From Phoenix dactylifera (lineage: Eukaryota > Streptophyta > Magnoliopsida > Arecales > Arecaceae): DNA of 64,000 bases. The notes under the pieces were generated by a model. It worked only from the letters and a program-made list of their open reading frames with translations, had not been told where the DNA came from and did not search any database. This document shows, in pieces, positions 1-64,000 of the stretch. Each line of letters starts with the position of its first letter. The first letter of the stretch is position 1. The stretch is from assembly GCF_009389715.1 (NCBI RefSeq), contig NW_024067979.1, positions 212,501 to 276,500 of the forward strand, given 5' to 3'. Made by a program: the position numbers and the translations under genes.

Positions 1-2600
1 TTTATATTTTTTGGTAGTCTTTTGACCCATACATCAAATTGATGCAAAATTGAACGGGATTAATTGACTAGTATAATAAAATATATAATAAGGCACATAC
101 AATGAAAATCTATTTTGTGAATCATTACAGACACATCTTAAAACATATTAGATTTAAATTCACTAGGTTTTAATGATTTGATCATAGCAAAATTTAGTAT
201 CATGTTATCAAATTATCTATCTTGGTACCTTCTTGATAATTAGGTTAGAGGCTATCAAAATATATGAATTTTTGTTTTCAATTATTTTTTATAATGTAGA
301 TCATGTTAAGAGTTTGGATCTCAATTTGAATGTTTTATTATTGCTTTTGAAGAAAAGAGGATCATTGTTGAAGTTGTTGTTATTGTTGTTATTGGTGGCA
401 ATGTCAATATTATAATGTGAGGCAGCGATTGGATTTAAACTCATGCCCTCCACGTTTTTTTTTCCCCGGCACAAGATAGGCATGCTTTTAAAGCGATGCC
501 GTGCAGCAAAGGGAGCAACAAGCTTGTGTAAGAATGTTAGCGTTTTGCAAATAATATCACATTTCCTAATAACATTTAAATAAAATAATTTCCTCATAAA
601 AGTTGTAATGTCATTGTACCTAGAATGCCAATCAATTAATCATACCCCTACACTGTTGATCATGCAACTTTAGTTCCTATAACTTCAAAAAAAAAAAAAA
701 AATTTAGTTTCATATAACCAAATAGTAGTTCTCCATGGTCTTTAAGTACTTTATAGTCCAAACAAAGAGAGAAAATGTGGTAGCTCAATGGAACAGGGCC
801 TTACTTCCAACCAAGTGGTTTGGAGTTCGAAATGCACGGGCGTCGATTAAATTATGGAGACTGGATGCTCCCTACTCGGACGTGGAATTTGGAAGGGCTA
901 CTGGTTTGCTGGTAGCCTCGGTGGTGTCAGGTGCGGCGTACTCACATTGAGGGTTCGTGCCGGAGCCCAAAGGGGTATCCGAGCTGGGCCTACGGGTGGA
1001 AAGGGTATGAGTAAAACCAGCCGGGGTGCCAAACACAGGATCATTTCTACCCACATCGAATATTTTTTCTGGCGGGGTGGGGGCCCAATGGAGTTAAGTT
1101 ATGCATAACCAGGGTTTCTTCTCCATACATAGCATCAACATATACATTATCACCCTTTATTTTATTATTATTGTTATTTTTTAACTTCTTCAAATGAGTG
1201 GACGATGGTCTATACAAGAAGGGGTTGCCTTCCTCAGCACATCCTAAACCCCCTTCCTCCTTGAAGGCAAGATGCTCGACCCGTAATCCTTGTAGATACC
1301 ACGTTTATAGCAGATTAAATAGCTTATAAATGAGCTTTTTAAAATTTCATCCAAACAAAGCCTCAAAGACTTCCATTTATCATAGATCAAAGATAAGGAG
1401 ATCTTTTTTCCTTCTTGTCGCAAGCGATGATAATTAAGTGAAGAGACTATATTGTTATTTTCTTCTTTTTTTCCTTTGTAAGCAATTGAAAAGTGAACTC
1501 ATGAGGCAATAAGATTGAAATATTTGAATGACATCAGAAACCTTTTTACCAATTGCTAATTCCATTAGTTCATGGGTTAGAATTTCTTTCTAAGAAGTTG
1601 ATTGTAATAACTAACAGGACTTGGTCATCTCTCCTCAATGCTGGGCTGCCTTCGTATTTCTCCTAAAGGAAAATAGTTGATCATGAGATAGAAATTGCAA
1701 CTATAGCATACGAGAACACATCGGAACCGTATAAAGAGACCATCGTGCTGGGTTGGTATTCTGGCCCGGCCCACTTGACCGCCCAGACCCAACCGCGGCC
1801 CAATTCCCATGTGAGAGCAGTGGAAGACTCCCATCAGGTGTATGTATGCATGCATGCATGTATGTATGTATGTATGTATTGGTTAAATTTGGAGCTAGCC
1901 CAGTTTTTTTTAGACAAATTAAATTTGGAGATCAGTAGCTCTGACAAGAATTAGGCATCTGTTGTCTCTGACAAGCATAAAATTTCTACATGTATTGTTA
2001 AAAAAAAAAGAAAAAAAAAAGCATGCCTTAATTTATTTACCACTTCTCTCTCATTTCATAGACTCATGAATTGTAATTGATAGGTAAAGCCCATTTCTCT
2101 CTTAAATAAAAACACATACTCACATATGTGCATAAAAAAACCTCAGGTCTTGCACTATTTGAAGATGGTATTGTAGAAAAGTGATTGGTGAGGTACAGCA
2201 TGAGAACCATCTTTTGTGGAAGACACAAGAAAATTGTGAAGGTTCAAAAAGGTTTACTAACTAATGTCATGGTCTGAAGCTACAGCAGAAGTGAAACTTC
2301 TGATTGTGAGAGAGAGAGAGAGAGAGAAGTTACGGTGAATGTTTGCATCTCATCATTCTTCAGCGTTTTTGCCATGATTCTGAGACATTTATAGGAGCCA
2401 CTGAGCCAGAATTTTGACTTCTTGAAAGGAGTCAATTTCTTATTGAAATAGCAATATCCACTTGCCTAAGCAAAAAAAAAAAAAAATAGCAATCCACTAA
2501 CATGTACATTATTACTTGCGCTCATCCAAAAAACCAAACAACCGTCAAAAACTCACAAAGGTGCATAGCACTTCATTACATATGATGATGCAAGGCATTT
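1..2600. other. Intergenic, AT-rich, no gene seen
   Basis: I see no convincing coding region here; the open stretches are short and resemble no known protein. It contains a SINE-like unit (770-1120), a short CATG/TATG microsatellite near 1840-1880, a GA run near 2310 and several A runs. The part just below 2622 would hold the 3' UTR of the neighbouring minus-strand proline-rich gene. Confidence 0.6.
770..1120 (+). repeat. tRNA-derived SINE-like unit
   Basis: The stretch opens with a sequence resembling a Pol III A box (TAGCTCAATGG at 781-791). About 42 bp later comes a B-box-like GAGTTCGAAATGC near 823-835. That spacing and order match tRNA-derived SINE heads. The body that follows is GC-richer than its AT-rich surroundings and ends near GGGGGCCCAATGG at about 1078-1090. 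No clear target-site duplication or tail was found, so the borders are approximate. Confidence 0.45.
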
Positions 2601-2621
2601 AGGTTAACGATGCAGCCTCAC

Positions 2622-3334
2622 TCATGGGGAGGTCTTTTTTGATGGTGCAGCTGGTGGGATACCAGGAAACAGAGGATTTGGAAGGAACGGGAAAGGAGGG
2701 AAGTGGAAGGCCGGCGGGGGTGGTGGTGGAGTGAGAAATGGAATTGGAGGTAACGTAGGCACAAGTGGTGGCAGAAGGGATGGTGGTGGCTGTGGCACCA
2801 GTGGTGGAAGAAGGGATGGCGGTGGCTGTGGAAAAACTGGTGGCAGAATAGATGGTGGTGGCTGAAGTGGATTGGGTGGCAGCGGGATTCCGCCAATGTT
2901 AGGCGGAGATGGAAGAAATGGAATTGGAGGAAAGAAGAACGCAGATTGATCAAACTTCTGATCTCCAAGAATTGGTTTCTGAAAGCAGAGCTCCGGTTGC
3001 TTCAAAGGCCTGAAGGTGAAGAACCCAGCTGAGTAGACAGGCACACCATTCCTTCTGGACTTGAGACGAAGCCCGGCGGAAGTGGCAGAGGAAGCGATGG
3101 AGCAGAATGGCTCGTTGCTTCTAATTAGCTTCACAGAGCAAGACTCGATCAGTCTTATGTGCTTGCCAACTTCAAGAGGTAGTCGAACTCTGAACTCTCC
3201 GCGCCGATTAGTCTTCACCTCCTTCCGAAAGCTGAGCTTGGCAGCACCATCCCCACATTCAACTGCCACTGAAGCACCTGTGGTGAAAGCAGAACAAAGA
3301 GTTTATCAGATGTGGAAAGATTGGACCTTGTTCA

Positions 3335-3376
<42 letters not shown>

Positions 3377-3564
3377 GAGAACCGACCTGCTATGAAGTGG
3401 CTAGGCTTTGAGAACTCCTTGTGAAAACAGGTGTCACAGTAAACAGTTCCAACCACCATTGCAGATGGGTGATTCTTTTTTCCATGGCGAGCAGCTAAAG
3501 AACCATGGAGGCAGAAACAGAAGGATATAATTAACAAGCAGTAGACTCTAGCTCCAGTACCCAT
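2622..3564 (-). CDS. Secreted Ole e 1-domain proline-rich cell wall protein
   Basis: Two exons, 3564-3387 and 3277-2622, joined across a 109-bp GT-AG intron with the split in a Gly codon, give 277 residues. Residues 1-25 are a hydrophobic signal peptide ending near SLAA. Residues 36-158 match the pollen Ole e 1/extensin-like domain: VVGTVYCDTC, then GASVAVEC, GEFRV and a C-rich segment, with cysteines near 43, 46, 67, 106, 118 and 157. Residues 175-277 are a proline-rich tail with repeated PQPPPSLLPPLV units. Proteins of this design are exported to the cell wall, where the Pro-rich part is thought to bind or cross-link wall polymers. The start is the first ATG before the signal peptide, and a TATA box lies about 58 bp upstream. 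The intron carries a long CT tract before the acceptor. The splice is inferred from the reading frames and domain continuity. Confidence 0.85.
3337..3373. repeat. (GA)n microsatellite in intron
   Basis: About 18 GA units lie in the single intron of the proline-rich gene. On the coding strand they read as CT and lie in the donor half of the 109-bp intron, about one third of its length. Such a run is likely polymorphic in length. Confidence 0.9.
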
Positions 3565-3621
3565 GTCTCAAGACAGTGAATTATTCTTGTGTATGGACTA
3601 CTGAACACAGGCTGTTCCAAG

Positions 3622-3630
3622 TATTTATAG
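3622..3630 (-). promoter_or_regulatory. TATA box of the proline-rich protein gene
   Basis: On the minus strand the sequence reads CTATAAATAC. It lies about 58 bp upstream of the start codon at 3564, which leaves room for a short 5' UTR. It is a good match to the plant TATA consensus. Confidence 0.6.
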
Positions 3631-5715
3631 AACGTTTGTCTTAGATGCACCAACTCCTCCAGGAAACCCAAGGAATCGAACAGTTAGAGCTACAAGCCTC
3701 TCTTTTTCATTTGGAATCAATGAAAACTTTAAAGCAGCTATTATGTCGATCATATGGGAACCCACAACTGCTAGCGAACACTGGCCTTTTACCAAAGCAT
3801 CAGCAAGGAGAGGAGGAGAAGGTTAGAAGGTTATGCTTTCTTTTAGGCTGACGCTTTGCTTTTGGCTAGCTGGGGATGTTGTGAAGCTCATGTACTGCCG
3901 TATATTAATTTGCTTGGATGTCATGCGGCCTGTTGGGCCCCTGGTGGTTCACGGGGCAGTGCTAAGACAAGAAGAAAAAATGGTAAGAGGATAGGGTTCA
4001 CAAGCATTGGCAAGCTTGCATGGCTCCAGACAAAAGTTTGTATCACGTACGTCAAACTTTGGTTGGTAAATGGTCACATCACGCTGCATATTCTTGGCTT
4101 TTAATCTGCCATATCGTAAGCGGTAAGCTCATCCAGAATTGTCCCTGAATCGGATGAATTGAAGCAGTGGATAAATGCAGTTCTTTTAACATGGCCATGG
4201 CCTTATCAAAAAGGGATCTACTGTGCTCCTCAGAACACTAGTTCCAATGAGATGAAAACAAGGCTATGGCCATGTGATTGTTCAGGCACATCATCTTCCA
4301 TAAATCCTTCGAGAAAATAAGTACGGATCCTTTGCTGTGCATGGTTAGCATCCTAAAATACCATGCAGTCCTTAATGGCTGTCATTGATGAATGGTCATC
4401 AAATAAAACAGCTTTACTTATCGTATACGGCGAAGCTTGTTTTATAGCTATCCAGATGATTATGAAGTGCTGCATAACACTCTACGGCGCAAATAATATG
4501 AATCCTGTTTTAGAAAAATTTGACAGTGATATATGTGCTTGTCTTTTTCGTTTTTCATGTGGGCATGAAAGGAAATCATATTCACCGAGTTCTGAAAAAT
4601 TTAAGTATCATGCCGACCTGACAAGTTTGCCGCCATCAACGTAGATTGTAAGTTCTATGAACTGACATTATGAACAATCTCGAACCCTGTTCAACATCTT
4701 CTCTCAAATCAGGCATGGATCTGAAGCAAACTTTTGTAGGCCACGTATTGTTGCAAAAATTGGGGTCTTCATGGACTGGTTCCTTTTTAACGAAATCCTT
4801 CTGGACATTGTTGTGAAGGAACAAATCTATAACAGTGCAAGCATGGACCATCTTTAAGATCTAGTGAATGATGATTTTAAGATCAAGATGATCAAAAGCA
4901 TAAACAGATGGACAAGTTGGGTTTTCTGTTTCTAAGGTCACGTGCTTCAAGAAATCAACATTAAGACTGCAGTAAATTTGCCTGTGACTTCAATCCTTAG
5001 ATATGGATGCAAATCTACAGGAATTGGTCCATGCATGCCCACATTCTGTCTGTCGCATTCCCATGAATGCATTCATTCCGACATTTATACAATGAATCCA
5101 GCATTCATCAATCCATCTCTGAAAAAAAAAAACAAATAACCACATACACTGGGGGGAAAAAACAATAAGTAAACCATAAAGACTTCTATGAACCACTCCA
5201 TTAATAAGCTCTGAAGAAATGATTTATAAGTCTAACTCTGAGCACAGCCCCAAATTACTGTCCCACGAACTTTAAGCTTCAGAAAAATAAAATTATCATT
5301 TTAATAAGACATAATATTGAGTTGGTGTAACCAAACATGCTGATGAAACTGCACTCCTATATAAACAAAAGAGTCAGTTAAATTAATATAGAGAACCTTT
5401 TCAGTTTTCCAGAGAGCTAAGAACTGATCCTAGTGAATCTCTGTTTGACAATTGCTGCGCTGCCGGATTATCTGATTCAATTACCAAAATTTGAGGTAAA
5501 AAGAAATGTAAGATCTAACAATGAACTTATCACATCTTCCAAAATGAATCCTCCCCCCAGATATGACAGTGATACTGCTGATGCCTTCTCTTGTATACAA
5601 GTTTCTTCGAAAAATAAATAAGACTTCAAAATGACGACCATCAAGCTGAAATTTTTAACTTGACTATGAGAAATTGAGATAACATCAAAGAAGAATAGAG
5701 TAAAGCCATCATGCT
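3631..5715. other. Intergenic; includes GAUT gene 3' UTR
   Basis: No gene recognised. The open stretches at 4363-4644 and 3856-4104 have no domain or family signal. The upper end, just below 5716, should hold the 3' UTR of the galacturonosyltransferase gene on the minus strand. The lower end is the promoter side of the proline-rich gene. Confidence 0.5.
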
Positions 5716-8700
5716 TCAATGCGAAATACACTCTTTAAGATACAGATGTGTGGAATTCGCGTACCGATTCCATAAATGCTTATATCTGCTGATGGCCAAC
5801 TTTAGCCATGGCTTCAAATTACCATTATAGTGCACGACAGCTGCACTCTCTATCAACCTATCATCAATGTCCAAGTCATATCCCAATCCCAGAACATGCC
5901 ATCTCCGGTCAAGTGGCTCCACCAGCCCATAAAATGCAAGAAGGCCAGGAGGAAGTATGCCCGTCTTCCAGAGCATCTGGTCGGCATTCTGCTCCTGCCA
6001 GTAGTGATACTTTGCAGTCACGTTTGCTTTCTTCCATGCTATCAGATCAAATATGTTCATCCCAAATGCCCATCCACATGCTTGAGGGTCGAATGTTGAG
6101 CTGATCAGGGGATTGGAGAAATTGAGATATTTGTAGAACCGATGGAACGACTCAAGGCAAGTCTCCACAGCTCCAATTACATTCCCATGCAATTCCACTG
6201 AAAATAGAGGGGTTAGATCCTTCTGCACCACGACATCATCGTCAAGAAACACCACCTTCTCCAAAAGTGGGTGTATTTGTGGGATATAGAAGCGCAAGTG
6301 GTTCAACAATGAAGCAAATTTTGAGTTCCCGAACTTTGTTTCCCCATTCTGATCTATTGAACCACCCATGAAGTAATTAGCCTGGGTTCTTGCATCCGAC
6401 AACTGTTTGACCAGTGGGGAGTATGAGCCATTCAACCAAGAGAACTCTTCTATTCTTCGAACTTCTATTGTGCACCCTTTAAAGTCATTCCTGAGGAACC
6501 AGGTCACCATGGCCCGGTAGTTGACCTCGTCAGTGACCACATGAAACACAAGCTGTTGTGGGTGCTCAGCATTGGAAACAGTGGAATTCACGACCACTGA
6601 AGTTGAGAGCACATTATCAGAGAATATACAGAAATGGTATAAGTTGTTGTCCACAAGCCGAGGTGTGTTCCTATGCTCATCTGCGAGTTTTCTAAGTGCT
6701 GGATCTCTAAACCACTCTTCTGTCAGTTTTATGTTGAAACAGTGGAGACTTCTAGGCATGGCTTCAGCAGCCAATTGACCAAACTCTGCACTCTGCACTA
6801 TCGCTGCATTTGCACGCTCTTCAAGGGCAACAGCATGGTTCTTCAATGTTATTATCATCGTGCTGATGTCATAATGCGAGTCTTGGGCCTTGTATATCAG
6901 CTGCGCTAGGCGACTGACTACAGGATGGGCTTCTTCTTGGGTGATCGGTTTCCCTCTCACAGCTGCTTGAGAGAGCAACCGCTGGCAATTTCTGATCTGT
7001 GAGCTAAGCTCCCAAGCAAGCTGAAGGTCGCTATGCTCTTTTGCGATGACTACGTAAGCCTTGGCAAGTGTCATTTGATCAGCCAATTGTCTAGCAAAAG
7101 AAGTGCTGCTTAAAAGCTCTTGTGTGAGATTTAAACTTCTGTAAGGAATATCTTCCGTCGCCAGACCCTTGTCCTGAAAATTGTAGAAAGGCATGAGTGA
7201 GGTGGACTGCAAGAGAGAAACTGATAGAAAACACAAGAAGCGGCACAATACGAAGTCCCTTATGGTTTATCAAATATATGTAAGAGATTTGTCAAGTATA
7301 TGTAAGAAAAAATAGGAGCAAATAGAACTTATACTACTGAGAAAACAGTATGCACTTTCAGATAGAGGCGGCGAAGTCTAGCAGGTCATTTTAGCAAAGC
7401 ATTTCAAAAGATTCAATAAGAGACCACATAACCGAATAATTGCTGCAAACAGATATTAAATGCTTAAGCATCAAGGAGATGGCCTGATAGTTGAAAAATA
7501 CTGCTTTTGTTTCCTGGACATCATGTTTTATGTTTTACAAAGAGGTCAAAAACCCGAACTATGCCCCTGAAATTAATCGTAAGCAATAACAGCAAGCAAA
7601 AGGCTACTTGATGCATTTGTGTTGCAACCAGATCAGAATTGAGCCTTCCAATCGAGGAGATGACTCCACATTCACAAAGTCAAGCTAATCTATAGTTTCA
7701 GATTGTTTCAATTTACCCACCCAATTACAAACTTATAAAAGCCAATATAGTGATGGTTATGCTAAAAGAATAAAGCAGTTAGATCTTCACTCTTTTTCCT
7801 TTTTCTTTTTCCCTTTATCTTGAATAGCCTATAGAAATTTACAAAATTTCCAAAGAACCAAAGTCACAAAGTTAAATCAACGACTGCAGCATTTTTATTA
7901 TGAAAGTTATACACCACCACTTTACAGGAGTAAAGCAAGCACAAGATGAGCTAACATCACTATCTGCTAATCTCAATTGACAGTCAACAGCTACTCCCCA
8001 AAAAACCATCGGTTAAATTATCCCCCACCTCCTATGACTTGGTTAAGTCTCCTATTTCTTCCCATTATTGTCCTTCCCTCTTCTCCTATCTTTTCCCTTT
8101 TACTCTCTACTTTCTTGATTTTTTAATCATTGTTCACTATCCCCTTTTGTTTTCCCCATTTTTCTCTTTCGATGGCAGAACTCTCAGAAACCCCTAGTAT
8201 ATTGTCATCTCCCCCCCGACCCCAGAAGAATGTTAGTGACAGAACTTTCTACAAGTCAGAGACAGCCATCAATGCTCTTTGTGCAGATACTAACATCAAC
8301 AATTTTAAATGCTCCTATTTCTTCCCATTCTTGTCCTCCTCTCTTCTCCTAACTTTTCCCTCCTACTCTGTGCTTTCTTTCTTTTATCTATCTTCACTAT
8401 CCCCTTTTATCTCCCATTGTTCTCCTTCCATGACAGAACTCTCAAAATCCCCTAGGATATTGTCATCTGCCCCCTGAACCCAGAAGAATGATTTTCAATA
8501 ATTAGAGCACCCACTTGTAGAATCCAGTACCCAATAAATGTCTCTCAGCCACATCCGTCATCCACTTTGTGCAGAAACTAACATCAATGATTGTAAAAAA
8601 TTACAAAGATTACTAAAATATCATGATGTTACATTCCACGACTCAAATAATAACGAACTAATTAATTCCATGGATCTCATTTTTAAATCATGTAAATAAA

Positions 8701-11700
8701 GCTAATCTTTTCATAGCACCACTAGATCTCATCTAATTGAGGAAGACAATACTGAGCGTTCTTGCAGTTGGACTATTGGAGCAATGTTCTGCTGGATCTA
8801 AATCACCAATGGAATGCACCTGATGCACTATTGAATAATGCTGACATTGGGGTTCTTCCATATTAGGATCTTCTTCCTTCAATCTTCATTTGCATCAATT
8901 GAAACAACTTCTCTCAAATCAAAAATGTGGAGTCTTCCATCTCCAAGCTTCAACTATTTATTCTTTGACAAGAATTGGACACAAAACACCCTCTGATTTC
9001 TTCATGAAACTCATAAGTTATTAAAGTTGGATCAAATAACACTTTTCCAATTACTCGTCCACTTCACAGAGATAGCAAAACTGTGTTCAGAGCAGTGAAA
9101 TCATTCACCAAATGTGTCATCCATTGACATCCCGACAGATACATTAATGTTCTTTATGCTTTGGTACCAATTTGATGAAAATTTGTTTTGATGATTGAAT
9201 CTGAAAAATGGTCTAACTCTGATTTTTACATCAGATTGAAACATATGATGGCTATGGGAGGATTTACATGATCTACAATTGATAATAACAGTCAAACCCC
9301 GTAGTCCACACTCTAGGCACTAATAATAATAAACAAACAAATAAATAAATAAGAATATCACCTTAGGTGGATTGCTGCTTCTCCTTCTCCTATTTTTCTT
9401 ATTTTCTCAATCACTAATCAATTCTCCTTAATTTTCTTCTATCTTGTCCTCTCTATCCTCCTCCCTACACTATCTTCTCCCTTCTTTTTTTTCCTGTCTT
9501 CATTCTATCTTCTCTAATGTCATTGATCAAAGTCTCCAAAATCCTCTAGAATTTGCCATGCTTTAGACAGACATTTCAGAGCCCCATTTTCTTTGTCCCT
9601 CTTCTTTATTTAAATCAAAGGGCCATCTCATAGAATCCGAATCCCAAAACATGCCCATCAGTTACAAGTATCTACCCTCTCTTTTGCATAAAAAGAAATA
9701 AAATGGACAAAGTTAGATACAGACCAAAAATATAATAAGACACCAAATCTTAAGCCCAAACTAAAATTAAATTACATCAAAATGACACTCAGTTAAGTTC
9801 TCAACAAAGGGAAAAAAGAAAGAGATCTACATTGCAGAAGAAGAAGATAATCAACAATAAGGACCAAAAAATCACAGGCTTTCATTATGCTGCAACCTGT
9901 AGAAAGGCTAAGATTAGCTTTGGTTCTGTTTTTTGAGAAATTTAATGATGATATAAAAGAGAAAATCATACATATGCAGCATCATTTAAATTTACTGATT
10001 TGCATACAAAACTGATATGTTTTTCTTTCTTACAAATGAAAATCCCAACTTGAAAGTTTTTTATCTTACCAGGCAATTTCAAATATCTTTCTGAGCTTAT
10101 AGAAATTTCCGAATAAAAAAAAAAAAACATAGCTCATTAAAAGAAAACTCCTAGATAATACAAAGATATCTTATGGGGCATCATAATGTATATTGTAGTC
10201 CAGAAATGAGTTGAATGGCAAACCATACTCTTGGGCTAATGTGTCTACTAAAGTCCATGATCTTGGGCCTTATACAGCAATAGATACAATTTGAGCATCG
10301 GTTTAAACTGTGCAAGAAAATTACTTGCATCAAATAGACTCACCAATAAAACTGAATTCAAGACCCATAACAAATATTCTGGCATTCAAGTACCCCAATT
10401 GATACAATCTGGTACACTGTGACATCAAAATATTTGGAGATCCAATGTGAGAAATTGAATACGACAGAGTTACAGAGCAAAGTTTTCATGCCTCTTCCAT
10501 CTCAGTGAGTAACCAATACCAAGATGAATTAAATTATGTTGACTGAGACAGAAAGCTAGAAAATTCTAAAGGAACCAACTTATCAAAAGAATGACTAAGA
10601 TACTGAAATATCAGCTGGTATTAGGAGAAAACATTAACAACCATTTTAGGCCTAAATTTTGTTGAGTGGTGATTAAAATCCTATTTAAAGTAATAAAAAC
10701 TAAAGTTCTCGGCTGATATATTGGTATCTAATTGGGTTATGTCTGGAGGAGATATCAGTCTATGTCAGCCAAGACAAGAAGGCCAATATTTTATATGTAC
10801 TGAATAATTGACTGCCTGAAAACAATACATGTCAAGATCTCTACCAAGAAGAAAACCTTGGACAAACTGAGTCACGAAAATAATAACCAAAAGGGAGTTT
10901 CATTTCACACATAATGGAGTTTTCAAATTTAACTATTTAGGATGATGGAGATAATACTCTGAGTGAGAAATTAACATTCAAAGTTCCAGATCTGTATAGT
11001 GGGGAAATCATGATCATGCATGAAATTAGGTATAAATGTATTTATGTATTTATAGTGCATTGAGAACAATAAATTATAACAATGGACTTAGAAACTTTAT
11101 GTGCGCTCAAACACCGAGACATGTCTTGCAAAAGTCAATTTGGCATAGGCATCTGCCCATAACAGCTTTTAGATAAGGGGGAACAACTATTGGTTGAATA
11201 TGGTAATGTATAAAGGACGATGAAGATAAGGAGATCCACTGGCTAATACAAGGCCCATGGATCAGTTAGTCAAAATATTCTCATAGAAGTGAATTCCACA
11301 AGATTTTAGAAATTTAACAACAAATTCACTCATATTTAACAATTAGAATCCTAGTGATGGTTCATCAACTCATTGCATTACGGCAAGCTGTTCAGCAATG
11401 ACAAGTAAATTTTGTAATACTTAAGACTTCATCACACGAGTAGCGTATGGTCATGCTGATGCTGTCATAGTTTTTTTTCAATTCAATATTAAAAGTTGAT
11501 CAATGAATTAAGCAATGGCATCCCACATCACCCAAAATTTGTCAAAATCCTCTTTTATCTTTAAATCTTTACATTTTTTGAGAAGTTTTTGATAGTAAGA
11601 CGTAGTTCATCAATACTGCAAAAGACATGAAAGAAAAAAAAATCAACATGATATTTAGAGTCAATTTCATATCACCTAAAGTGGCAATCTACCTAATTTT

Positions 11701-12301
11701 TATGATTAGACCCCAGTTCTAACATGCAACAACCTCCAGCTACGATTCTCCAGCGAACTAATTTCGGAGAACCTCATTTAGCTCCGGCAGCGACAGCTAA
11801 CATAACCAATGACTGAATGCCCTAAACAAAATCATTCAAAAATAAAATTTGAAGCAGTGAGTAGTCAGTAACAACATCCAGTTTCCAGATTCCCACACAC
11901 CACTTCGTAACTACAAAGCACAGTCCACTTGGAATCAAGTCCCCTCCATTGAACAAATAAGCTAAAAAGCTTCCAACTTTAAAAATCCCACAGGATGAAC
12001 AGGACAAAACAAGAGAAACGAAATCAATAAGAGCCTTTTTTTCCACAAAAACATAGAACTAATAAAATGAGATCAGTTGATCCAATAATTCAATTGAAGT
12101 TACTCACATCCAAGATTCGAAAAACCAACAACAGAGCATCAAAACACTCACCCGGATCGGCGGCCCAAACCGGTCCTGGTGGTGATGGTGGACGACAAAG
12201 AGCAGCAACCCTGCGACGACAAAGATCCCCAGAAGCCACCAGATCCAATCCGAAAGCCTCCTCCTTGCCGGGCGCCGGAACTCGGGCGCCCTCCGCCGCA
12301 T
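5716..12301 (-). CDS. GAUT11: Galacturonosyltransferase, GAUT11-like (GT8)
   Basis: Exon 1 is 12301-12152 (50 codons) and exon 2 is 7173-5716 (485 codons plus stop); both junctions are phase 0 with GT-AG ends, giving 535 residues, close to the ~537 of Arabidopsis GAUT11. Residues 1-18 are basic, and about 19-37 (WIWWLLGIFVVAGLLLFVV) form the signal anchor of a type II Golgi protein. The stem runs to about 190. Landmarks of the catalytic GT8 domain are HCFNIKLTEEW (~194), LVDNNLYHFCIFSDN, FLDDDVVVQKDLTP with the metal-binding DDD at ~361-363, CGWAFGMNIFDL (~416), LGLGYD and VVHYNGNLKPW (~498). GAUTs transfer galacturonic acid from UDP-GalA when building pectic homogalacturonan in the Golgi. 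LVDNNLYHFCIFSDN and EFSWLN fit the GAUT8-11 group, and the N terminus fits GAUT11 best. All catalytic landmarks are present. GAUT10 is the main alternative name. Confidence 0.9.
7174..12151 (-). other. 4978-bp first intron of the GAUT gene
   Basis: Donor GTGAGT follows the CCG ATC CGG codons at 12152, and acceptor TTTTCAG precedes GAC at 7173. The intron is AT-rich. It holds tandem pyrimidine-rich duplications (8049-8600, with a weaker relative near 9375-9540). I saw no intact mobile element or other gene in it. The sequence near 7174-7260 can be read as an extension of exon 2, but that lacks the membrane anchor present in exon 1. Confidence 0.75.
8049..8600. repeat. Tandem duplication, ~263-bp period
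   Basis: Two adjacent copies start at about 8049 and 8312. Each opens with CTCCTATTTCTTCCCATT, continues with a CT-rich stretch, then GACAGAACTCTCA or GGCAGAACTCTCA, then CAGAAGAATG, and ends near TGTGCAGA and AACATCAA. A more diverged CT-rich relative is visible at about 9375-9540. All lie inside the GAUT intron. Confidence 0.75.
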
Positions 12302-12700
12302 ATCTCGATCGATTCAAACCCAGCGCCCACCCCAGCAACACCCACAAACCCTTCAGATTCGTTCAGCCAGCTCCAAACTCCACATCCCACGCCTCCTCTG
12401 GATCCCCAAGCTCCTACCTTTGCCACCGATTCCGACCACTTCCGCATCCAAATCAATTACCCATGCCTCCAATCCGACGGAGAACTCCAAAAGGTGGCTC
12501 CTTTCCACTCCCCCAGTCGAGGCGACGAAAAAGGCCACGAAAGGGACCGAATATGGCGAGGATTAGCGACGATAGTGGGTGATTCCAAACAAAGAGACGG
12601 AAGCCCCTTTGCTTCGTTGCCGCGGAAAAAATATATAACATATCGAAAGAAAACTAAGTGGACTCTCATTTATCGTATCACCACAATGTGATCCGATGAT
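12302..12700 (-). promoter_or_regulatory. GC-rich 5' UTR and promoter region of GAUT gene
   Basis: Directly upstream of the start codon at 12301 the DNA turns GC-rich, unlike the AT-rich surroundings, and stays so to about 12610, as expected for a monocot 5' UTR and proximal promoter. On the minus strand a TATATATTTTTT-like stretch near 12623-12634 could be a TATA region. The open frames crossing this stretch on both strands are composition effects. Confidence 0.4.
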
Positions 12701-12935
12701 TTTTAGCCGTCTGATCGATGGTACTCCGATTACAATGGACTGGAATCGGTGTGATGGCCTAAAGGGCTGTGGGAACTCAGCAGCCGGCCCAACCCTGAGT
12801 CCTTGTGCTGGAAAAAGTGGTGGAAACTGGAAAGATGAGACGAAGAAAAGAGACGGCAGTGGAAAATATGGTTTGATTTGCTATTGGCCAACACATACTA
12901 GGTTTAGGAGGCGAAGGAGTTTGTTCTGCGACCGG

Positions 12936-13118
12936 GTTGTATCTTTTGTGCGAAGGAATGATTGTCCCTTTTCGTAACACCAACCGTCGGATTGCACATT
13001 GCACAGATCGCCATTTTTTTTCTCTACCACCTGCACAGATTTTAAAGCGGCTATTGTGCAATCGGACGGTTGATGCTGCGAAAGAAGGCGAATCATTCTT
13101 TTGCGTGAAAGATATAAC
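12936..13118. repeat. Foldback (MITE-like) inverted repeat
   Basis: The left arm begins GTTGTATCTTTTGTGCGAA and runs through AATGATT and ACCAACCGTCGGATTGCAC. The right arm is its imperfect reverse complement, reading GTGCAATCGGACGGTTGATG through AATCATTCTTTTGCG to GATATAAC. The arms are about 70 bp with a ~35-bp T-rich loop near 13012-13045. No clear target duplication was found. It lies about 640 bp upstream of the GAUT start codon. Confidence 0.65.
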
Positions 13119-14474
13119 ACGAATCCATTTTTTCTTAGAGTTGGGCTAGTACTTTTAAAAGGTTATAACAGTCGTATGGGCCTACCTTGATTGACCTCAA
13201 TATAAACCTTTTAATTCATGTGCTCGCATGGATGTGGAATGGTGAATTTTTTCAGTACTTGAAGCACAAATTTAGGATGGCTTGAGCCTAAATCTTGTTG
13301 ACTAGTCAAGCCATGCTTGTGCACATCGTGCGGAGAACAATACCAATTAATGGATCCAAATTCTCTTGTCTAGATATTTTGGAGTCTAATAAGCATGTTG
13401 ATTTGGAGTAGAATTTGTTGGAGATGATTGAGATGCCTATGTCCATTGCTTGGAGTTAAATTGGGTTAGAACTATGATCCAAGGGTTGTAGGGCCTTTTG
13501 AGTTTTGTCCAGATAGGGAGAGGGCCTGTTGGTACTATAATATCCACTGTTGCAAGGTTGACATTTCTTAGTTTCTCACCATTCATTGGTTTTCTTGATG
13601 CAAATGGAACATTTTCTATTCTACTTATAAAAAAAAAAAAGAGCAAATACAGATGGAACATATAAGACGGAATATTCCTGTCTTTCTTTTAGCTTCCTTT
13701 GGTCGAACCAAATCCTAATCTTCTGCATCCTACTACAAGTTACTTTCCATCCTTGACACTTCCGCATTAAATTTTGGTAAACTTAGATTATTAACAAAAT
13801 TTAGCCATTTATCGCAGCAGCAATAACAAAAACCTTGATGCATGGTTTTAATTTCCATAAGCTATTGTTCCTTTAACTCTCTAAATAATAGCAAATGTGG
13901 CTAACAACCAGCCCTTATATAGATCAAGGACATCTGCATTTTAAGATCAGGGTAATTATGTAGTAAAGCTAATATATGGGTGCTCTTATGACAGTTCTGA
14001 TAATTTTGTTTCGGACCAGAAAACCAAGGAGTTGATAATAATGATCCAAACCATTGGATATGATCTATTACTTCTAAACTATCAAAAAATCATGTAATAT
14101 ACTATCTATAAATATCTAGCCTACGCATCCAGAAAACATACATTATTTCATATTACTTAAACTATCCATTTTTTAATATCAGATATATAGGCTAGAGATC
14201 TCAAAATTACATAATTTTTTTACGAGTGAATAGTTACAGATAGTATACCATATTCACTGGACGTTGAGTCCTTCATTTGTTCAATCAAGACTGACCTCAT
14301 TAAAGCTGTTGTATATTACATATTAGCTTTACTTATAAGTGTATATGATATTAATTTACAAAATAAATTGATCCAGATCAGAAACGCTGGTTGATATTGC
14401 AATTGATCCGTCCATAAGGTACTACTTTCATGCAAAGCCTAGAAATTGTATATTACGGCCACCTTGCTTGATTT

Positions 14475-14575
14475 TTAACAGTTGCCAACTCACTCAGTTG
14501 GCACCCATCCCCTCATGAAAGTCTTGTATTCAAACCAAGTGGTGGTGAATGGCCGCCATGTTTTTTCAAACAAAA
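14475..14575 (+). repeat. tRNA-like SINE fragment
   Basis: CACTCAGTTGG near 14491-14502 resembles a tRNA A box, and TTGTATTCAAACC near 14524-14538 resembles a B box at near-tRNA spacing. The unit is short and its ends are unclear. Confidence 0.3.
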
Positions 14576-15574
14576 TATATTAGTTAAACTAAGCCATTTT
14601 AGCTTGAAATTTAAAAAAAAAAAAAAAAACAAATAGATCTATATGAATTTGAAGTTTCCTTTGTAAGACATAAAGTTCTCAAAACAGTTTGTAATTAATC
14701 ATTAATTTGACAGATTGTGAATGACAACTTGAAGTCCATGCTGTGGGGGGATTTTAAGATGTTGGACCAGCCAGCATCATGTTATCATGTGAATCCAATT
14801 AAGGGAGTGATTGAGGGAATGAATCTAATTAAGTTCCAAGATTCATACAAATTCAATACATCATGTGATCTAGTTATTGAAAAATGATAATGACACCATT
14901 GCTCTTCAAACTTAAATTAATGGAGCCATATGGTTCATGTAGAAATTAATTTTGGAAAATTATGACAATAGGTTAGAATTTATCAAAAATGTCAGAGTAT
15001 CAAAAATTAATCTTGCTGCATCCTTCTGTGTCTCATGATTTGGTTTTACTAGCAACCAAGGGAATCACTCCCATAGCCATCTGGGTCTCCAGACTCCTTC
15101 CTTTCCACCCTGATCTTTATAGGTCTTATGATAGATTGCTTGATATCATGCTCAGTTCTATCTGATTTGATGTCATCTTGTTTCCTTAAAAATTTTGTCC
15201 GCATGGATATATAGATAATAGCAAGATTAGAGATAGGTAATGAAGTTTCGCATGGAAAGAGACATAAGAAAAATAAAATTCTTGAGCGACGCATTAATAG
15301 TTTACATTCATGGTATTTGCTCTTGAAAACAGCTTCATATTTGTGGCTCATAGCACAAAAAGTTTGATGCAAAACGAATTAATAAAAGAGCAGACAAAAA
15401 GTCACCCAAAAAATGGAAAGAGAATGGTTTGGGAATTCTTTATAGCTATTGGACCTAACTCTCCTCAATGAAGATGTTCTACCCTTCAATGTACGTAACT
15501 GCTTCGTGGAAATGACATCAGAAAACAAGACAGCAAATTCTCCAAACAAGTCGACCTCCTTGGCTTCACATTTT

Positions 15575-15975
15575 CTCCATAAGTAAATTACAAAAATCTC
15601 TGTAAAATTAGAATAAATTATATTTATGGCCAATAATCTAAGAAACCTACGTTTACTCTCCAAAATTTATGTTTATCCAACATTTTAATCTATAACTTAA
15701 CAGAAGGTTAGTCAAATATTTAATCTTAACAAATACCATATTAAAAAAAATAAAAATGGCCAAAATAACCTTAAATGACATGACAACCATCAAAAACATA
15801 AGACAACATGTGCATCCTTCTTTCCATCTAAGAGCAATTTTGACTTTTCACATAAGGTATAACGATTTTCCTAATACTGTTTATCTAATTGGGTGCAGGT
15901 AAATGTAGATTTTATAAATTATTGGATGTAAGTGTAATAAACGTAAATTTTAAAGAGATTTTTGTATTTTACTCT
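15575..15975. repeat. Foldback MITE-like element, ~400 bp
   Basis: The left end reads GTAAATTACAAAAATCTCTG near 15581. The right end near 15949-15974 is its reverse complement (AGAGATTTTTGTATTTTAC). Homology continues inward through CCAATAAT and CTACGTTTAC on the left, matched by the inverse of ATTATTGG and GTAAATGTAGA on the right. No target duplication is evident, so the superfamily is uncertain (Mutator-like is possible). Confidence 0.5.
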
Positions 15976-16094
15976 TTTCCCATTTAATCAGCGTGGCCTC
16001 AATACTAGCCACCATTGCTGGCATCATACTCTAAATAGATCTCCACTTCATATATCGCATTAAAATGCTACGAGGAGACTTAATTTATTTGGAC

Positions 16095-16102
16095 ATATAT
16101 AC

Positions 16103-16174
<72 letters not shown>
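16095..16174. repeat. (AT)n microsatellite
   Basis: A run of about 80 bp is made up almost wholly of alternating A and T, with a few C interruptions at its left end. Confidence 0.9.
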
Positions 16175-16176
<2 letters not shown>

Positions 16177-16750
16177 CCACTCGACGTACCACTCATTTCA
16201 GTAAAATAGCTAAGATGTGCGTACCGCTATTTTAATAATATCAATATGGGGGAAGTGTCTCACTTCCTTTCATTTTTTCAAAAAAAGAAGAAGGAAGAAG
16301 AAGACCACGACCAAAATGATAAGTCCCAATTTGAGCAGTGGGTTCAATTCATCCTAAACCATAAGAGAAACTTTTTATAAAATGTTTATGCTGCTGCTAT
16401 TAGGAATACAAAGGTTCAGACAGATGTAAGTCTTATTATATATATATTTCCAAATATTAGTCTTGGTCTCCTCCTATTTTCTATTTTTCAACTGTTTTGG
16501 GATCTGGAGGCATTTTGTCAACAAAGTGGAGGGAGACCCTTATTGCACCGCGTCCGGCCTGAGCCTCACAAAGGCTTTTCCTTTGCTTCGAGTATATTAA
16601 ATTCAATAGATGCATGCCTCTCATCCTTAATTATGGTTAGTGCTGCGTCATTAGAATACTACCAATACTGTGCTCACAAGAAGTGATTGTTTAAAATAAT
16701 GATGTCATGATTAAGCCCATGTGAAGCCAATGTTATTTTAAATCTGTGGG

Positions 16751-17385
16751 CTGTCTCTGAAACCACGGCATTAAACTGGTTTCCAATTAAAAGCCCAGCT
16801 GTTTTAAGAGAGGAGGTTTGGGAGTAGACTAGAATTTATGGGCTCGTTTGGTTCGCAGGAAAAAGAGGGGAGAAAGTGTGGTCAACGGAAAAGTAATGAA
16901 ATGCCTCTTATTTGGTTGGAGTTTTCAAAGAAGAGAGATGGGAAAGTTGTATTCCCATGGGAATATAATTTCCACATTTCATGAGAAAGTCTTTCCCATG
17001 AGAAACATGGGAAAGTTACTTTCTCATGAGGTGGGAATCACTCCTTTTTTATTTTTTCCCCAAAAGACCCTTCAGCATTAAAGAAGCATTAAAGAGGCAT
17101 TAAAGACCTAATTTTTATTAAGGGCATAATAGGAATTATACATAACTTTCCTAGGAAAGTGGATGGTCAACCAAACAAAAGCACTTTGGAAATTTGTCAC
17201 TTTCCCATGGTTAACCAAACATGCCAAAAGTACTTTCCTAGGTATCCTCTTCCTAGAAATCTGATTCCCAGGAATCATATTCTTAGGAGGAAAAATATTT
17301 CCCGCGAACCAAACGAGCCCTATGAGGCAACTCCTGAACCATGATATTAAACTGGTTTCTAATTAAAAAGCCAGCTGTTTAAGAC
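16751..17385. repeat. Diverged ~60-bp direct repeats flanking a MITE
   Basis: The left copy (about 16751-16811) and the right copy (about 17325-17385) share ATTAAACTGGTTTC, AATTAAAA and CCAGCTGTTT in the same order and orientation. Between them lies the 481-bp element at 16840-17320. The repeats are too long and too diverged to be a target-site duplication. Confidence 0.6.
16840..17320. mobile_element. PIF/Harbinger-like MITE, 481 bp
   Basis: The ends are inverted repeats of about 23 bp with one mismatch: GGGCTCGTTTGGTTCGC at the left, GCGAACCAAACGAGCCC at the right. They are flanked by TAT on both sides, which may be a 3-bp target duplication. The TIR resembles PIF/Harbinger ends (GG-rich followed by GTTTGGTT), although TTA or TAA would be the usual target. 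The interior has repeated CATGGGAAA/TTTCCCATG-type palindromic words and no coding potential. Confidence 0.7.
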
Positions 17386-18761
17386 CTAAAAGGGTAGAGG
17401 GAAAGAAAAATAATTTCTTCAGAAGATTTTTTTCGATCCACTTAACTCGAATCTCTCTAAAAAAATTTAGAAAAAAGATGAAAAAATTTCGAATCTAGGA
17501 TTGACATCTCCTTTTCTTCTATTGATAATCATAAAATTGAGCTACATAACTTCTATTTATAAAGGTAAAGTCCGTCTTTTCACAACTCGAATTAGATTCC
17601 TCTTCTAGTTTTTATAAAGCTCATTTTTCTAAAATAAATATAACTAATAAAAATAAATTTTAAAAAGCTAAAATTTTATAAGAAGTAGATCACCACTTTT
17701 ATATCAGCTTTGTTTTTTGTGACTCCTCTTGATTTTTTTTAAAAAAATTAGTTTTGATTTAATTGGTCCATTTCAGAACCCAAATAATGAGGCTTGAGCT
17801 TGATCACTAAGTGCATCTCATCCTTTAAAGGTCTATAATGAACTGATAACATCATTTTCAACCAACTCTCTTTGTTTGGGTTAGTAACTTGGAAACGTTC
17901 TTTGTTATTTTATTAGAGTGTTATTGGCGTAGCCGGTGAGAAAGGGAAAAGATTACATTCTTTAGACCATCCAAACCTACCACATCGTTGCAAAACAAAG
18001 GGGTCTTTGCAAACTCTCTTTATTTGGCGGGCGACGATATAGTACATTTGGATGGCCCATAGATTACAATCCACCCAGTGGTTTCTCAGCAGGTAACACT
18101 CTTAAAAAAAAAAAAAAAAAAGTGAGAGTTACCAAAATATTTACCCACACCCTAAATAAAAAAATAAATCAATAAATAAATAAAAACAAAAACAAAAATA
18201 ATATTTCTGCAGGCAAATACAGCTTATTCATGTCTCAAATTCATGAGACTTAAAAATGATTTGGACGCATCATTTTTGATTGCACAACTCAATACACACA
18301 AACGGGCCATTTATATGTACGACTTGTTTAGTACACACAAAAAAAAAAATTCTCATCAAAATATTTTTTAAAAAAATTAATTTTAGATATAGAATACTAG
18401 TAAAATAATTTTGACATATTTAGTTGATTCTGAAAAAATAACATTAGCTTATATTGAGTATTTACTTTTTCAAAAAAAATTATGTGAAATATATATTATA
18501 CTTTTAATTAAAAAAATATTATTTATTGATTTTAATGGTTTAAAAATTGTTTTAGAAAAAAAAATCATTCTAATTTGCAATCGGTAAAAAAACAGCTTTT
18601 TTATATCCATCATAATTTTTTAATAAAATATAAAAATTTTACTTCTATAAAAATATTTTTTCTTTAAAAACTCTATTAAAACAAAACTAAATTATTTAAT
18701 TTATTATTATTATTATTATTTGGATTCAAACGAGCACACGATGAGATGAGTAGATGACTTA
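17386..18761. other. Intergenic, very AT-rich, no gene seen
   Basis: Long A and T runs, scattered microsatellite-like ATT and AATA words, and no open frame with recognisable protein content. It ends at the TTA target site of the Harbinger element. Confidence 0.6.
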
Positions 18762-18778
18762 GGCCCTGTTTGGGGGAG

Positions 18779-18818
18779 CTTTTGGAGGGCCAGAAAGCAC
18801 TTTCTGGCCCTCCAAAAG
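18779..18818. repeat. Subterminal perfect hairpin in Harbinger end
   Basis: Two 19-bp arms, CTTTTGGAGGGCCAGAAAG and its exact reverse complement, are separated by CA. The same structure, with slight changes, lies at the same distance from the left end of the short relative near 47393-47433. Conservation in both copies suggests a cis signal of the family, perhaps transposase binding. Confidence 0.75.
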
Positions 18819-19199
18819 TACTTTTAGATGAAAAACTGTGTTTGGTAAATTTTTCAAAAAGCTGTTTCAGCTTTTGCGGGAAGCTGTAAATAGCTTTTGG
18901 GAGGAAGCTCCAATTTGGAGCTTTTGGGAGGAAGCTGTTTCAGCCTTTTCGGAAAGCTCTATTTTTGACAAAAATGCCCACATTAAAATATAATAATTAC
19001 ATAGCTTGTCCCTTTATAAACCTAAAAATCTGCTGGAGCCAAGAACCCTAGCCGTCAGACTCCTTTCCGTAAGAAAAGATATTTTTCTTTTCAATTTTTT
19101 ATGCATCTCTTGAACCACATTTTAGAATAAAAAAATTTAATCCTTCTCCGTACCTTCCAAAATCAATGTATTATTTTTTTTTTTAATCATCAACCTTGC

Positions 19200-19745
19200 G
19201 GCCCGTCCTCCTCGAGCATGGACCACGAAGAACCACCCCTGGACCACGGAATCGCGGTCCAGGCTGTAGCCGCGACACCGTGGACCGCAGCACTGCGGTC
19301 CATGATGCCTCCTCTCTCGCGGTCCACGGGTGACCATGATCGTCTGTTACAGAGGGAGGATCTCTCTCTGTTACAGAGAGAGATCCTCCGTCCATGCTCA
19401 AGCCGCGACACCGTGGACCGCACCACCGCGGTCCACGGTGCCTCCCTTTACAGAGAGAGAGGATCTCTCTCTGTTACAGAGAGAGAGGATCTCTCTCTAT
19501 AACACAGAGAGATCCTCTCTCTGTACGCTTAATGATCTCGCGGTCCACGGTGGACCGCGAGATCCTCTCTCTGTTGCAGGGAGGGAGTTCTGGTGGACGG
19601 CAAGCTCTTTTCCCTCTCTGTTACAGAGAGAGAAATCTCTGTTACAGAGAGAGAGATTTCCCTCTGTGGTTCGGGTGGACCAAATTTTTCCTCTCTCTGG
19701 TTCGGGTGGATTAAGTTTTTCCTCTCTCTGTTACAGAGAGAAAGA
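19200..19745. repeat. Block of repeated palindromes in the transposon
   Basis: Two kinds of palindrome alternate. One is CTGTTACAGAG within runs of CT and GA, with at least six exact copies between 19343 and 19740. The other is built on GCGGTCCACGG/TGGACCGC; the best example is a 15-bp perfect arm pair around one G at 19534-19564. Many words occur as local direct and inverted repeats. The block is GC-richer than the rest of the element. The open frames crossing it on both strands reflect the repeats rather than a gene. Confidence 0.8.
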
Positions 19746-19800
19746 TAGATTTGTATTTAGAATTTTAATGGAGTTTGGTAATATTATTGTTGCCTTCTAA

Positions 19801-21768
19801 CTTATGATTGGATCATTCTCTGTCAGGTACTATCACCTAGTGGCTCAGAAATTTGCAATCTCCATTGCACTTTGAAGTTTTAAGAAGTAAGAATACTCCT
19901 TTTATCCTTAATTAGCCAAAATATTTTATGCTTATACTTTTGACTTAAAGTCCAAATTACTACTTACATTGTCATTCTTCAACAAAATTCACTGCTAGTG
20001 ATTCCAAGAATGGACATTTGATGAATATTGAAGCATGTTTTAATTAAAAGATCTTACACCTTATTGTCATTTTAGTGTTGCATACTATTGTTACTAATAC
20101 TTCCAATATTGCCAAGAAGATATTGGGTACTCAACATCGTATTTGGCTAATATTGGGAACTTGACAATGTAATATGTTTTGAGTTTTTATACAGCAGCCC
20201 AACATAGAAAAGTTCTGGCTGGTTTTATATAACATGTACATGGCTTGGGTTGGTCATATTGTACCCATCAAACATGCAATGCATTCATAAAGATTTGTTT
20301 ATTATAAATTGGCTGAATAGTGTGGGGTAGAATATGAATCTTATGTTTTTTCATATTATTAAAATTCTCACGATGTGGGCACCTCAAAATCCTCTTAGAA
20401 TACCTCCTTGCAGTACAGGAGGTACTGCATTTAAATCCCCCACTGGTTCCCTAGAGATCCAATGAAGAATAATGTTGGTGGCTAGTTCTTGTTGGCCTGA
20501 GCGTAGTTAGTGCAAGCAACAAAGTGCAGTTAGGCACAGGTTTACATAATGCAGCACAATGTATGGCTTCATGCAATTTATAAACAAAATGAATTTTAGA
20601 GCAAACGTTATTTTCCTGCCTTTGGTTTCTTTTACAAAAACCTTTTTTTTCCCTTTTTTTTTGGAGCTAGGTCTCTAACAACTGCCTCAACTCAGCAGGA
20701 TAAATCCCTCCCCATACGGTAGATCTAACTGAGGGCCTCCCCCTATTTGCTGCTGTTAGAGATTGATTCACTGATTTGATTTGTTGTGGGGATCTATTAA
20801 TATCACTAATTGAGCGAAAGAATATAAAGTGAAATATAATATTTTCTAATTTAGTGAAATAGTTTACTGATGCCATCCCTCTCCTTCATCTCGATCGTAA
20901 TTACGATACATGCCCCCTGGACCTTATTAATCTGACAAATAATGTGCATACAACGTAACCATTACATGATTCAAACTTTAGTCTTCATGATCCGAGCATT
21001 GGGAATTTCCAAACAATCTCACAATTTTTTTAAGAGAAATCTCAGTGCGCTATTACTTTTATTCCTTTAGAAATAATCAATTTTCATATTTATTACAGAA
21101 TCATATGAGCATGTTCTAAGAGCTAAAAGGAAAGAACCTGTAGGTGCTAATGGATTTACAATATAAAATCGAGATACTGGAGATAAATAAGGTAATAAAT
21201 GTTCCTATTAATCTGATCTTATTTCCAATAGAAAGAGAGTCCTACAAGATCTGGAAGTTGAAATTTAAAAAGAAAGGAGATCATGGTACGTAGGCAAATT
21301 TTTCCTGAGATCATGGCAAAAATGCTGCTACCTAGTTAGGAATGGGAAGAGTAAGTTTATACATGGTAATGGCAATTTCTTTATTTACTATCATAATAGC
21401 CATCCATCAAATCCTTGATTCTATCAAATAATTGACATTCATTAGACATAGAGTTCTATTAAGAAGACTAGCTTGACCAAATACAGAGAAAGTATACAAT
21501 AAAGAGTACATGGGTCTTCTAAGACTAGCCTAAAAATGGTCAAGAACATAGACGAAACCAGTAAAGCCTGTGATCCATTTAAGAACTGTGCAAGCTGGTG
21601 AAAATGCTTATAGTTCTATCAAATAATTGCCTCTTATTGCATGCCTTGTCTAATATCTCATTGTTTTTCTAATATGCTTTACAAGGTGTTTTATTCATAT
21701 GGATGAAATCATGACTTATGATTGACAAAATGTTTCATGTCTTTGTTGTTGCATTGTAAGAAGAACAA
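19801..21768. other. Harbinger internal non-coding region
   Basis: About 2 kb between the palindrome block and ORF1. No coding region or further repeat structure is evident. It should contain the promoter of ORF1. Confidence 0.5.
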
Positions 21769-22848
21769 ATGTCTAAGAAGAGCCAACATACCCTTGCTGG
21801 TCCATCAACCCAAGATGAGAAGAAGAGGAAGGCCATTTGGAATGAAAAATTGATAGAGGAGTTTATCGATATATGTATTGGTGAAGTTGAAGCTGGTAAT
21901 TGCCCAGGAACACATTTCAATAGGTTAAGGTGGGCCAATATAATTAAGAAATTCAATGAGAAGATTGGAAATCAATATGACTACAAAAAATTTACAAATA
22001 AGTGGGATAACCTGAAAGCAAATTGGAGCATTTGGATGAAATTGGTGGGAAAGGAAACAGGGCTTGGATGGGATCCTGTTAGAAATACAATAGATGCACC
22101 AGATGCATGGTGGGAAAAAAAATTGCAGGTACACGTGCCACTAGTTTAATATTTGTAAGATTTTTTATACTAACCTATAAACTACTATTGACAACTATAT
22201 ATTGTTAACTTGCAGGAGATTCCTGATGTAGCTAAGTTTCGAGAACGTGGTCTACAACATGCCATAAAATTGGATAGGTTATTTAGAGGTACTAGTGCCA
22301 CTGGGGAGGGGGCCTGGGCACCAGCTTTACTGGTGCAGGAGGATGTTGAGGACACAATTGAAGTATATGAGAGGTTGGATGGGGTTAATAATGATACATT
22401 TGAGGGCTTAGGTGACTCAGATGAGGACCATCATATGATTGCATATAAAATTGATGATGTTCCCACTGATAATTTTAATGTTAACCTTACTCTTGCATCT
22501 GATGCTATCCAAGAGAGAGGAAAGAAAAGAGTTAGCTCTACTTTGCATGATAAGAAATGCAAGAAGGTTGAGGGTGCTGCACAACTATCTCAGTAATTGA
22601 GTCGTCTTATTGATGCAGTGGAGAAGAAAAGTACAGTGCCATCCAAGATGATTGATAAACCTGGACGTAGTATCGATGAGGTGATGGACGAAGTGCATAT
22701 GATGCCTGAGATGGTAGTACAACCTGAACTGCTTTTGATTGCTGCTGAGGTGCTCCTTAAAAGAGAACATCGAGAGATGTTTATGGCACTCCGAGATACC
22801 AATCTTCGAATTGAATGGCTCAAGCGAATGTCAAACTTACATAAGTAG
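21769..22848 (+). CDS. Harbinger ORF1: Myb/SANT-like DNA-binding protein (one stop)
   Basis: Exon 1 (21769-22128) and exon 2 (from 22216) join phase 0 across an 87-bp GT-AG intron: AWWEKKLQ then EIPDVAKF. The N-terminal part (KRKAIWNEKLIEEFIDICIG, RWANIIKKFNEK, FTNKWDNLKANW) is the Myb/SANT-like trihelix domain typical of plant Harbinger ORF1 and of its host-derived relatives. The middle is acidic (GLGDSDEDHH) and followed by a basic KKRVSSTLHDKKCKK stretch that may be a nuclear signal. The C-terminal part (SRLIDAVEKK, SIDEVMDEV, REMFMALRDTNLRIEWLKRM) is also typical. One TAA at 22594-22596 separates the C-terminal 83 codons, otherwise in frame. In this superfamily ORF1 binds the ends and helps bring the transposase to the nucleus. 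Classified from family resemblance. Confidence 0.8.
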
Positions 22849-23094
22849 TTGTTGACGTACTATTATAGCAATATGTTTTGTAGTTTTAATTATGAACTTC
22901 TATTATAGAATGATGATGGACTATATGTATTTGTGGTATCTCTTGGATAATGTATCGTGGATGCTATTGATTTTATGGATATTATAGATGTTATGATTTT
23001 GTGATATTATATGTATTTGCATTATATGTTTATATATCATTTGTTTTATTTGCTACAGATGTTTTATTTTTTGCATAATATGTTTTCTACAGGT

Positions 23095-24454
23095 ATGGGC
23101 AGCATTGACAATAGTTCTGAGGAAAATTATTCCAGTGAAGATGAGATAGTTGATGATGATAATTATAATATTCTACTAACTGCAACTGTTGGTATGGTTA
23201 CTGAATATTACACAAAATATATTGAAAAGGAGCCTTGTAGGACCTCTTATCAAACCGGATACAAGTTTGTATCAGAAATTTTATATGGCAATCCATATAG
23301 ATGCCAACAACAATTTTGAATGGAAAAACATGTATTTATTAATCTGTGCATGGAATTGAAAATCAAATATGGTTTAAAGGCTTCTAGATATATTCCTGTT
23401 GAGGAGCTGGTATCTATGTTTTTGATGATTCTAGGACATGGGTTTGGGAATAGGATGGTTCAAGAAAGATTTCAACATTCCAGAGAAACAGTTAGTAGAT
23501 ATTTCACCCATGTTTTAAATGCTGTTTTAAGGATGTCCAAGGATATTATTAGCCCGCTGGATAAAGAGTTCAAAAATATTCCAAGTAAAATCCGCAATGA
23601 TCATCGTTGGTGGCCTTATTTTAAGGACTGCATTTGAGCAATTGATGGCACCCATATACCAGTGAAAATTTCTCCATCCAAACAAGTACCATATATTGGC
23701 CGAAAAGGGATTCCTACACAAAATGTTATGGCTTATTGTGATTTTGATATGCGTTTCACTTTTGTTTGTGCTGGATGGAAAGGTACTGCTCATGATACTC
23801 GTACTTTTTTAGATGCTATACACAGAAAAGAGCTCCAATTTCCACACCCACCTAGAGGTATGCATTTTAATTAAATATATTATAATATAGACGTATGCAT
23901 ATTAATTAAATATATTATGATCGCAAGTATACTTTTTTAACTTTCATTAAATATATTAAAATACTAACTCATATATATATATATATGCAGGTAAATATTA
24001 TTTGGTGGATGCAGGATATCCTCACATGTTGGGATATATGGGGCCTTACAAAGGGGAGAGATATCATTTACCAGATTTTCGACGTGGAAGTCAACCAAGG
24101 GGTATGCATGAAATCTTTAATCATGCACATTCCTCCCTGAGATGCACTATTGAGAGGACATTCGGATGCTGGAAAAGTAGATGGAGAATGTTGAGTACCA
24201 TACCCAACTTTTCTTATCATAAACAAGTCCAAATTGTGGTGGCTTCCATGGCTATTCATAATTTTATTAGAAATCATGCAATCAAAGATTTGGAGTTCTA
24301 GCCTTATGATGATAATGAGGATCTACTTCCTTCTGATTGTTTAGAGATTAATGAACCACAGGAAGAACTGAGTGCAGAGCAAAGCCAAATATTGGGTAAC
24401 CGTGAGATGGATATTCTGCGTGATCATATTGCTTCTCAACTTATAGCTCGTTGA
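23095..24454 (+). pseudogene. Harbinger DDE transposase, with in-frame stops
   Basis: Exon 1 is 23095-23857 and exon 2 is 23991-24454, joined at CCA CCT AGA G|GT across a 133-bp intron. The helix-turn-helix part has LKASRYIPVEELVSMFL and RFQHSRETVSRYF. The DDE triad of DDE_Tnp_4 is visible: AIDGTHIPV (first D), KYYLVDAGYPHMLGYMGPY (second D) and SSLRCTIERTFGCWKSRW (E), then SMAIHNFIRNHA. Three in-frame stops (23317-23319, 23635-23637, about 24299-24301) interrupt it, but no frameshift does, so decay is slight. The enzyme would cut and rejoin DNA at TTA targets together with the ORF1 protein. The acidic start (GSIDNSSEENYSSEDE) is an inferred N terminus. Confidence 0.85.
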
Positions 24455-24869
24455 CTTCTGAGTGCAGTGCAATTCCACATGTTGTTTTGTTTTGTATTTG
24501 ACCAAACATGAATGTTCGTTGTATTTTTGTTGCTACTACGTCAACAATGTAAAAAAGTATGAACAAGGTAAAGTTAGAGAGGATGGATATTAACTATGTG
24601 CAATCCTTGATTAACTATGTGCTAAGATATATGTATACCATGCTAGATTAATTGTGTTCAATCCTTAATTGTGTGTTAGAAAGGCTAAACTGTGTGCCAG
24701 GCTATATGAAGTATATTCCAAGCCTTATTAAAGTACGCACGTAGAATATGTTAAATAATTTTTCATCTATGTGATTCTCGTCTAAACATCTAGTAATCAT
24801 TTAATCAATTTTATCACCTAACTAGAAAAATTGTTAGAGAGATACCATAATACGTTATCACCTACTATA

Positions 24870-25650
24870 AATATAATATTATAATACGTTATATCATAAT
24901 ACATTAATATGTTATGTTAAATAATTTAATATTATGTTATATTATGAAAAATTAATTTATACTAATAATTATAATATTTTATACCTTTATTATTGTATTA
25001 TACTATAAATATTATATTATATTACATTACATTATAATACATTAATATGTTATTTTAAATAATTTAATATTATGTTATATTATGAAAAATTAATTTATAC
25101 TAATAATTATAATATTTTATACCTTTATTATTGTATTATACTATAAATATTATATTATATTACATTACATTATAATACATTAATATGTTATTTTAAATAA
25201 TTTAATATTATGTTATATTATGAGAAATTAATTTATACTAATAATTATAATATTTTATACCTTTATTATTGTATTATACTATAAATATTATATTATATTA
25301 CATTACATTATAATACATTAATATGTTATTTTAAATAATTTAATATTATGTTATATTATGAAAAATTAATTAATACTAATAATTATATTATTTTATACCT
25401 TTATTATTGTATTATACTATAAATATTATATTATATTACATTACATTATAATACATTAATATGTTATTTTAAATAATTTAATATTATGTTATATTATGAG
25501 AAATTAATTTATACTAATAATTATAATATTTTATACTTTTATTATTGTATTATACTATAAATATAATATATATTACATTATATCATAATACATTAATATG
25601 TTATGTTAAATAATTTAATATTATGTTATATTACCAAATATTAATTTACT
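24870..25650. repeat. 138-bp minisatellite, ~5 copies
   Basis: The marker ACTAATAATTATA begins at 24961, 25099, 25237, 25375 and 25513, exactly 138 bp apart each time. Copies differ by only a few bases. The unit is almost pure A and T. The short relative at 47377-49158 has a single copy near 48719, so the array expanded in the long element or shrank in the short one. Confidence 0.95.
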
Positions 25651-25954
25651 TTAATAATTATATTACTATTATGCTATATTAACATAATATTATTTTATAT
25701 TACAATAATATTATACTGTATCGTATATTTATGTATTAATTTATGTTATGTTTCATTATGTTCTGTTGTATAATACTATGCAATGTCCTTTATGGTAATT
25801 TTGTCATACAAAAGTACTTTCTGAGTTTGTTTACCAAACACAAAACAAAGTACCACAGCACTTTACGAATGTAGTTACCAAACAGCAAACAGCTTTTTAT
25901 AACAGCTTTACTTCAGACAGCTCTACTTCCAACATCCCTCCAAATAGGGGCTTA

Positions 25955-26900
25955 TTGGCGGAAGGATGGGCTTGGTGGTGGGGCCGGCACCGGGACTACA
26001 TGGGGTGGTCGCCCATCAAGGTTGGTCGGAGCACTCGAGTTTTACTAATAAATTATGGCAATTATTTGTTAGGCCAGACCCCGTGGACACCTTATTCGTC
26101 GGGTCCCAAGATTTTTTATCATTTCCATCATCCACGCGGGACCGGGAGTACTGCTCTGGGATTCTTCGCTTCCTGCAGAAGCATCACTGCGTCTCACTTT
26201 CTATTAATTAATATTATATTATTGTCATTAATTTTTTCTTTCTTTTTAATCTTTTTGCGAAAGACTCGCCTCACCGACGCGAGCCTCTAAGGATTGGGAC
26301 GTGCCTGCTATCTTATCGTCCTACACATATGAATAACAATGATGGCCGTCGCATAACAGGATCCTCTCTTTCTTCTTCTTCTTCTTCTTCTCTTTTTTTT
26401 TTCCTTTTTTTTTTACGAATATCGCAGAAAATTTTTTAAACCAAACATATTTTCTGTAAAGCTTATGAAGCTATAGCTATAGATTGGGAGGCTGATTATG
26501 TAGATAATCACTCCGGCAATACTTTATAGATTAGTAATGAAGAGTTATCCTGAGCACTCCAAATTATTTTATTTTTTTAGTTTTATTGGATATATCCACA
26601 TTCGTCACATACAATTCATCCATCTTTTTTTTAAAAAAAAACCAATGCCTAGAAGTAGCTCTTTTTTTTAACCAAAATATATTTTCGTGCAAAAAAGGAA
26701 AAAAGAAGAAAAGTAGAAGAACATGCGAGTCGAGAAAACGGAATACAACGTAATATATATTATCTGAAAGTCGGAAAACCCAGCAACATTCTTCAGTAAC
26801 AACAACACCACTGCAACTGGTTCACCATCGAAAGTTAAATCATCACGCAACGCTAATACCAACATTTAATACGCGGCTTATATAACTACGTACAGCTTAA
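25955..26900. other. Intergenic; holds one copy of a duplicated segment
   Basis: The left part (26010-26212) is related to 28763-28955. The rest has a CTT microsatellite near 26372-26392 and T runs. No gene is seen. The upper end should hold the 3' UTR of the minus-strand gene at 26901. Confidence 0.5.
26010..26212 (+). repeat. Duplicated segment, copy A
   Basis: Shares with 28763-28955, in the same orientation and order, AGTTTTACTAATAAAT, CATCCAC-GGGACCGGGAGT, CTGCTC-GGGATTCTT and AGAAGCAT-ACTGC. Identity looks moderate with small gaps. Function unknown; copy B sits just upstream of a small ORF. Confidence 0.65.
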
Positions 26901-27320
26901 TTAATAGACCAGATCCTTGCCGGCATGGAGGCCTCGGAAATAAGCCTGGGGATTGCTCTCGAAGGAGGCCCTCGGCATGAGGGGGCCACCCCTCCCAGGG
27001 GCCTTCATCATCTTGCCGGCGGCCCGACCTCCGTTGCGGCAGCAGCAGCAGCGGCAGCAGTAGAAAAGGAAAAGGACGGCGAGGGCGACGGGGAGGACGA
27101 CAGTGAGCCCGACGTGGACCCACCGGTGCAGAGTTTCGGCCCGGGTCGCCGGCGGGAAGAGCTGGTCCACCTTCTCGGTGAAGAACCGGCCGAAATCATC
27201 CAGAAGGTGGAGTAGTTGGACAAATTTCTCCTTCAAGAACTCTATCACGTTCCTCTTGATTTCTTCCGCTCCCTCTACGTCTGTCACCTTCTCCACCAAA
27301 AGCTTCCTTGCTCCCTCCAT
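26901..27320 (-). CDS. Small single-pass membrane protein with MKAPGR tail
   Basis: A single exon codes for 139 residues. Residues 1-69 look amphipathic and charged (GAEEIKRNVIEFLKEKFVQL). Residues about 70-88 (VGLTVVLPVALAVLFLFYC) form one membrane segment, followed at once by CCRCCCC, a likely palmitoylation or metal-binding cluster. The tail carries a motif I recall from many small uncharacterised plant proteins: MKAPGR-GG-MPR-FESNP-YFR-LH. The biochemical role is not known to me. The coding region is GC-rich, unlike the flanks, as is common for monocot single-exon genes. A related tail occurs at 29216-29311 on the opposite strand. The start is the first ATG of the frame, with a TTATAA-like element about 55 bp upstream. 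Confidence 0.75.
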   Translation of the reverse strand: MEGARKLLVEKVTDVEGAEEIKRNVIEFLKEKFVQLLHLLDDFGRFFTEKVDQLFPPATRAETLHRWVHVGLTVVLPVALAVLFLFYCCRCCCCRNGGRAAGKMMKAPGRGGPLMPRASFESNPQAYFRGLHAGKDLVY

Positions 27321-28606
27321 CTCTCTCTCTCCCTCTCTCGCTCTCGCTGTGGGGAAGGGAAAGGGCTCGGTGAATTATAAGGAAATGGAGGTCTACGAAT
27401 ACATTGTTCATTTGCATCTCCCTTTTTTTCTTTCTTACGATAAAGGTCGAAGACTAGGAGTCAAGATGAGGTGTTCTTTTCTATCCACGCACCCACGGAG
27501 CATGCACCCAGTTTATGGCCTCTCAGTGAAGGTGTAGAGCCCGCATGTCAATAGTGGGGTGTGGGGATGGGCGAACCACGGTGGTTGGTGTAATGCTGAT
27601 CTTATGAGCAGTGGTATTTGGTCGCCGTTTGGCGTGGAGTTATGACGATGGCTTGGTTGTCGTTTAACTCGAGGGCGTCCGTTTGCCGCGCGGAGCATTC
27701 CGAGCTCACGAGCTTATCGCTCTCATAAATGTCTTTGGATCCCGATGGGGTTAATCCTGTAACCACTTCAAAAAGATCTACAAACAGTTTGTATGCTGCT
27801 GTGGTATGTTTACATTACCAGAGAAAAAAATCCCACGCCATGATCAATTTCTTGTTCTCTTGCCGTCTCTCGACTCGGTGCTGACTCAATCGGAAAAAGG
27901 AGCATTCCCTGAAGCACCTAAGCCATTGTTGATTAGTCTAGTAGACAGATGACTATCACATCTACTTTTTGATAGCAGTAACTTAGTTGTCTCCTTTTCA
28001 AAAAAAATAAATAGATGGCTAATTCAATATCACCTCCTTTGCCCATCAACTGGGTTCTGCAGGCTATGGCAAGCTTGTCGTGTTAAGAGTTTGGAGTTCA
28101 TCATGACCATGTAAAATAGCAAGGCCTAGACAATCCCATAGTACAGTAAATGACCATTCGCCAGTTTCACGGACCTCGAGTCGTCCTTCTTTACGGGTGG
28201 TCGAGTAGTCTCCGCAAGACTACCCATGATTAATTTCTCTTCCAATTCCCCATGCGAGTTCATCATTCCACACGCCACAAGCGGGTTCCCATGCGTATTC
28301 GTTGTTCCGTACGCTACAAGCCGTTTCCCAGAATTAAAGCCCAATAGAACAGAATAAATGGACTCCGTATATGATTTAAAAAAAGGCAACCATGTTGCAA
28401 CCCTGGACATAATCCTACTATGTTCATTTGAAACGAAAATTTTACCGACAGTTAGAATAGGTAAATCTTATGAAGGAACAAAGAAAGGATTTGATGGAGA
28501 TGAAAAGAGGATGCAAGAACCAGAAAGTCTCAACTCTTCATGCATATATATTCTTTTTTTTTATTTTTTTATTTTTTTAAAATTACGAAATAGATGGAAG
28601 TTATGG

Positions 28607-28690
<84 letters not shown>

Positions 28691-28762
28691 CATATTTTAT
28701 ATAATTTTTTCTGATACACGCATCAAAAGATTTTTGTTCTCCTCGCCAACCATGGTACGTAG
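27321..28762. other. Intergenic; promoter side of the small membrane gene
   Basis: No gene recognised. It has a short diverged tandem duplication near 28248-28330 (words such as CACGCCACAAGCGGGTTCCCA and CGCTACAAGCCGTTTCCCA) and the AT microsatellite at 28608-28686. The frame at 28126-28410 on the minus strand derives partly from that duplication and resembles nothing I know. Confidence 0.45.
28608..28686. repeat. (AT)n microsatellite
   Basis: About 39 uninterrupted TA units. Likely unstable in length. Confidence 0.95.
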
Positions 28763-28955
28763 GACATTATTCGTGCACTTTAGTTTTACTAATAAATAAT
28801 GGACACTAATATCAGTAACTCGTACGGTCGTAGGATTCTTAGCTTTTCCATCACCATCCACCTGGGACCGGGAGTGCCACACCAGGAGTGCTGCTCCGGG
28901 ATTCTTTGCTTGCAGGAGAAGCATTACTGCATCTTGCTTTCTAAGGCCACTTGCG
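28763..28955 (+). repeat. Duplicated segment, copy B
   Basis: Partner of 26010-26212. Within this copy GGGAGTGC-ACACCAGGAGTGCTGCTCC shows an extra local duplication. It ends about 130 bp upstream of the ATG at 29085, so it may act as, or derive from, a promoter region. Confidence 0.65.
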
Positions 28956-29007
28956 TCCCAAGCCATTTCCAGTGTCTACCAGATTCTCATGTCACCTATA
29001 TCTAGCT

Positions 29008-29017
29008 CTATAAATTA
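29008..29017 (+). promoter_or_regulatory. TATA box of the small MKAPGR-type ORF
   Basis: CTATAAATTA lies about 70 bp upstream of the ATG at 29085, in the expected orientation. Confidence 0.45.
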
Positions 29018-29084
29018 CTTGCCAAACCTCTCTTAAAAGTAATTCGGAGGGCATTCGAATTTCTCGGTTTAGAGAGGGAGGAAA

Positions 29085-29311
29085 ATGGGAATCTCTGGGA
29101 GTAAGAAGAGCCAGGAAGGGAAAGATGAGGCTTCTGCAGTCAAAATTATAGCTGTTGGTGCTGCTATTTTGCTTCTGCTGTGGGGATCTCTGTCAGGGGA
29201 GGTAAAACGAAACTGATGAAGGCTCCTGGAAGGAAGGGGGAGTACATTCCGAGGGCACTTTTTGAAAGAGATCCAAAGACTTATTTCAGCCGACTCCATC
29301 GTGATGGCTGA
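29085..29311 (+). pseudogene. Frameshifted MKAPGR-type small membrane protein
   Basis: The first frame (ATG 29085) gives MGISGSKKSQEGKDE, then a membrane segment AVKIIAVGAAILLLLWG, and stops after 43 codons. An overlapping frame one base off continues GGKTKLMKAPGRKGEYIPR and FERDPKTYFSRLH to a TGA at 29309-29311. The tail matches the motif of the gene at 26901-27320 (MKAPGR, PR, FE, P, YF, LH). A membrane segment followed by this tail is the family's normal order, so the two frames look like one gene broken by a single-base change between about 29180 and 29206. A sequencing error or a real pseudogene are both possible; a stand-alone 43-residue protein is less likely. Confidence 0.6.
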
Positions 29312-29759
29312 TAGCAGAAAAATAATATCCCTCATCTATCTATCTATCTATCTATTTGTGTATATATCTGTCTGTCTGTCTATCCATCTTCCTATAATGA
29401 ATCTCCACCGATCACCTTCACCTTTACATATGTATTGCCACAAAGTTTCTGGTTTGGCTTTGAGTTTTGTTCTTTAAATGGTGGCAAAGTTTGCTCTTTT
29501 ACAGAGAACAGGGCTTTTTCATTTAGAGTGCTGTCACTACAGAAAAAAGGACCTATCCCGACGCTTTTATGGATCTTTAGCAACGCTTTTTAGCATCACC
29601 AAAGCATCGGCAATACCGGAGTGGAAAAAGTTTTTTCCGACACTCTTAAGAAGCATCGTAAAAGATCGATTTTTAGTGACGCTTAAAAACTTCGCTAAAA
29701 AAGATATTTATGAAAGAACGCCCAATTCAAAGTTTTAAAGGGTCAATTGAGGAGGATTT

Positions 29760-30011
29760 TAGGGAAGATATGGAGGAAATCTGGTCGGATCTTGCTTTCC
29801 ATGTGGTGGGATTTGGGTGGGGCTTCGTTACATCTACCTCCCTCCCTTTCCCAGGGAATCCATTATATAGAGAAAACACCCCTATAACCCAACCCCACAC
29901 CTCCTCTTATTCCATACCCCTCCCTCTTCTTGTTCTTCTTTGGAGTACTCAGCCACCATGGCTGTTGCTGCAGAGACTCAGTTCCATGTCTTAGCTGTGG
30001 ATGACATTTAG
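29760..30011 (+). pseudogene. Captured 5' fragment of a type-A response regulator
   Basis: ATG at 29958 opens [16 protein letters not shown], the N terminus of monocot type-A response regulators (cytokinin signalling), with the conserved acidic DD of the receiver domain, then stops at once. Upstream lie a TATA-like ATTATATAG near 29862 and a CT-rich leader, so promoter and 5' UTR seem to have been taken along. The junction with the next captured piece is near 30005. The left limit of the captured piece is a guess. Confidence 0.7.
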
Positions 30012-30407
30012 GAAACTGACGCGAAGCTTGACATCAAGGACGCGGCAGAAGACGTGGGGAGGCACATCGTAACGGAGGAGCCCAACGCCGCCGCCATCTC
30101 CAAGCTGCTCGAGATGCCCCTGCGGCAAGTACACCACCACTCTCCCCTTCCTCGGCAAGGATATCAGCGGCCCCGCGCAGGCGTGCCAGAGCTCCAGGCA
30201 CACCAGCGGCGAGGCCCCAGAAGAAGAAGAACCTCCAACTACTCCGCCCGACGCCGCTGTCGGCGGCGGAGGATGAGGGGGCTGCCGCCGGTGGTGGTGG
30301 TGGGTTTGCGGTGGCTGGAGTGAGGTCGGGTGCTCCGCCGCCTCCTCCTCCTCCTCGATCATGTTCAGATCGATCCCCATCCTCTCCCTCCCAACACCCC
30401 ACGCCAA
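30008..30407 (-). pseudogene. Captured first-exon fragment of an ARF3-like gene
   Basis: On the minus strand the frame reads MGIDLN from 30380, then an acidic stretch, His- and Pro-rich low-complexity sequence, then [30 protein letters not shown] and [13 protein letters not shown]. This is the N-terminal region just before the B3 DNA-binding domain of auxin response factors; an N terminus opening MGIDLN and continuing acidic fits the ARF3/ETTIN group. It ends near KLRVS at 30025, where a GTCAGT could be the original first-intron donor. The B3 and later domains are absent. Sequence up to about 30560 may be the donor gene's 5' UTR. Confidence 0.75.
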
Positions 30408-30735
30408 AGAGAAGCAGAAAGAAGAACGGAGAAGCCCAAAGGTGCAGTAGATAAAGAAAAGGGGAGAACGGGTGGGGTCTCCGGTGTGGGACTAAAAGAA
30501 GAACTTCGGCGGAGGAAGCAATGCTGCGTGGATGGAGCGGCTGGGTGAAAAAGGAGGGATCGGGAGAGTTGGGCGCCTTTTGGCCTCCGACGACGCTTTA
30601 AAGCGTCGTCGTATCTAAATTTCACCCAACTCTATCACAAAGCGTCGTCGAATTTCGGCCTCCGCTCGAAATTCGCCGACGCTTTTTGATAGCGTCGGCG
30701 GGGAAGAGTCGGCAAAACCGTATTTTCTTGTAGTG

Positions 30736-31140
30736 TGTAGATTACCATTCGCTTGATTCTTCTCATGGTCTCATTACTTTGTGAGTTGGGCAATACTTAC
30801 GGGGTAATTTCGGGTGGCATGTATATTGTAAAGAGCTTAATGTAAACAACTTCTCAATTAAATCAGGTTTTGCTGGGTACTTGCCGTATATAAAATCCTG
30901 ATGATATGGTTATAAGTAGGTTTATTTATGATCGATATCATATATCCCAAGATGGTGGTGGAGGGCATTGTCTATAAATGAGAGAACTGATCCAAGCGGA
31001 CCATAGCCTAGTAGTTTCATCCCTCTTTCATGGAGAGTAGGTTCCATGCTTGAAGATGGAGGTTTTCATCCGGGTTCAATTTCCTCCCATGTGTTTTGAC
31101 TTTGTTCAAATATTATTAATTTCTAGAGGCGAATGGCAAC
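30736..31140. other. Spacer between CACTA element and tRNA gene
   Basis: No gene. The part at about 30985-31085 has a GGGTTCAATTTCC word resembling a Pol III B box, and could be a degraded SINE, but I did not find a matching A box at normal spacing. Confidence 0.4.
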
Positions 31141-31212
31141 GTCGTTGTAGTATAGTGGTAAGTATTCCCGCCTGTCACGCGGGTGACCCGGGTTCGATCC
31201 CCGGCAACGGCG
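31141..31212 (+). tRNA. trnD-GTC: tRNA-Asp (anticodon GTC)
   Basis: A 72-nt gene with a perfect cloverleaf. The acceptor arms GTCGTTG and CAACGGC pair, with a GU pair allowed, and G is the discriminator base. The A box TAGTATAGTGG is at 31148-31158, anticodon GTC at 31174-31176, and the B box GGTTCGATCC at 31191-31200. A TTTT Pol III terminator follows at 31214. No intron and no encoded CCA, as expected for a nuclear tRNA. It looks functional. Confidence 0.97.
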
Positions 31213-31733
31213 GTTTTCCCTTTTTTTTTCGTTATTTTCCTCTTTTCTCCACATTTTACTCCCATGATCAAGAAATAAAATAAATTATATATTATCTAAA
31301 AAGATTTAACAGGAACACGAAATTGTATTTTTTTTCTTTTTTTCCCTCCAAAGAAAATCATAAAAAATGATTATAAATCACAACAAATTTGTGATGAAAA
31401 GGCCTTTAATTTTCCTAGCAATGACTCCTTCATCTTCAAATAAAGAAGACCGAATAGTTGGACTTTCGGCACTTGTATTACCCCCGCTTCACAAACAAAA
31501 CAAACACTTAGCAAATGGTCTTATCACGTAACTCATTCCATAATACAACCAAATTGTCGACCACTTTATTTTTAACTCCGCAGCCACTATAATTTAATAC
31601 TGAGCCAAGGTATTCTCCTCTATCCAAGAAAGAGAATCTATCATCCAGTAGCAATAAGGATTTAACAAACCTATGGCTTCCATCTTTCTCTTTTATTATT
31701 CACAGACATTACACTCGAAGCACGCACCCTTCC
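31213..31733. other. Spacer; terminator of tRNA and 3' UTR of USP gene
   Basis: Begins with T runs that end tRNA transcription. The rest is AT-rich without open frames of interest. The portion just below 31734 should be the 3' UTR of the minus-strand universal stress protein gene. Confidence 0.5.
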
Positions 31734-33300
31734 TTAAGCCAAAAGCCAGAAGTCTTTCTGACGCTTGGTAGTGATCAAATATCCACCACCTCTCCTACTC
31801 TTTCTCCTCACTGCCAGAGCCATGCAGCTCGCATTCTTCACGCAGTAGTCTACGATGCTGCTTCCGATCTTACTTCCGGCCCACATCATCAGCAGACGCC
31901 ATGTGATCCATCGCTTCTTCTGCCCCATGACAAGGAGGGAGGCTCCCTGCTTTCTGGCCTCTTCGACGATGGCCGGCCCTCGCTCTTTCCCTTCCACTAT
32001 AGAAAATTCAACTTCTACCTGACAAAAATTTTCAGGCTTTGTTGCTGAAGATTAATGAGTTTGAACATCTTTTTTTCACAATTGTTTTTATGAGTCCACA
32101 GATAGTCACCATGAAGAATGTTTGCCCTTTCTTCTATAATTTTCATCTTTATAATTGGGTAGTTGCCTTGTCTTAGTTATTAGATGATGACTAAGACAAG
32201 GCAACTACCCAATTAGTTGCTCATGATTTAAAAATGTCGGAGGAATTGTTTTTGATCTGCCTTTCTTTTTTTTTTTCAAAAAAAAAGAAAAAAAGGGTAC
32301 TTATAATCTGCTGTCCATCTTAATCTTACAAAAAAATTACATGAAATTCGATTGGTTCAGATATAACCATGTATCAAATCACAATATCGGAGTTATCATT
32401 TTTTTATTCAGAAAAAAAAGGGTACTTATAATCTGCTGTACCTCTTAATCTTACAAAAAATTACAAGAAATTCAATTGGTTCAGATATAACCATGTACCA
32501 AAACACAATATCGGTGTTATCAATTTTTCCAAATGTTAAAATTCTGTCATTTCTATTTGGTACTATATCACTAGTTTACGAAATGCAAACATAGAACTTT
32601 GCTTATAGCTTAATTCAAGTCTTACACCCATGAGAATCCAACTTTTCTAATCCAAGCTGTAGAGGATTGCTAGGTCCTAACTCATCAAACTACATCTATA
32701 GCATGATTGCATTTTGCCAATTTCCTTCTGATAAACAAGAATTCTATCCACTTATTTATCTTAGCAGCTTAGCCTGCTGAATTGAGCAACATATAAAAGG
32801 AGCAAAAAACATTAACTGTTTTACCTCAGGTCTTTTTGATTGGCAGATACTCTTCATAGCACAGAGGAGCTCAGAACCCTTTGGATCTCTCTCCCTCTGA
32901 AGTTGTTCACCTGACAAGAATTCAGAACCTTCCACACTTAGCCTGCTTCTTCACTATGAGACCATCTAAACCAAATCTAGATCTCACCATGCTTAGATGG
33001 CTTCACAATGTCCAGAAGAACAATAGTGTCGTTGCTCCCGACCGAGTGCGAGAGCGTCCACTGCAAGGCAGTCTTAGCTTCGGGGCTCGAGTCCACGACA
33101 ACCATGATCCTTCTGCCAAGCTCCACATCCTTCTTTGTTCCATCACTGGACTCCTCCACATTGGCAGAAGGCTCGAGGAGCTGACATGCCTCGACGGTGG
33201 CAGAAACGGGCTTCGAGTCTATCGGTGGAGACCGGACTCGGACTGGAGTTGCACCACGGTTTAAGCAGAAGCTTGGTAGCCTCGTGCTGGTTCGGCCCAT
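31734..33300 (-). CDS. Universal stress protein (USP) domain protein
   Basis: Three exons: 33300-32988, 32910-32825 and 32018-31734. The first join is phase 1 (CAT G|GT GAA) and the second phase 0; all introns are GT-AG. The product has 227 residues. Residues 1-60 are a basic, Arg/Pro-rich leader (MGRTSTRLPSFCLNR), typical of one plant USP subgroup. The USP fold follows: RRIMVVVDSSPEAKTALQWTL (~64-85), TIVLLDIVKPSKHGEQ, then VEVEFSIVEGKERG, ASLLVMGQKKRW, VDYCVKNASCMALAVRRKS and a GGYLITTKRQKDFWLLA end. The classic GxxGx9G(S/T) ATP loop is not evident, as is usual for this subgroup. These proteins are linked with stress responses; the specific role is unknown. On the minus strand the region upstream of the start is CT-rich (about 33350-33395). 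Intron 2 holds a tandem duplication and a perfect hairpin. Confidence 0.88.
32153..32214. repeat. Perfect 25-bp inverted repeat in USP intron
   Basis: The arms 32153-32177 (AATTGGGTAGTTGCCTTGTC and 5 more bases) and 32190-32214 are exact reverse complements around a 12-bp loop. It lies in intron 2, so the pre-mRNA could form a 25-bp stem. Confidence 0.9.
32291..32530. repeat. Tandem duplication, ~125-bp period
   Basis: Two copies begin with GGGTACTTATAATCTGCTGT at 32295 and 32420 and run through TTCAGATATAACCATGTA and ACACAATATCGG or TCACAATATCGG. Few differences, so it is fairly recent. In USP intron 2. Confidence 0.9.
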
Positions 33301-35076
33301 GGCACTGGAATCGGACGTTGTTGAACTCCAATTCTAAGGCTGTGAGGAAGAGAAGGAAGAAGAAGAAGAAGAAGAGAAGAGGAAAGGGAAAAGGAGCAGT
33401 ACGACTGGCTTGTGGCTCCACCTATGAACTCGTCCTCGTGGTGGTGGTCATTTCCGAAGGCCATGCCCCCTCCTTTCTGCTTATGGTCCTCCATTTGCTT
33501 TTAGCCGTGGGCTCCATCGCCGATGTGACCGGCATGAAATTGTTTGCTAGATTGATAAAATCGCGCCTGTCGTTGAATCATAAGGATCACTTTTTTTTTT
33601 TTCTTCTCTCTCAAGGAGTTGTAAAGCCAAGCGCCGTGGCTGATTGCATGGTAGTTTGGGCGTCGTCCATTGTCGATACCGCCAGGAGACCAACATCCAC
33701 TGCTGCTCTCTCTTTGCCCTTGCTGCCATGCTAAGAAAGTCGAGCATCGCTGCACTGAGTGATTCCTCCAAAAAAATTAATGATGATCTATATATAACTT
33801 CATGATTAATATCAACGAATACTGAAGCTTTTGCAAGTGTAAAGATTTTGTTTATCATACTAGATATCTTGTAAAGAATCATGCAATCAAAATTTAAGGG
33901 TTCACACTATTGGGGGAGAGCTGCCCTTGTTTCTGCTCATTAATAGAAAATTCGGCAGAAAAGTGCAATCTTAGGGAGTTCTTGGGCACTTGGCAAATGT
34001 CCATCGAGAGAGCATTAGTGGTTTGAATTTTGAATTTTAATTGAAATTTTTTTAAATTATGAATTCTTGATATGTGGCTTGATATGGGGCTGAAACGAAG
34101 ATACTACCAAAAATGAAAAACTTCTACACTTTAAGCTTAGAGAATTTGGTGCTGTGTACCAATTTATGAGTAGATGATTTCGGAAGCTCCTGCTAAAAGT
34201 CTGTCAAGGAGTAGAAAATATAAGTCCTAAATGAGCAACAATACAATGACTCGAGAAATTCACTCAAGAACGTCATTTAGCTATCTTGCATTCAGGATGC
34301 GAATTCAAAGGGAGAAACGAGGATACAATTCACATCAATCGTGTGATTTTTTTGACTTTGCCAAACATTTTTCTGACTTACATATGCAGATGATCTAAAT
34401 TGTTTTGGTCTACAAATCTACTGACAGGTGGAACAAGATTTAACCTAGCAGTTGATGGCACCTCACATTTAAAGGCATGTTTTCCAAAAAAAAAAAATCT
34501 AGGATATAAATCCTAGATATTGCTGAATTAACGAAGGGGGTGGGGGTTAGCCAATGTTTTCCTAGATCAAACTGGTTCGACTCCGGTGAAGAAGTGTAGA
34601 TAGAGAACGGACCATTGGTTACATTCTAGATTAATGGCCGAGCAATACATTCAGAGGCCTCTTAATCAAAATTTATGGGACGGAAGCAGCTCCAATCACA
34701 GTTTCACCCAAAAGAACTACCTAGAAATCGTACACCTCCCAATCTAGCTACGCTTGATGGACACCAGCTCAAAATTGTAGCATTGGCACCTGACACATAT
34801 CTAGATCCTTAGGTAAAATAAGTCGAAAATAAATGTGAAAATGAATTAGGCCAAGTCTTTTGCATTTCTCTAGTAAACCAAAGTCTTTTGCCAACATAAT
34901 CCAACTAATTTGCACCCAAGAGGAATCTGATTTCCAACTGTACTGATACCTTGGGCTTTTGAGATGTTAATTATTGCATAGCCCGTCTAAAGCGTCTTCT
35001 TTCCATCCTCCATTACAAACAGGCTAGGTTTTTTGGACTTGGAATGAGTACTTTTGAAGGGGAGGAGGGTGTTGTT
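33301..35076. other. Intergenic; USP promoter side, no further gene seen
   Basis: Near 33340-33395 a GAA-rich (CTT on the minus strand) tract probably belongs to the USP leader. The open frames at 33135-33882 on both strands show no family. The remainder is ordinary AT-rich DNA. Confidence 0.45.
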
Positions 35077-35077
35077 C

Positions 35078-35600
35078 TTTCTTTCTTTCTTTTTTCTTTC
35101 TTTTTTTTTTGTGCTAAAAATGAGAGTATTATACATAACGTGTACGGATATAATCAAGAAAATCAAAAAGGAGTACATCAGGGAGTGTACCGGGCAACTC
35201 TGCTTCTCTCACCGAGAGATGGTCCGTCGAGTGGTTGGCAATAAAAAAGGCCACCCAATCTGCTGCCCAATTGGCCTATCTAAACACGTGTTTCGCTTGG
35301 AGCACCATCCCACCACAAACCATGGCCTGGATATCTCTCAGCAGCGGATGGTAATCACTGACCCTCCCAGAAACCTGTTGGATTCACCCAATGACCGTCG
35401 CAGAGTCACCCTCCAGAAGGACCTCTCTCCTCTGCAAAGCACGCCGTACGTAGCATAATCCAGCCTAGGCCGCTCTCAGCTCCACCTCTGGTACCGAGGT
35501 GTCAAACAAGTGGCAGCCCCCCAGCAACAATCACCCTGAAGTCCGGACCCCTAACAACAAAGCCTGCACCACCCCTCCTACCTCCCTTCAGGATACATCC
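35078..35600 (-). mobile_element. LINE 3' end with RNase H domain, decayed
   Basis: On the minus strand, broken frames give GFVVRGPDFRVIVAGG, EVELRAA, LLEGDSATVIG, VSGRVSDYHPLLRDI, ADWVAFFIANHS and DVLLFDFLDYIRTRYV, the C-terminal RNase H region of plant L1-type LINEs. At least one frameshift and several stops interrupt it. The low-coordinate end is an A-rich tail (T runs with C on the plus strand, 35078-35112), as expected for target-primed reverse transcription. The copy is strongly 5'-truncated, which is usual for LINEs. Confidence 0.7.
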
Positions 35601-35899
35601 ATCAAGCTGCTCTTTTTAAAGCTTAGTTCAGCTATATATATATATATACATGTTCAAGCATATCTTGGAAGCCACAAGGAAAAGCCAATTCCAAAGTTTA
35701 GAGGATAATTGGTTTTGGAAGATCATAATGGTCAAGGTAAAGCTATTTATATACATTATGTCTGATGGCTTACTGATTAAAGCTTGAATAACCTGGCTAT
35801 TAGCCAAGGAAAAGGTAGCACCAGTAGAGGTAACACTACATGTTCGCATTTTTAGAGGCAAGAGAGTGGACAAAAGTTTTCAGAGCGGACGAAAGTTTT
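35601..35899. other. Spacer between two LINE ends
   Basis: Contains a short TA microsatellite (35635-35648). No recognisable coding sequence. Confidence 0.4.
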
Positions 35900-36197
35900 C
35901 TCAAAGCTTGAAAGAGTGGAGCATTTTTAGAAGATGATTCGACGACAGTCATCGATTAGATCCAATAAAGTGTGAGTGGTATTGGCGATAGCCATCCGCT
36001 GCTCCGGAATATTTGGGCTATGGTGTGTGAAGAGATGGCCGTTCAGGCAAAACATGTGTACCGTGAGACCAACGAGATAGTAAATTGAGCAGTCTTTTAC
36101 GTGGCTAACCATTCTGGAGAGATCCTTTGATTGGAGAAGGACGACTTATTCGGAGAGCTTCGAAAATTATTATTTTGTAATTTTTTTAATGTAACCG
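35900..36197 (+). mobile_element. LINE 3' region (RNase H), left part, split by LTR element
   Basis: Plus-strand frames read LEDDSTTVID, SHPLLRNIWAMVCEEM, QAKHVYRETNEIVN, FYVANHSGEIL and LRKLLFCNFFNV, the same RNase H region as the minus-strand LINE at 35078-35600 but a different copy. Several stops interrupt it. The sequence stops at AACCG, the target duplication of the Copia element, and resumes at 47126. Confidence 0.7.
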
Positions 36198-37950
36198 TGT
36201 TGACCCCCTAATGGATTTTGATGAATACAAAACACTAGAGTAAAATTCCATTATATCTTAACAATTCGATTGAGGAATTCATGTGTTTTACTTAGAAAAT
36301 TGTTAAGAAATGTCTAGGCAAGTTCCCACAATTTTTATGAATTTATTGAAGAATATTTTGAGCTAAAGAAAAAGTTCAGGGACAGCCGAGACGTCTCCTG
36401 ATAGTTTCAGAGACGTCTCTGGCACAAATAGGAAGAACTGGCACACTTGGAGTCGTCCCCGGCACCTGCCGAGTCGTCCCCGCGTTAGCGGAGTCGACTC
36501 TCTCAGAAGCGGAGTCGACTCTCTCAGTGGCGGCAGAAAGACGTTTCTCAAGGGATATGCGCGAGACGTCCCCCGCTGTACGCGGAGTCGTCCCCGCAAG
36601 CAAAAAGGAGACTCCCCGAGACGTCCCCAAGATGGCGGAGACGGCTCTCTCAGGGTTTTCCAGAGAATGGTTTTTGCGGTGATAAGGAAGCGGAGTCGAC
36701 TCTGAGATAGCGGAGTCGTCCCCACGCATAAAGTGGACACAGGCGGAGACGTCCCCTGAAAGAGCGGAGACGACTCTCTCAGGGAATTCCAGAGGGCAAG
36801 TTTTTCGGAGACAAAGAAGCGGAGTCGTCCCCAAAGAAGCGGAGTCGTCCCCACTCAAAAAGCACAGACAAGGCGAGACGTCCCCGTAAAGTGCCGAGTC
36901 GACCCCAGATAAAGTAAAAAGTAAAATCCTGTAGGTGAGACGTCTCTCGCTGTAGCGGAGACGTCCCCGGAGCGCCTGGGACGCGACTGACAGCTTTTCA
37001 GGTTTGATTTTGAATTTCAAATCCTTCTCTTTTTGTCTCTAACGGCTATATTTGCTTTTTGGGCTATAAAAGGGACCTCTTAAGTGGTTCTCAACAACTC
37101 TTCACCAACCAAAAGCAAAATCATTCAAGAGGGAAGTTAGAAAGAAAAGCTCAAGGGAGTGAGTGCATTCAAGAAAGGAAATCAAGTGCTTTCAAGTCTC
37201 CCAAGCGATTTCAAGCTCAACCACTCTCGTGTGCTCGGGATTCAAAGCTCACACCCAACCATACGCGTCCCACATCGGAAGAATCAACATCTCCCACGCT
37301 TCCAACGGCAAAAAGGGTTCTTCCGATTTTATTGTTTCTCATTGTTATATTTGCTTCTTAAGAGCTTTCAAATCTTTTGTAAAACGTTTGAATATTGAGC
37401 TTGTTTCAGTCAAGGGACTTGGAACAAGGGATAGGGGTCCCAAGCCTAAGTTAAAATTGGGGGGATTGTAGGGTTCGTTGTTAGCCCGGGGTAAAACAAC
37501 GAGTTGGGTAGTTCACTCGAAAAACTACCGGATTGTAGGGTTCGTTGTTAGCCCGGTGTAAAACAACAAGTTGGGTTGTGAGCTTGTAAAACAACCGACT
37601 GTAATCTTGAGGATTATAGTGAAATTCCCAAGAGGTCTTGGGGAGTGGATGTAGGTGCTGGGGTGCACCGAACCACTATATGTCCTTTGTGTTTGTAATG
37701 CCTCTAGTTATTGTCTAACTAACACACTTACTTACTTAGATAAATTGCTTGCTTAATTCTTATCCGCACATCCTTTAGTTGCAAGCATATTTAATCAAGT
37801 CGAAGTCTATACATCAAATCCTTGCTAAGTTTAACTTTCACTGTGCATCTATACAACTTAGCATAGTTAATCAAAAAGTTTTAGAAGTAGCATAAAAGTT
37901 TTGAAAGACCCAATTCACCCCCCCTCTTGGGTTGTATCTACTGGGCAACA
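36198..37950 (+). repeat. 5' LTR of the Copia element
   Basis: 1753 bp. U3 carries a dense array of CG-containing words (36380-36975). A TATA box CTATAAAA lies at 37064-37071. Downstream a 69-bp unit with GTAGGGTTCGTTGTTAGCCC is present twice (about 37466-37600). It ends GGGCAACA at 37950. Confidence 0.95.
36380..36975. promoter_or_regulatory. Array of GACGTC/GTCGAC/GTCGTCCCC words in U3
   Basis: I count about eight GACGTC, four GTCGAC and six GAGTCGTCCCC words in this 600-bp part of the 5' LTR; the 3' LTR repeats it at 45555-46150. GACGTC is the C-box bound by plant bZIP factors. CG-rich palindromic LTR parts are known in Sireviruses. A regulatory role is inferred. Confidence 0.55.
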
Positions 37951-37952
37951 AG

Positions 37953-37964
37953 TGGTATCAGAGC
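37953..37964 (+). other. Primer-binding site (initiator Met tRNA)
   Basis: TGGTATCAGAGC two bases after the 5' LTR is the standard Copia primer site complementary to the 3' end of initiator methionine tRNA. Confidence 0.9.
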
Positions 37965-38012
37965 AGGTGCTCTAAGACTAATTATTGATCTCACGATCAA
38001 GAGCCAAAGATT

Positions 38013-39203
38013 ATGACAACTCAAATAGATAGTTTTCTAGGAGAAGGACAATTAATTGATACACCTCCACTATTTAATGGCATAAACTATACACATTGGA
38101 AAGCACGCATGCGCATTTTCATACAATCACTTGATTATAATTTATGGAGAGTTATAGTCAATGGAACACACACAAACACTAGTCATAATGAGAAAATGGC
38201 TCAACAAAATTCAAAAGCCATGAACCTATTATATTGTGCATTAGATAGGAATGAGTTTAATTGCATATCTTCTTGCATAACTGCTAAAGACATGTGGAAT
38301 ATGCTAGAGGCTAAATATGAAAGCACTAACATTTTTAGTGAATCTGAAATTAGCTCTAAAGAAAAAGAGAGACAAGGTGATATTGAAAACCTATGCCTTG
38401 TGGCACACAAGGACGAGGTATGTATTGAAATGCAAAGTGTCTCCTCTTCTGAATATGAAGTATATGATAAACTTGAAAATGATTTTACACTTGATGAGTT
38501 ACATGATGCATTTCTTGATTTAATGAAAGAACATAAGAAACTCATTTGTAAAAACAAGAACCTGAAGAATGAAAAGAAAATCCTAGTAAATGAAACTGAA
38601 ATCTTAATTAAGGAAAATAAAGAACTAAATCAGAAAAACCAACTTCTCACTGAAAGCCATGATAAACTTAAGAAAAATAATGAATTGCTTTCAGAAGATA
38701 ACAAAAGATTAACTAAAGAAGTTGACAAATTAAAACCTGTTGTTGAAAGATTTACTTTGAGCTCTGAAAAGTTGAATCTAATGATAAATAATCAAAGAGC
38801 TGAATTTGATAATATTGAATTGGGATGTCAACCTTGGTACACCCAAAAATCTTTCAATAATATGTTTGTTAAAACAGTTTCTAATCATTTTAAAATAGAT
38901 TCTTATATTGCTGATAAACAGGAACAAAGATTATGCAAAATCTCTTCTGTTCCTAAATCTGTACATTGCAAATTTGATAAACCTAAAAGGCAAAAACAGA
39001 AAACTGAAGGGTTATCTACCACTCATGTTAAATCCATGTTTGTTAAATTTAATAAGAAGATGCAGAAATACACTTCTTGTAGTCCTAAAATCTGCAAGCC
39101 TATGGACAAAATAGCTATTAAGAAAATATGGGTTCCAAAAGGAACAATAATAGCTAACCTGCAAGGACCCAAAAGAGCTTGGGTTCCTAAGTTGAAAATC
39201 TAA
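38013..39203 (+). CDS. Gag-like region of the Copia element (fossil)
   Basis: A 396-residue frame begins with PPLFNGINYTHWKARMRIF, the start of the Copia gag domain, followed by a long acidic and lysine-rich coiled coil with ENKELNQKNQLL-type heptads. The end carries WVPKG and RAWVPK words usually seen around the gag-protease border of Sirevirus-type Copia elements. It is the only long coding stretch left in the element. Confidence 0.7.
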   Translation: MTTQIDSFLGEGQLIDTPPLFNGINYTHWKARMRIFIQSLDYNLWRVIVNGTHTNTSHNEKMAQQNSKAMNLLYCALDRNEFNCISSCITAKDMWNMLEAKYESTNIFSESEISSKEKERQGDIENLCLVAHKDEVCIEMQSVSSSEYEVYDKLENDFTLDELHDAFLDLMKEHKKLICKNKNLKNEKKILVNETEILIKENKELNQKNQLLTESHDKLKKNNELLSEDNKRLTKEVDKLKPVVERFTLSSEKLNLMINNQRAEFDNIELGCQPWYTQKSFNNMFVKTVSNHFKIDSYIADKQEQRLCKISSVPKSVHCKFDKPKRQKQKTEGLSTTHVKSMFVKFNKKMQKYTSCSPKICKPMDKIAIKKIWVPKGTIIANLQGPKRAWVPKLKI

Positions 39204-42200
39204 ATATTTTCTGCAGGTGTGTCTAGCACTCAAGGCTCCAACAAAAGATGTTAAATTGGACATTGGGTGCTCTAGACATATATTAAAGAGTGAAACTTAA
39301 AATACACTTAAGAAAAGTGACTAAAATGGAAGAAATAATGAAATTAGTAATTCTTGCATCCTCTCATACTGAAATTGTTTTATTAGTTGATTAAAACATA
39401 ACTTGCAAGTATTAATCATTCTTTTCTTGTGATATAAGTGATATTTCTGATATGAAAAGAAAATATATCCAAATCACTCCATCTTTCTAGATTATGCTTT
39501 ACTTATAGATGGATAATTTGGTAAATCAATTCTCCTAAGAATAACTCTATGAATTCTCTATATGCTTGATTGAGAGTTTTTATCCATGGCATTATTGTTT
39601 ATTGATCATAGATATGATAATGTGTACTTGGTATGCTTTTGAATATATGCACTATGAATACCAAGATTAAAGAAACCATCTTTGGCATATAAAATCAACT
39701 CATGCTAGTATGTACTTAATCTCAAAAGACCTTGCCATTGCCTTACTTAGATTATCTTCTGAAAGGTCAAAGTTTGCTATGCATGTTAACTAAGGAAACA
39801 AACAAGAATCAATTTCTAGATCTAAAGATGTTGTTTCCATCACTAAGTTTTCAAAAGCTTACATTGGATTTGTTCTTGGCAAATAAAATTGAAATATTTT
39901 CTGTATTTGCTAAATCTTGTAAAAGTGTTTCAAATGATAAAGGTTTCCAAACTGTGAAGGTATCATGGCACAGTGTTGAAAACCAAAATCCTGATAAAGT
40001 TTATATAGAAATTAATTATTTCAGCACCAAGGACACCTTAAGTAAAATAGGGTTAATAGAATTCTTGAAGAAATGAAAAAGACAATTGTGTATGATAGTC
40101 ATCTACTTAAATAATTTTTAAAAGCTATCATCACTGCTTGTCATACATATGATTTCTATTAGATCTATTTTTTTTTTATGAAAACTCCTTTTGATCTTCT
40201 GAAAAATGGAAAATGAACCATTGCATATCTTTCATATTTTTCAGTCATACACGTTATGCTTGATATGTTCTTTTGAAAATAATGCCAAATCTGATAAAGA
40301 TATTTCTATCTTTGGATATCATTCATCAAGCAATGCATATAGAACATTCAATGAAAAGATTCGAATTGTAGAAATATCAACTCATTTTATTCTTTATGAG
40401 ACTAATGATTTATTATCAAGATACTAAAATTAAATTATATATGTATATGGTTAATCTTTTACATATAACAATCTGAAAACTTGTTAATAATTAGAACCAA
40501 ATTGAGTTTTTCAGAAATACACTTAATGAAGTAAAATTGATGATTACTAAAAGACTAAATTAAGAAAAGATGAAATAGATCTTGATGAAATTCTTGCATG
40601 ATTAGAAGTAAAGATCACCATTATCATTTGCTTGCTTTATGAGCTTTATATTCTATCAAATGAATGTGTAGAATGCACTCCTAGGTGCTTATTTTATTAA
40701 AGAAGATATATGTTAAATAATCACCATATTTGAAAACACTCATTACAAATATAATAAAGCAATATATGATTTGGAACAAGCATCAAAAGCATGATATAAA
40801 AGTTTGAGTAACTTTTTGATAGAAAGTAATAGTGATAAATCTATGCATCAAAAAGAAGAATTTGTGATATCTTATTTGCTCAAAGTATACATTGATGATA
40901 TCACTTTTTGGTTCTACAAACGAGGATTTATATGAAGATTTTACTAAGCTCATGCAAGGTGAGTTTGAAAAATGTATGATGAATGAATTAACATCTTCTC
41001 TCAAACTCCAAATTAAGAGAAACAAGAAAGAGGATCTTCATTGACCAAAGTTAGTCCACAAGAAAACTCTTATAGAAGATTGGCATGAAGAAGGTATTCT
41101 ATGACCTCATCTTGTAGAATTTGAAAAGGATGAGCAAGGTAGATCTATTGTCTTTAAAGCTGTATTGAAGCATGATAGAATACTTATTTTATCATACAGC
41201 TAGTAGACCAGATTGTATGCTCATTATGAGCAAGATTTCAATCTAACTCTAATGAATCATAATTTATTGATAACAAATAAATCATAATCTGAATTTTGAT
41301 AGAAACAACTGTTTAAGATAAGTTGATTAAAACTTAGCTAGCGTGTCTTATTGATAATTATCTTAAGCAAATAAAATCTAAACTAAATTGATTTTGAAAA
41401 TAAGAAATTGGTTTGACCTTGATAAATCTTCATATTGCCTCACATGCTTGTCCTTGAACCATCTTGGTTAATGAAACTATCTCTTTAGTTCAAGTGATAT
41501 GTGCTTGCTTATACTTAGGCAATCTCTTGAGTAAAGTGACTCAACATTCAACTAGTGTCATATCTTGTATTGAGTCATCTAGTTAAAAATATGGTAGATA
41601 AATGTTTGTATCTTGAAGAAACTAATGACTTTCTTTCAAGAAAGAAAAGGAGTTTGCAGGATCCTTGAGCAAGAAAATGGGAGATTTCAACTTGAAGGAC
41701 ACCTCCATAAAAGGTACAATAAACATTCACATGCAAACAAGAGAGAGAACTTTCTTTAGCCAAAAGGTTACACATAAGAAATCTAGTAGGTATTTGACTT
41801 GAAGAATGCAGAATGATTCGGTAATTTTAGATACCTCTCTCATAAATTAGCTGAGCAAAGTCATTAACTTAAATCTTACTATGGCATGATTAAAGTCTTT
41901 AATTATTAATTTCTTGATATCATGTCTATATATGTATTGATTGACTTGTGCTTTTAGAAATTGTTTCATGGTTTGCCCAAACTAAAATATATCTTTACCT
42001 ATGTCATAACCATGAACTACACAAGTTTATACTTAGAATTTTGATTTAAAATGACTTGTGAGAAGCTACGAATTCTTGGGCATAATGAAAATAGTGTTTG
42101 CATGATATACCTCTATACGATACATTTCATTATTTCTTTATTCTGCTCTTTCATGTAGATTACTTGAAAATAACAAAAAGAGAGAGAGAGATAAAGAAAA

Positions 42201-45200
42201 GAAAATGGACATTGTTCAAGAGATGAAAAATCTGAGCAAAGGCAAGTACTTCAATCTTAAGGAAAAGCAAAACAAGCATAATATATTCGGCACATTTGGA
42301 AGGGATAAAATCTATAATTAATTACACTCAAACAGGAAGAGTTTGAAGTAAACATTTTAACCTTTCTATATTGCTCATCATAGGGATGGTGCCAATGGAG
42401 AGGCTAGTGGTAGTACCCGGCACTATTTGACCCAACTATTCGGTGTAGGGCATATTAGGGACGGCACAAGAGGGAGGCTAGTGGTAGTACCTCGTGCCCC
42501 TTCCCAACTCCACCGGATAGGGAGCAAATAGAGTATAGAGCTTAAGAAAGTTAAAAGAAAGACAAAGTAAATGAAAGTATACAAGAAAGAATCAATTCAA
42601 ATTTTTAGTCACATGGAAACACACTTTAAGGATGAAATCAGTGCAAAATTATATTTAAATAGGGGGAGTTTATTTGAAAAGAATTGATTTTGATACTTGA
42701 CATGCTTGTTCTTAATATTTTAATGTATGACTTAATACACACTATATTTTGCATGTGGCATGATATTTTAAATTATGGGTTCTCAATATCTTTTGTAGTA
42801 CCCCATACTTGGACAATTTGATTGAATGTTTGAAATGCTACATAACATCTTTTGGTTGGTTTTATTGAAAAGAAAATTCAGATTTGTTATTCACAATCAT
42901 CGTTAAAATCTGAAAGATAAATAAATTTGTAAAAAAAAAGAGAGAAGAGAAGGATATCTCTATTTAGGCAAAATGAATTGAGTTTGTCTTATCCATCAAC
43001 TTGCTTAACTTTGATACATAATACCCTAATACTTGTTAAAAAATCCTCCATTTAGTACCAAAACTCAACATTTAATACAAAGATTCTGAATATGCTCTTA
43101 TATGTTTGAAATATGTATTTTCAATCGTAATCATTTAAGATGAGCTATAATGTGATTTTGAAAACCTTTATTGAAAATCCTATGTAATTCAGAATCTGAT
43201 TTTGTATAAAAGCTTAAACTAAATGTGATTTTTTAAATAAAGTCTTACTTTAGGAAAAACAGAATTAATTTTGATGCCTTTGGTGATTGCTCCGATACGC
43301 ATCCGAAACATATCATTTCTTATCTTCAAAGTATACTAATATTGGTTCAAATGATGTGTCTTTCGATGATCTTGATTGCAAACAAAAATTTCTAGATATA
43401 TGATTTTAGTCTGATATTAAAAGGATTTATTGTGTTTCATGTATACATTGCTGAAAAACTATGATTAAGAAATTGAGTTCTATAAATATATATACCTCAA
43501 TGATCATCTATATGTTTTTCTCCCCTACATTATTAAAGACTTCCATCAATAGAGTGAATGATCTTAAAACTAGAAATATTTCAGTTCACTCAAATGACTC
43601 TAAAAGAAAGAAAATGTAAATGCTTTTGAAAGAAATTGAGCTTCAATTGAATCATTTTCTGATTAATACTTTTATACATTTTCTCTAAAATTAGGAGAAA
43701 GCATAACTTGTTCTTAAAGGATTAGAAAGAGTGATTACTATAAATTCTGAATAATTCTAGATCACTCTACATTCTTGATATTACAGAATTTCAGTGTTAT
43801 TCACGTTTATCACTAAAATCTGAAATTCAACAATTAAAATGATTAAAGAAGAATGCATCTTTTGAGGGGGAGCTTTAGATATTCAGTATCCTATCCCAAA
43901 GACACTTTATTTTGATGCATACTTAGAATTTTATGGATTGATTTTGATGAACCTCCTTATATTGCAATACATGCTTTAATTATAAGTTTATACCTTAAGA
44001 TGAGTTCTATAAAGGTTGTCTTATCTCAAACCTTGAGTCTTATGAAAATAAGCTGAAACTTATAGAAAACATATTTTTGAGATTGACAATTTTATTGAAC
44101 ATTATCTATAAATTCTAAACTCTTAAAATGGAATGATCAATTAAGGGGGAGAAAGAAAATTTCAGAAGGAAAGACCTTATGGAACTTAATCGCATAAATC
44201 TATAACTAAAGGAGAGGGAAAGAATACTAAATGAAAAGTGATCCTAATGCTCTCCAATATGTATCATCTGAAATTTAAATCTGAAAATCTTTATGATACA
44301 CCTTGAGGCTTATTATTTGGTTAATATATCTTATGCATAAATCATGAACCAAATTGCAATTCAAACAGTTGATCTTAAGAGCCTCTAACTTAATGAAAAA
44401 GGGGGAGAATAATGTGTTGAATTTCCTTGAGTATCTCTTAGAAAACCAATTTTTGGAATTTACTGATGAATTCTTATTGGCTTGTCTCTAGAACTTCAAT
44501 TTTTATGCCAATTCATTATTATATGTACCAAAATGTGTTTCCTTTTTAAAGGATTAAAGTCTTTATAAGAACCTTCAAAACTTTGAATTTTATGTATGCT
44601 CTAAGATATATTATAAACTGCATGAATTCATGTTTTTGGCATTTATGCCACAATATTTTTACACCATAAAAGAACTTTGCAATCATACTTAATATACTGC
44701 TCTTATACTCTGAAAATTAGTTAAATTGCTCTCATGTTGATAAAATACTTAATATATTGGGCAAAAGATCTTAAATGCACAAGCTTTCATACTTATTATT
44801 GAAGAGAGGTTAGATTTCCATTCGTGCTTTTCTTGAATATCATTTGTGGTACTTCTTGAATTAACTTAAGGAAGATTCCACCTACACTTGATTAGAAAAC
44901 TATCTGTGTTCTGCTCTGAAATTATCTTAATTGGCTCTGATCTATGCTCATTAATCTGATTCTAATATTATTGCCTTGAGTTATATGATTCATATCCTTG
45001 CAATAATTTGACATGCAAATCAGAGTACAATAAGAAATATTTGAGTATTCTTATCTTTGTGCTTAATGTTTCACTATCTTTTTGATGTTGTCAAAAAGGG
45101 GGAGAAATATTTAAGTATATGCTCATAATGCTTTGTGTTTTTGAATTGAATACAAATCAGCTGAAATTGAAATGTGTTAAGCTGATTAAATCTAAAGCAT

Positions 45201-45357
45201 TATCATGAAGTATGTTTTAAATATATATGCTTTCTACTTCATGCAACTTAGCTATGCATTAGTTCTAGAACACAATATATTTTATATTGCACATACTCAA
45301 ATACTGTGTATATGTTTAAATTTCAAATTTTGCATATACTCAGTGTTTTGTCATCAT
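39204..45357 (+). other. Decayed pol and long 3' untranslated region of the Copia element
   Basis: Traces of protease near 39250-39290 and of reverse transcriptase near 40880-41040 can be recognised, but the region is broken many times and much of pol is missing or unreadable. From about 41900 no coding remains. Polypurine-like GGGGGAG words recur near 42661, 43866, 44145, 44401 and 45099. A short local duplication lies at 42385-42535. Confidence 0.6.
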
Positions 45358-45371
45358 CAAAAAGGGGGAGA
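45358..45371 (+). other. Polypurine tract
   Basis: AAAAAGGGGGAGA just before the 3' LTR is the plus-strand priming site. A second near-identical tract lies at 45092-45105. Confidence 0.85.
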
Positions 45372-45372
45372 T

Positions 45373-47125
45373 TGTTGACCCCCTAATGGATTTTGATGAA
45401 TACAAAACACTAGAGTAAAATTCCATTATATCTTAACAATTCGATTGAGGAATTCATGTGTTTTACTTAGAAAATTGTTAAGAAATGTCTATGCAAGTTC
45501 CCACAATTTTTATGAATTTATTGAAGAATATTTTGAGCTAAAGAAAAAGTTCAGGGACAGCCGAGACGTCTCCTGATAGTTTCAGAGACGTCTCTGGCAC
45601 AAACAGGAAGAACTGGCACACTTGGAGTCGTCCCCGGCACCTGCCGAGTCGTCCCCGCGTTAGCGGAGTCGACTCTCTCAGAAGCGGAGTCGACTCTCTC
45701 AGTGGCGGCAGAAAGACGTTTCTCAAGGGATATGCGCGAGACGTCCCCCGCTGTACGCGGAGTCGTCCCCGCAAGCAAAAAGGAGACTCCCCGAGACATC
45801 CCCAAGATGGCGGAGACGGCTCTCTCAGGGTTTTCCAGAGAATGGTTTTTGCGGTGATAAGGAAGCGGAGTCGACTCTGAGATAGCGGAGTCGTCCCCAC
45901 GCATAAAGTGGACACAGGCGGAGACGTCCCCTGAAAGAGCGGAGACGACTCTCTCAGGGAATTCCAGAGGGCAAGTTTTTCGGAGACAAAGAAGCGGAGT
46001 CGTCCCCAAAGAAGCGGAGTCGTCCCCACTCAAAAAGCACAGACAAGGCGAGACGTCCCCGTAAAGTGCCGAGTCGACCCCAGATAAAGTAAAAAGTAAA
46101 ATCCTGTAGGTGAGACGTCTCTCGCTGTAGCGGAGACGTCCCCGGAGCGCCTGGGACGCGACTGACAGCTTTTCAGGTTTGATTTTGAATTTCAAATCCT
46201 TCTCTTTTTGTCTCTAACGGCTATATTTGCTTTTTGGGCTATAAAAGGGACCTCTTAAGTGGTTCTCAACAACTCTTCACCAACCAAAAGCAAAATCATT
46301 CAAGAGGGAAGTTAGAAAGAAAAGCTCAAGGGAGTGAGTGCATTCAAGAAAGGAAATCAAGTGCTTTCAAGTCTCCCAAGCGATTTCAAGCTCAACCACT
46401 CTCGTGTGCTCGGGATTCAAAGCTCACACCCAACCATACGCGTCCCACATCGGAAGAATCAACATCTCCCACGCTTCCAACGGCAAAAAGGGTTCTTCCG
46501 ATTTTATTGTTTCTCATTGTTATATTTGCTTCTTAAGAGCTTTCAAATCTTTTGTAAAACGTTTGAATATTGAGCTTGTTTCAGTCAAGGGACTTGGAAC
46601 AAGGGATAGGGGTCCCAAGCCTAAGTTAAAATTGGGGGGATTGTAGGGTTCGTTGTTAGCCCGGGGTAAAACAACGAGTTGGGTAGTTCACTCGAAAAAC
46701 TACCGGATTGTAGGGTTCGTTGTTAGCCCGGTGTAAAACAACAAGTTGGGTTGTGAGCTTGTAAAACAACCGACTGTAATCTTGAGGATTATAGTGAAAT
46801 TTCCAAGAGGTCTTGGGGAGTGGATGTAGGTGCTGGGGTGCACCGAACCACTATATGTCCTTTGTGTTTGTAATGCCTCTAGTTATTGTCTAACTAACAC
46901 ACTTACTTACTTAGATAAATTGCTTGCTTAATTCTTATCCGCACATCCTTTAGTTGCAAGCATATTTAATCAAGTCGAAGTCTATACATCAAACCCTTGC
47001 TAAGTTTAACTTTCACTGTGCATCTATACAACTTAGCATAGTTAATCAAAAAGTTTTAGAAGTAGCATAAAAGTTTTGAAAGACCCAATTCACCCCCCCT
47101 CTTGGGTTGTATCTACTGGGCAACA
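45373..47125 (+). repeat. 3' LTR of the Copia element
   Basis: 1753 bp, the same length as the 5' LTR and about 99.7% identical by eye. The TATA box repeats at 46239-46246. The minus-strand open frames in both LTRs come from the repeat array and are not genes. Confidence 0.95.
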
Positions 47126-47185
47126 AACCGTATCCACCATAATGCATCTGTTTTAGAAAAAAATAAAAAATAAAAAATAAAAAGG
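47126..47185 (+). mobile_element. LINE 3' end, right part, with poly(A) tail
   Basis: Continues the LINE at 35900-36197 after the inserted Copia element: AACCGTATCCACCATAATGC then an A-rich tail of AAAAAAT units to 47185. The tail marks the true 3' end of this LINE copy. Confidence 0.65.
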
Positions 47186-47376
47186 GTATTTTTTACGACA
47201 CCCCATGAATAATTGAGTCCTTTTTAGAAAGATATGGTTGTTTCTTTCATGTCAAATCTGCCAGCAAAGTGCAACCCTAATCATCAGCTGGTCCCAAGAT
47301 CTTTTAAGTGAGGGTTGAATATTCATAATTCTCCATTTTGTCCAAAGAGATTGAAGACTAGTTGGCCATCCTCTTA
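47186..47376 (-). mobile_element. LINE remnant (after zf-RVT), lower part
   Basis: On the minus strand, frames read LWTKWRIMNIQPSLKRSWDQ, then MIRVALCWQI and HERNNHIFLKR, the segment that follows the zinc-binding reverse transcriptase domain in plant LINEs. It is interrupted by stops. The other part is at 49162-49420, beyond the inserted Harbinger derivative. Confidence 0.6.
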
Positions 47377-47819
47377 GGCCCTGTTTGGGAGAGCTTTTGG
47401 AGGGCCAAAAAGCACTTTCTGGCCCTCCAAAAGTACTTTTAGGTAAAAAAAAAATGTTTGGTAAAATTTCCAAGAAGCTGTTTCAGCTTTTGCGGGAAGC
47501 TGAAAACAGCTTTTTGGCAGAAGCTCAATTTTGGAGCTTTCCGAAAATGCTGTTTTCAGCTTTTGTCGGGAAGCTATATTTTTGACCAAAATACCCCCAT
47601 TTAAAAGTTTATTTTTCCTTCCAAAAATCTCAATCGCACCGCCTCTTTCTCTCTCACCATCCCTCCCTCTCTCTCTCTCCCTCTCCATCTCCTTCTCCTC
47701 AATGCCGCCGGCCCTCCTTTTTTTTTTTTTTTTGGGAGGCAGCCACCACGCCGGCCACCCGTGGCCGCCCCCCAGCCCCCCGCCGCTGCGACCCACCACA
47801 CAGCAAAAAAAAAACTAAA

Positions 47820-48345
47820 AAAGGAAGGGGAGGAAGGGGCCGCCATGGCCGCTGCCTCCCCGGCCGGCCTGCCGTCTCGGCCCCCTCCCGAGGCCCACCC
47901 TCCCCCGCGGTCGCCGCGGCACGCCGTCCCGGCCCCCTCCGAGCCCCTCCTCTCCCGCGGTTGCCGCGGCACGCCGTCCCGGCCTCCTCCCCCCGCGGTC
48001 GTCGGGGCCCGCCGTCCCGGCCCCCTCCCAAGCCCCCCTCCCCCGCGGTCGCCGCGGCACGCCGTCCCGGCCTCCTCCCCCCGCGGTCGTCGGGGCCCGC
48101 CGTCCCGGCCCCCTCCCAAGCCCCCCTCCCCCGCGGTCGCCGCGGCACGCCGTCCCGGCCCCCTCCCGAGCCCCCCCTCCCCCCGCGGTTGTCGGGGCCC
48201 GCCGTCCCGACCCCCTCCCCCCGCGGCCGTCGGGGCCCGCTGTCCCGGCCCCCTCCCGAGCCCCCCTCCTCCCGCGGCCGCCGCGGCCCGCCATCCCGGC
48301 CCCCCTCCCGCGGCCGCCGCGGCCCGGCCTCCCTTCCGGCGCCGC
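47820..48345. repeat. GC-rich compound tandem array inside the element
   Basis: Words such as GCCGCGGCACGCCGTCCCGG and CGGTCGTCGGGGCCCGCCG recur. GCCGCGGCAC starts at 47913, 47963, 48051 and 48139, spacings of 50, 88 and 88 bp. The segment is nearly all G and C in the middle of AT-rich DNA. All frames stay open because stops are rare in such DNA; the resulting Pro/Arg- or Gly/Arg-rich peptides are not credible proteins. Confidence 0.85.
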
Positions 48346-48354
48346 CGGCTTCGC

Positions 48355-48535
48355 GGGAGAAGAAGAAAGGAGAAGAAGGAAAGAGAGGAAGGAAGGAGAA
48401 GAGGAGAAGAAAAAAGAAAAGAAAAAAAAAGAAGAAAAGGAAAAAAAAAGAGAAGAAAAAAAAGAAAAGGAAAGAAAAAGAAAAAAAAGAAAAGGAAAGA
48501 AAAAGAAAAAAAAGAAAAAGAAATAAATAAATAAA
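48355..48535. repeat. Purine-rich (GAAAA)n tract
   Basis: About 180 bp of A and G on the plus strand with almost no C or T, followed by AAAT repeats to about 48630. It directly abuts the GC-rich array. Confidence 0.9.
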
Positions 48536-49161
48536 TATGTATATAAATGAACAAATAAATAAATAAATAAAATAATAAATAAATATATTTTAATGAAATA
48601 AAATTATAAATAAATAAATAAATAAAAATATTAGTAATTATTTAACCAATTTTTTCACCTAGTTAGAAAATTTGTTAGAGAAATAAATGGTCATCAAAAG
48701 AGTAAAAAATTAATTTATACTAATAATTATAATATTTTATACATTTATTATTGTATTATACTATAAATATAATATAATATAATATTATGTTATGTTAAAT
48801 AATTTAATATTATATTAAATTATTATCCTATAGTATACAATGTTATAGTACTATATTATAATAATATTATGTTACATTACATTAATATTATACTATATCA
48901 TATATTTATGTATTAATATATATTATATTTTATTATGTACTATTGTATAATACTAGTAATGTCCTTTATGGTCATTTTTGTCGTACAAAAGTACTTTCTC
49001 AGTTTGTTTACCAAAAAATGTTAAAGTGCCACAGCACTTTAGAAATGTAGTTACCAAACAGCAAACAGCTTTTTATAAAATCTCTACTTTCAACAGCTCT
49101 ACTTTTAACAGCTCTACTTCCAACAGCTCTACTGCTAACAGCTCTCCCAAACATGGCCTTA

Positions 49162-49420
49162 ATTTGTGGTAGACTTTAAAAGAAGCAATACTTTTCGAAA
49201 GACACATGAGAAATAAATGAGTCGTATTCTCCGTTCATGCTTCACACAAAAGACATCTTGTACTTGCTGCCCCCAATCCTTCCTTGCTAAAATATCTTTT
49301 GCGTGTAATTTCTTTTGAAGAGCCAACCACATGAAGACTTTGGCCTTTTCCAATACTCCGGCTTTCCAAAGAGGGTTGTAGAATGGATATAAGATGCCTC
49401 CATTATTTTGAAGAGTTAAT
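49162..49420 (-). mobile_element. LINE remnant, zinc-binding RT domain (zf-RVT)
   Basis: On the minus strand, YPFYNPLWKAGVLEKAKVFM is followed by WLALQKKLHAKDILARK, then DWGQQVQDVFCVKH and LIYFSCVF. This is the zf-RVT domain of plant non-LTR elements. It is followed beyond the inserted Harbinger derivative by 47376-47186, so the transposon landed in an old LINE. Confidence 0.7.
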
Positions 49421-50290
49421 TAAGCTAAGTAGTCCATACTTTGAGAAGTTTATTAACATCCAATATATGATGTAAAATTAGACTATAAATAACAAACACT
49501 TGATTGCTATCTAAATAATAATAACAGCCTCAAAATTGAAAAGATACATCTTATTTAAAAGCAAGTATAGATACCTAATTATCATTAAAAAAAAAAGTAT
49601 AGACACCTAAATATGTTCTAATATGTTATTACTTTTATGTTTTCAATTGAAAAATATGTTCATGTAAAACTAGTACACATAAATATATACACGCGCACAC
49701 ATGTATGCATTATGTATACTACTAGCAGCATGTATGCATGCATGTAATACCAGATAATTTAGCAAGCAAAGATTGATTTTGATGAGGTTGAGAATAAGAA
49801 ACTTTATTCTCACACCTAACTAGAAAAAAGTTTCACAATTTTGCCTTTGATACCATACCTAATCCATTAATCGTTGGGTTCGAGTCGGGTTGAGGATGAG
49901 ATCTAGCTGAGTTGGATACTAATATAAAAATGATATCTTTAATTTGACTTCAAAGTCAATTGGACTTTCAATTTGAGATGCTTTGCCCCTTTCTTTTTGG
50001 GCTTGCACATGGGGCCAGTCCATGGATCACGTTTCGCCAGGTCGCCAGAGGCCCGAGCCCAGCCATTGCGCCCTTGCCCCCGGTCAGAAAGACACTTCCA
50101 TCAAAAGATTCTTGCGTATTGGAACCACAAAGTAAGAATACAAATTGCACCTACAACGATACCCAGATTATACGCCCAGCCCCCATATGCGAACCATTCC
50201 ACGGTCCACTTTGAGTAGCTCTACCCACCAAACCGTAGGTCCCACACAAATGTGAAGGTCGGTTATCGTTCAAGTCAAAGTCAGCTGTCT
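49421..50290. other. Intergenic, promoter side of the RING gene
   Basis: AT-rich to about 49950, with a CA/TA and CATG microsatellite near 49680-49745. From 49975 it becomes GC-richer. No gene supported; open frames near 49960-50218 resemble nothing known. Confidence 0.45.
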
Positions 50291-51333
50291 TACAAAAAGG
50301 AAAAAAAAAGGGGGCCAAAATCTCCGCCGTAACTTTGCTCTTTTTTTCTTTTTTTGGGGTAAATTTGGAACTTTGCTCTTTACCACGCGCACTAAATCCT
50401 TCTGGTCTCTGCGCGATTATTATTCCTTCATTTACGTTTTTTTTCTCAGCTATCGCCAGTGAAAGAATCCAGCGAAATAGAAACCAGAGTTTCGGATTTG
50501 GGGAGATTTTATTCGGTTTTATTCTCTGTCGATCGATTGCATCGATTTCTATCCTTTCTTTCGTTGCATCTTGAGGTACTGCATCACTAATTTTTCGTCT
50601 CATTTCTCAAATCCTTTCGAAATGATCGGTTTTTTTTTTTTTTTTTGGGAGATTTGAGAACAGAATTATTGATGACCGTTAACCAGTGGTAGTTCGAATG
50701 GATTCTGTCCGTTATTTTGGTAGATTTGGTTCCACTTTTAGATAGATTTGTTGGGATTTCGGCGGCTAAGAATGTGTTCTATAAATAGAAATATCCAACT
50801 TAGGAAAAGGGGAATTTAATTCATATGGGGTTTATCTTTCCCGTGGATTTCTATTCTTCTTCTTTTTCTACCTATCTTTTCTTTCCTCTGGGGTTTTTGT
50901 TCTCTGAATTAGGTTTTTTTGTTTCTTTTTTGATTTTTTTTCTAATATCTTATATTAATTTATTCTTTTTTTTAAAAAAAAAAATATAACTGCATTTGTT
51001 CTGAAATGGTAGTTAAGAAGAATTTTCTTCCTTTGCTTACAGGTATCGGCGGAACGGGCAATCTCTTTCAGCAAAACAAATTGTACTTTTTTGTGATTAA
51101 ATTGTCATCTTCCGCAAACTGATTGAATTTTAAGGAGAAGAGAGGGTTCAGGGCCGCCGGAATCTCAGTTTTCTGCGACCAGAACATCCTCTCTCATTCG
51201 AAGTTTTGCATTGATTTCTTAGTACTTTAGAAAAAGAAAGGAAACAAAAGATATTCATAGTCAGTTTACAGAGTTGGAATTGGAGAATTGCTGCTGGAGA
51301 GATTGATTGGAACAGGGAAGGGAGTCTGGGCTT
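50291..51333 (+). promoter_or_regulatory. Likely 5' UTR and leader intron of the RING gene
   Basis: A plausible leader exon runs to about 50575 (ends TTGAG|GTACTG), followed by a T-rich intron with acceptor CTTACAG|GTATCGG near 51042, and a second leader part up to the ATG at 51334. These borders are inferred only from splice-like words and composition. Introns in the 5' UTR are common in plant ubiquitin-pathway genes. Confidence 0.4.
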
Positions 51334-54300
51334 ATGGGATCTGTTTGTTCCTGCTTGCACATCGAAGATTTCGAAGAATACACACATGACAATGCTTCAG
51401 TTTATAGACACTGCATCTGTTTCAGATGCTTGGCTCAGCAGTTGATACATGCAGTATGTTTATCCTTAAAAAAAAAAGATACATGCAGTATGTTTATCCT
51501 AAAAAAAAAGAGACATGCAGTATGTTTGAAGTTTGATATCATTTCTTAAATTTCCTTGATGTTGGGGTTTTGCATGATATTGGGAACTTAGAAACCTTCT
51601 TGTCACATTTTAAGGAAAAAAATTAGCATTGCAATTAGCCTGCTGCCTGTTCTTTTGCCCTGAAAATTTACCAATTGTTACTTGTTTTTGTCCAGGACTT
51701 TTGGCTGAGTTTGACAGGATGACAAGTAGAATGACTGGTTGAAACTTTCAGACATTTAAGATGAAATTAGTATACAATTCTTACATGCATAAACTTTATG
51801 GAGTATCATGGTTTGTTTCGTCATCTGTGTTCCAATACTTCTGCATTGTGATAAAAAGAATACAGGATTGAACTTAAAGCAAACTGGAACTATATTAGTT
51901 TGAGGGTCGGATACAAGACATGACCAACAAAGAATTTAATTATGTTCTGACGAGCAGTGACTAGTGGAGACGCTTTTATACTTGTGAGGTTTGGTCCCCA
52001 CAAGCAGGTGAGGGTATACTATTATATATTTTCTATCTAGTTGCTTATGAAAACATCTGCATAAGCGTAACATGGTAAAACTTTCAAGAGCTGTGAATGT
52101 AACCTCCAAATCTTATTTCTATGCACTTATCAATTTGTCTTTGTCATGAAAGTGTGTGGCATAATGTGGAAGATTATGAATGGTCCATCATTAGTTATAT
52201 ACTCTTCTTGTCATGAATCTGGAATCAGGTAGCAGAAGACTAATGTGGGTAAAGAGTTTCTTAAATCACTTAATAGTGTAGATTGTCCTTCGAACTTAGA
52301 AGAAGCCATTAGAAACTTAGAGGTTTTATTTTTTTCTAAATGCTTTTAAAGTTTGAAAGTAGTTAATCTATCCATTCTGATAGCTTTGTCTGTCAGAGAT
52401 CTCTTGTCCCTATTAACTTTATGATATTCAGTTATAACACGCCCTGAGTTGCCTTCATTGTCTTTTCTAAAATTTTCTTTACGATATTTACTTGTGGTAA
52501 GATATGAATATGAGTTATTTATGGGATCGCTGAGGATTTTTTTGCTCTCTGATGTTAACATTTATGCTTGTTATAAATGCACTATTGGTATCACAAGGAG
52601 GCTGCTGTTGCTTACAACTCTGTAAATAATAGAATATGTGTTGTTGGGACAGTGAACTAAGTGAATTGTACGTCAGGACTATAGCAGTTTCAGGGGATGA
52701 TATTCACAGAATTGGATATGCCTTTGTTCGGGACATGGGTGGAGTTGAGAATTGATTGAACAGGTAAGTGTTTTCGCTGTCTACATTCATTTTACAAAAG
52801 ATAAAATGATGGTTGAGAATGCCTGAGATAGGAATACGTAGATAAATTTCACATGCAGATTGTTGGTGGTAACCATTCATAAATTATCCTTGAAAGTTCA
52901 GGTGATATCTAATAAACTATTTTCATTGCACATACTTGATTGTGGAGCTATAGAAGTGCTGACTAGGATATGCATTTAAAAAATGAGGATGCGAAGTTTT
53001 TCAGTAAAACCTGAAAATTGAAAAAGTGATAGGAGTCCTGCACAGGTGCTAGGGGTAGCAGTTGTAGAAAATAAAGTGAGTGAAATTATTAGAAGTTAGT
53101 GAGTGTTGGTTAGTTGCAAATTTAATTTGAAGGTTTTGAAAAAGAGGAGCAGACTAAAGAAGGCATAGATAGAAGTAGTGGGAAATGAGAATTTTATGCT
53201 TGTTGAAAGGAGTTGACCTTTGATAGGATTTGATATCCGTATACAACCTGCAGAGCCAATTGAAAACATTGAAATTTAAAACAAGTAAAGGAGGCCTACA
53301 TGGTAGGTTGCACTGGATGAAGAAAATGTTTCACTATGACTAGTTAGAACAAAGGGAATATTTGTCATAAGGTGGATAGCTATTGAGGCAAATTCCATGT
53401 TGGCTGAGAAATACTAGAGGTTAAGATATTGTGGATGGTGCATCTTGTTTGGTGCTATTAAACCTGCTAAATCTGATATCTGCTTCATGAGCCAAGTTTG
53501 CTACTTTATAGATAGTTGGGCTGGTCTGTATGGCACAATCCTTGATATGGGGCGGTACACGTGCACAGAACACCTTGATATGCCTTAGTACAAATGCAAG
53601 AAAAAGGAAAATGTGTCAAGCATCACTGGGCGTCGATACATCCAACAAGATAGGCCATAATACCTGCCTGGTTTGCCTGGTACCAATGTGTAGAGGCCCC
53701 TGTTATACTGGTCATGGGGGGCATGGTGTTAGAATGCATGAGTTTTGAACCCTTGATTTACTATCAAAACTATGAAGGAAGCCATGGCCACTGCACCAGT
53801 GGAGTACTGAAGGCCAGAAGCATCATAATTTCTTATTCAAAGTAGGTGGGAGCTGCTAAGTGCCTAGGTATAGAGATGGCTATCCCCACCCTCTGGCTTG
53901 CCCAACTTTTGATTGAAGATGAGCCAAAGGGTCTTGTGAACCCAAACTGAAGGCAAAGCTGCAGAACTGGATTCAGACCTGATATGACTTGGAGTAACCA
54001 GTCATGCCTTTATATGTTTTTCCACTTTCTGATTATTATAAACTGTGTTGATATCTGTAGAACGCAAATGCTTATAATCTATAAAGTTTGCTCCTTTACA
54101 TCAAACTAACCCCTTTGTATAGATATTATGAGAATTGATTATGTAATAATGCCCCCTAATTTTGGAGATGCCCATAAATTTTTTTTACTAGGATGAACGA
54201 ATTCTATTTCACATTTCAGTTGGTCTTGAATGCTCAGCAGAATATTTTGCAATATACAAAGCATACTGTTCCTGTTTTTTTGGCTATAATCTATCCAACT

Positions 54301-57300
54301 TTCGGTAATCTCTTCAAATTTTCCTTTTCTCATAATTTAGTCTTGGTTGACATGCAGTGGTTCTTTTTTTGCCTCCAGTTTTGTGTTTTTAGTACATCGT
54401 GGCTGACAAAGAAACCTGTCTTCTTTGTTTGGAATTTTGTTCATTCATCTATGATTGGAGTCCAGCATGTGTGATGCATGTGCAGTTTATTTTTATTTGC
54501 TGAGCCCAGCCTAGGAGAGGAGCGGGAATCTAAGTTTTTCTTTTTCTCCTATATTATATTCGTAGGGCCTGGCTTGAGACTTTGGGGCCGGCCTGCTCAA
54601 AGCCTTTCCTATTTCATATTAGTAGATGTGAGATCTATTATATATTGTTAACATAAATAGACTCTTTCAGATCGTGGCATTTGCAGGCCAAATAAGGGCT
54701 AATTTTATTGCTGCCTCCTAGTGAATTGTGACAGATGCAAAGAAACCATTACTGACATATCTTAAAGACATTTACATGACTGGTGATGCTGATTTGCTGG
54801 GTTATAAACATGCATGAGAAGAACAACTTTTGATTTGGGTTTATATGGACAAGAATAATTTTTCGTATTAGGCAATATGTTCTTGTTCTAGTCAAACCCA
54901 TTATTACCATAGATATGCAGCATTTGTGGGAATACTTACTATGCTTGGGTGTCACAACACTTATGATGTTTCTATCATTACCTGCTGCAATCTACTTGTG
55001 GTAACCAGTGTGATTACCTTTTTTTAGAGAAGTAGCTAGTGTGCTTATAGATGTTTGTGGAAGTTAAACTTGCCTGGAGGGAACATGGGAATTATATCTA
55101 TCCATTCTTGCAGGTCTTGAATCTCATGTTTGGCAGAATCCTGCATCATGATTGGCTACTGTCTATTTAAAGTTACACTTGCCATAAAATTCAGGCTACA
55201 ACTACAAACATTCAATAACTGTCTATCTAAAGTACTTTACCTCATGTTTCCAATGGTTATTGAAATCATCATATTTTTATCACATATAGGCACTCCTTTT
55301 AAATGTTATAAATAGGTATACACTTTAAGAATTGTTTTTCCCTTTGCTAATTCACATGAAGGAAGGATACATTTCCACATTTTCACTTGAAGACCGTTAT
55401 TGCAATTTTGTTTTATATCTTTTTGAGAACAAGCACACTTAATTTATTTCAACGGTGCTCATATTGTATCTAAATTTATGTACCTTTGTGTCTCCTTACA
55501 TTTGCAGCGGTAGATAATAAATTATATCCTTGACGTGGACAAATTTAATATCCATAATATGTGAACTTGGGTGATAATATTATGGTAGTGAATAAGCTGG
55601 GCGGGGATATTACACAATCTGGTGTTGAATTTAGTGCCATACACTGTTTTTGATATTTAAAGTATCTTGAAAAATGGACTACTTATTTGAAATTTATGAT
55701 ATGCACGTGGTAAGCTGTCTTTTTCTTTCATCTTTGCAGTACACGGCTTTATTTCGAAGAGGGGAAGTGCGTGCTATCCCTTCGTCCAGGCAGGGGACTG
55801 CTCCTTTAGCTTCTGCTGCACTAGTCACAGATGATTCTATACCGGATACATACTGCGCTCCTCCAAGGCCTTTACCTTATGATGATCCTAGATGCTCACG
55901 GGCCACAATATGATGGACTTATCTCAAGGCGTGATAAGTCTTCAAGCCATTTCCATGAGGAATCTGAACCACTGAGAAGAAATAGTAACGATACTGAAAT
56001 AGAATCAAGGAGCAGAATAGACAAGTGGCATGGATCTAACTATGAAGGGGGGTCCAAGTTGTGCCATTCTGAGTCCTCCCTGAAGCACCCCTTGACAGAA
56101 GACACGAAGGGAGCGACTTATTTTTTTTCTTCATCTGAAGATGAAGATGTGTGCCCAATATGTCTTGAAGGTAGATAACAGCAACCCTGTATTATATGGT
56201 CTCTTTACGAGCTAAACTAAAGTTTTTCTTATGGGACATCTCGTTTGTCAGCTCTATCTGCCATGTCCAAAAGAACAAATTTGATTTTCTCTATTCTATT
56301 GATAATGCAAATTCAAGTTGTATTCTATAGGACTAAGCAGTAGAGTAATACATGGACTAAGGAAAATATATACGAAATACTGACATGAAAGGGTCACACA
56401 AGGAGCAGATCACACCATATGTCCCTAACTGTTTTGTAGTATGCTAGACCTCAGGATCACCGCACATATGCTGTTTTGTTGGGAGCTTTTAATCTCTGAA
56501 AAAATTTATCCTGTTTAGCTTTTTTCTTTATCTGGAATTCTAAGCTTCTTCACTAGATTTGTATTAATAAGCCCTTCAAAAATATCAACTCATTCTTGGG
56601 ACAAAGGCAACATCTTACTCTAGAGAGACCTTGCTGATGAGATAAATCTTGCCATACTGTAATGATAAGGAGGGATTTTGAGATTCAAAATCAATTCATA
56701 GTGAATACTACAGAATCCTTGGTCAGGGAATGGCGTCAGAAGCTGCTACTATGTGTTCTAATTACTAAGTCCTAAAACTATTTAATGACAAGACTTATAA
56801 TATTTATATTGTAATGAGTATTGACTTTATGGATTAGGATGTCATCCATCACAGTTTGAGAAGGTTTCATGACCAGCTCTCAACTTGATATCTATGCCTT
56901 CATTTGGTGTCCGGTTCTTGATCAAGGCAACGGTAGGCAAGAAAGCACATGCAGCTAACCTAGAAGGACAATCGGTGGATCAGACAAAGGTTTGTAGTCT
57001 CGGTATCAAACTGTGTACAAGTAGGAGACCGGTAAGGTATGGTACTATGCCATATTGTATTGTATCGGCGCACCAAAAAATATATTTTTTATTTCAAGTT
57101 TTTAAATCGTTCTTTATTTACTTTTGAGTGCAAAAATAGTGTTCTATGAGTTTGCTTTCAATGTTTAAATATAATATACTTAATTTCTTATGTTACGTGT
57201 CTAAAGAATGGTGTGATTGTATAATAGACATGAAGAATTTTAAAAAAAAATTGTACAAATTGTTGAGGGGTGGCAATTTATGACTCGACCTAGCATCCTA

Positions 57301-60300
57301 ACCTTCATTCGACCTACATTAAGCAGGTTTAGGTTTTAGCATAAATAGGTCCAGGTCATAAACGGGTCGCCCCACCTAGACTTGTTAATTAAACGGGTTG
57401 CTTTTAGGTTGAAACTTCTAACCTATTTAGCCCATTTAGACCCGTTTAAAGTGGGTTAGGTCATGAACCAACCTGTTTAATCCATTTAAGACTTGCGCAA
57501 CTTGTTTAAAACCCATTTAAGCCATATAAGACTTGTTTAACCCATTTAACTTCTTTAACTTGATTCAACTAGTTTATTAAATAGCTTATGTGGATCATGT
57601 TGGGTTGCCTGTTTAATAAAAAGGTTAGGTTTGGAATTGGACTTTTGATCTGTTTAACAAACAAGTCGGGTTTGGGTTGGCAAATTTTTGACTTGACTTG
57701 CATCCGACCTGACTTGATAGCCACCCCTACCATTGCATAGATCTGACTAATGAAATCATGCCCAAATATAACATCTCGTCATTATTTCTCTGTATGTTTC
57801 AATATCTGTCCATTTACAGGATGTGACAAGAAAAATGGAAGCGAGAAATATCTAGATCAGAGGAACAACTCACCCTTCCACTCTCTCCATCTCTTTCTCC
57901 TCTCCTCTCTTTCTTCTCTCCTACCTTGAAACAGAGGGGGAAAAGGGTTCTATATTCCTTTCTCCTCCAATTATTGAGGCTTTGAACTGGTAAGGGGCCC
58001 TAACCATGCCAAACTGCTTGGAACCGAACAGTTCTGGGTAGTTCGGCTCGGAAAAAACCAGTTTACACTGGTTCAGGCAAAATCCTGTACCAAGACCATT
58101 AACCATCCTAGTTCGAGGTTGGTATGGGTATGATACTGACTGAACTGAGTGGTTCGCCATGGTATTGCAATCTTTGGATTAGAAACCTACTGTAGTGGCT
58201 ACATATATCAGGTTGATTTTTTCTTGTAGAGGAGCATGCACTATCATTAGGACTTTCAGTCCCTATGTGGATATCCATTTACCACTTTGTTGCCATATTG
58301 TAGAAGGAATTACATCTTGTTTATAAATATGAAGTCCAATAAATATTTATGGACTCTTGCTGTGCTAGGATGTTGGGACTTATGCACATGCATTATTAGA
58401 TTCCAAGATTTGCTTGGTGACCATGACATCCACTATAAAAACTGCTAGAGCGATTTTACTTGATGGCTTTCTTGCAAGTACTTCTGATGTCTTTTATGCC
58501 CTGTTGCTAAGCTAATTGAAATGGGTAACATGTTTGTGGTTCTTTTCTTAATGTTCCACATATGCAAGTGATAATGTATATCTGGTCTTTATGGTTCTAT
58601 TTTGGAATTATTTGTGGTATTCATTTTTCAAACCGGTATGGCATACATTGTACAACCCAAACAATCCAAAACAAGAAAAGCAATGACATGTTTTTATTCC
58701 AAGATCTGCAACTCCATGCTATACATTTTTAGGTAAGCCTCTTTTCCTGCACTTAAAGTTTCCCCCTTTTTATCTATGACAAACAATCATGACCAAATTG
58801 AAATATATCTGAAGTTTAATTTTGTGACTTAATATAAGATCTTGATCTTCTATCAACTTGAACCTTTAGACTTTTGATAGCTTTGCATTGTCGAAAATCC
58901 TTTCATTCTTCTCATCCCAGATATGCCCGATGAAAGCATGAAGAACCCAGCTTGCTCTTGTAAATATGATATTGTCTTTAGAAAAGAAATTCTCCAAATC
59001 TTACCAAGACTTCCTTGAGCCGCCGCTTCCCGATCTTTGTAGTCTCATAAATAATTTTCTATTTTCTTAAAAAATTACAGTATTCTGCACTCTTAATATT
59101 TAAGATGTAAGCATCCAAGGAACCATTGTTTTAAAGTATATTAAGATGTAAGCATCCAAGGAACCATTGTTTTAATGTATATAGCATAATTACTCTTTTG
59201 AGAGACGATATGAGGCTTGTTTTACAAACCTTCCCTCGTGACTCTTGCATTTGCTCTTGGTTAAACAATATTTCTGGCATCTCATGTACTTACTGAAATA
59301 ATATAAGCCCACGTTGATCTATGCAATTGGTTATTTTCATGACTTTGTTGTCTTATTCATTTGATGTTGGCTTTGGAACATTCCATGGTACGATGTACCT
59401 ATTGGTGTCGGTGCATACCAGGCGTGCTATGCCATATCGGCACCGGACCCATACGTAGAATGAGGAGCGTATCGTGTCGGTATGCCAAATTGGCTGCCGC
59501 ACTAGGCATCTCGACATTATATCAGGATGGTACCGGTAAAGAATCTGATATCGAGATGGCAAACCTTGGTACATTCCTTAATTTTCTTTCAGTTACACGT
59601 CAATTGCCTACACGTAGCACAATACTACCTACAATTTTTGTGAACCACACCTTCATCTATTTTGATTTCTAATGCATATCTAATCGTGAAAGATGTTCTT
59701 CTCTCATGGTTCTTGTATCCATCCGTAAGATTTAGGTAAGAAATGAGCTAGTCTTATATTTGTTTCGGCTTGATATACCTGACATCAGCTGCCAGCAGGT
59801 TGATTTTTTTTCTAGAAGTTCCTGTGGCAGGTTCACCTCCGGGACCCCCATTTGACCCTCCTGATATGGAAACCATAAATTGGCATCATCTTCGTGTTTA
59901 AAAAAGATCCGAAGATTTGATTGATTCTTTATTGCAATGATGTCTAAGCTTTGTTGTATACGAAGCTTTGATTGATTCTTTATTGCAATGATGTCTAAGC
60001 TTTGTTATATGCGAAGCTTTGATTTATTCTTTATTGCAATGATGTCTAAGCTTTGTTGATTTTTTGTAGTTGTACCTACTGTTGATGGACTCAGAGCATA
60101 ATGCAGCATCTTTTTGTTTCCTCCTTAACCAATGTCATTTGTAATAGATCTTACAGACCTATTTATGTTTGTATATTAGTGATACAACATGTTATATGCC
60201 TCCCCTGTATCTGATCATTTTATTACTTTTGTTTAGAGCTTCAATTATGCCTGTTCCATAAGCTATTAACCAAATCCGCAGCTGGTTTCTCCTGGGTTGG

Positions 60301-63187
60301 CTTGCATCTATAAGGGTTGCTACTACTAATAGTATTAATGTGTGTTTTCTAGTGATTTTTATAATATTTCTTTTTAAATTTGTCCAAGTCAAACTGAAGC
60401 CTACAGGTACTGTGAGCCTCTTTCTCCCCATCATTTTGTATTTCTTTCATATGTTCCTTAATAAGTAATGTACTTTACAGCATTGCTATTGAATTGTCCA
60501 GTTTTATTAAGCAACCTTTACCTAGATGATTTTTTTTAATATTTAATATCTATTTTTTTCGTAGATGCCAATCCGGGTTGGCCAAGAAGTGGGGTTTAAT
60601 TTTAACTGCTGAAAATATTTGTGCTTTTGAAAATATAATATTTTGTTTCAGAGGATAACAAATTGCCTTTTGTAGCATGTATTTGTGATATTGAAAGTAT
60701 GCTCATTTGTAACTTTGTCGTAATCATTTGTTTGCAGAATATACTTCAGAAAATCCAAGGATTATAATGCAGTGCACTCATCATTTCCACCTTAGTTGTA
60801 TATATGAGTGGTTCGAGAGAAGTGATGCCTGTCCAGTCTGTGGCAAGGTAACTGCTTTCTTTCTAGTGGTGATAATAACTATCAATTCCTTCATCTATTT
60901 GAGCGGTAAAGTTGTTCATTTACTGCATTTAAATTTTCAGTCAAGCAGTAGTTTGTAAGTTGAACACAGTCATAGCGTAGTTTGTAAGTTGAACACGGTC
61001 ATAGCTAATGTAGCATGACAGAGAGCCAATGTTGTGAAAGAAGACGGCCATAAAGAGATTGGGTTGTAGCTCAATTCATTTTTTCACATATCTGATTTTT
61101 TAAAAATTTATATGGGAAATGTAGAATACAAGGTGACCAATTGTATGCTTTATCGTGGCAAATGGGTGGTATTTGTCAACAAAATAATCTGTAGCAATAT
61201 TATGATTTACTTTTAGTCTTCTAGATTACTTGTGTATTTTGGTACATACACCAATGGCTCTATTAACGATGTGCATTGAACTTTTAAATCCTGTTCTTTT
61301 CTTCATCCAAGGCAGATACAGATTGATGGAGCAATGTCTTTCTACTAGCATTCTCATAGTAATCATATTTTATATTACCAACAATTTTTTTGATTAAATA
61401 AGTATACTGACTTAGCAAAGTTTAAATAGAAAACTTGGAATCTTATTGTAAGCAAGATGATCGCATTGTAAATTTTATACACGCCTACTCTTCAAGATTT
61501 TTGTCGCGTGCATATTGGTTATACATACGCATATTGGTTATACATACGGGATTGGCTTTGTGGGTCCCAGAAAATCCATCCATGCAGAGCCCCTTTTGGA
61601 GTTTGACATCCGCTTTTATTTATTTATTTTTAGGCTCTATCTCTCATATGTGTATATATGCATGCTGTATGAATTTCTGAGTACCCATTTTCGCATGACC
61701 AAGTCATTTCTGCCTTCTTGTTCAATCAAACATAAAAGTTTTTCAATATTGGACTAAGTGCTGCTGGGTGACTGTGCAGACAAATAGTCTTATGCTGTTA
61801 CCAGTGTACTTTCTAGTGGGTGACTGACCATCAACATTGGTCGGATTTGCTCAAGTTATCCAACATGCCAATAAAATTAAACTTGTTTTCAGAATTGGCA
61901 TGCATTGAATTTTTGAAAGCTGAGTGTCATTAATAGTAATATTTGTGTTGTTTAAACCTTTGGATTTACAATATCGATTCTTTGATTTGAGATCCTTGTT
62001 TGTGTTTGAGAGATGCCATCCTCCTGCTGGCATCATAAATCTTAAAAATTTGGAATATTCTATAACTACTGAGTATCCAAATCATCGATGTTTGAGGAAA
62101 TAATAGTATTCCTTTGTCTCTTGAAGACCAAATATATTGACATAGTCACGCTCACTATGACTGACAATCATACGTAGATATTGTAGGATTGATTACAGTA
62201 TCCTTAAACTGTCTCTCTTTATTCACTGTCCACATTATTACCTTTATCCTCAAATTAAATAATGAAATGGTGATAAATCCTACTAAAATATCCAGGAGTT
62301 CATAATGATGTTGAACTCGTCTATGTGGAAAGGAAATAAATCTAGATATAGAGAAGATATGGGCATGTTGTTGAGTGGAGATTGAATTCGAGTAGAGAGA
62401 AGCCTCGAGACCTAGGACATCACTGTTTGGAACTATAGGTTAATTGTTGAAGTCTGAGTTCTGTTACCAAATGGCAGAATTGTCAAGATAGAAAAGTGGA
62501 AGACCTCTTCTATAGAAAGGACCTGAGCTTCCCTTGAATCTGCAAGAGGAGACTCACCATAGAAAATTTTCAGATTACATAATGCATCACCATTTAATAC
62601 TCTAGTTGACTGTATTCTATTGCAAAGACAATTGGCTCGACTCCAAGACTTAAAGAATCACAGGGAACATGTTCTTAGATTTGCTAAATGTTGATTAAAC
62701 AAATTGGGCATTCGATATGTTTGCCTAGTTGTTTGACCATTGTTGATGATGGGCCATATCGGTTGAACTTTGGTGATTAGTGCCTTCTACATCATTGCAG
62801 GGGTTCTTAATGTTCACTGGAGCTCCAAACATGATGATGCTTGTTAGGTAGGCAAATTAGGCCCAAAGGAGAGGAGATCCTGGGCATATAGTTGCTAAAA
62901 TAGAAATATTTAGAAAGTGGTTATCTTCAAAATTATCGATTCATGTTCAGCATTGTTTTGAGTTGGCTATGAATATAAAAACAGAAAGGAATTCAGTATC
63001 CGGCGTCTAACAGCCTGGCTTTCTAATAACTGATACGAAATGTCTCAAATATTCTTTTGTTAATGAGTGAAGGCACATGTTTCATACCATTTCATTCTGG
63101 CATGCTGTTTTGTCGATTGGTTGCTCCTAATATATTTGTGCACTGGTTGTTTCTCGACAGATGATGGTGTTTAATGAGACAACATGA
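51334..63187 (+). CDS. RING-H2 E3 ubiquitin ligase, At3g02290-like
   Basis: Four coding exons: 51334-51453, 55740-56170, 60738-60847 and 63161-63187, all with GT-AG borders. The product would have about 228 residues; Arabidopsis At3g02290 has about 231. MGSVCSC at the start suggests Gly2 myristoylation and Cys palmitoylation, hence membrane attachment. Then come VYRHCICFRC, YTALFRRGEVRAIPSS, PPRPLPYDD, DGLISRR, HEESEPLR and SSSEDEDVCPICLEE. The RING is C3H2C3: CPIC, CTHHFHLSC, CPVC. The last exon gives MMVFNETT. Such ligases pass ubiquitin from an E2 to substrates; the substrate is unknown. Oddity: within exon 2 the frame changes by one base in a GGG run near 55898-55900 (...PRCSR to ...QYDGLISRR); removing one G restores the family sequence and the correct splice phase. 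It may be a sequencing error or a null allele. Exon 2 length (431) is off by one as well. Confidence 0.85.
51446..51525 (+). repeat. Triplicated 5' splice site at end of exon 1
   Basis: ACATGCA|GTATGTTT occurs three times: donor GT at 51454, 51488 and 51520, separated by A runs and TTATCCT. The first fits the family protein exactly. The second would add 34 nt (frame lost). The third would add 66 nt, in frame, inserting 22 residues with two KKK runs. Confidence 0.9.
51526..55739 (+). other. Intron 1 of the RING gene, remainder
   Basis: The full intron is 51454-55739 (4286 bp), ending TCTTTGCAG. It is AT-rich with no internal gene. A GC-richer patch at about 53520-53720 could be an old MITE, not resolved. 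Confidence 0.55.
57266..57728. repeat. MITE-like unit with GGGGTGGC ends
   Basis: Left end AGGGGTGGCAATTTA, right end inverted AGGGGTGGCTATCAA. The interior is full of GACCTR, GGGTY and CCATTTAA words typical of a widespread plant hAT-type MITE group. No target duplication was found. Confidence 0.5.
59101..59182. repeat. 41-bp tandem duplication
   Basis: TAAGATGTAAGCATCCAAGG begins at 59101 and 59142; the two copies differ at very few positions. Confidence 0.9.
59911..60058. repeat. 51-bp tandem triplication
   Basis: Three units each containing TTTATTGCAATGATGTCTAA and GCTTTGTT, period 51 bp, with few differences. Confidence 0.9.
60848..63160 (+). other. Intron 3 of the RING gene
   Basis: 2313 bp, GTAACT to CTCGACAG. 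It holds two short tandem duplications (about 60952-61015, word TAGTTTGTAAGTTGAACAC; about 61508-61548, word GCATATTGGTTATACATAC). No gene seen. Confidence 0.6.
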
Positions 63188-64000
63188 TGGCAAGGTCAAG
63201 TTCAGTTGACTTGGAGGATAAACTTGTATCTGTGGATCTGTAAGTATAGAGGTGAATTCTGTCATACCCCAAAGGCTGTGTGTGTCTATATTTCAAGTCT
63301 GCTCTTCATTCAAAGGGCAGGTCGAAGTCATCATGTGTTTGCTGATTTGGGATGTGTTTTCCCTCCTGCCCCAGTATATCTATATGCACATAGAAGCATG
63401 TGCAGCATATACAGTGTACAGAAAAAAAAAATTTTCCAGAAAATGGTCTTCCATAAGGAAAATTTCTTCCAAAGAGTTTGTGCTTTATATTCTTCACAAT
63501 TTGGATAGCCATGGAAATGAAGAACCTGGTATTGCTCGCAGGAAACTTGATGCTTTGAGGTTGCCTTCAGAGTATTCTACAACACGTTTGGGATTGTCTT
63601 TGGGGGCCTGAGAGGACATATTTAGCTCTCACTGGCATTAGTGCAGAAGCACTCATCTCATGTGGCATTTCCATATTAATTACTATAATTTGAGCTACGC
63701 AATGCAGATAATCCAATAAGGAGACTGTTGGTGGTGGATATGAAAAGCTGGGGGTGGAGATCTGCAGACTTCCACCCCTTGTAGTTCGTGTTACATGAAG
63801 AGATTATCACTACCTGTAAGTTTGTCTAGGGCGATGCTTCCGATATCGCCACCTCCGTGAAAGATAATATCATTAAATGTTTGAAATGAGTATACTTTCA
63901 ATAGGTTCCATACTATGAACAATAAGTATATTTCTGAACATTCTGATTACTTAATGTAGCTTTGACAGTCATTTAAGCACCAGCCATAGATCCAAGCTAG
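63188..64000 (+). other. 3' UTR and flank of the RING gene
   Basis: Follows the stop codon at 63185-63187. No further coding region is supported; frames at 63206-63611 overlap one another and resemble nothing known. A polyadenylation site was not identified with confidence. Confidence 0.45.

Follow-up and report, generated by a model that had tools for sequence, protein, structure and literature searches.

A Pack-CACTA transposon of date palm carrying pieces of a response-regulator gene and an auxin response factor gene in opposite orientation

CACTA transposons in which host-gene fragments replace the transposase have been described from Arabidopsis, rice, and maize as Pack-CACTA or Pack-TYPE elements (PMC8903248). 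The date palm element analyzed here resembles them in its CACTA ends, its target site duplication (TSD), its host fragments in place of a transposase, and its related copies, and it resembles the Pack-TYPE elements of maize, where most of the loci lie in Pack-CACTAs, in holding more than one captured locus (PMC8903248). Pack-CACTAs with several captured loci are already known. Tgm-Express1 of soybean is likewise a CACTA element with several unrelated host-gene fragments (PMC1947982). The miR820 CACTA element of rice shares with ours a piece that is similar to a regulatory host gene and could act back on the parent (PMC3459959). The gap-filling, or FoSTeST, Pack-TIRs of animals share filler DNA with microhomology at the breakpoints, which is reported as a signature of theirs, and multiplication by later transposition (PMC8277862).

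The element occupies positions 29535–30735 (1,201 bp) of the window, by which we mean the whole analyzed stretch of 64,000 nucleotides from Phoenix dactylifera. It is a nonautonomous CACTA transposon of the Pack-CACTA kind, bounded by CACTAC termini in inverted orientation (CACTACAGAAAAAAGG from 29535 and CACTACAAGAAAATACGG reading inward from 30735). Its interior consists of a piece of a response-regulator (RR) gene and a piece of an auxin response factor (ARF) gene, arranged as follows:

29532–29534 (direct reading): left TSD, TGT
29535–29550 (+): left terminal inverted repeat, CACTACAGAAAAAAGG
29551–29696: left subterminal region with GACGCTTT-type repeats
29697–29725: scrap of captured ARF intron 1 that precedes the RR piece and ends in the CCAA microhomology
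29722–30006 (+): captured type-A-like RR piece, 282 of 285 bases as in the parent
29864–29869 (+): TATA box of the captured RR promoter, intact in all four full copies
29958–30011 (+): 17-codon open RR frame, with TAG at the capture junction
30001–30020: RR-to-ARF junction, where ATGACA (6-bp microhomology) is followed by TTTAGGAAA and a few bases are deleted at a GAAA repeat
30012–30539 (−): captured ARF piece, comprising the start of intron 1, exon 1, and leader
30021–30380 (−): ARF exon 1, 120 codons from the ATG, open; GT donor (GTCAGT) at 30020
30381–30539 (−): captured ARF leader (5′ of the ATG), 159 bp
30540–30735: right subterminal region with nested inverted repeats, and right terminal inverted repeat (30718–30735)
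30736–30738 (direct reading): right TSD, TGT

The terminal inverted repeats starting with CACTA, the 3-bp duplication (TGT on both sides), and the subterminal repeats in both orientations are those of CACTA (En/Spm) transposons and bear out the preliminary description, made from the window alone, which had claimed a CACTA element with clean ends and a target duplication. A 3-bp TSD and subterminal repeats are typical for CACTA elements in PMC8978399, whereas a 5-nt TSD is stated for the CACTAs of the PMC8903248 set. Allowing at most one mismatch, GACGCTTT or its complement occurs four times in the left 200 bp and five times in the right 160 bp of the element (shuffle means 0.33 and 0.32; none of 1,000 shuffles reached the observed count on either side), and the motif is absent from the two 1-kb flanks. 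The nested inverted repeats of the right end have arms at 30626–30657/30667–30698 and 30588–30599/30600–30611. Alignment of the copies revealed that 33 bp present in the left subterminal region of the other three full copies are missing from the window copy. The element lacks a Transposase_21 of its own, its whole length being made up of the ends and the two gene pieces, and it lies outside any gene identified in the window. An Rfam scan of the window found tRNA only; scans for sigma-70 promoters and terminators, bacterial models that are not applicable to a plant, gave no match.

Several other features of the window were observed. Two ORFs on opposite strands, at 29085–29311 and 26901–27374, share the C-terminal motif MKAPGR...F...YF..LH; the former has a frame change midway, and the CACTA element begins ∼220 bp downstream of it. 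Two near-identical ORFs in direct repeat (36363–37361 and 45538–46536, ∼9.2 kb apart) enclose a copia-type gag at 37989–39203 and, together with it, probably represent an LTR retrotransposon. At 21760–24301, a PIF/Harbinger-like element is made up of two ORFs that share a strand, one Myb/SANT-like and one DDE_Tnp_4.

The RR piece agrees with the preliminary reading of a response-regulator promoter, leader, and first 16 codons on one strand: it spans 285 bp of the plus strand, namely, 236 bp upstream of the ATG, 16 codons, and one further base. Its parent lies at C12:2482502–2482786 (282 of 285 bases identical, 99%), and a genome search in which all eight candidates were scored returned the four element copies, this parent, and three distant matches (71–82%). 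The C12 gene runs on past the captured part with receiver-domain exons, two pieces of which matched Response_reg (E = 6.4e-5 and 4.9e-5), both under the Pfam cutoff. The identity of the piece follows from this parent locus, since the 20- to 21-residue peptide alone had no match in PDB or Pfam. HVLAVDDS, which is contained in the RR frame, is the protein motif on which a degenerate primer for type-A ARRs was based (PMC2809502), and HVLAVDD starts a receiver-domain motif of licorice regulators (PMC10809405). In the element, the frame ends one codon past the junction, with a TAG at 30009–30011. When the four copies are taken together, the RR piece shows 12 substitutions in 1,092 sites against the parent, with an additional 1-base insertion in L009; one A-to-T change is common to all four copies, which fits a single RR capture.

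As had also been described, an ARF first exon lies on the other strand in opposite orientation (minus strand, 30380 to 30021). Its parent lies at C8:15679336–15679871, to which the captured piece is 95.9% identical when gaps are counted. The second half of its frame matches Auxin response factor 1 in PDB (E = 1.7e-14); no Pfam domain was found in the frame, and no relatives were found in the prokaryote and viral collections, as expected for a plant gene. Both pieces have closely related parents in the genome (RR on C12, 99%; ARF on C8, 96%), the absence of which would have spoken against the preliminary description. The presence of the GT donor and of intron 1 sequence in the ARF piece shows that its source was DNA rather than spliced mRNA. 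The 29-bp intron 1 scrap on the far side of the RR piece is 89.7% identical to the ARF parent in the window copy and 96.6% identical in L009.

The ARF parent (L013 and L029 on C8) has an ETTIN-like N-terminal sequence. Of its B3 exons, one piece scored above the Pfam cutoff (E = 2.2e-7) and another below it (E = 0.007). Two perfect 21-base tasiARF sites (AAGGTCTTGCAAGGTCAAGAA) lie at C8:15668259 and 15668031; the captured piece does not contain this sequence, the parent's sites being ∼11 kb away. A C-terminal, PB1-like piece of the parent matched AUX_IAA with E = 5.6e-4 and 20.2 bits, not reaching the Pfam cutoff of 22.7. Arabidopsis ARF3 is not known to have a PB1-like C-terminal exon. The parent of the captured piece combines such an exon with two tasiARF sites. 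The tasiARF sites assign the parent to the ARF3/ARF4 class, and the AUX_IAA-like piece argues against strict ARF3, so the broader class is a safer label than the “ARF3-like” given earlier.

The genome that we searched is the window's own assembly (773 Mb, 2,391 contigs). The first search scored 40 of 454 candidates, and the copy numbers from it are thus lower bounds. We found four full copies, the window copy, L009 (C39), L010 (C11), and L011 (C708), which lie in unrelated flanks, have the CACTA-type ends of the window copy, and carry perfect 3-bp TSDs, each copy its own (TGT, ACT, TTG, and CTT, respectively). Unrelated flanks and separate TSDs imply that the element moved after both captures. 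With host-gene DNA of identified parents between its terminal inverted repeats and with several related copies rather than a single one, the element is a Pack-CACTA. Identity between copies is 96.7–98.9% for the RR piece, 96.6–98.7% for the ARF piece, and 80.0–96.4% for the ends. Ends that diverge more than the captured pieces are not what a simple burst predicts; recombination with other family members is a possible cause.

Other members of the family carry the ARF piece alone. Elements with the same ends and no RR piece include L012 and L014–L016, which hold most of exon 1, and L017, which is partial. In the ARF search, whose query ended in the leader, all 29 candidates were scored (32 rows, 3 being second pieces of one place) and sorted by hand into 4 double-capture elements, 1 parent, 4 ARF-only elements with most of exon 1, 1 partial element (L017), 14 places with the first codons only, and 5 other ARF-like places. 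Nine of the first-codon places were read, and all nine have at least part of the family's right end; the remaining 5 were sorted by likeness alone. The RR promoter is absent from 19 of the 23 ARF-bearing CACTA places, 5 of these 19 having been sorted by likeness only. As a separate observation, a short ARF piece (leader, mostly with first codons, ∼120–215 bp) occurs at 15 further places genome-wide; the 10 of these that were read (L019–L028) all adjoin the family's right end, and their left end is divergent (69–76%) or was not found. The ARF leader, to judge from these sequences, is spread beyond the two-gene element.

Comparison with an ARF-only relative made the second junction readable. L012 retains the ARF-intron stretch across the RR insertion site (TGACATTTAGGAAAGAACGCCCAAC). 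In the double-capture copies, the intron stretch runs to GCCCAA and passes into the RR promoter; GATGACA closes the RR piece, and after it come TTTAGGAAA, a small deletion, and the rest of the ARF intron. The joins overlap by CCAA (4 bp), ATGACA (6 bp), and GAAA (4 bp), and overlaps of at least this length have probabilities of 0.023, 0.0025, and 0.023, respectively, at random joins. All four copies show the second join and three show the first, where L011 carries a deletion. The ARF-side breakpoints are 19 bp apart, a spacing that a single intron break, mended with the RR locus as template, would give. We consider it probable, from the junction sequences, that the RR piece was captured by microhomology-mediated template switching during repair.

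The nesting of the RR piece within the ARF intron is observed directly, and the ARF-only relatives and the divergence of the two pieces suggest that the ARF piece came first and the RR piece second. Summed over the four full copies, the ARF piece shows 67 substitutions against its parent in 2,121 sites; the lower divergence of the RR piece fits an ARF piece that is older in the element, and faster decay of CpG-rich sequence could partly account for the higher ARF value. The junction of the ARF piece with the right CACTA end is common to L012, L014–L016, and the double-capture copies, small deletions aside, and this shared junction indicates that the ARF piece was probably captured once. A tree of the ARF pieces fits a single capture and does not prove it, the case resting mainly on the shared right junction. 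In this tree, a branch with support 91/89, present in 88% of the bootstrap trees, sets the four double-capture copies apart, a grouping equaled in 3 of 500 label shuffles. Support is moderate overall: no fork attains the level that the tool marks with a star, L012 does not resolve as sister of the double-capture copies, and midpoint rooting places the parent beside L012 and the double copies, not outside all elements.

An alternative origin for the RR piece is the published model for Pack-TYPE elements and Arabidopsis Pack-CACTAs (PMC8903248; restated in PMC13317346), in which two neighboring insertions are joined by deletions. Here, two ARF-bearing CACTAs would have inserted in the RR gene and lost their inner ends, after which the outer ends mobilized the interval. 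Two flanking elements could also give what is seen, ARF-intron sequence on both sides of the RR piece with a short stretch present twice. However, two independent deletions would then have to end 19 bp apart in an element of ∼1 kb, for which a hand calculation gives a chance of ∼4%, and the 12.9 kb surrounding the RR parent that were read contain no match to the family's ends longer than 17 bp. We regard tandem insertion as unlikely. That the structure is an assembly artifact or a chance resemblance has practically nothing for it beyond the use of a single assembly, and four full copies with distinct flanks and TSDs, together with parents at 96–99% identity, make it negligible.

The genome has transposase genes elsewhere, with Transposase_21 matches at no fewer than 150 loci (all 150 taken were scored, out of 534 candidates). 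Among 30 transposase loci that were examined, L059 has a left end 79% identical to that of the element family. In L059, a Transposase_21 match with one in-frame TAG lies at about 1501–2127, ∼1.3 kb from the family-like left end (7–189). By its left end and this match, L059 is a candidate relative of the transposase source. Four longer relatives were searched for an autonomous partner, without success: L062–L064, 5.2-kb elements with their own TSDs, have the family's right end but match none of nine transposase ORFs from this genome, and L065 likewise has no match; as a positive control, the same search matched 30 of 30 transposase loci. L062, L063, and L064 have TSDs TGA, CAT, and AAG and share an internal sequence different from that of the two-gene element; they are perhaps another Pack-CACTA family.

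The ARF piece shows signs of decay. Among its transitions relative to the parent, 56 of 61 are of the C-to-T type (in addition to 27 transversions), in a count that covers five of the eight elements, enters shared changes repeatedly, and would include some C-to-T excess at the 64% GC of the piece. These differences look like those expected of methylated, silenced sequence. In the exon, 12 changes separate the window copy from the parent, 8 of them synonymous and 4 nonsynonymous, where ∼30% synonymous would be expected without selection; 6 of 15 changes are synonymous in L010 and 9 of 19 in L011. The excess could stem from constraint on the parent lineage or from CpG third-position changes, with selection a further possibility. 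The frame is open from the ATG into the intron, with the GT donor kept, in the window copy (as had been noted; 120 codons), L009, L010, and L012; L011 has two stops, and L014, L015, and L016 have frameshifts.

We found the antisense geometry to be as first described: the captured promoter, whose TATA box is kept in 4/4 copies, faces the ARF leader and exon 1, and transcription from the TATA box at 29864 would run antisense to both. Of the 21-mers in the leader and exon 1 of the ARF parent, the window copy matches 283 of 507 exactly, and for the RR piece the figure is 202 of 265, so small RNAs from this copy could act on either parent. The 236-bp promoter also contains six copies of (A/G)GAT(T/C), the core motif of type-B regulators, against 1.9 in simple base shuffles, of which 22 in 1,000 had as many; this is a weak hint of a cytokinin response. 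All this would suit an active locus in which a cytokinin-type promoter makes RNA antisense to ARF and lowers ARF in trans, through antisense or small RNA. As precedents, the literature describes miR820, which a rice CACTA element produces from a DRM2-like piece and which lowers DRM2 (PMC3459959), and maize gene pieces in Helitrons, Pack-MULEs, and Sireviruses, not CACTAs, that are reservoirs of siRNA (PMC13317346). An effect on the ARF parent is, by analogy, possible.

However, most of what bears on this regulatory step is unfavorable. The captured promoter reaches only 236 bp upstream of the ATG, the ARF piece differs from its parent largely by C-to-T-type changes such as methylated DNA would show, and two stops interrupt the ARF frame of L011, one of the full copies. 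Since 19 of the 23 ARF-bearing CACTA places are without the promoter, small RNAs need not depend on it. Within the ARF piece, inverted repeats do not exceed 16 nt at 81% (the long ones lie in the right end), and the RNA of 30012–30539 (+) folds no better than shuffled sequences (z = 0.65; 77 of 100 shuffles at least as stable); the piece is unlike a pre-miRNA and lacks a stable foldback of the miR820 type. A plus-strand message would carry the 17-codon frame and then a stop. Overall, the preliminary interpretation is supported in part: an active antisense locus seems improbable to us, and a portable, cytokinin-responsive antisense cassette directed at a tasiARF-regulated ARF, with four copies feeding small RNAs onto the parent, would be a long shot. 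If true, it would have a transposable element link the cytokinin and auxin pathways. A new chimeric gene, in which the ARF frame is transcribed from its own leader or from a start nearby and gives a truncated ARF N terminus or splices to exons downstream, has in its favor the frame that is open with its donor GT in four elements, and the fragments of Tgm-Express that are spliced as exons (PMC1947982). Yet the stops in L011, the frameshifts in L014–L016, and a piece that ends before the parent's B3 exons and carries no Pfam domain in its frame make it very improbable. We did not accept a role for the open frame, as a frame that is ∼3% diverged may stay open without selection.

The reading that we prefer is that of a nonautonomous Pack-CACTA loaded in two captures, then moved, and now most likely a silenced passenger without function, and we think it highly likely as a whole. 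In the first step, the 5′ part of an ARF3/ARF4-class gene, from its leader through exon 1 into intron 1, was taken up by a CACTA element, as the parent gene and the shared right junction show. Into the captured ARF intron of one descendant, 285 bp of the type-A-like RR gene (promoter, leader, and 16 codons) would then have entered, likely through repair of an intron break in which synthesis switched at CCAA to the RR locus as template and came back to the element at ATGACA. Transposase presumably supplied in trans would have moved the double-loaded element to at least four sites, where the copies and their TSDs are seen today. At present, the element is most likely a silenced and decaying passenger without host function. 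Relative to the preliminary description, the analysis adds the RR stop after the junction, the extra scrap of ARF intron left of the RR piece, and the four full copies.

Compared with known systems, the element stands apart in several respects. Tgm-Express1 is 5.7 kb long, holds five fragments, lies in an F3H intron, and has demonstrated chimeric transcripts (PMC1947982), whereas the element here measures 1.2 kb, carries a promoter, lies outside any identified gene, and is known from sequence alone. miR820 arises from a DRM2-like foldback and is shown to lower DRM2 (PMC3459959); the ARF piece has no strong foldback. The element also makes it possible to test concretely whether antisense or small RNAs against the parent arise where a captured promoter points at a captured exon. 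In the open-licence PMC literature, no title or abstract opening on CACTA elements with ARF3 or RR, on antisense or small RNA from CACTA fragments, or on date palm CACTAs concerned this element. The element is a two-step Pack-CACTA, and finding the donors, an ARF-only relative of the acceptor, and the products together in one genome gives the set unusual value. The FoSTeST Pack-TIRs are animal cases (PMC8277862); ours is a plant CACTA with the second capture nested in the first. Gene pickup by Pack-CACTAs has often been inferred from finished elements, and here the order and the junctions can be read rather directly. In contrast to the elements of PMC8903248, the second junction is readable base by base, with the donors, an ARF-only relative, and four products at hand, and these junctions point to microhomology-mediated template switching in repair rather than to the fusion of neighboring insertions in that paper's tandem-insertion model.
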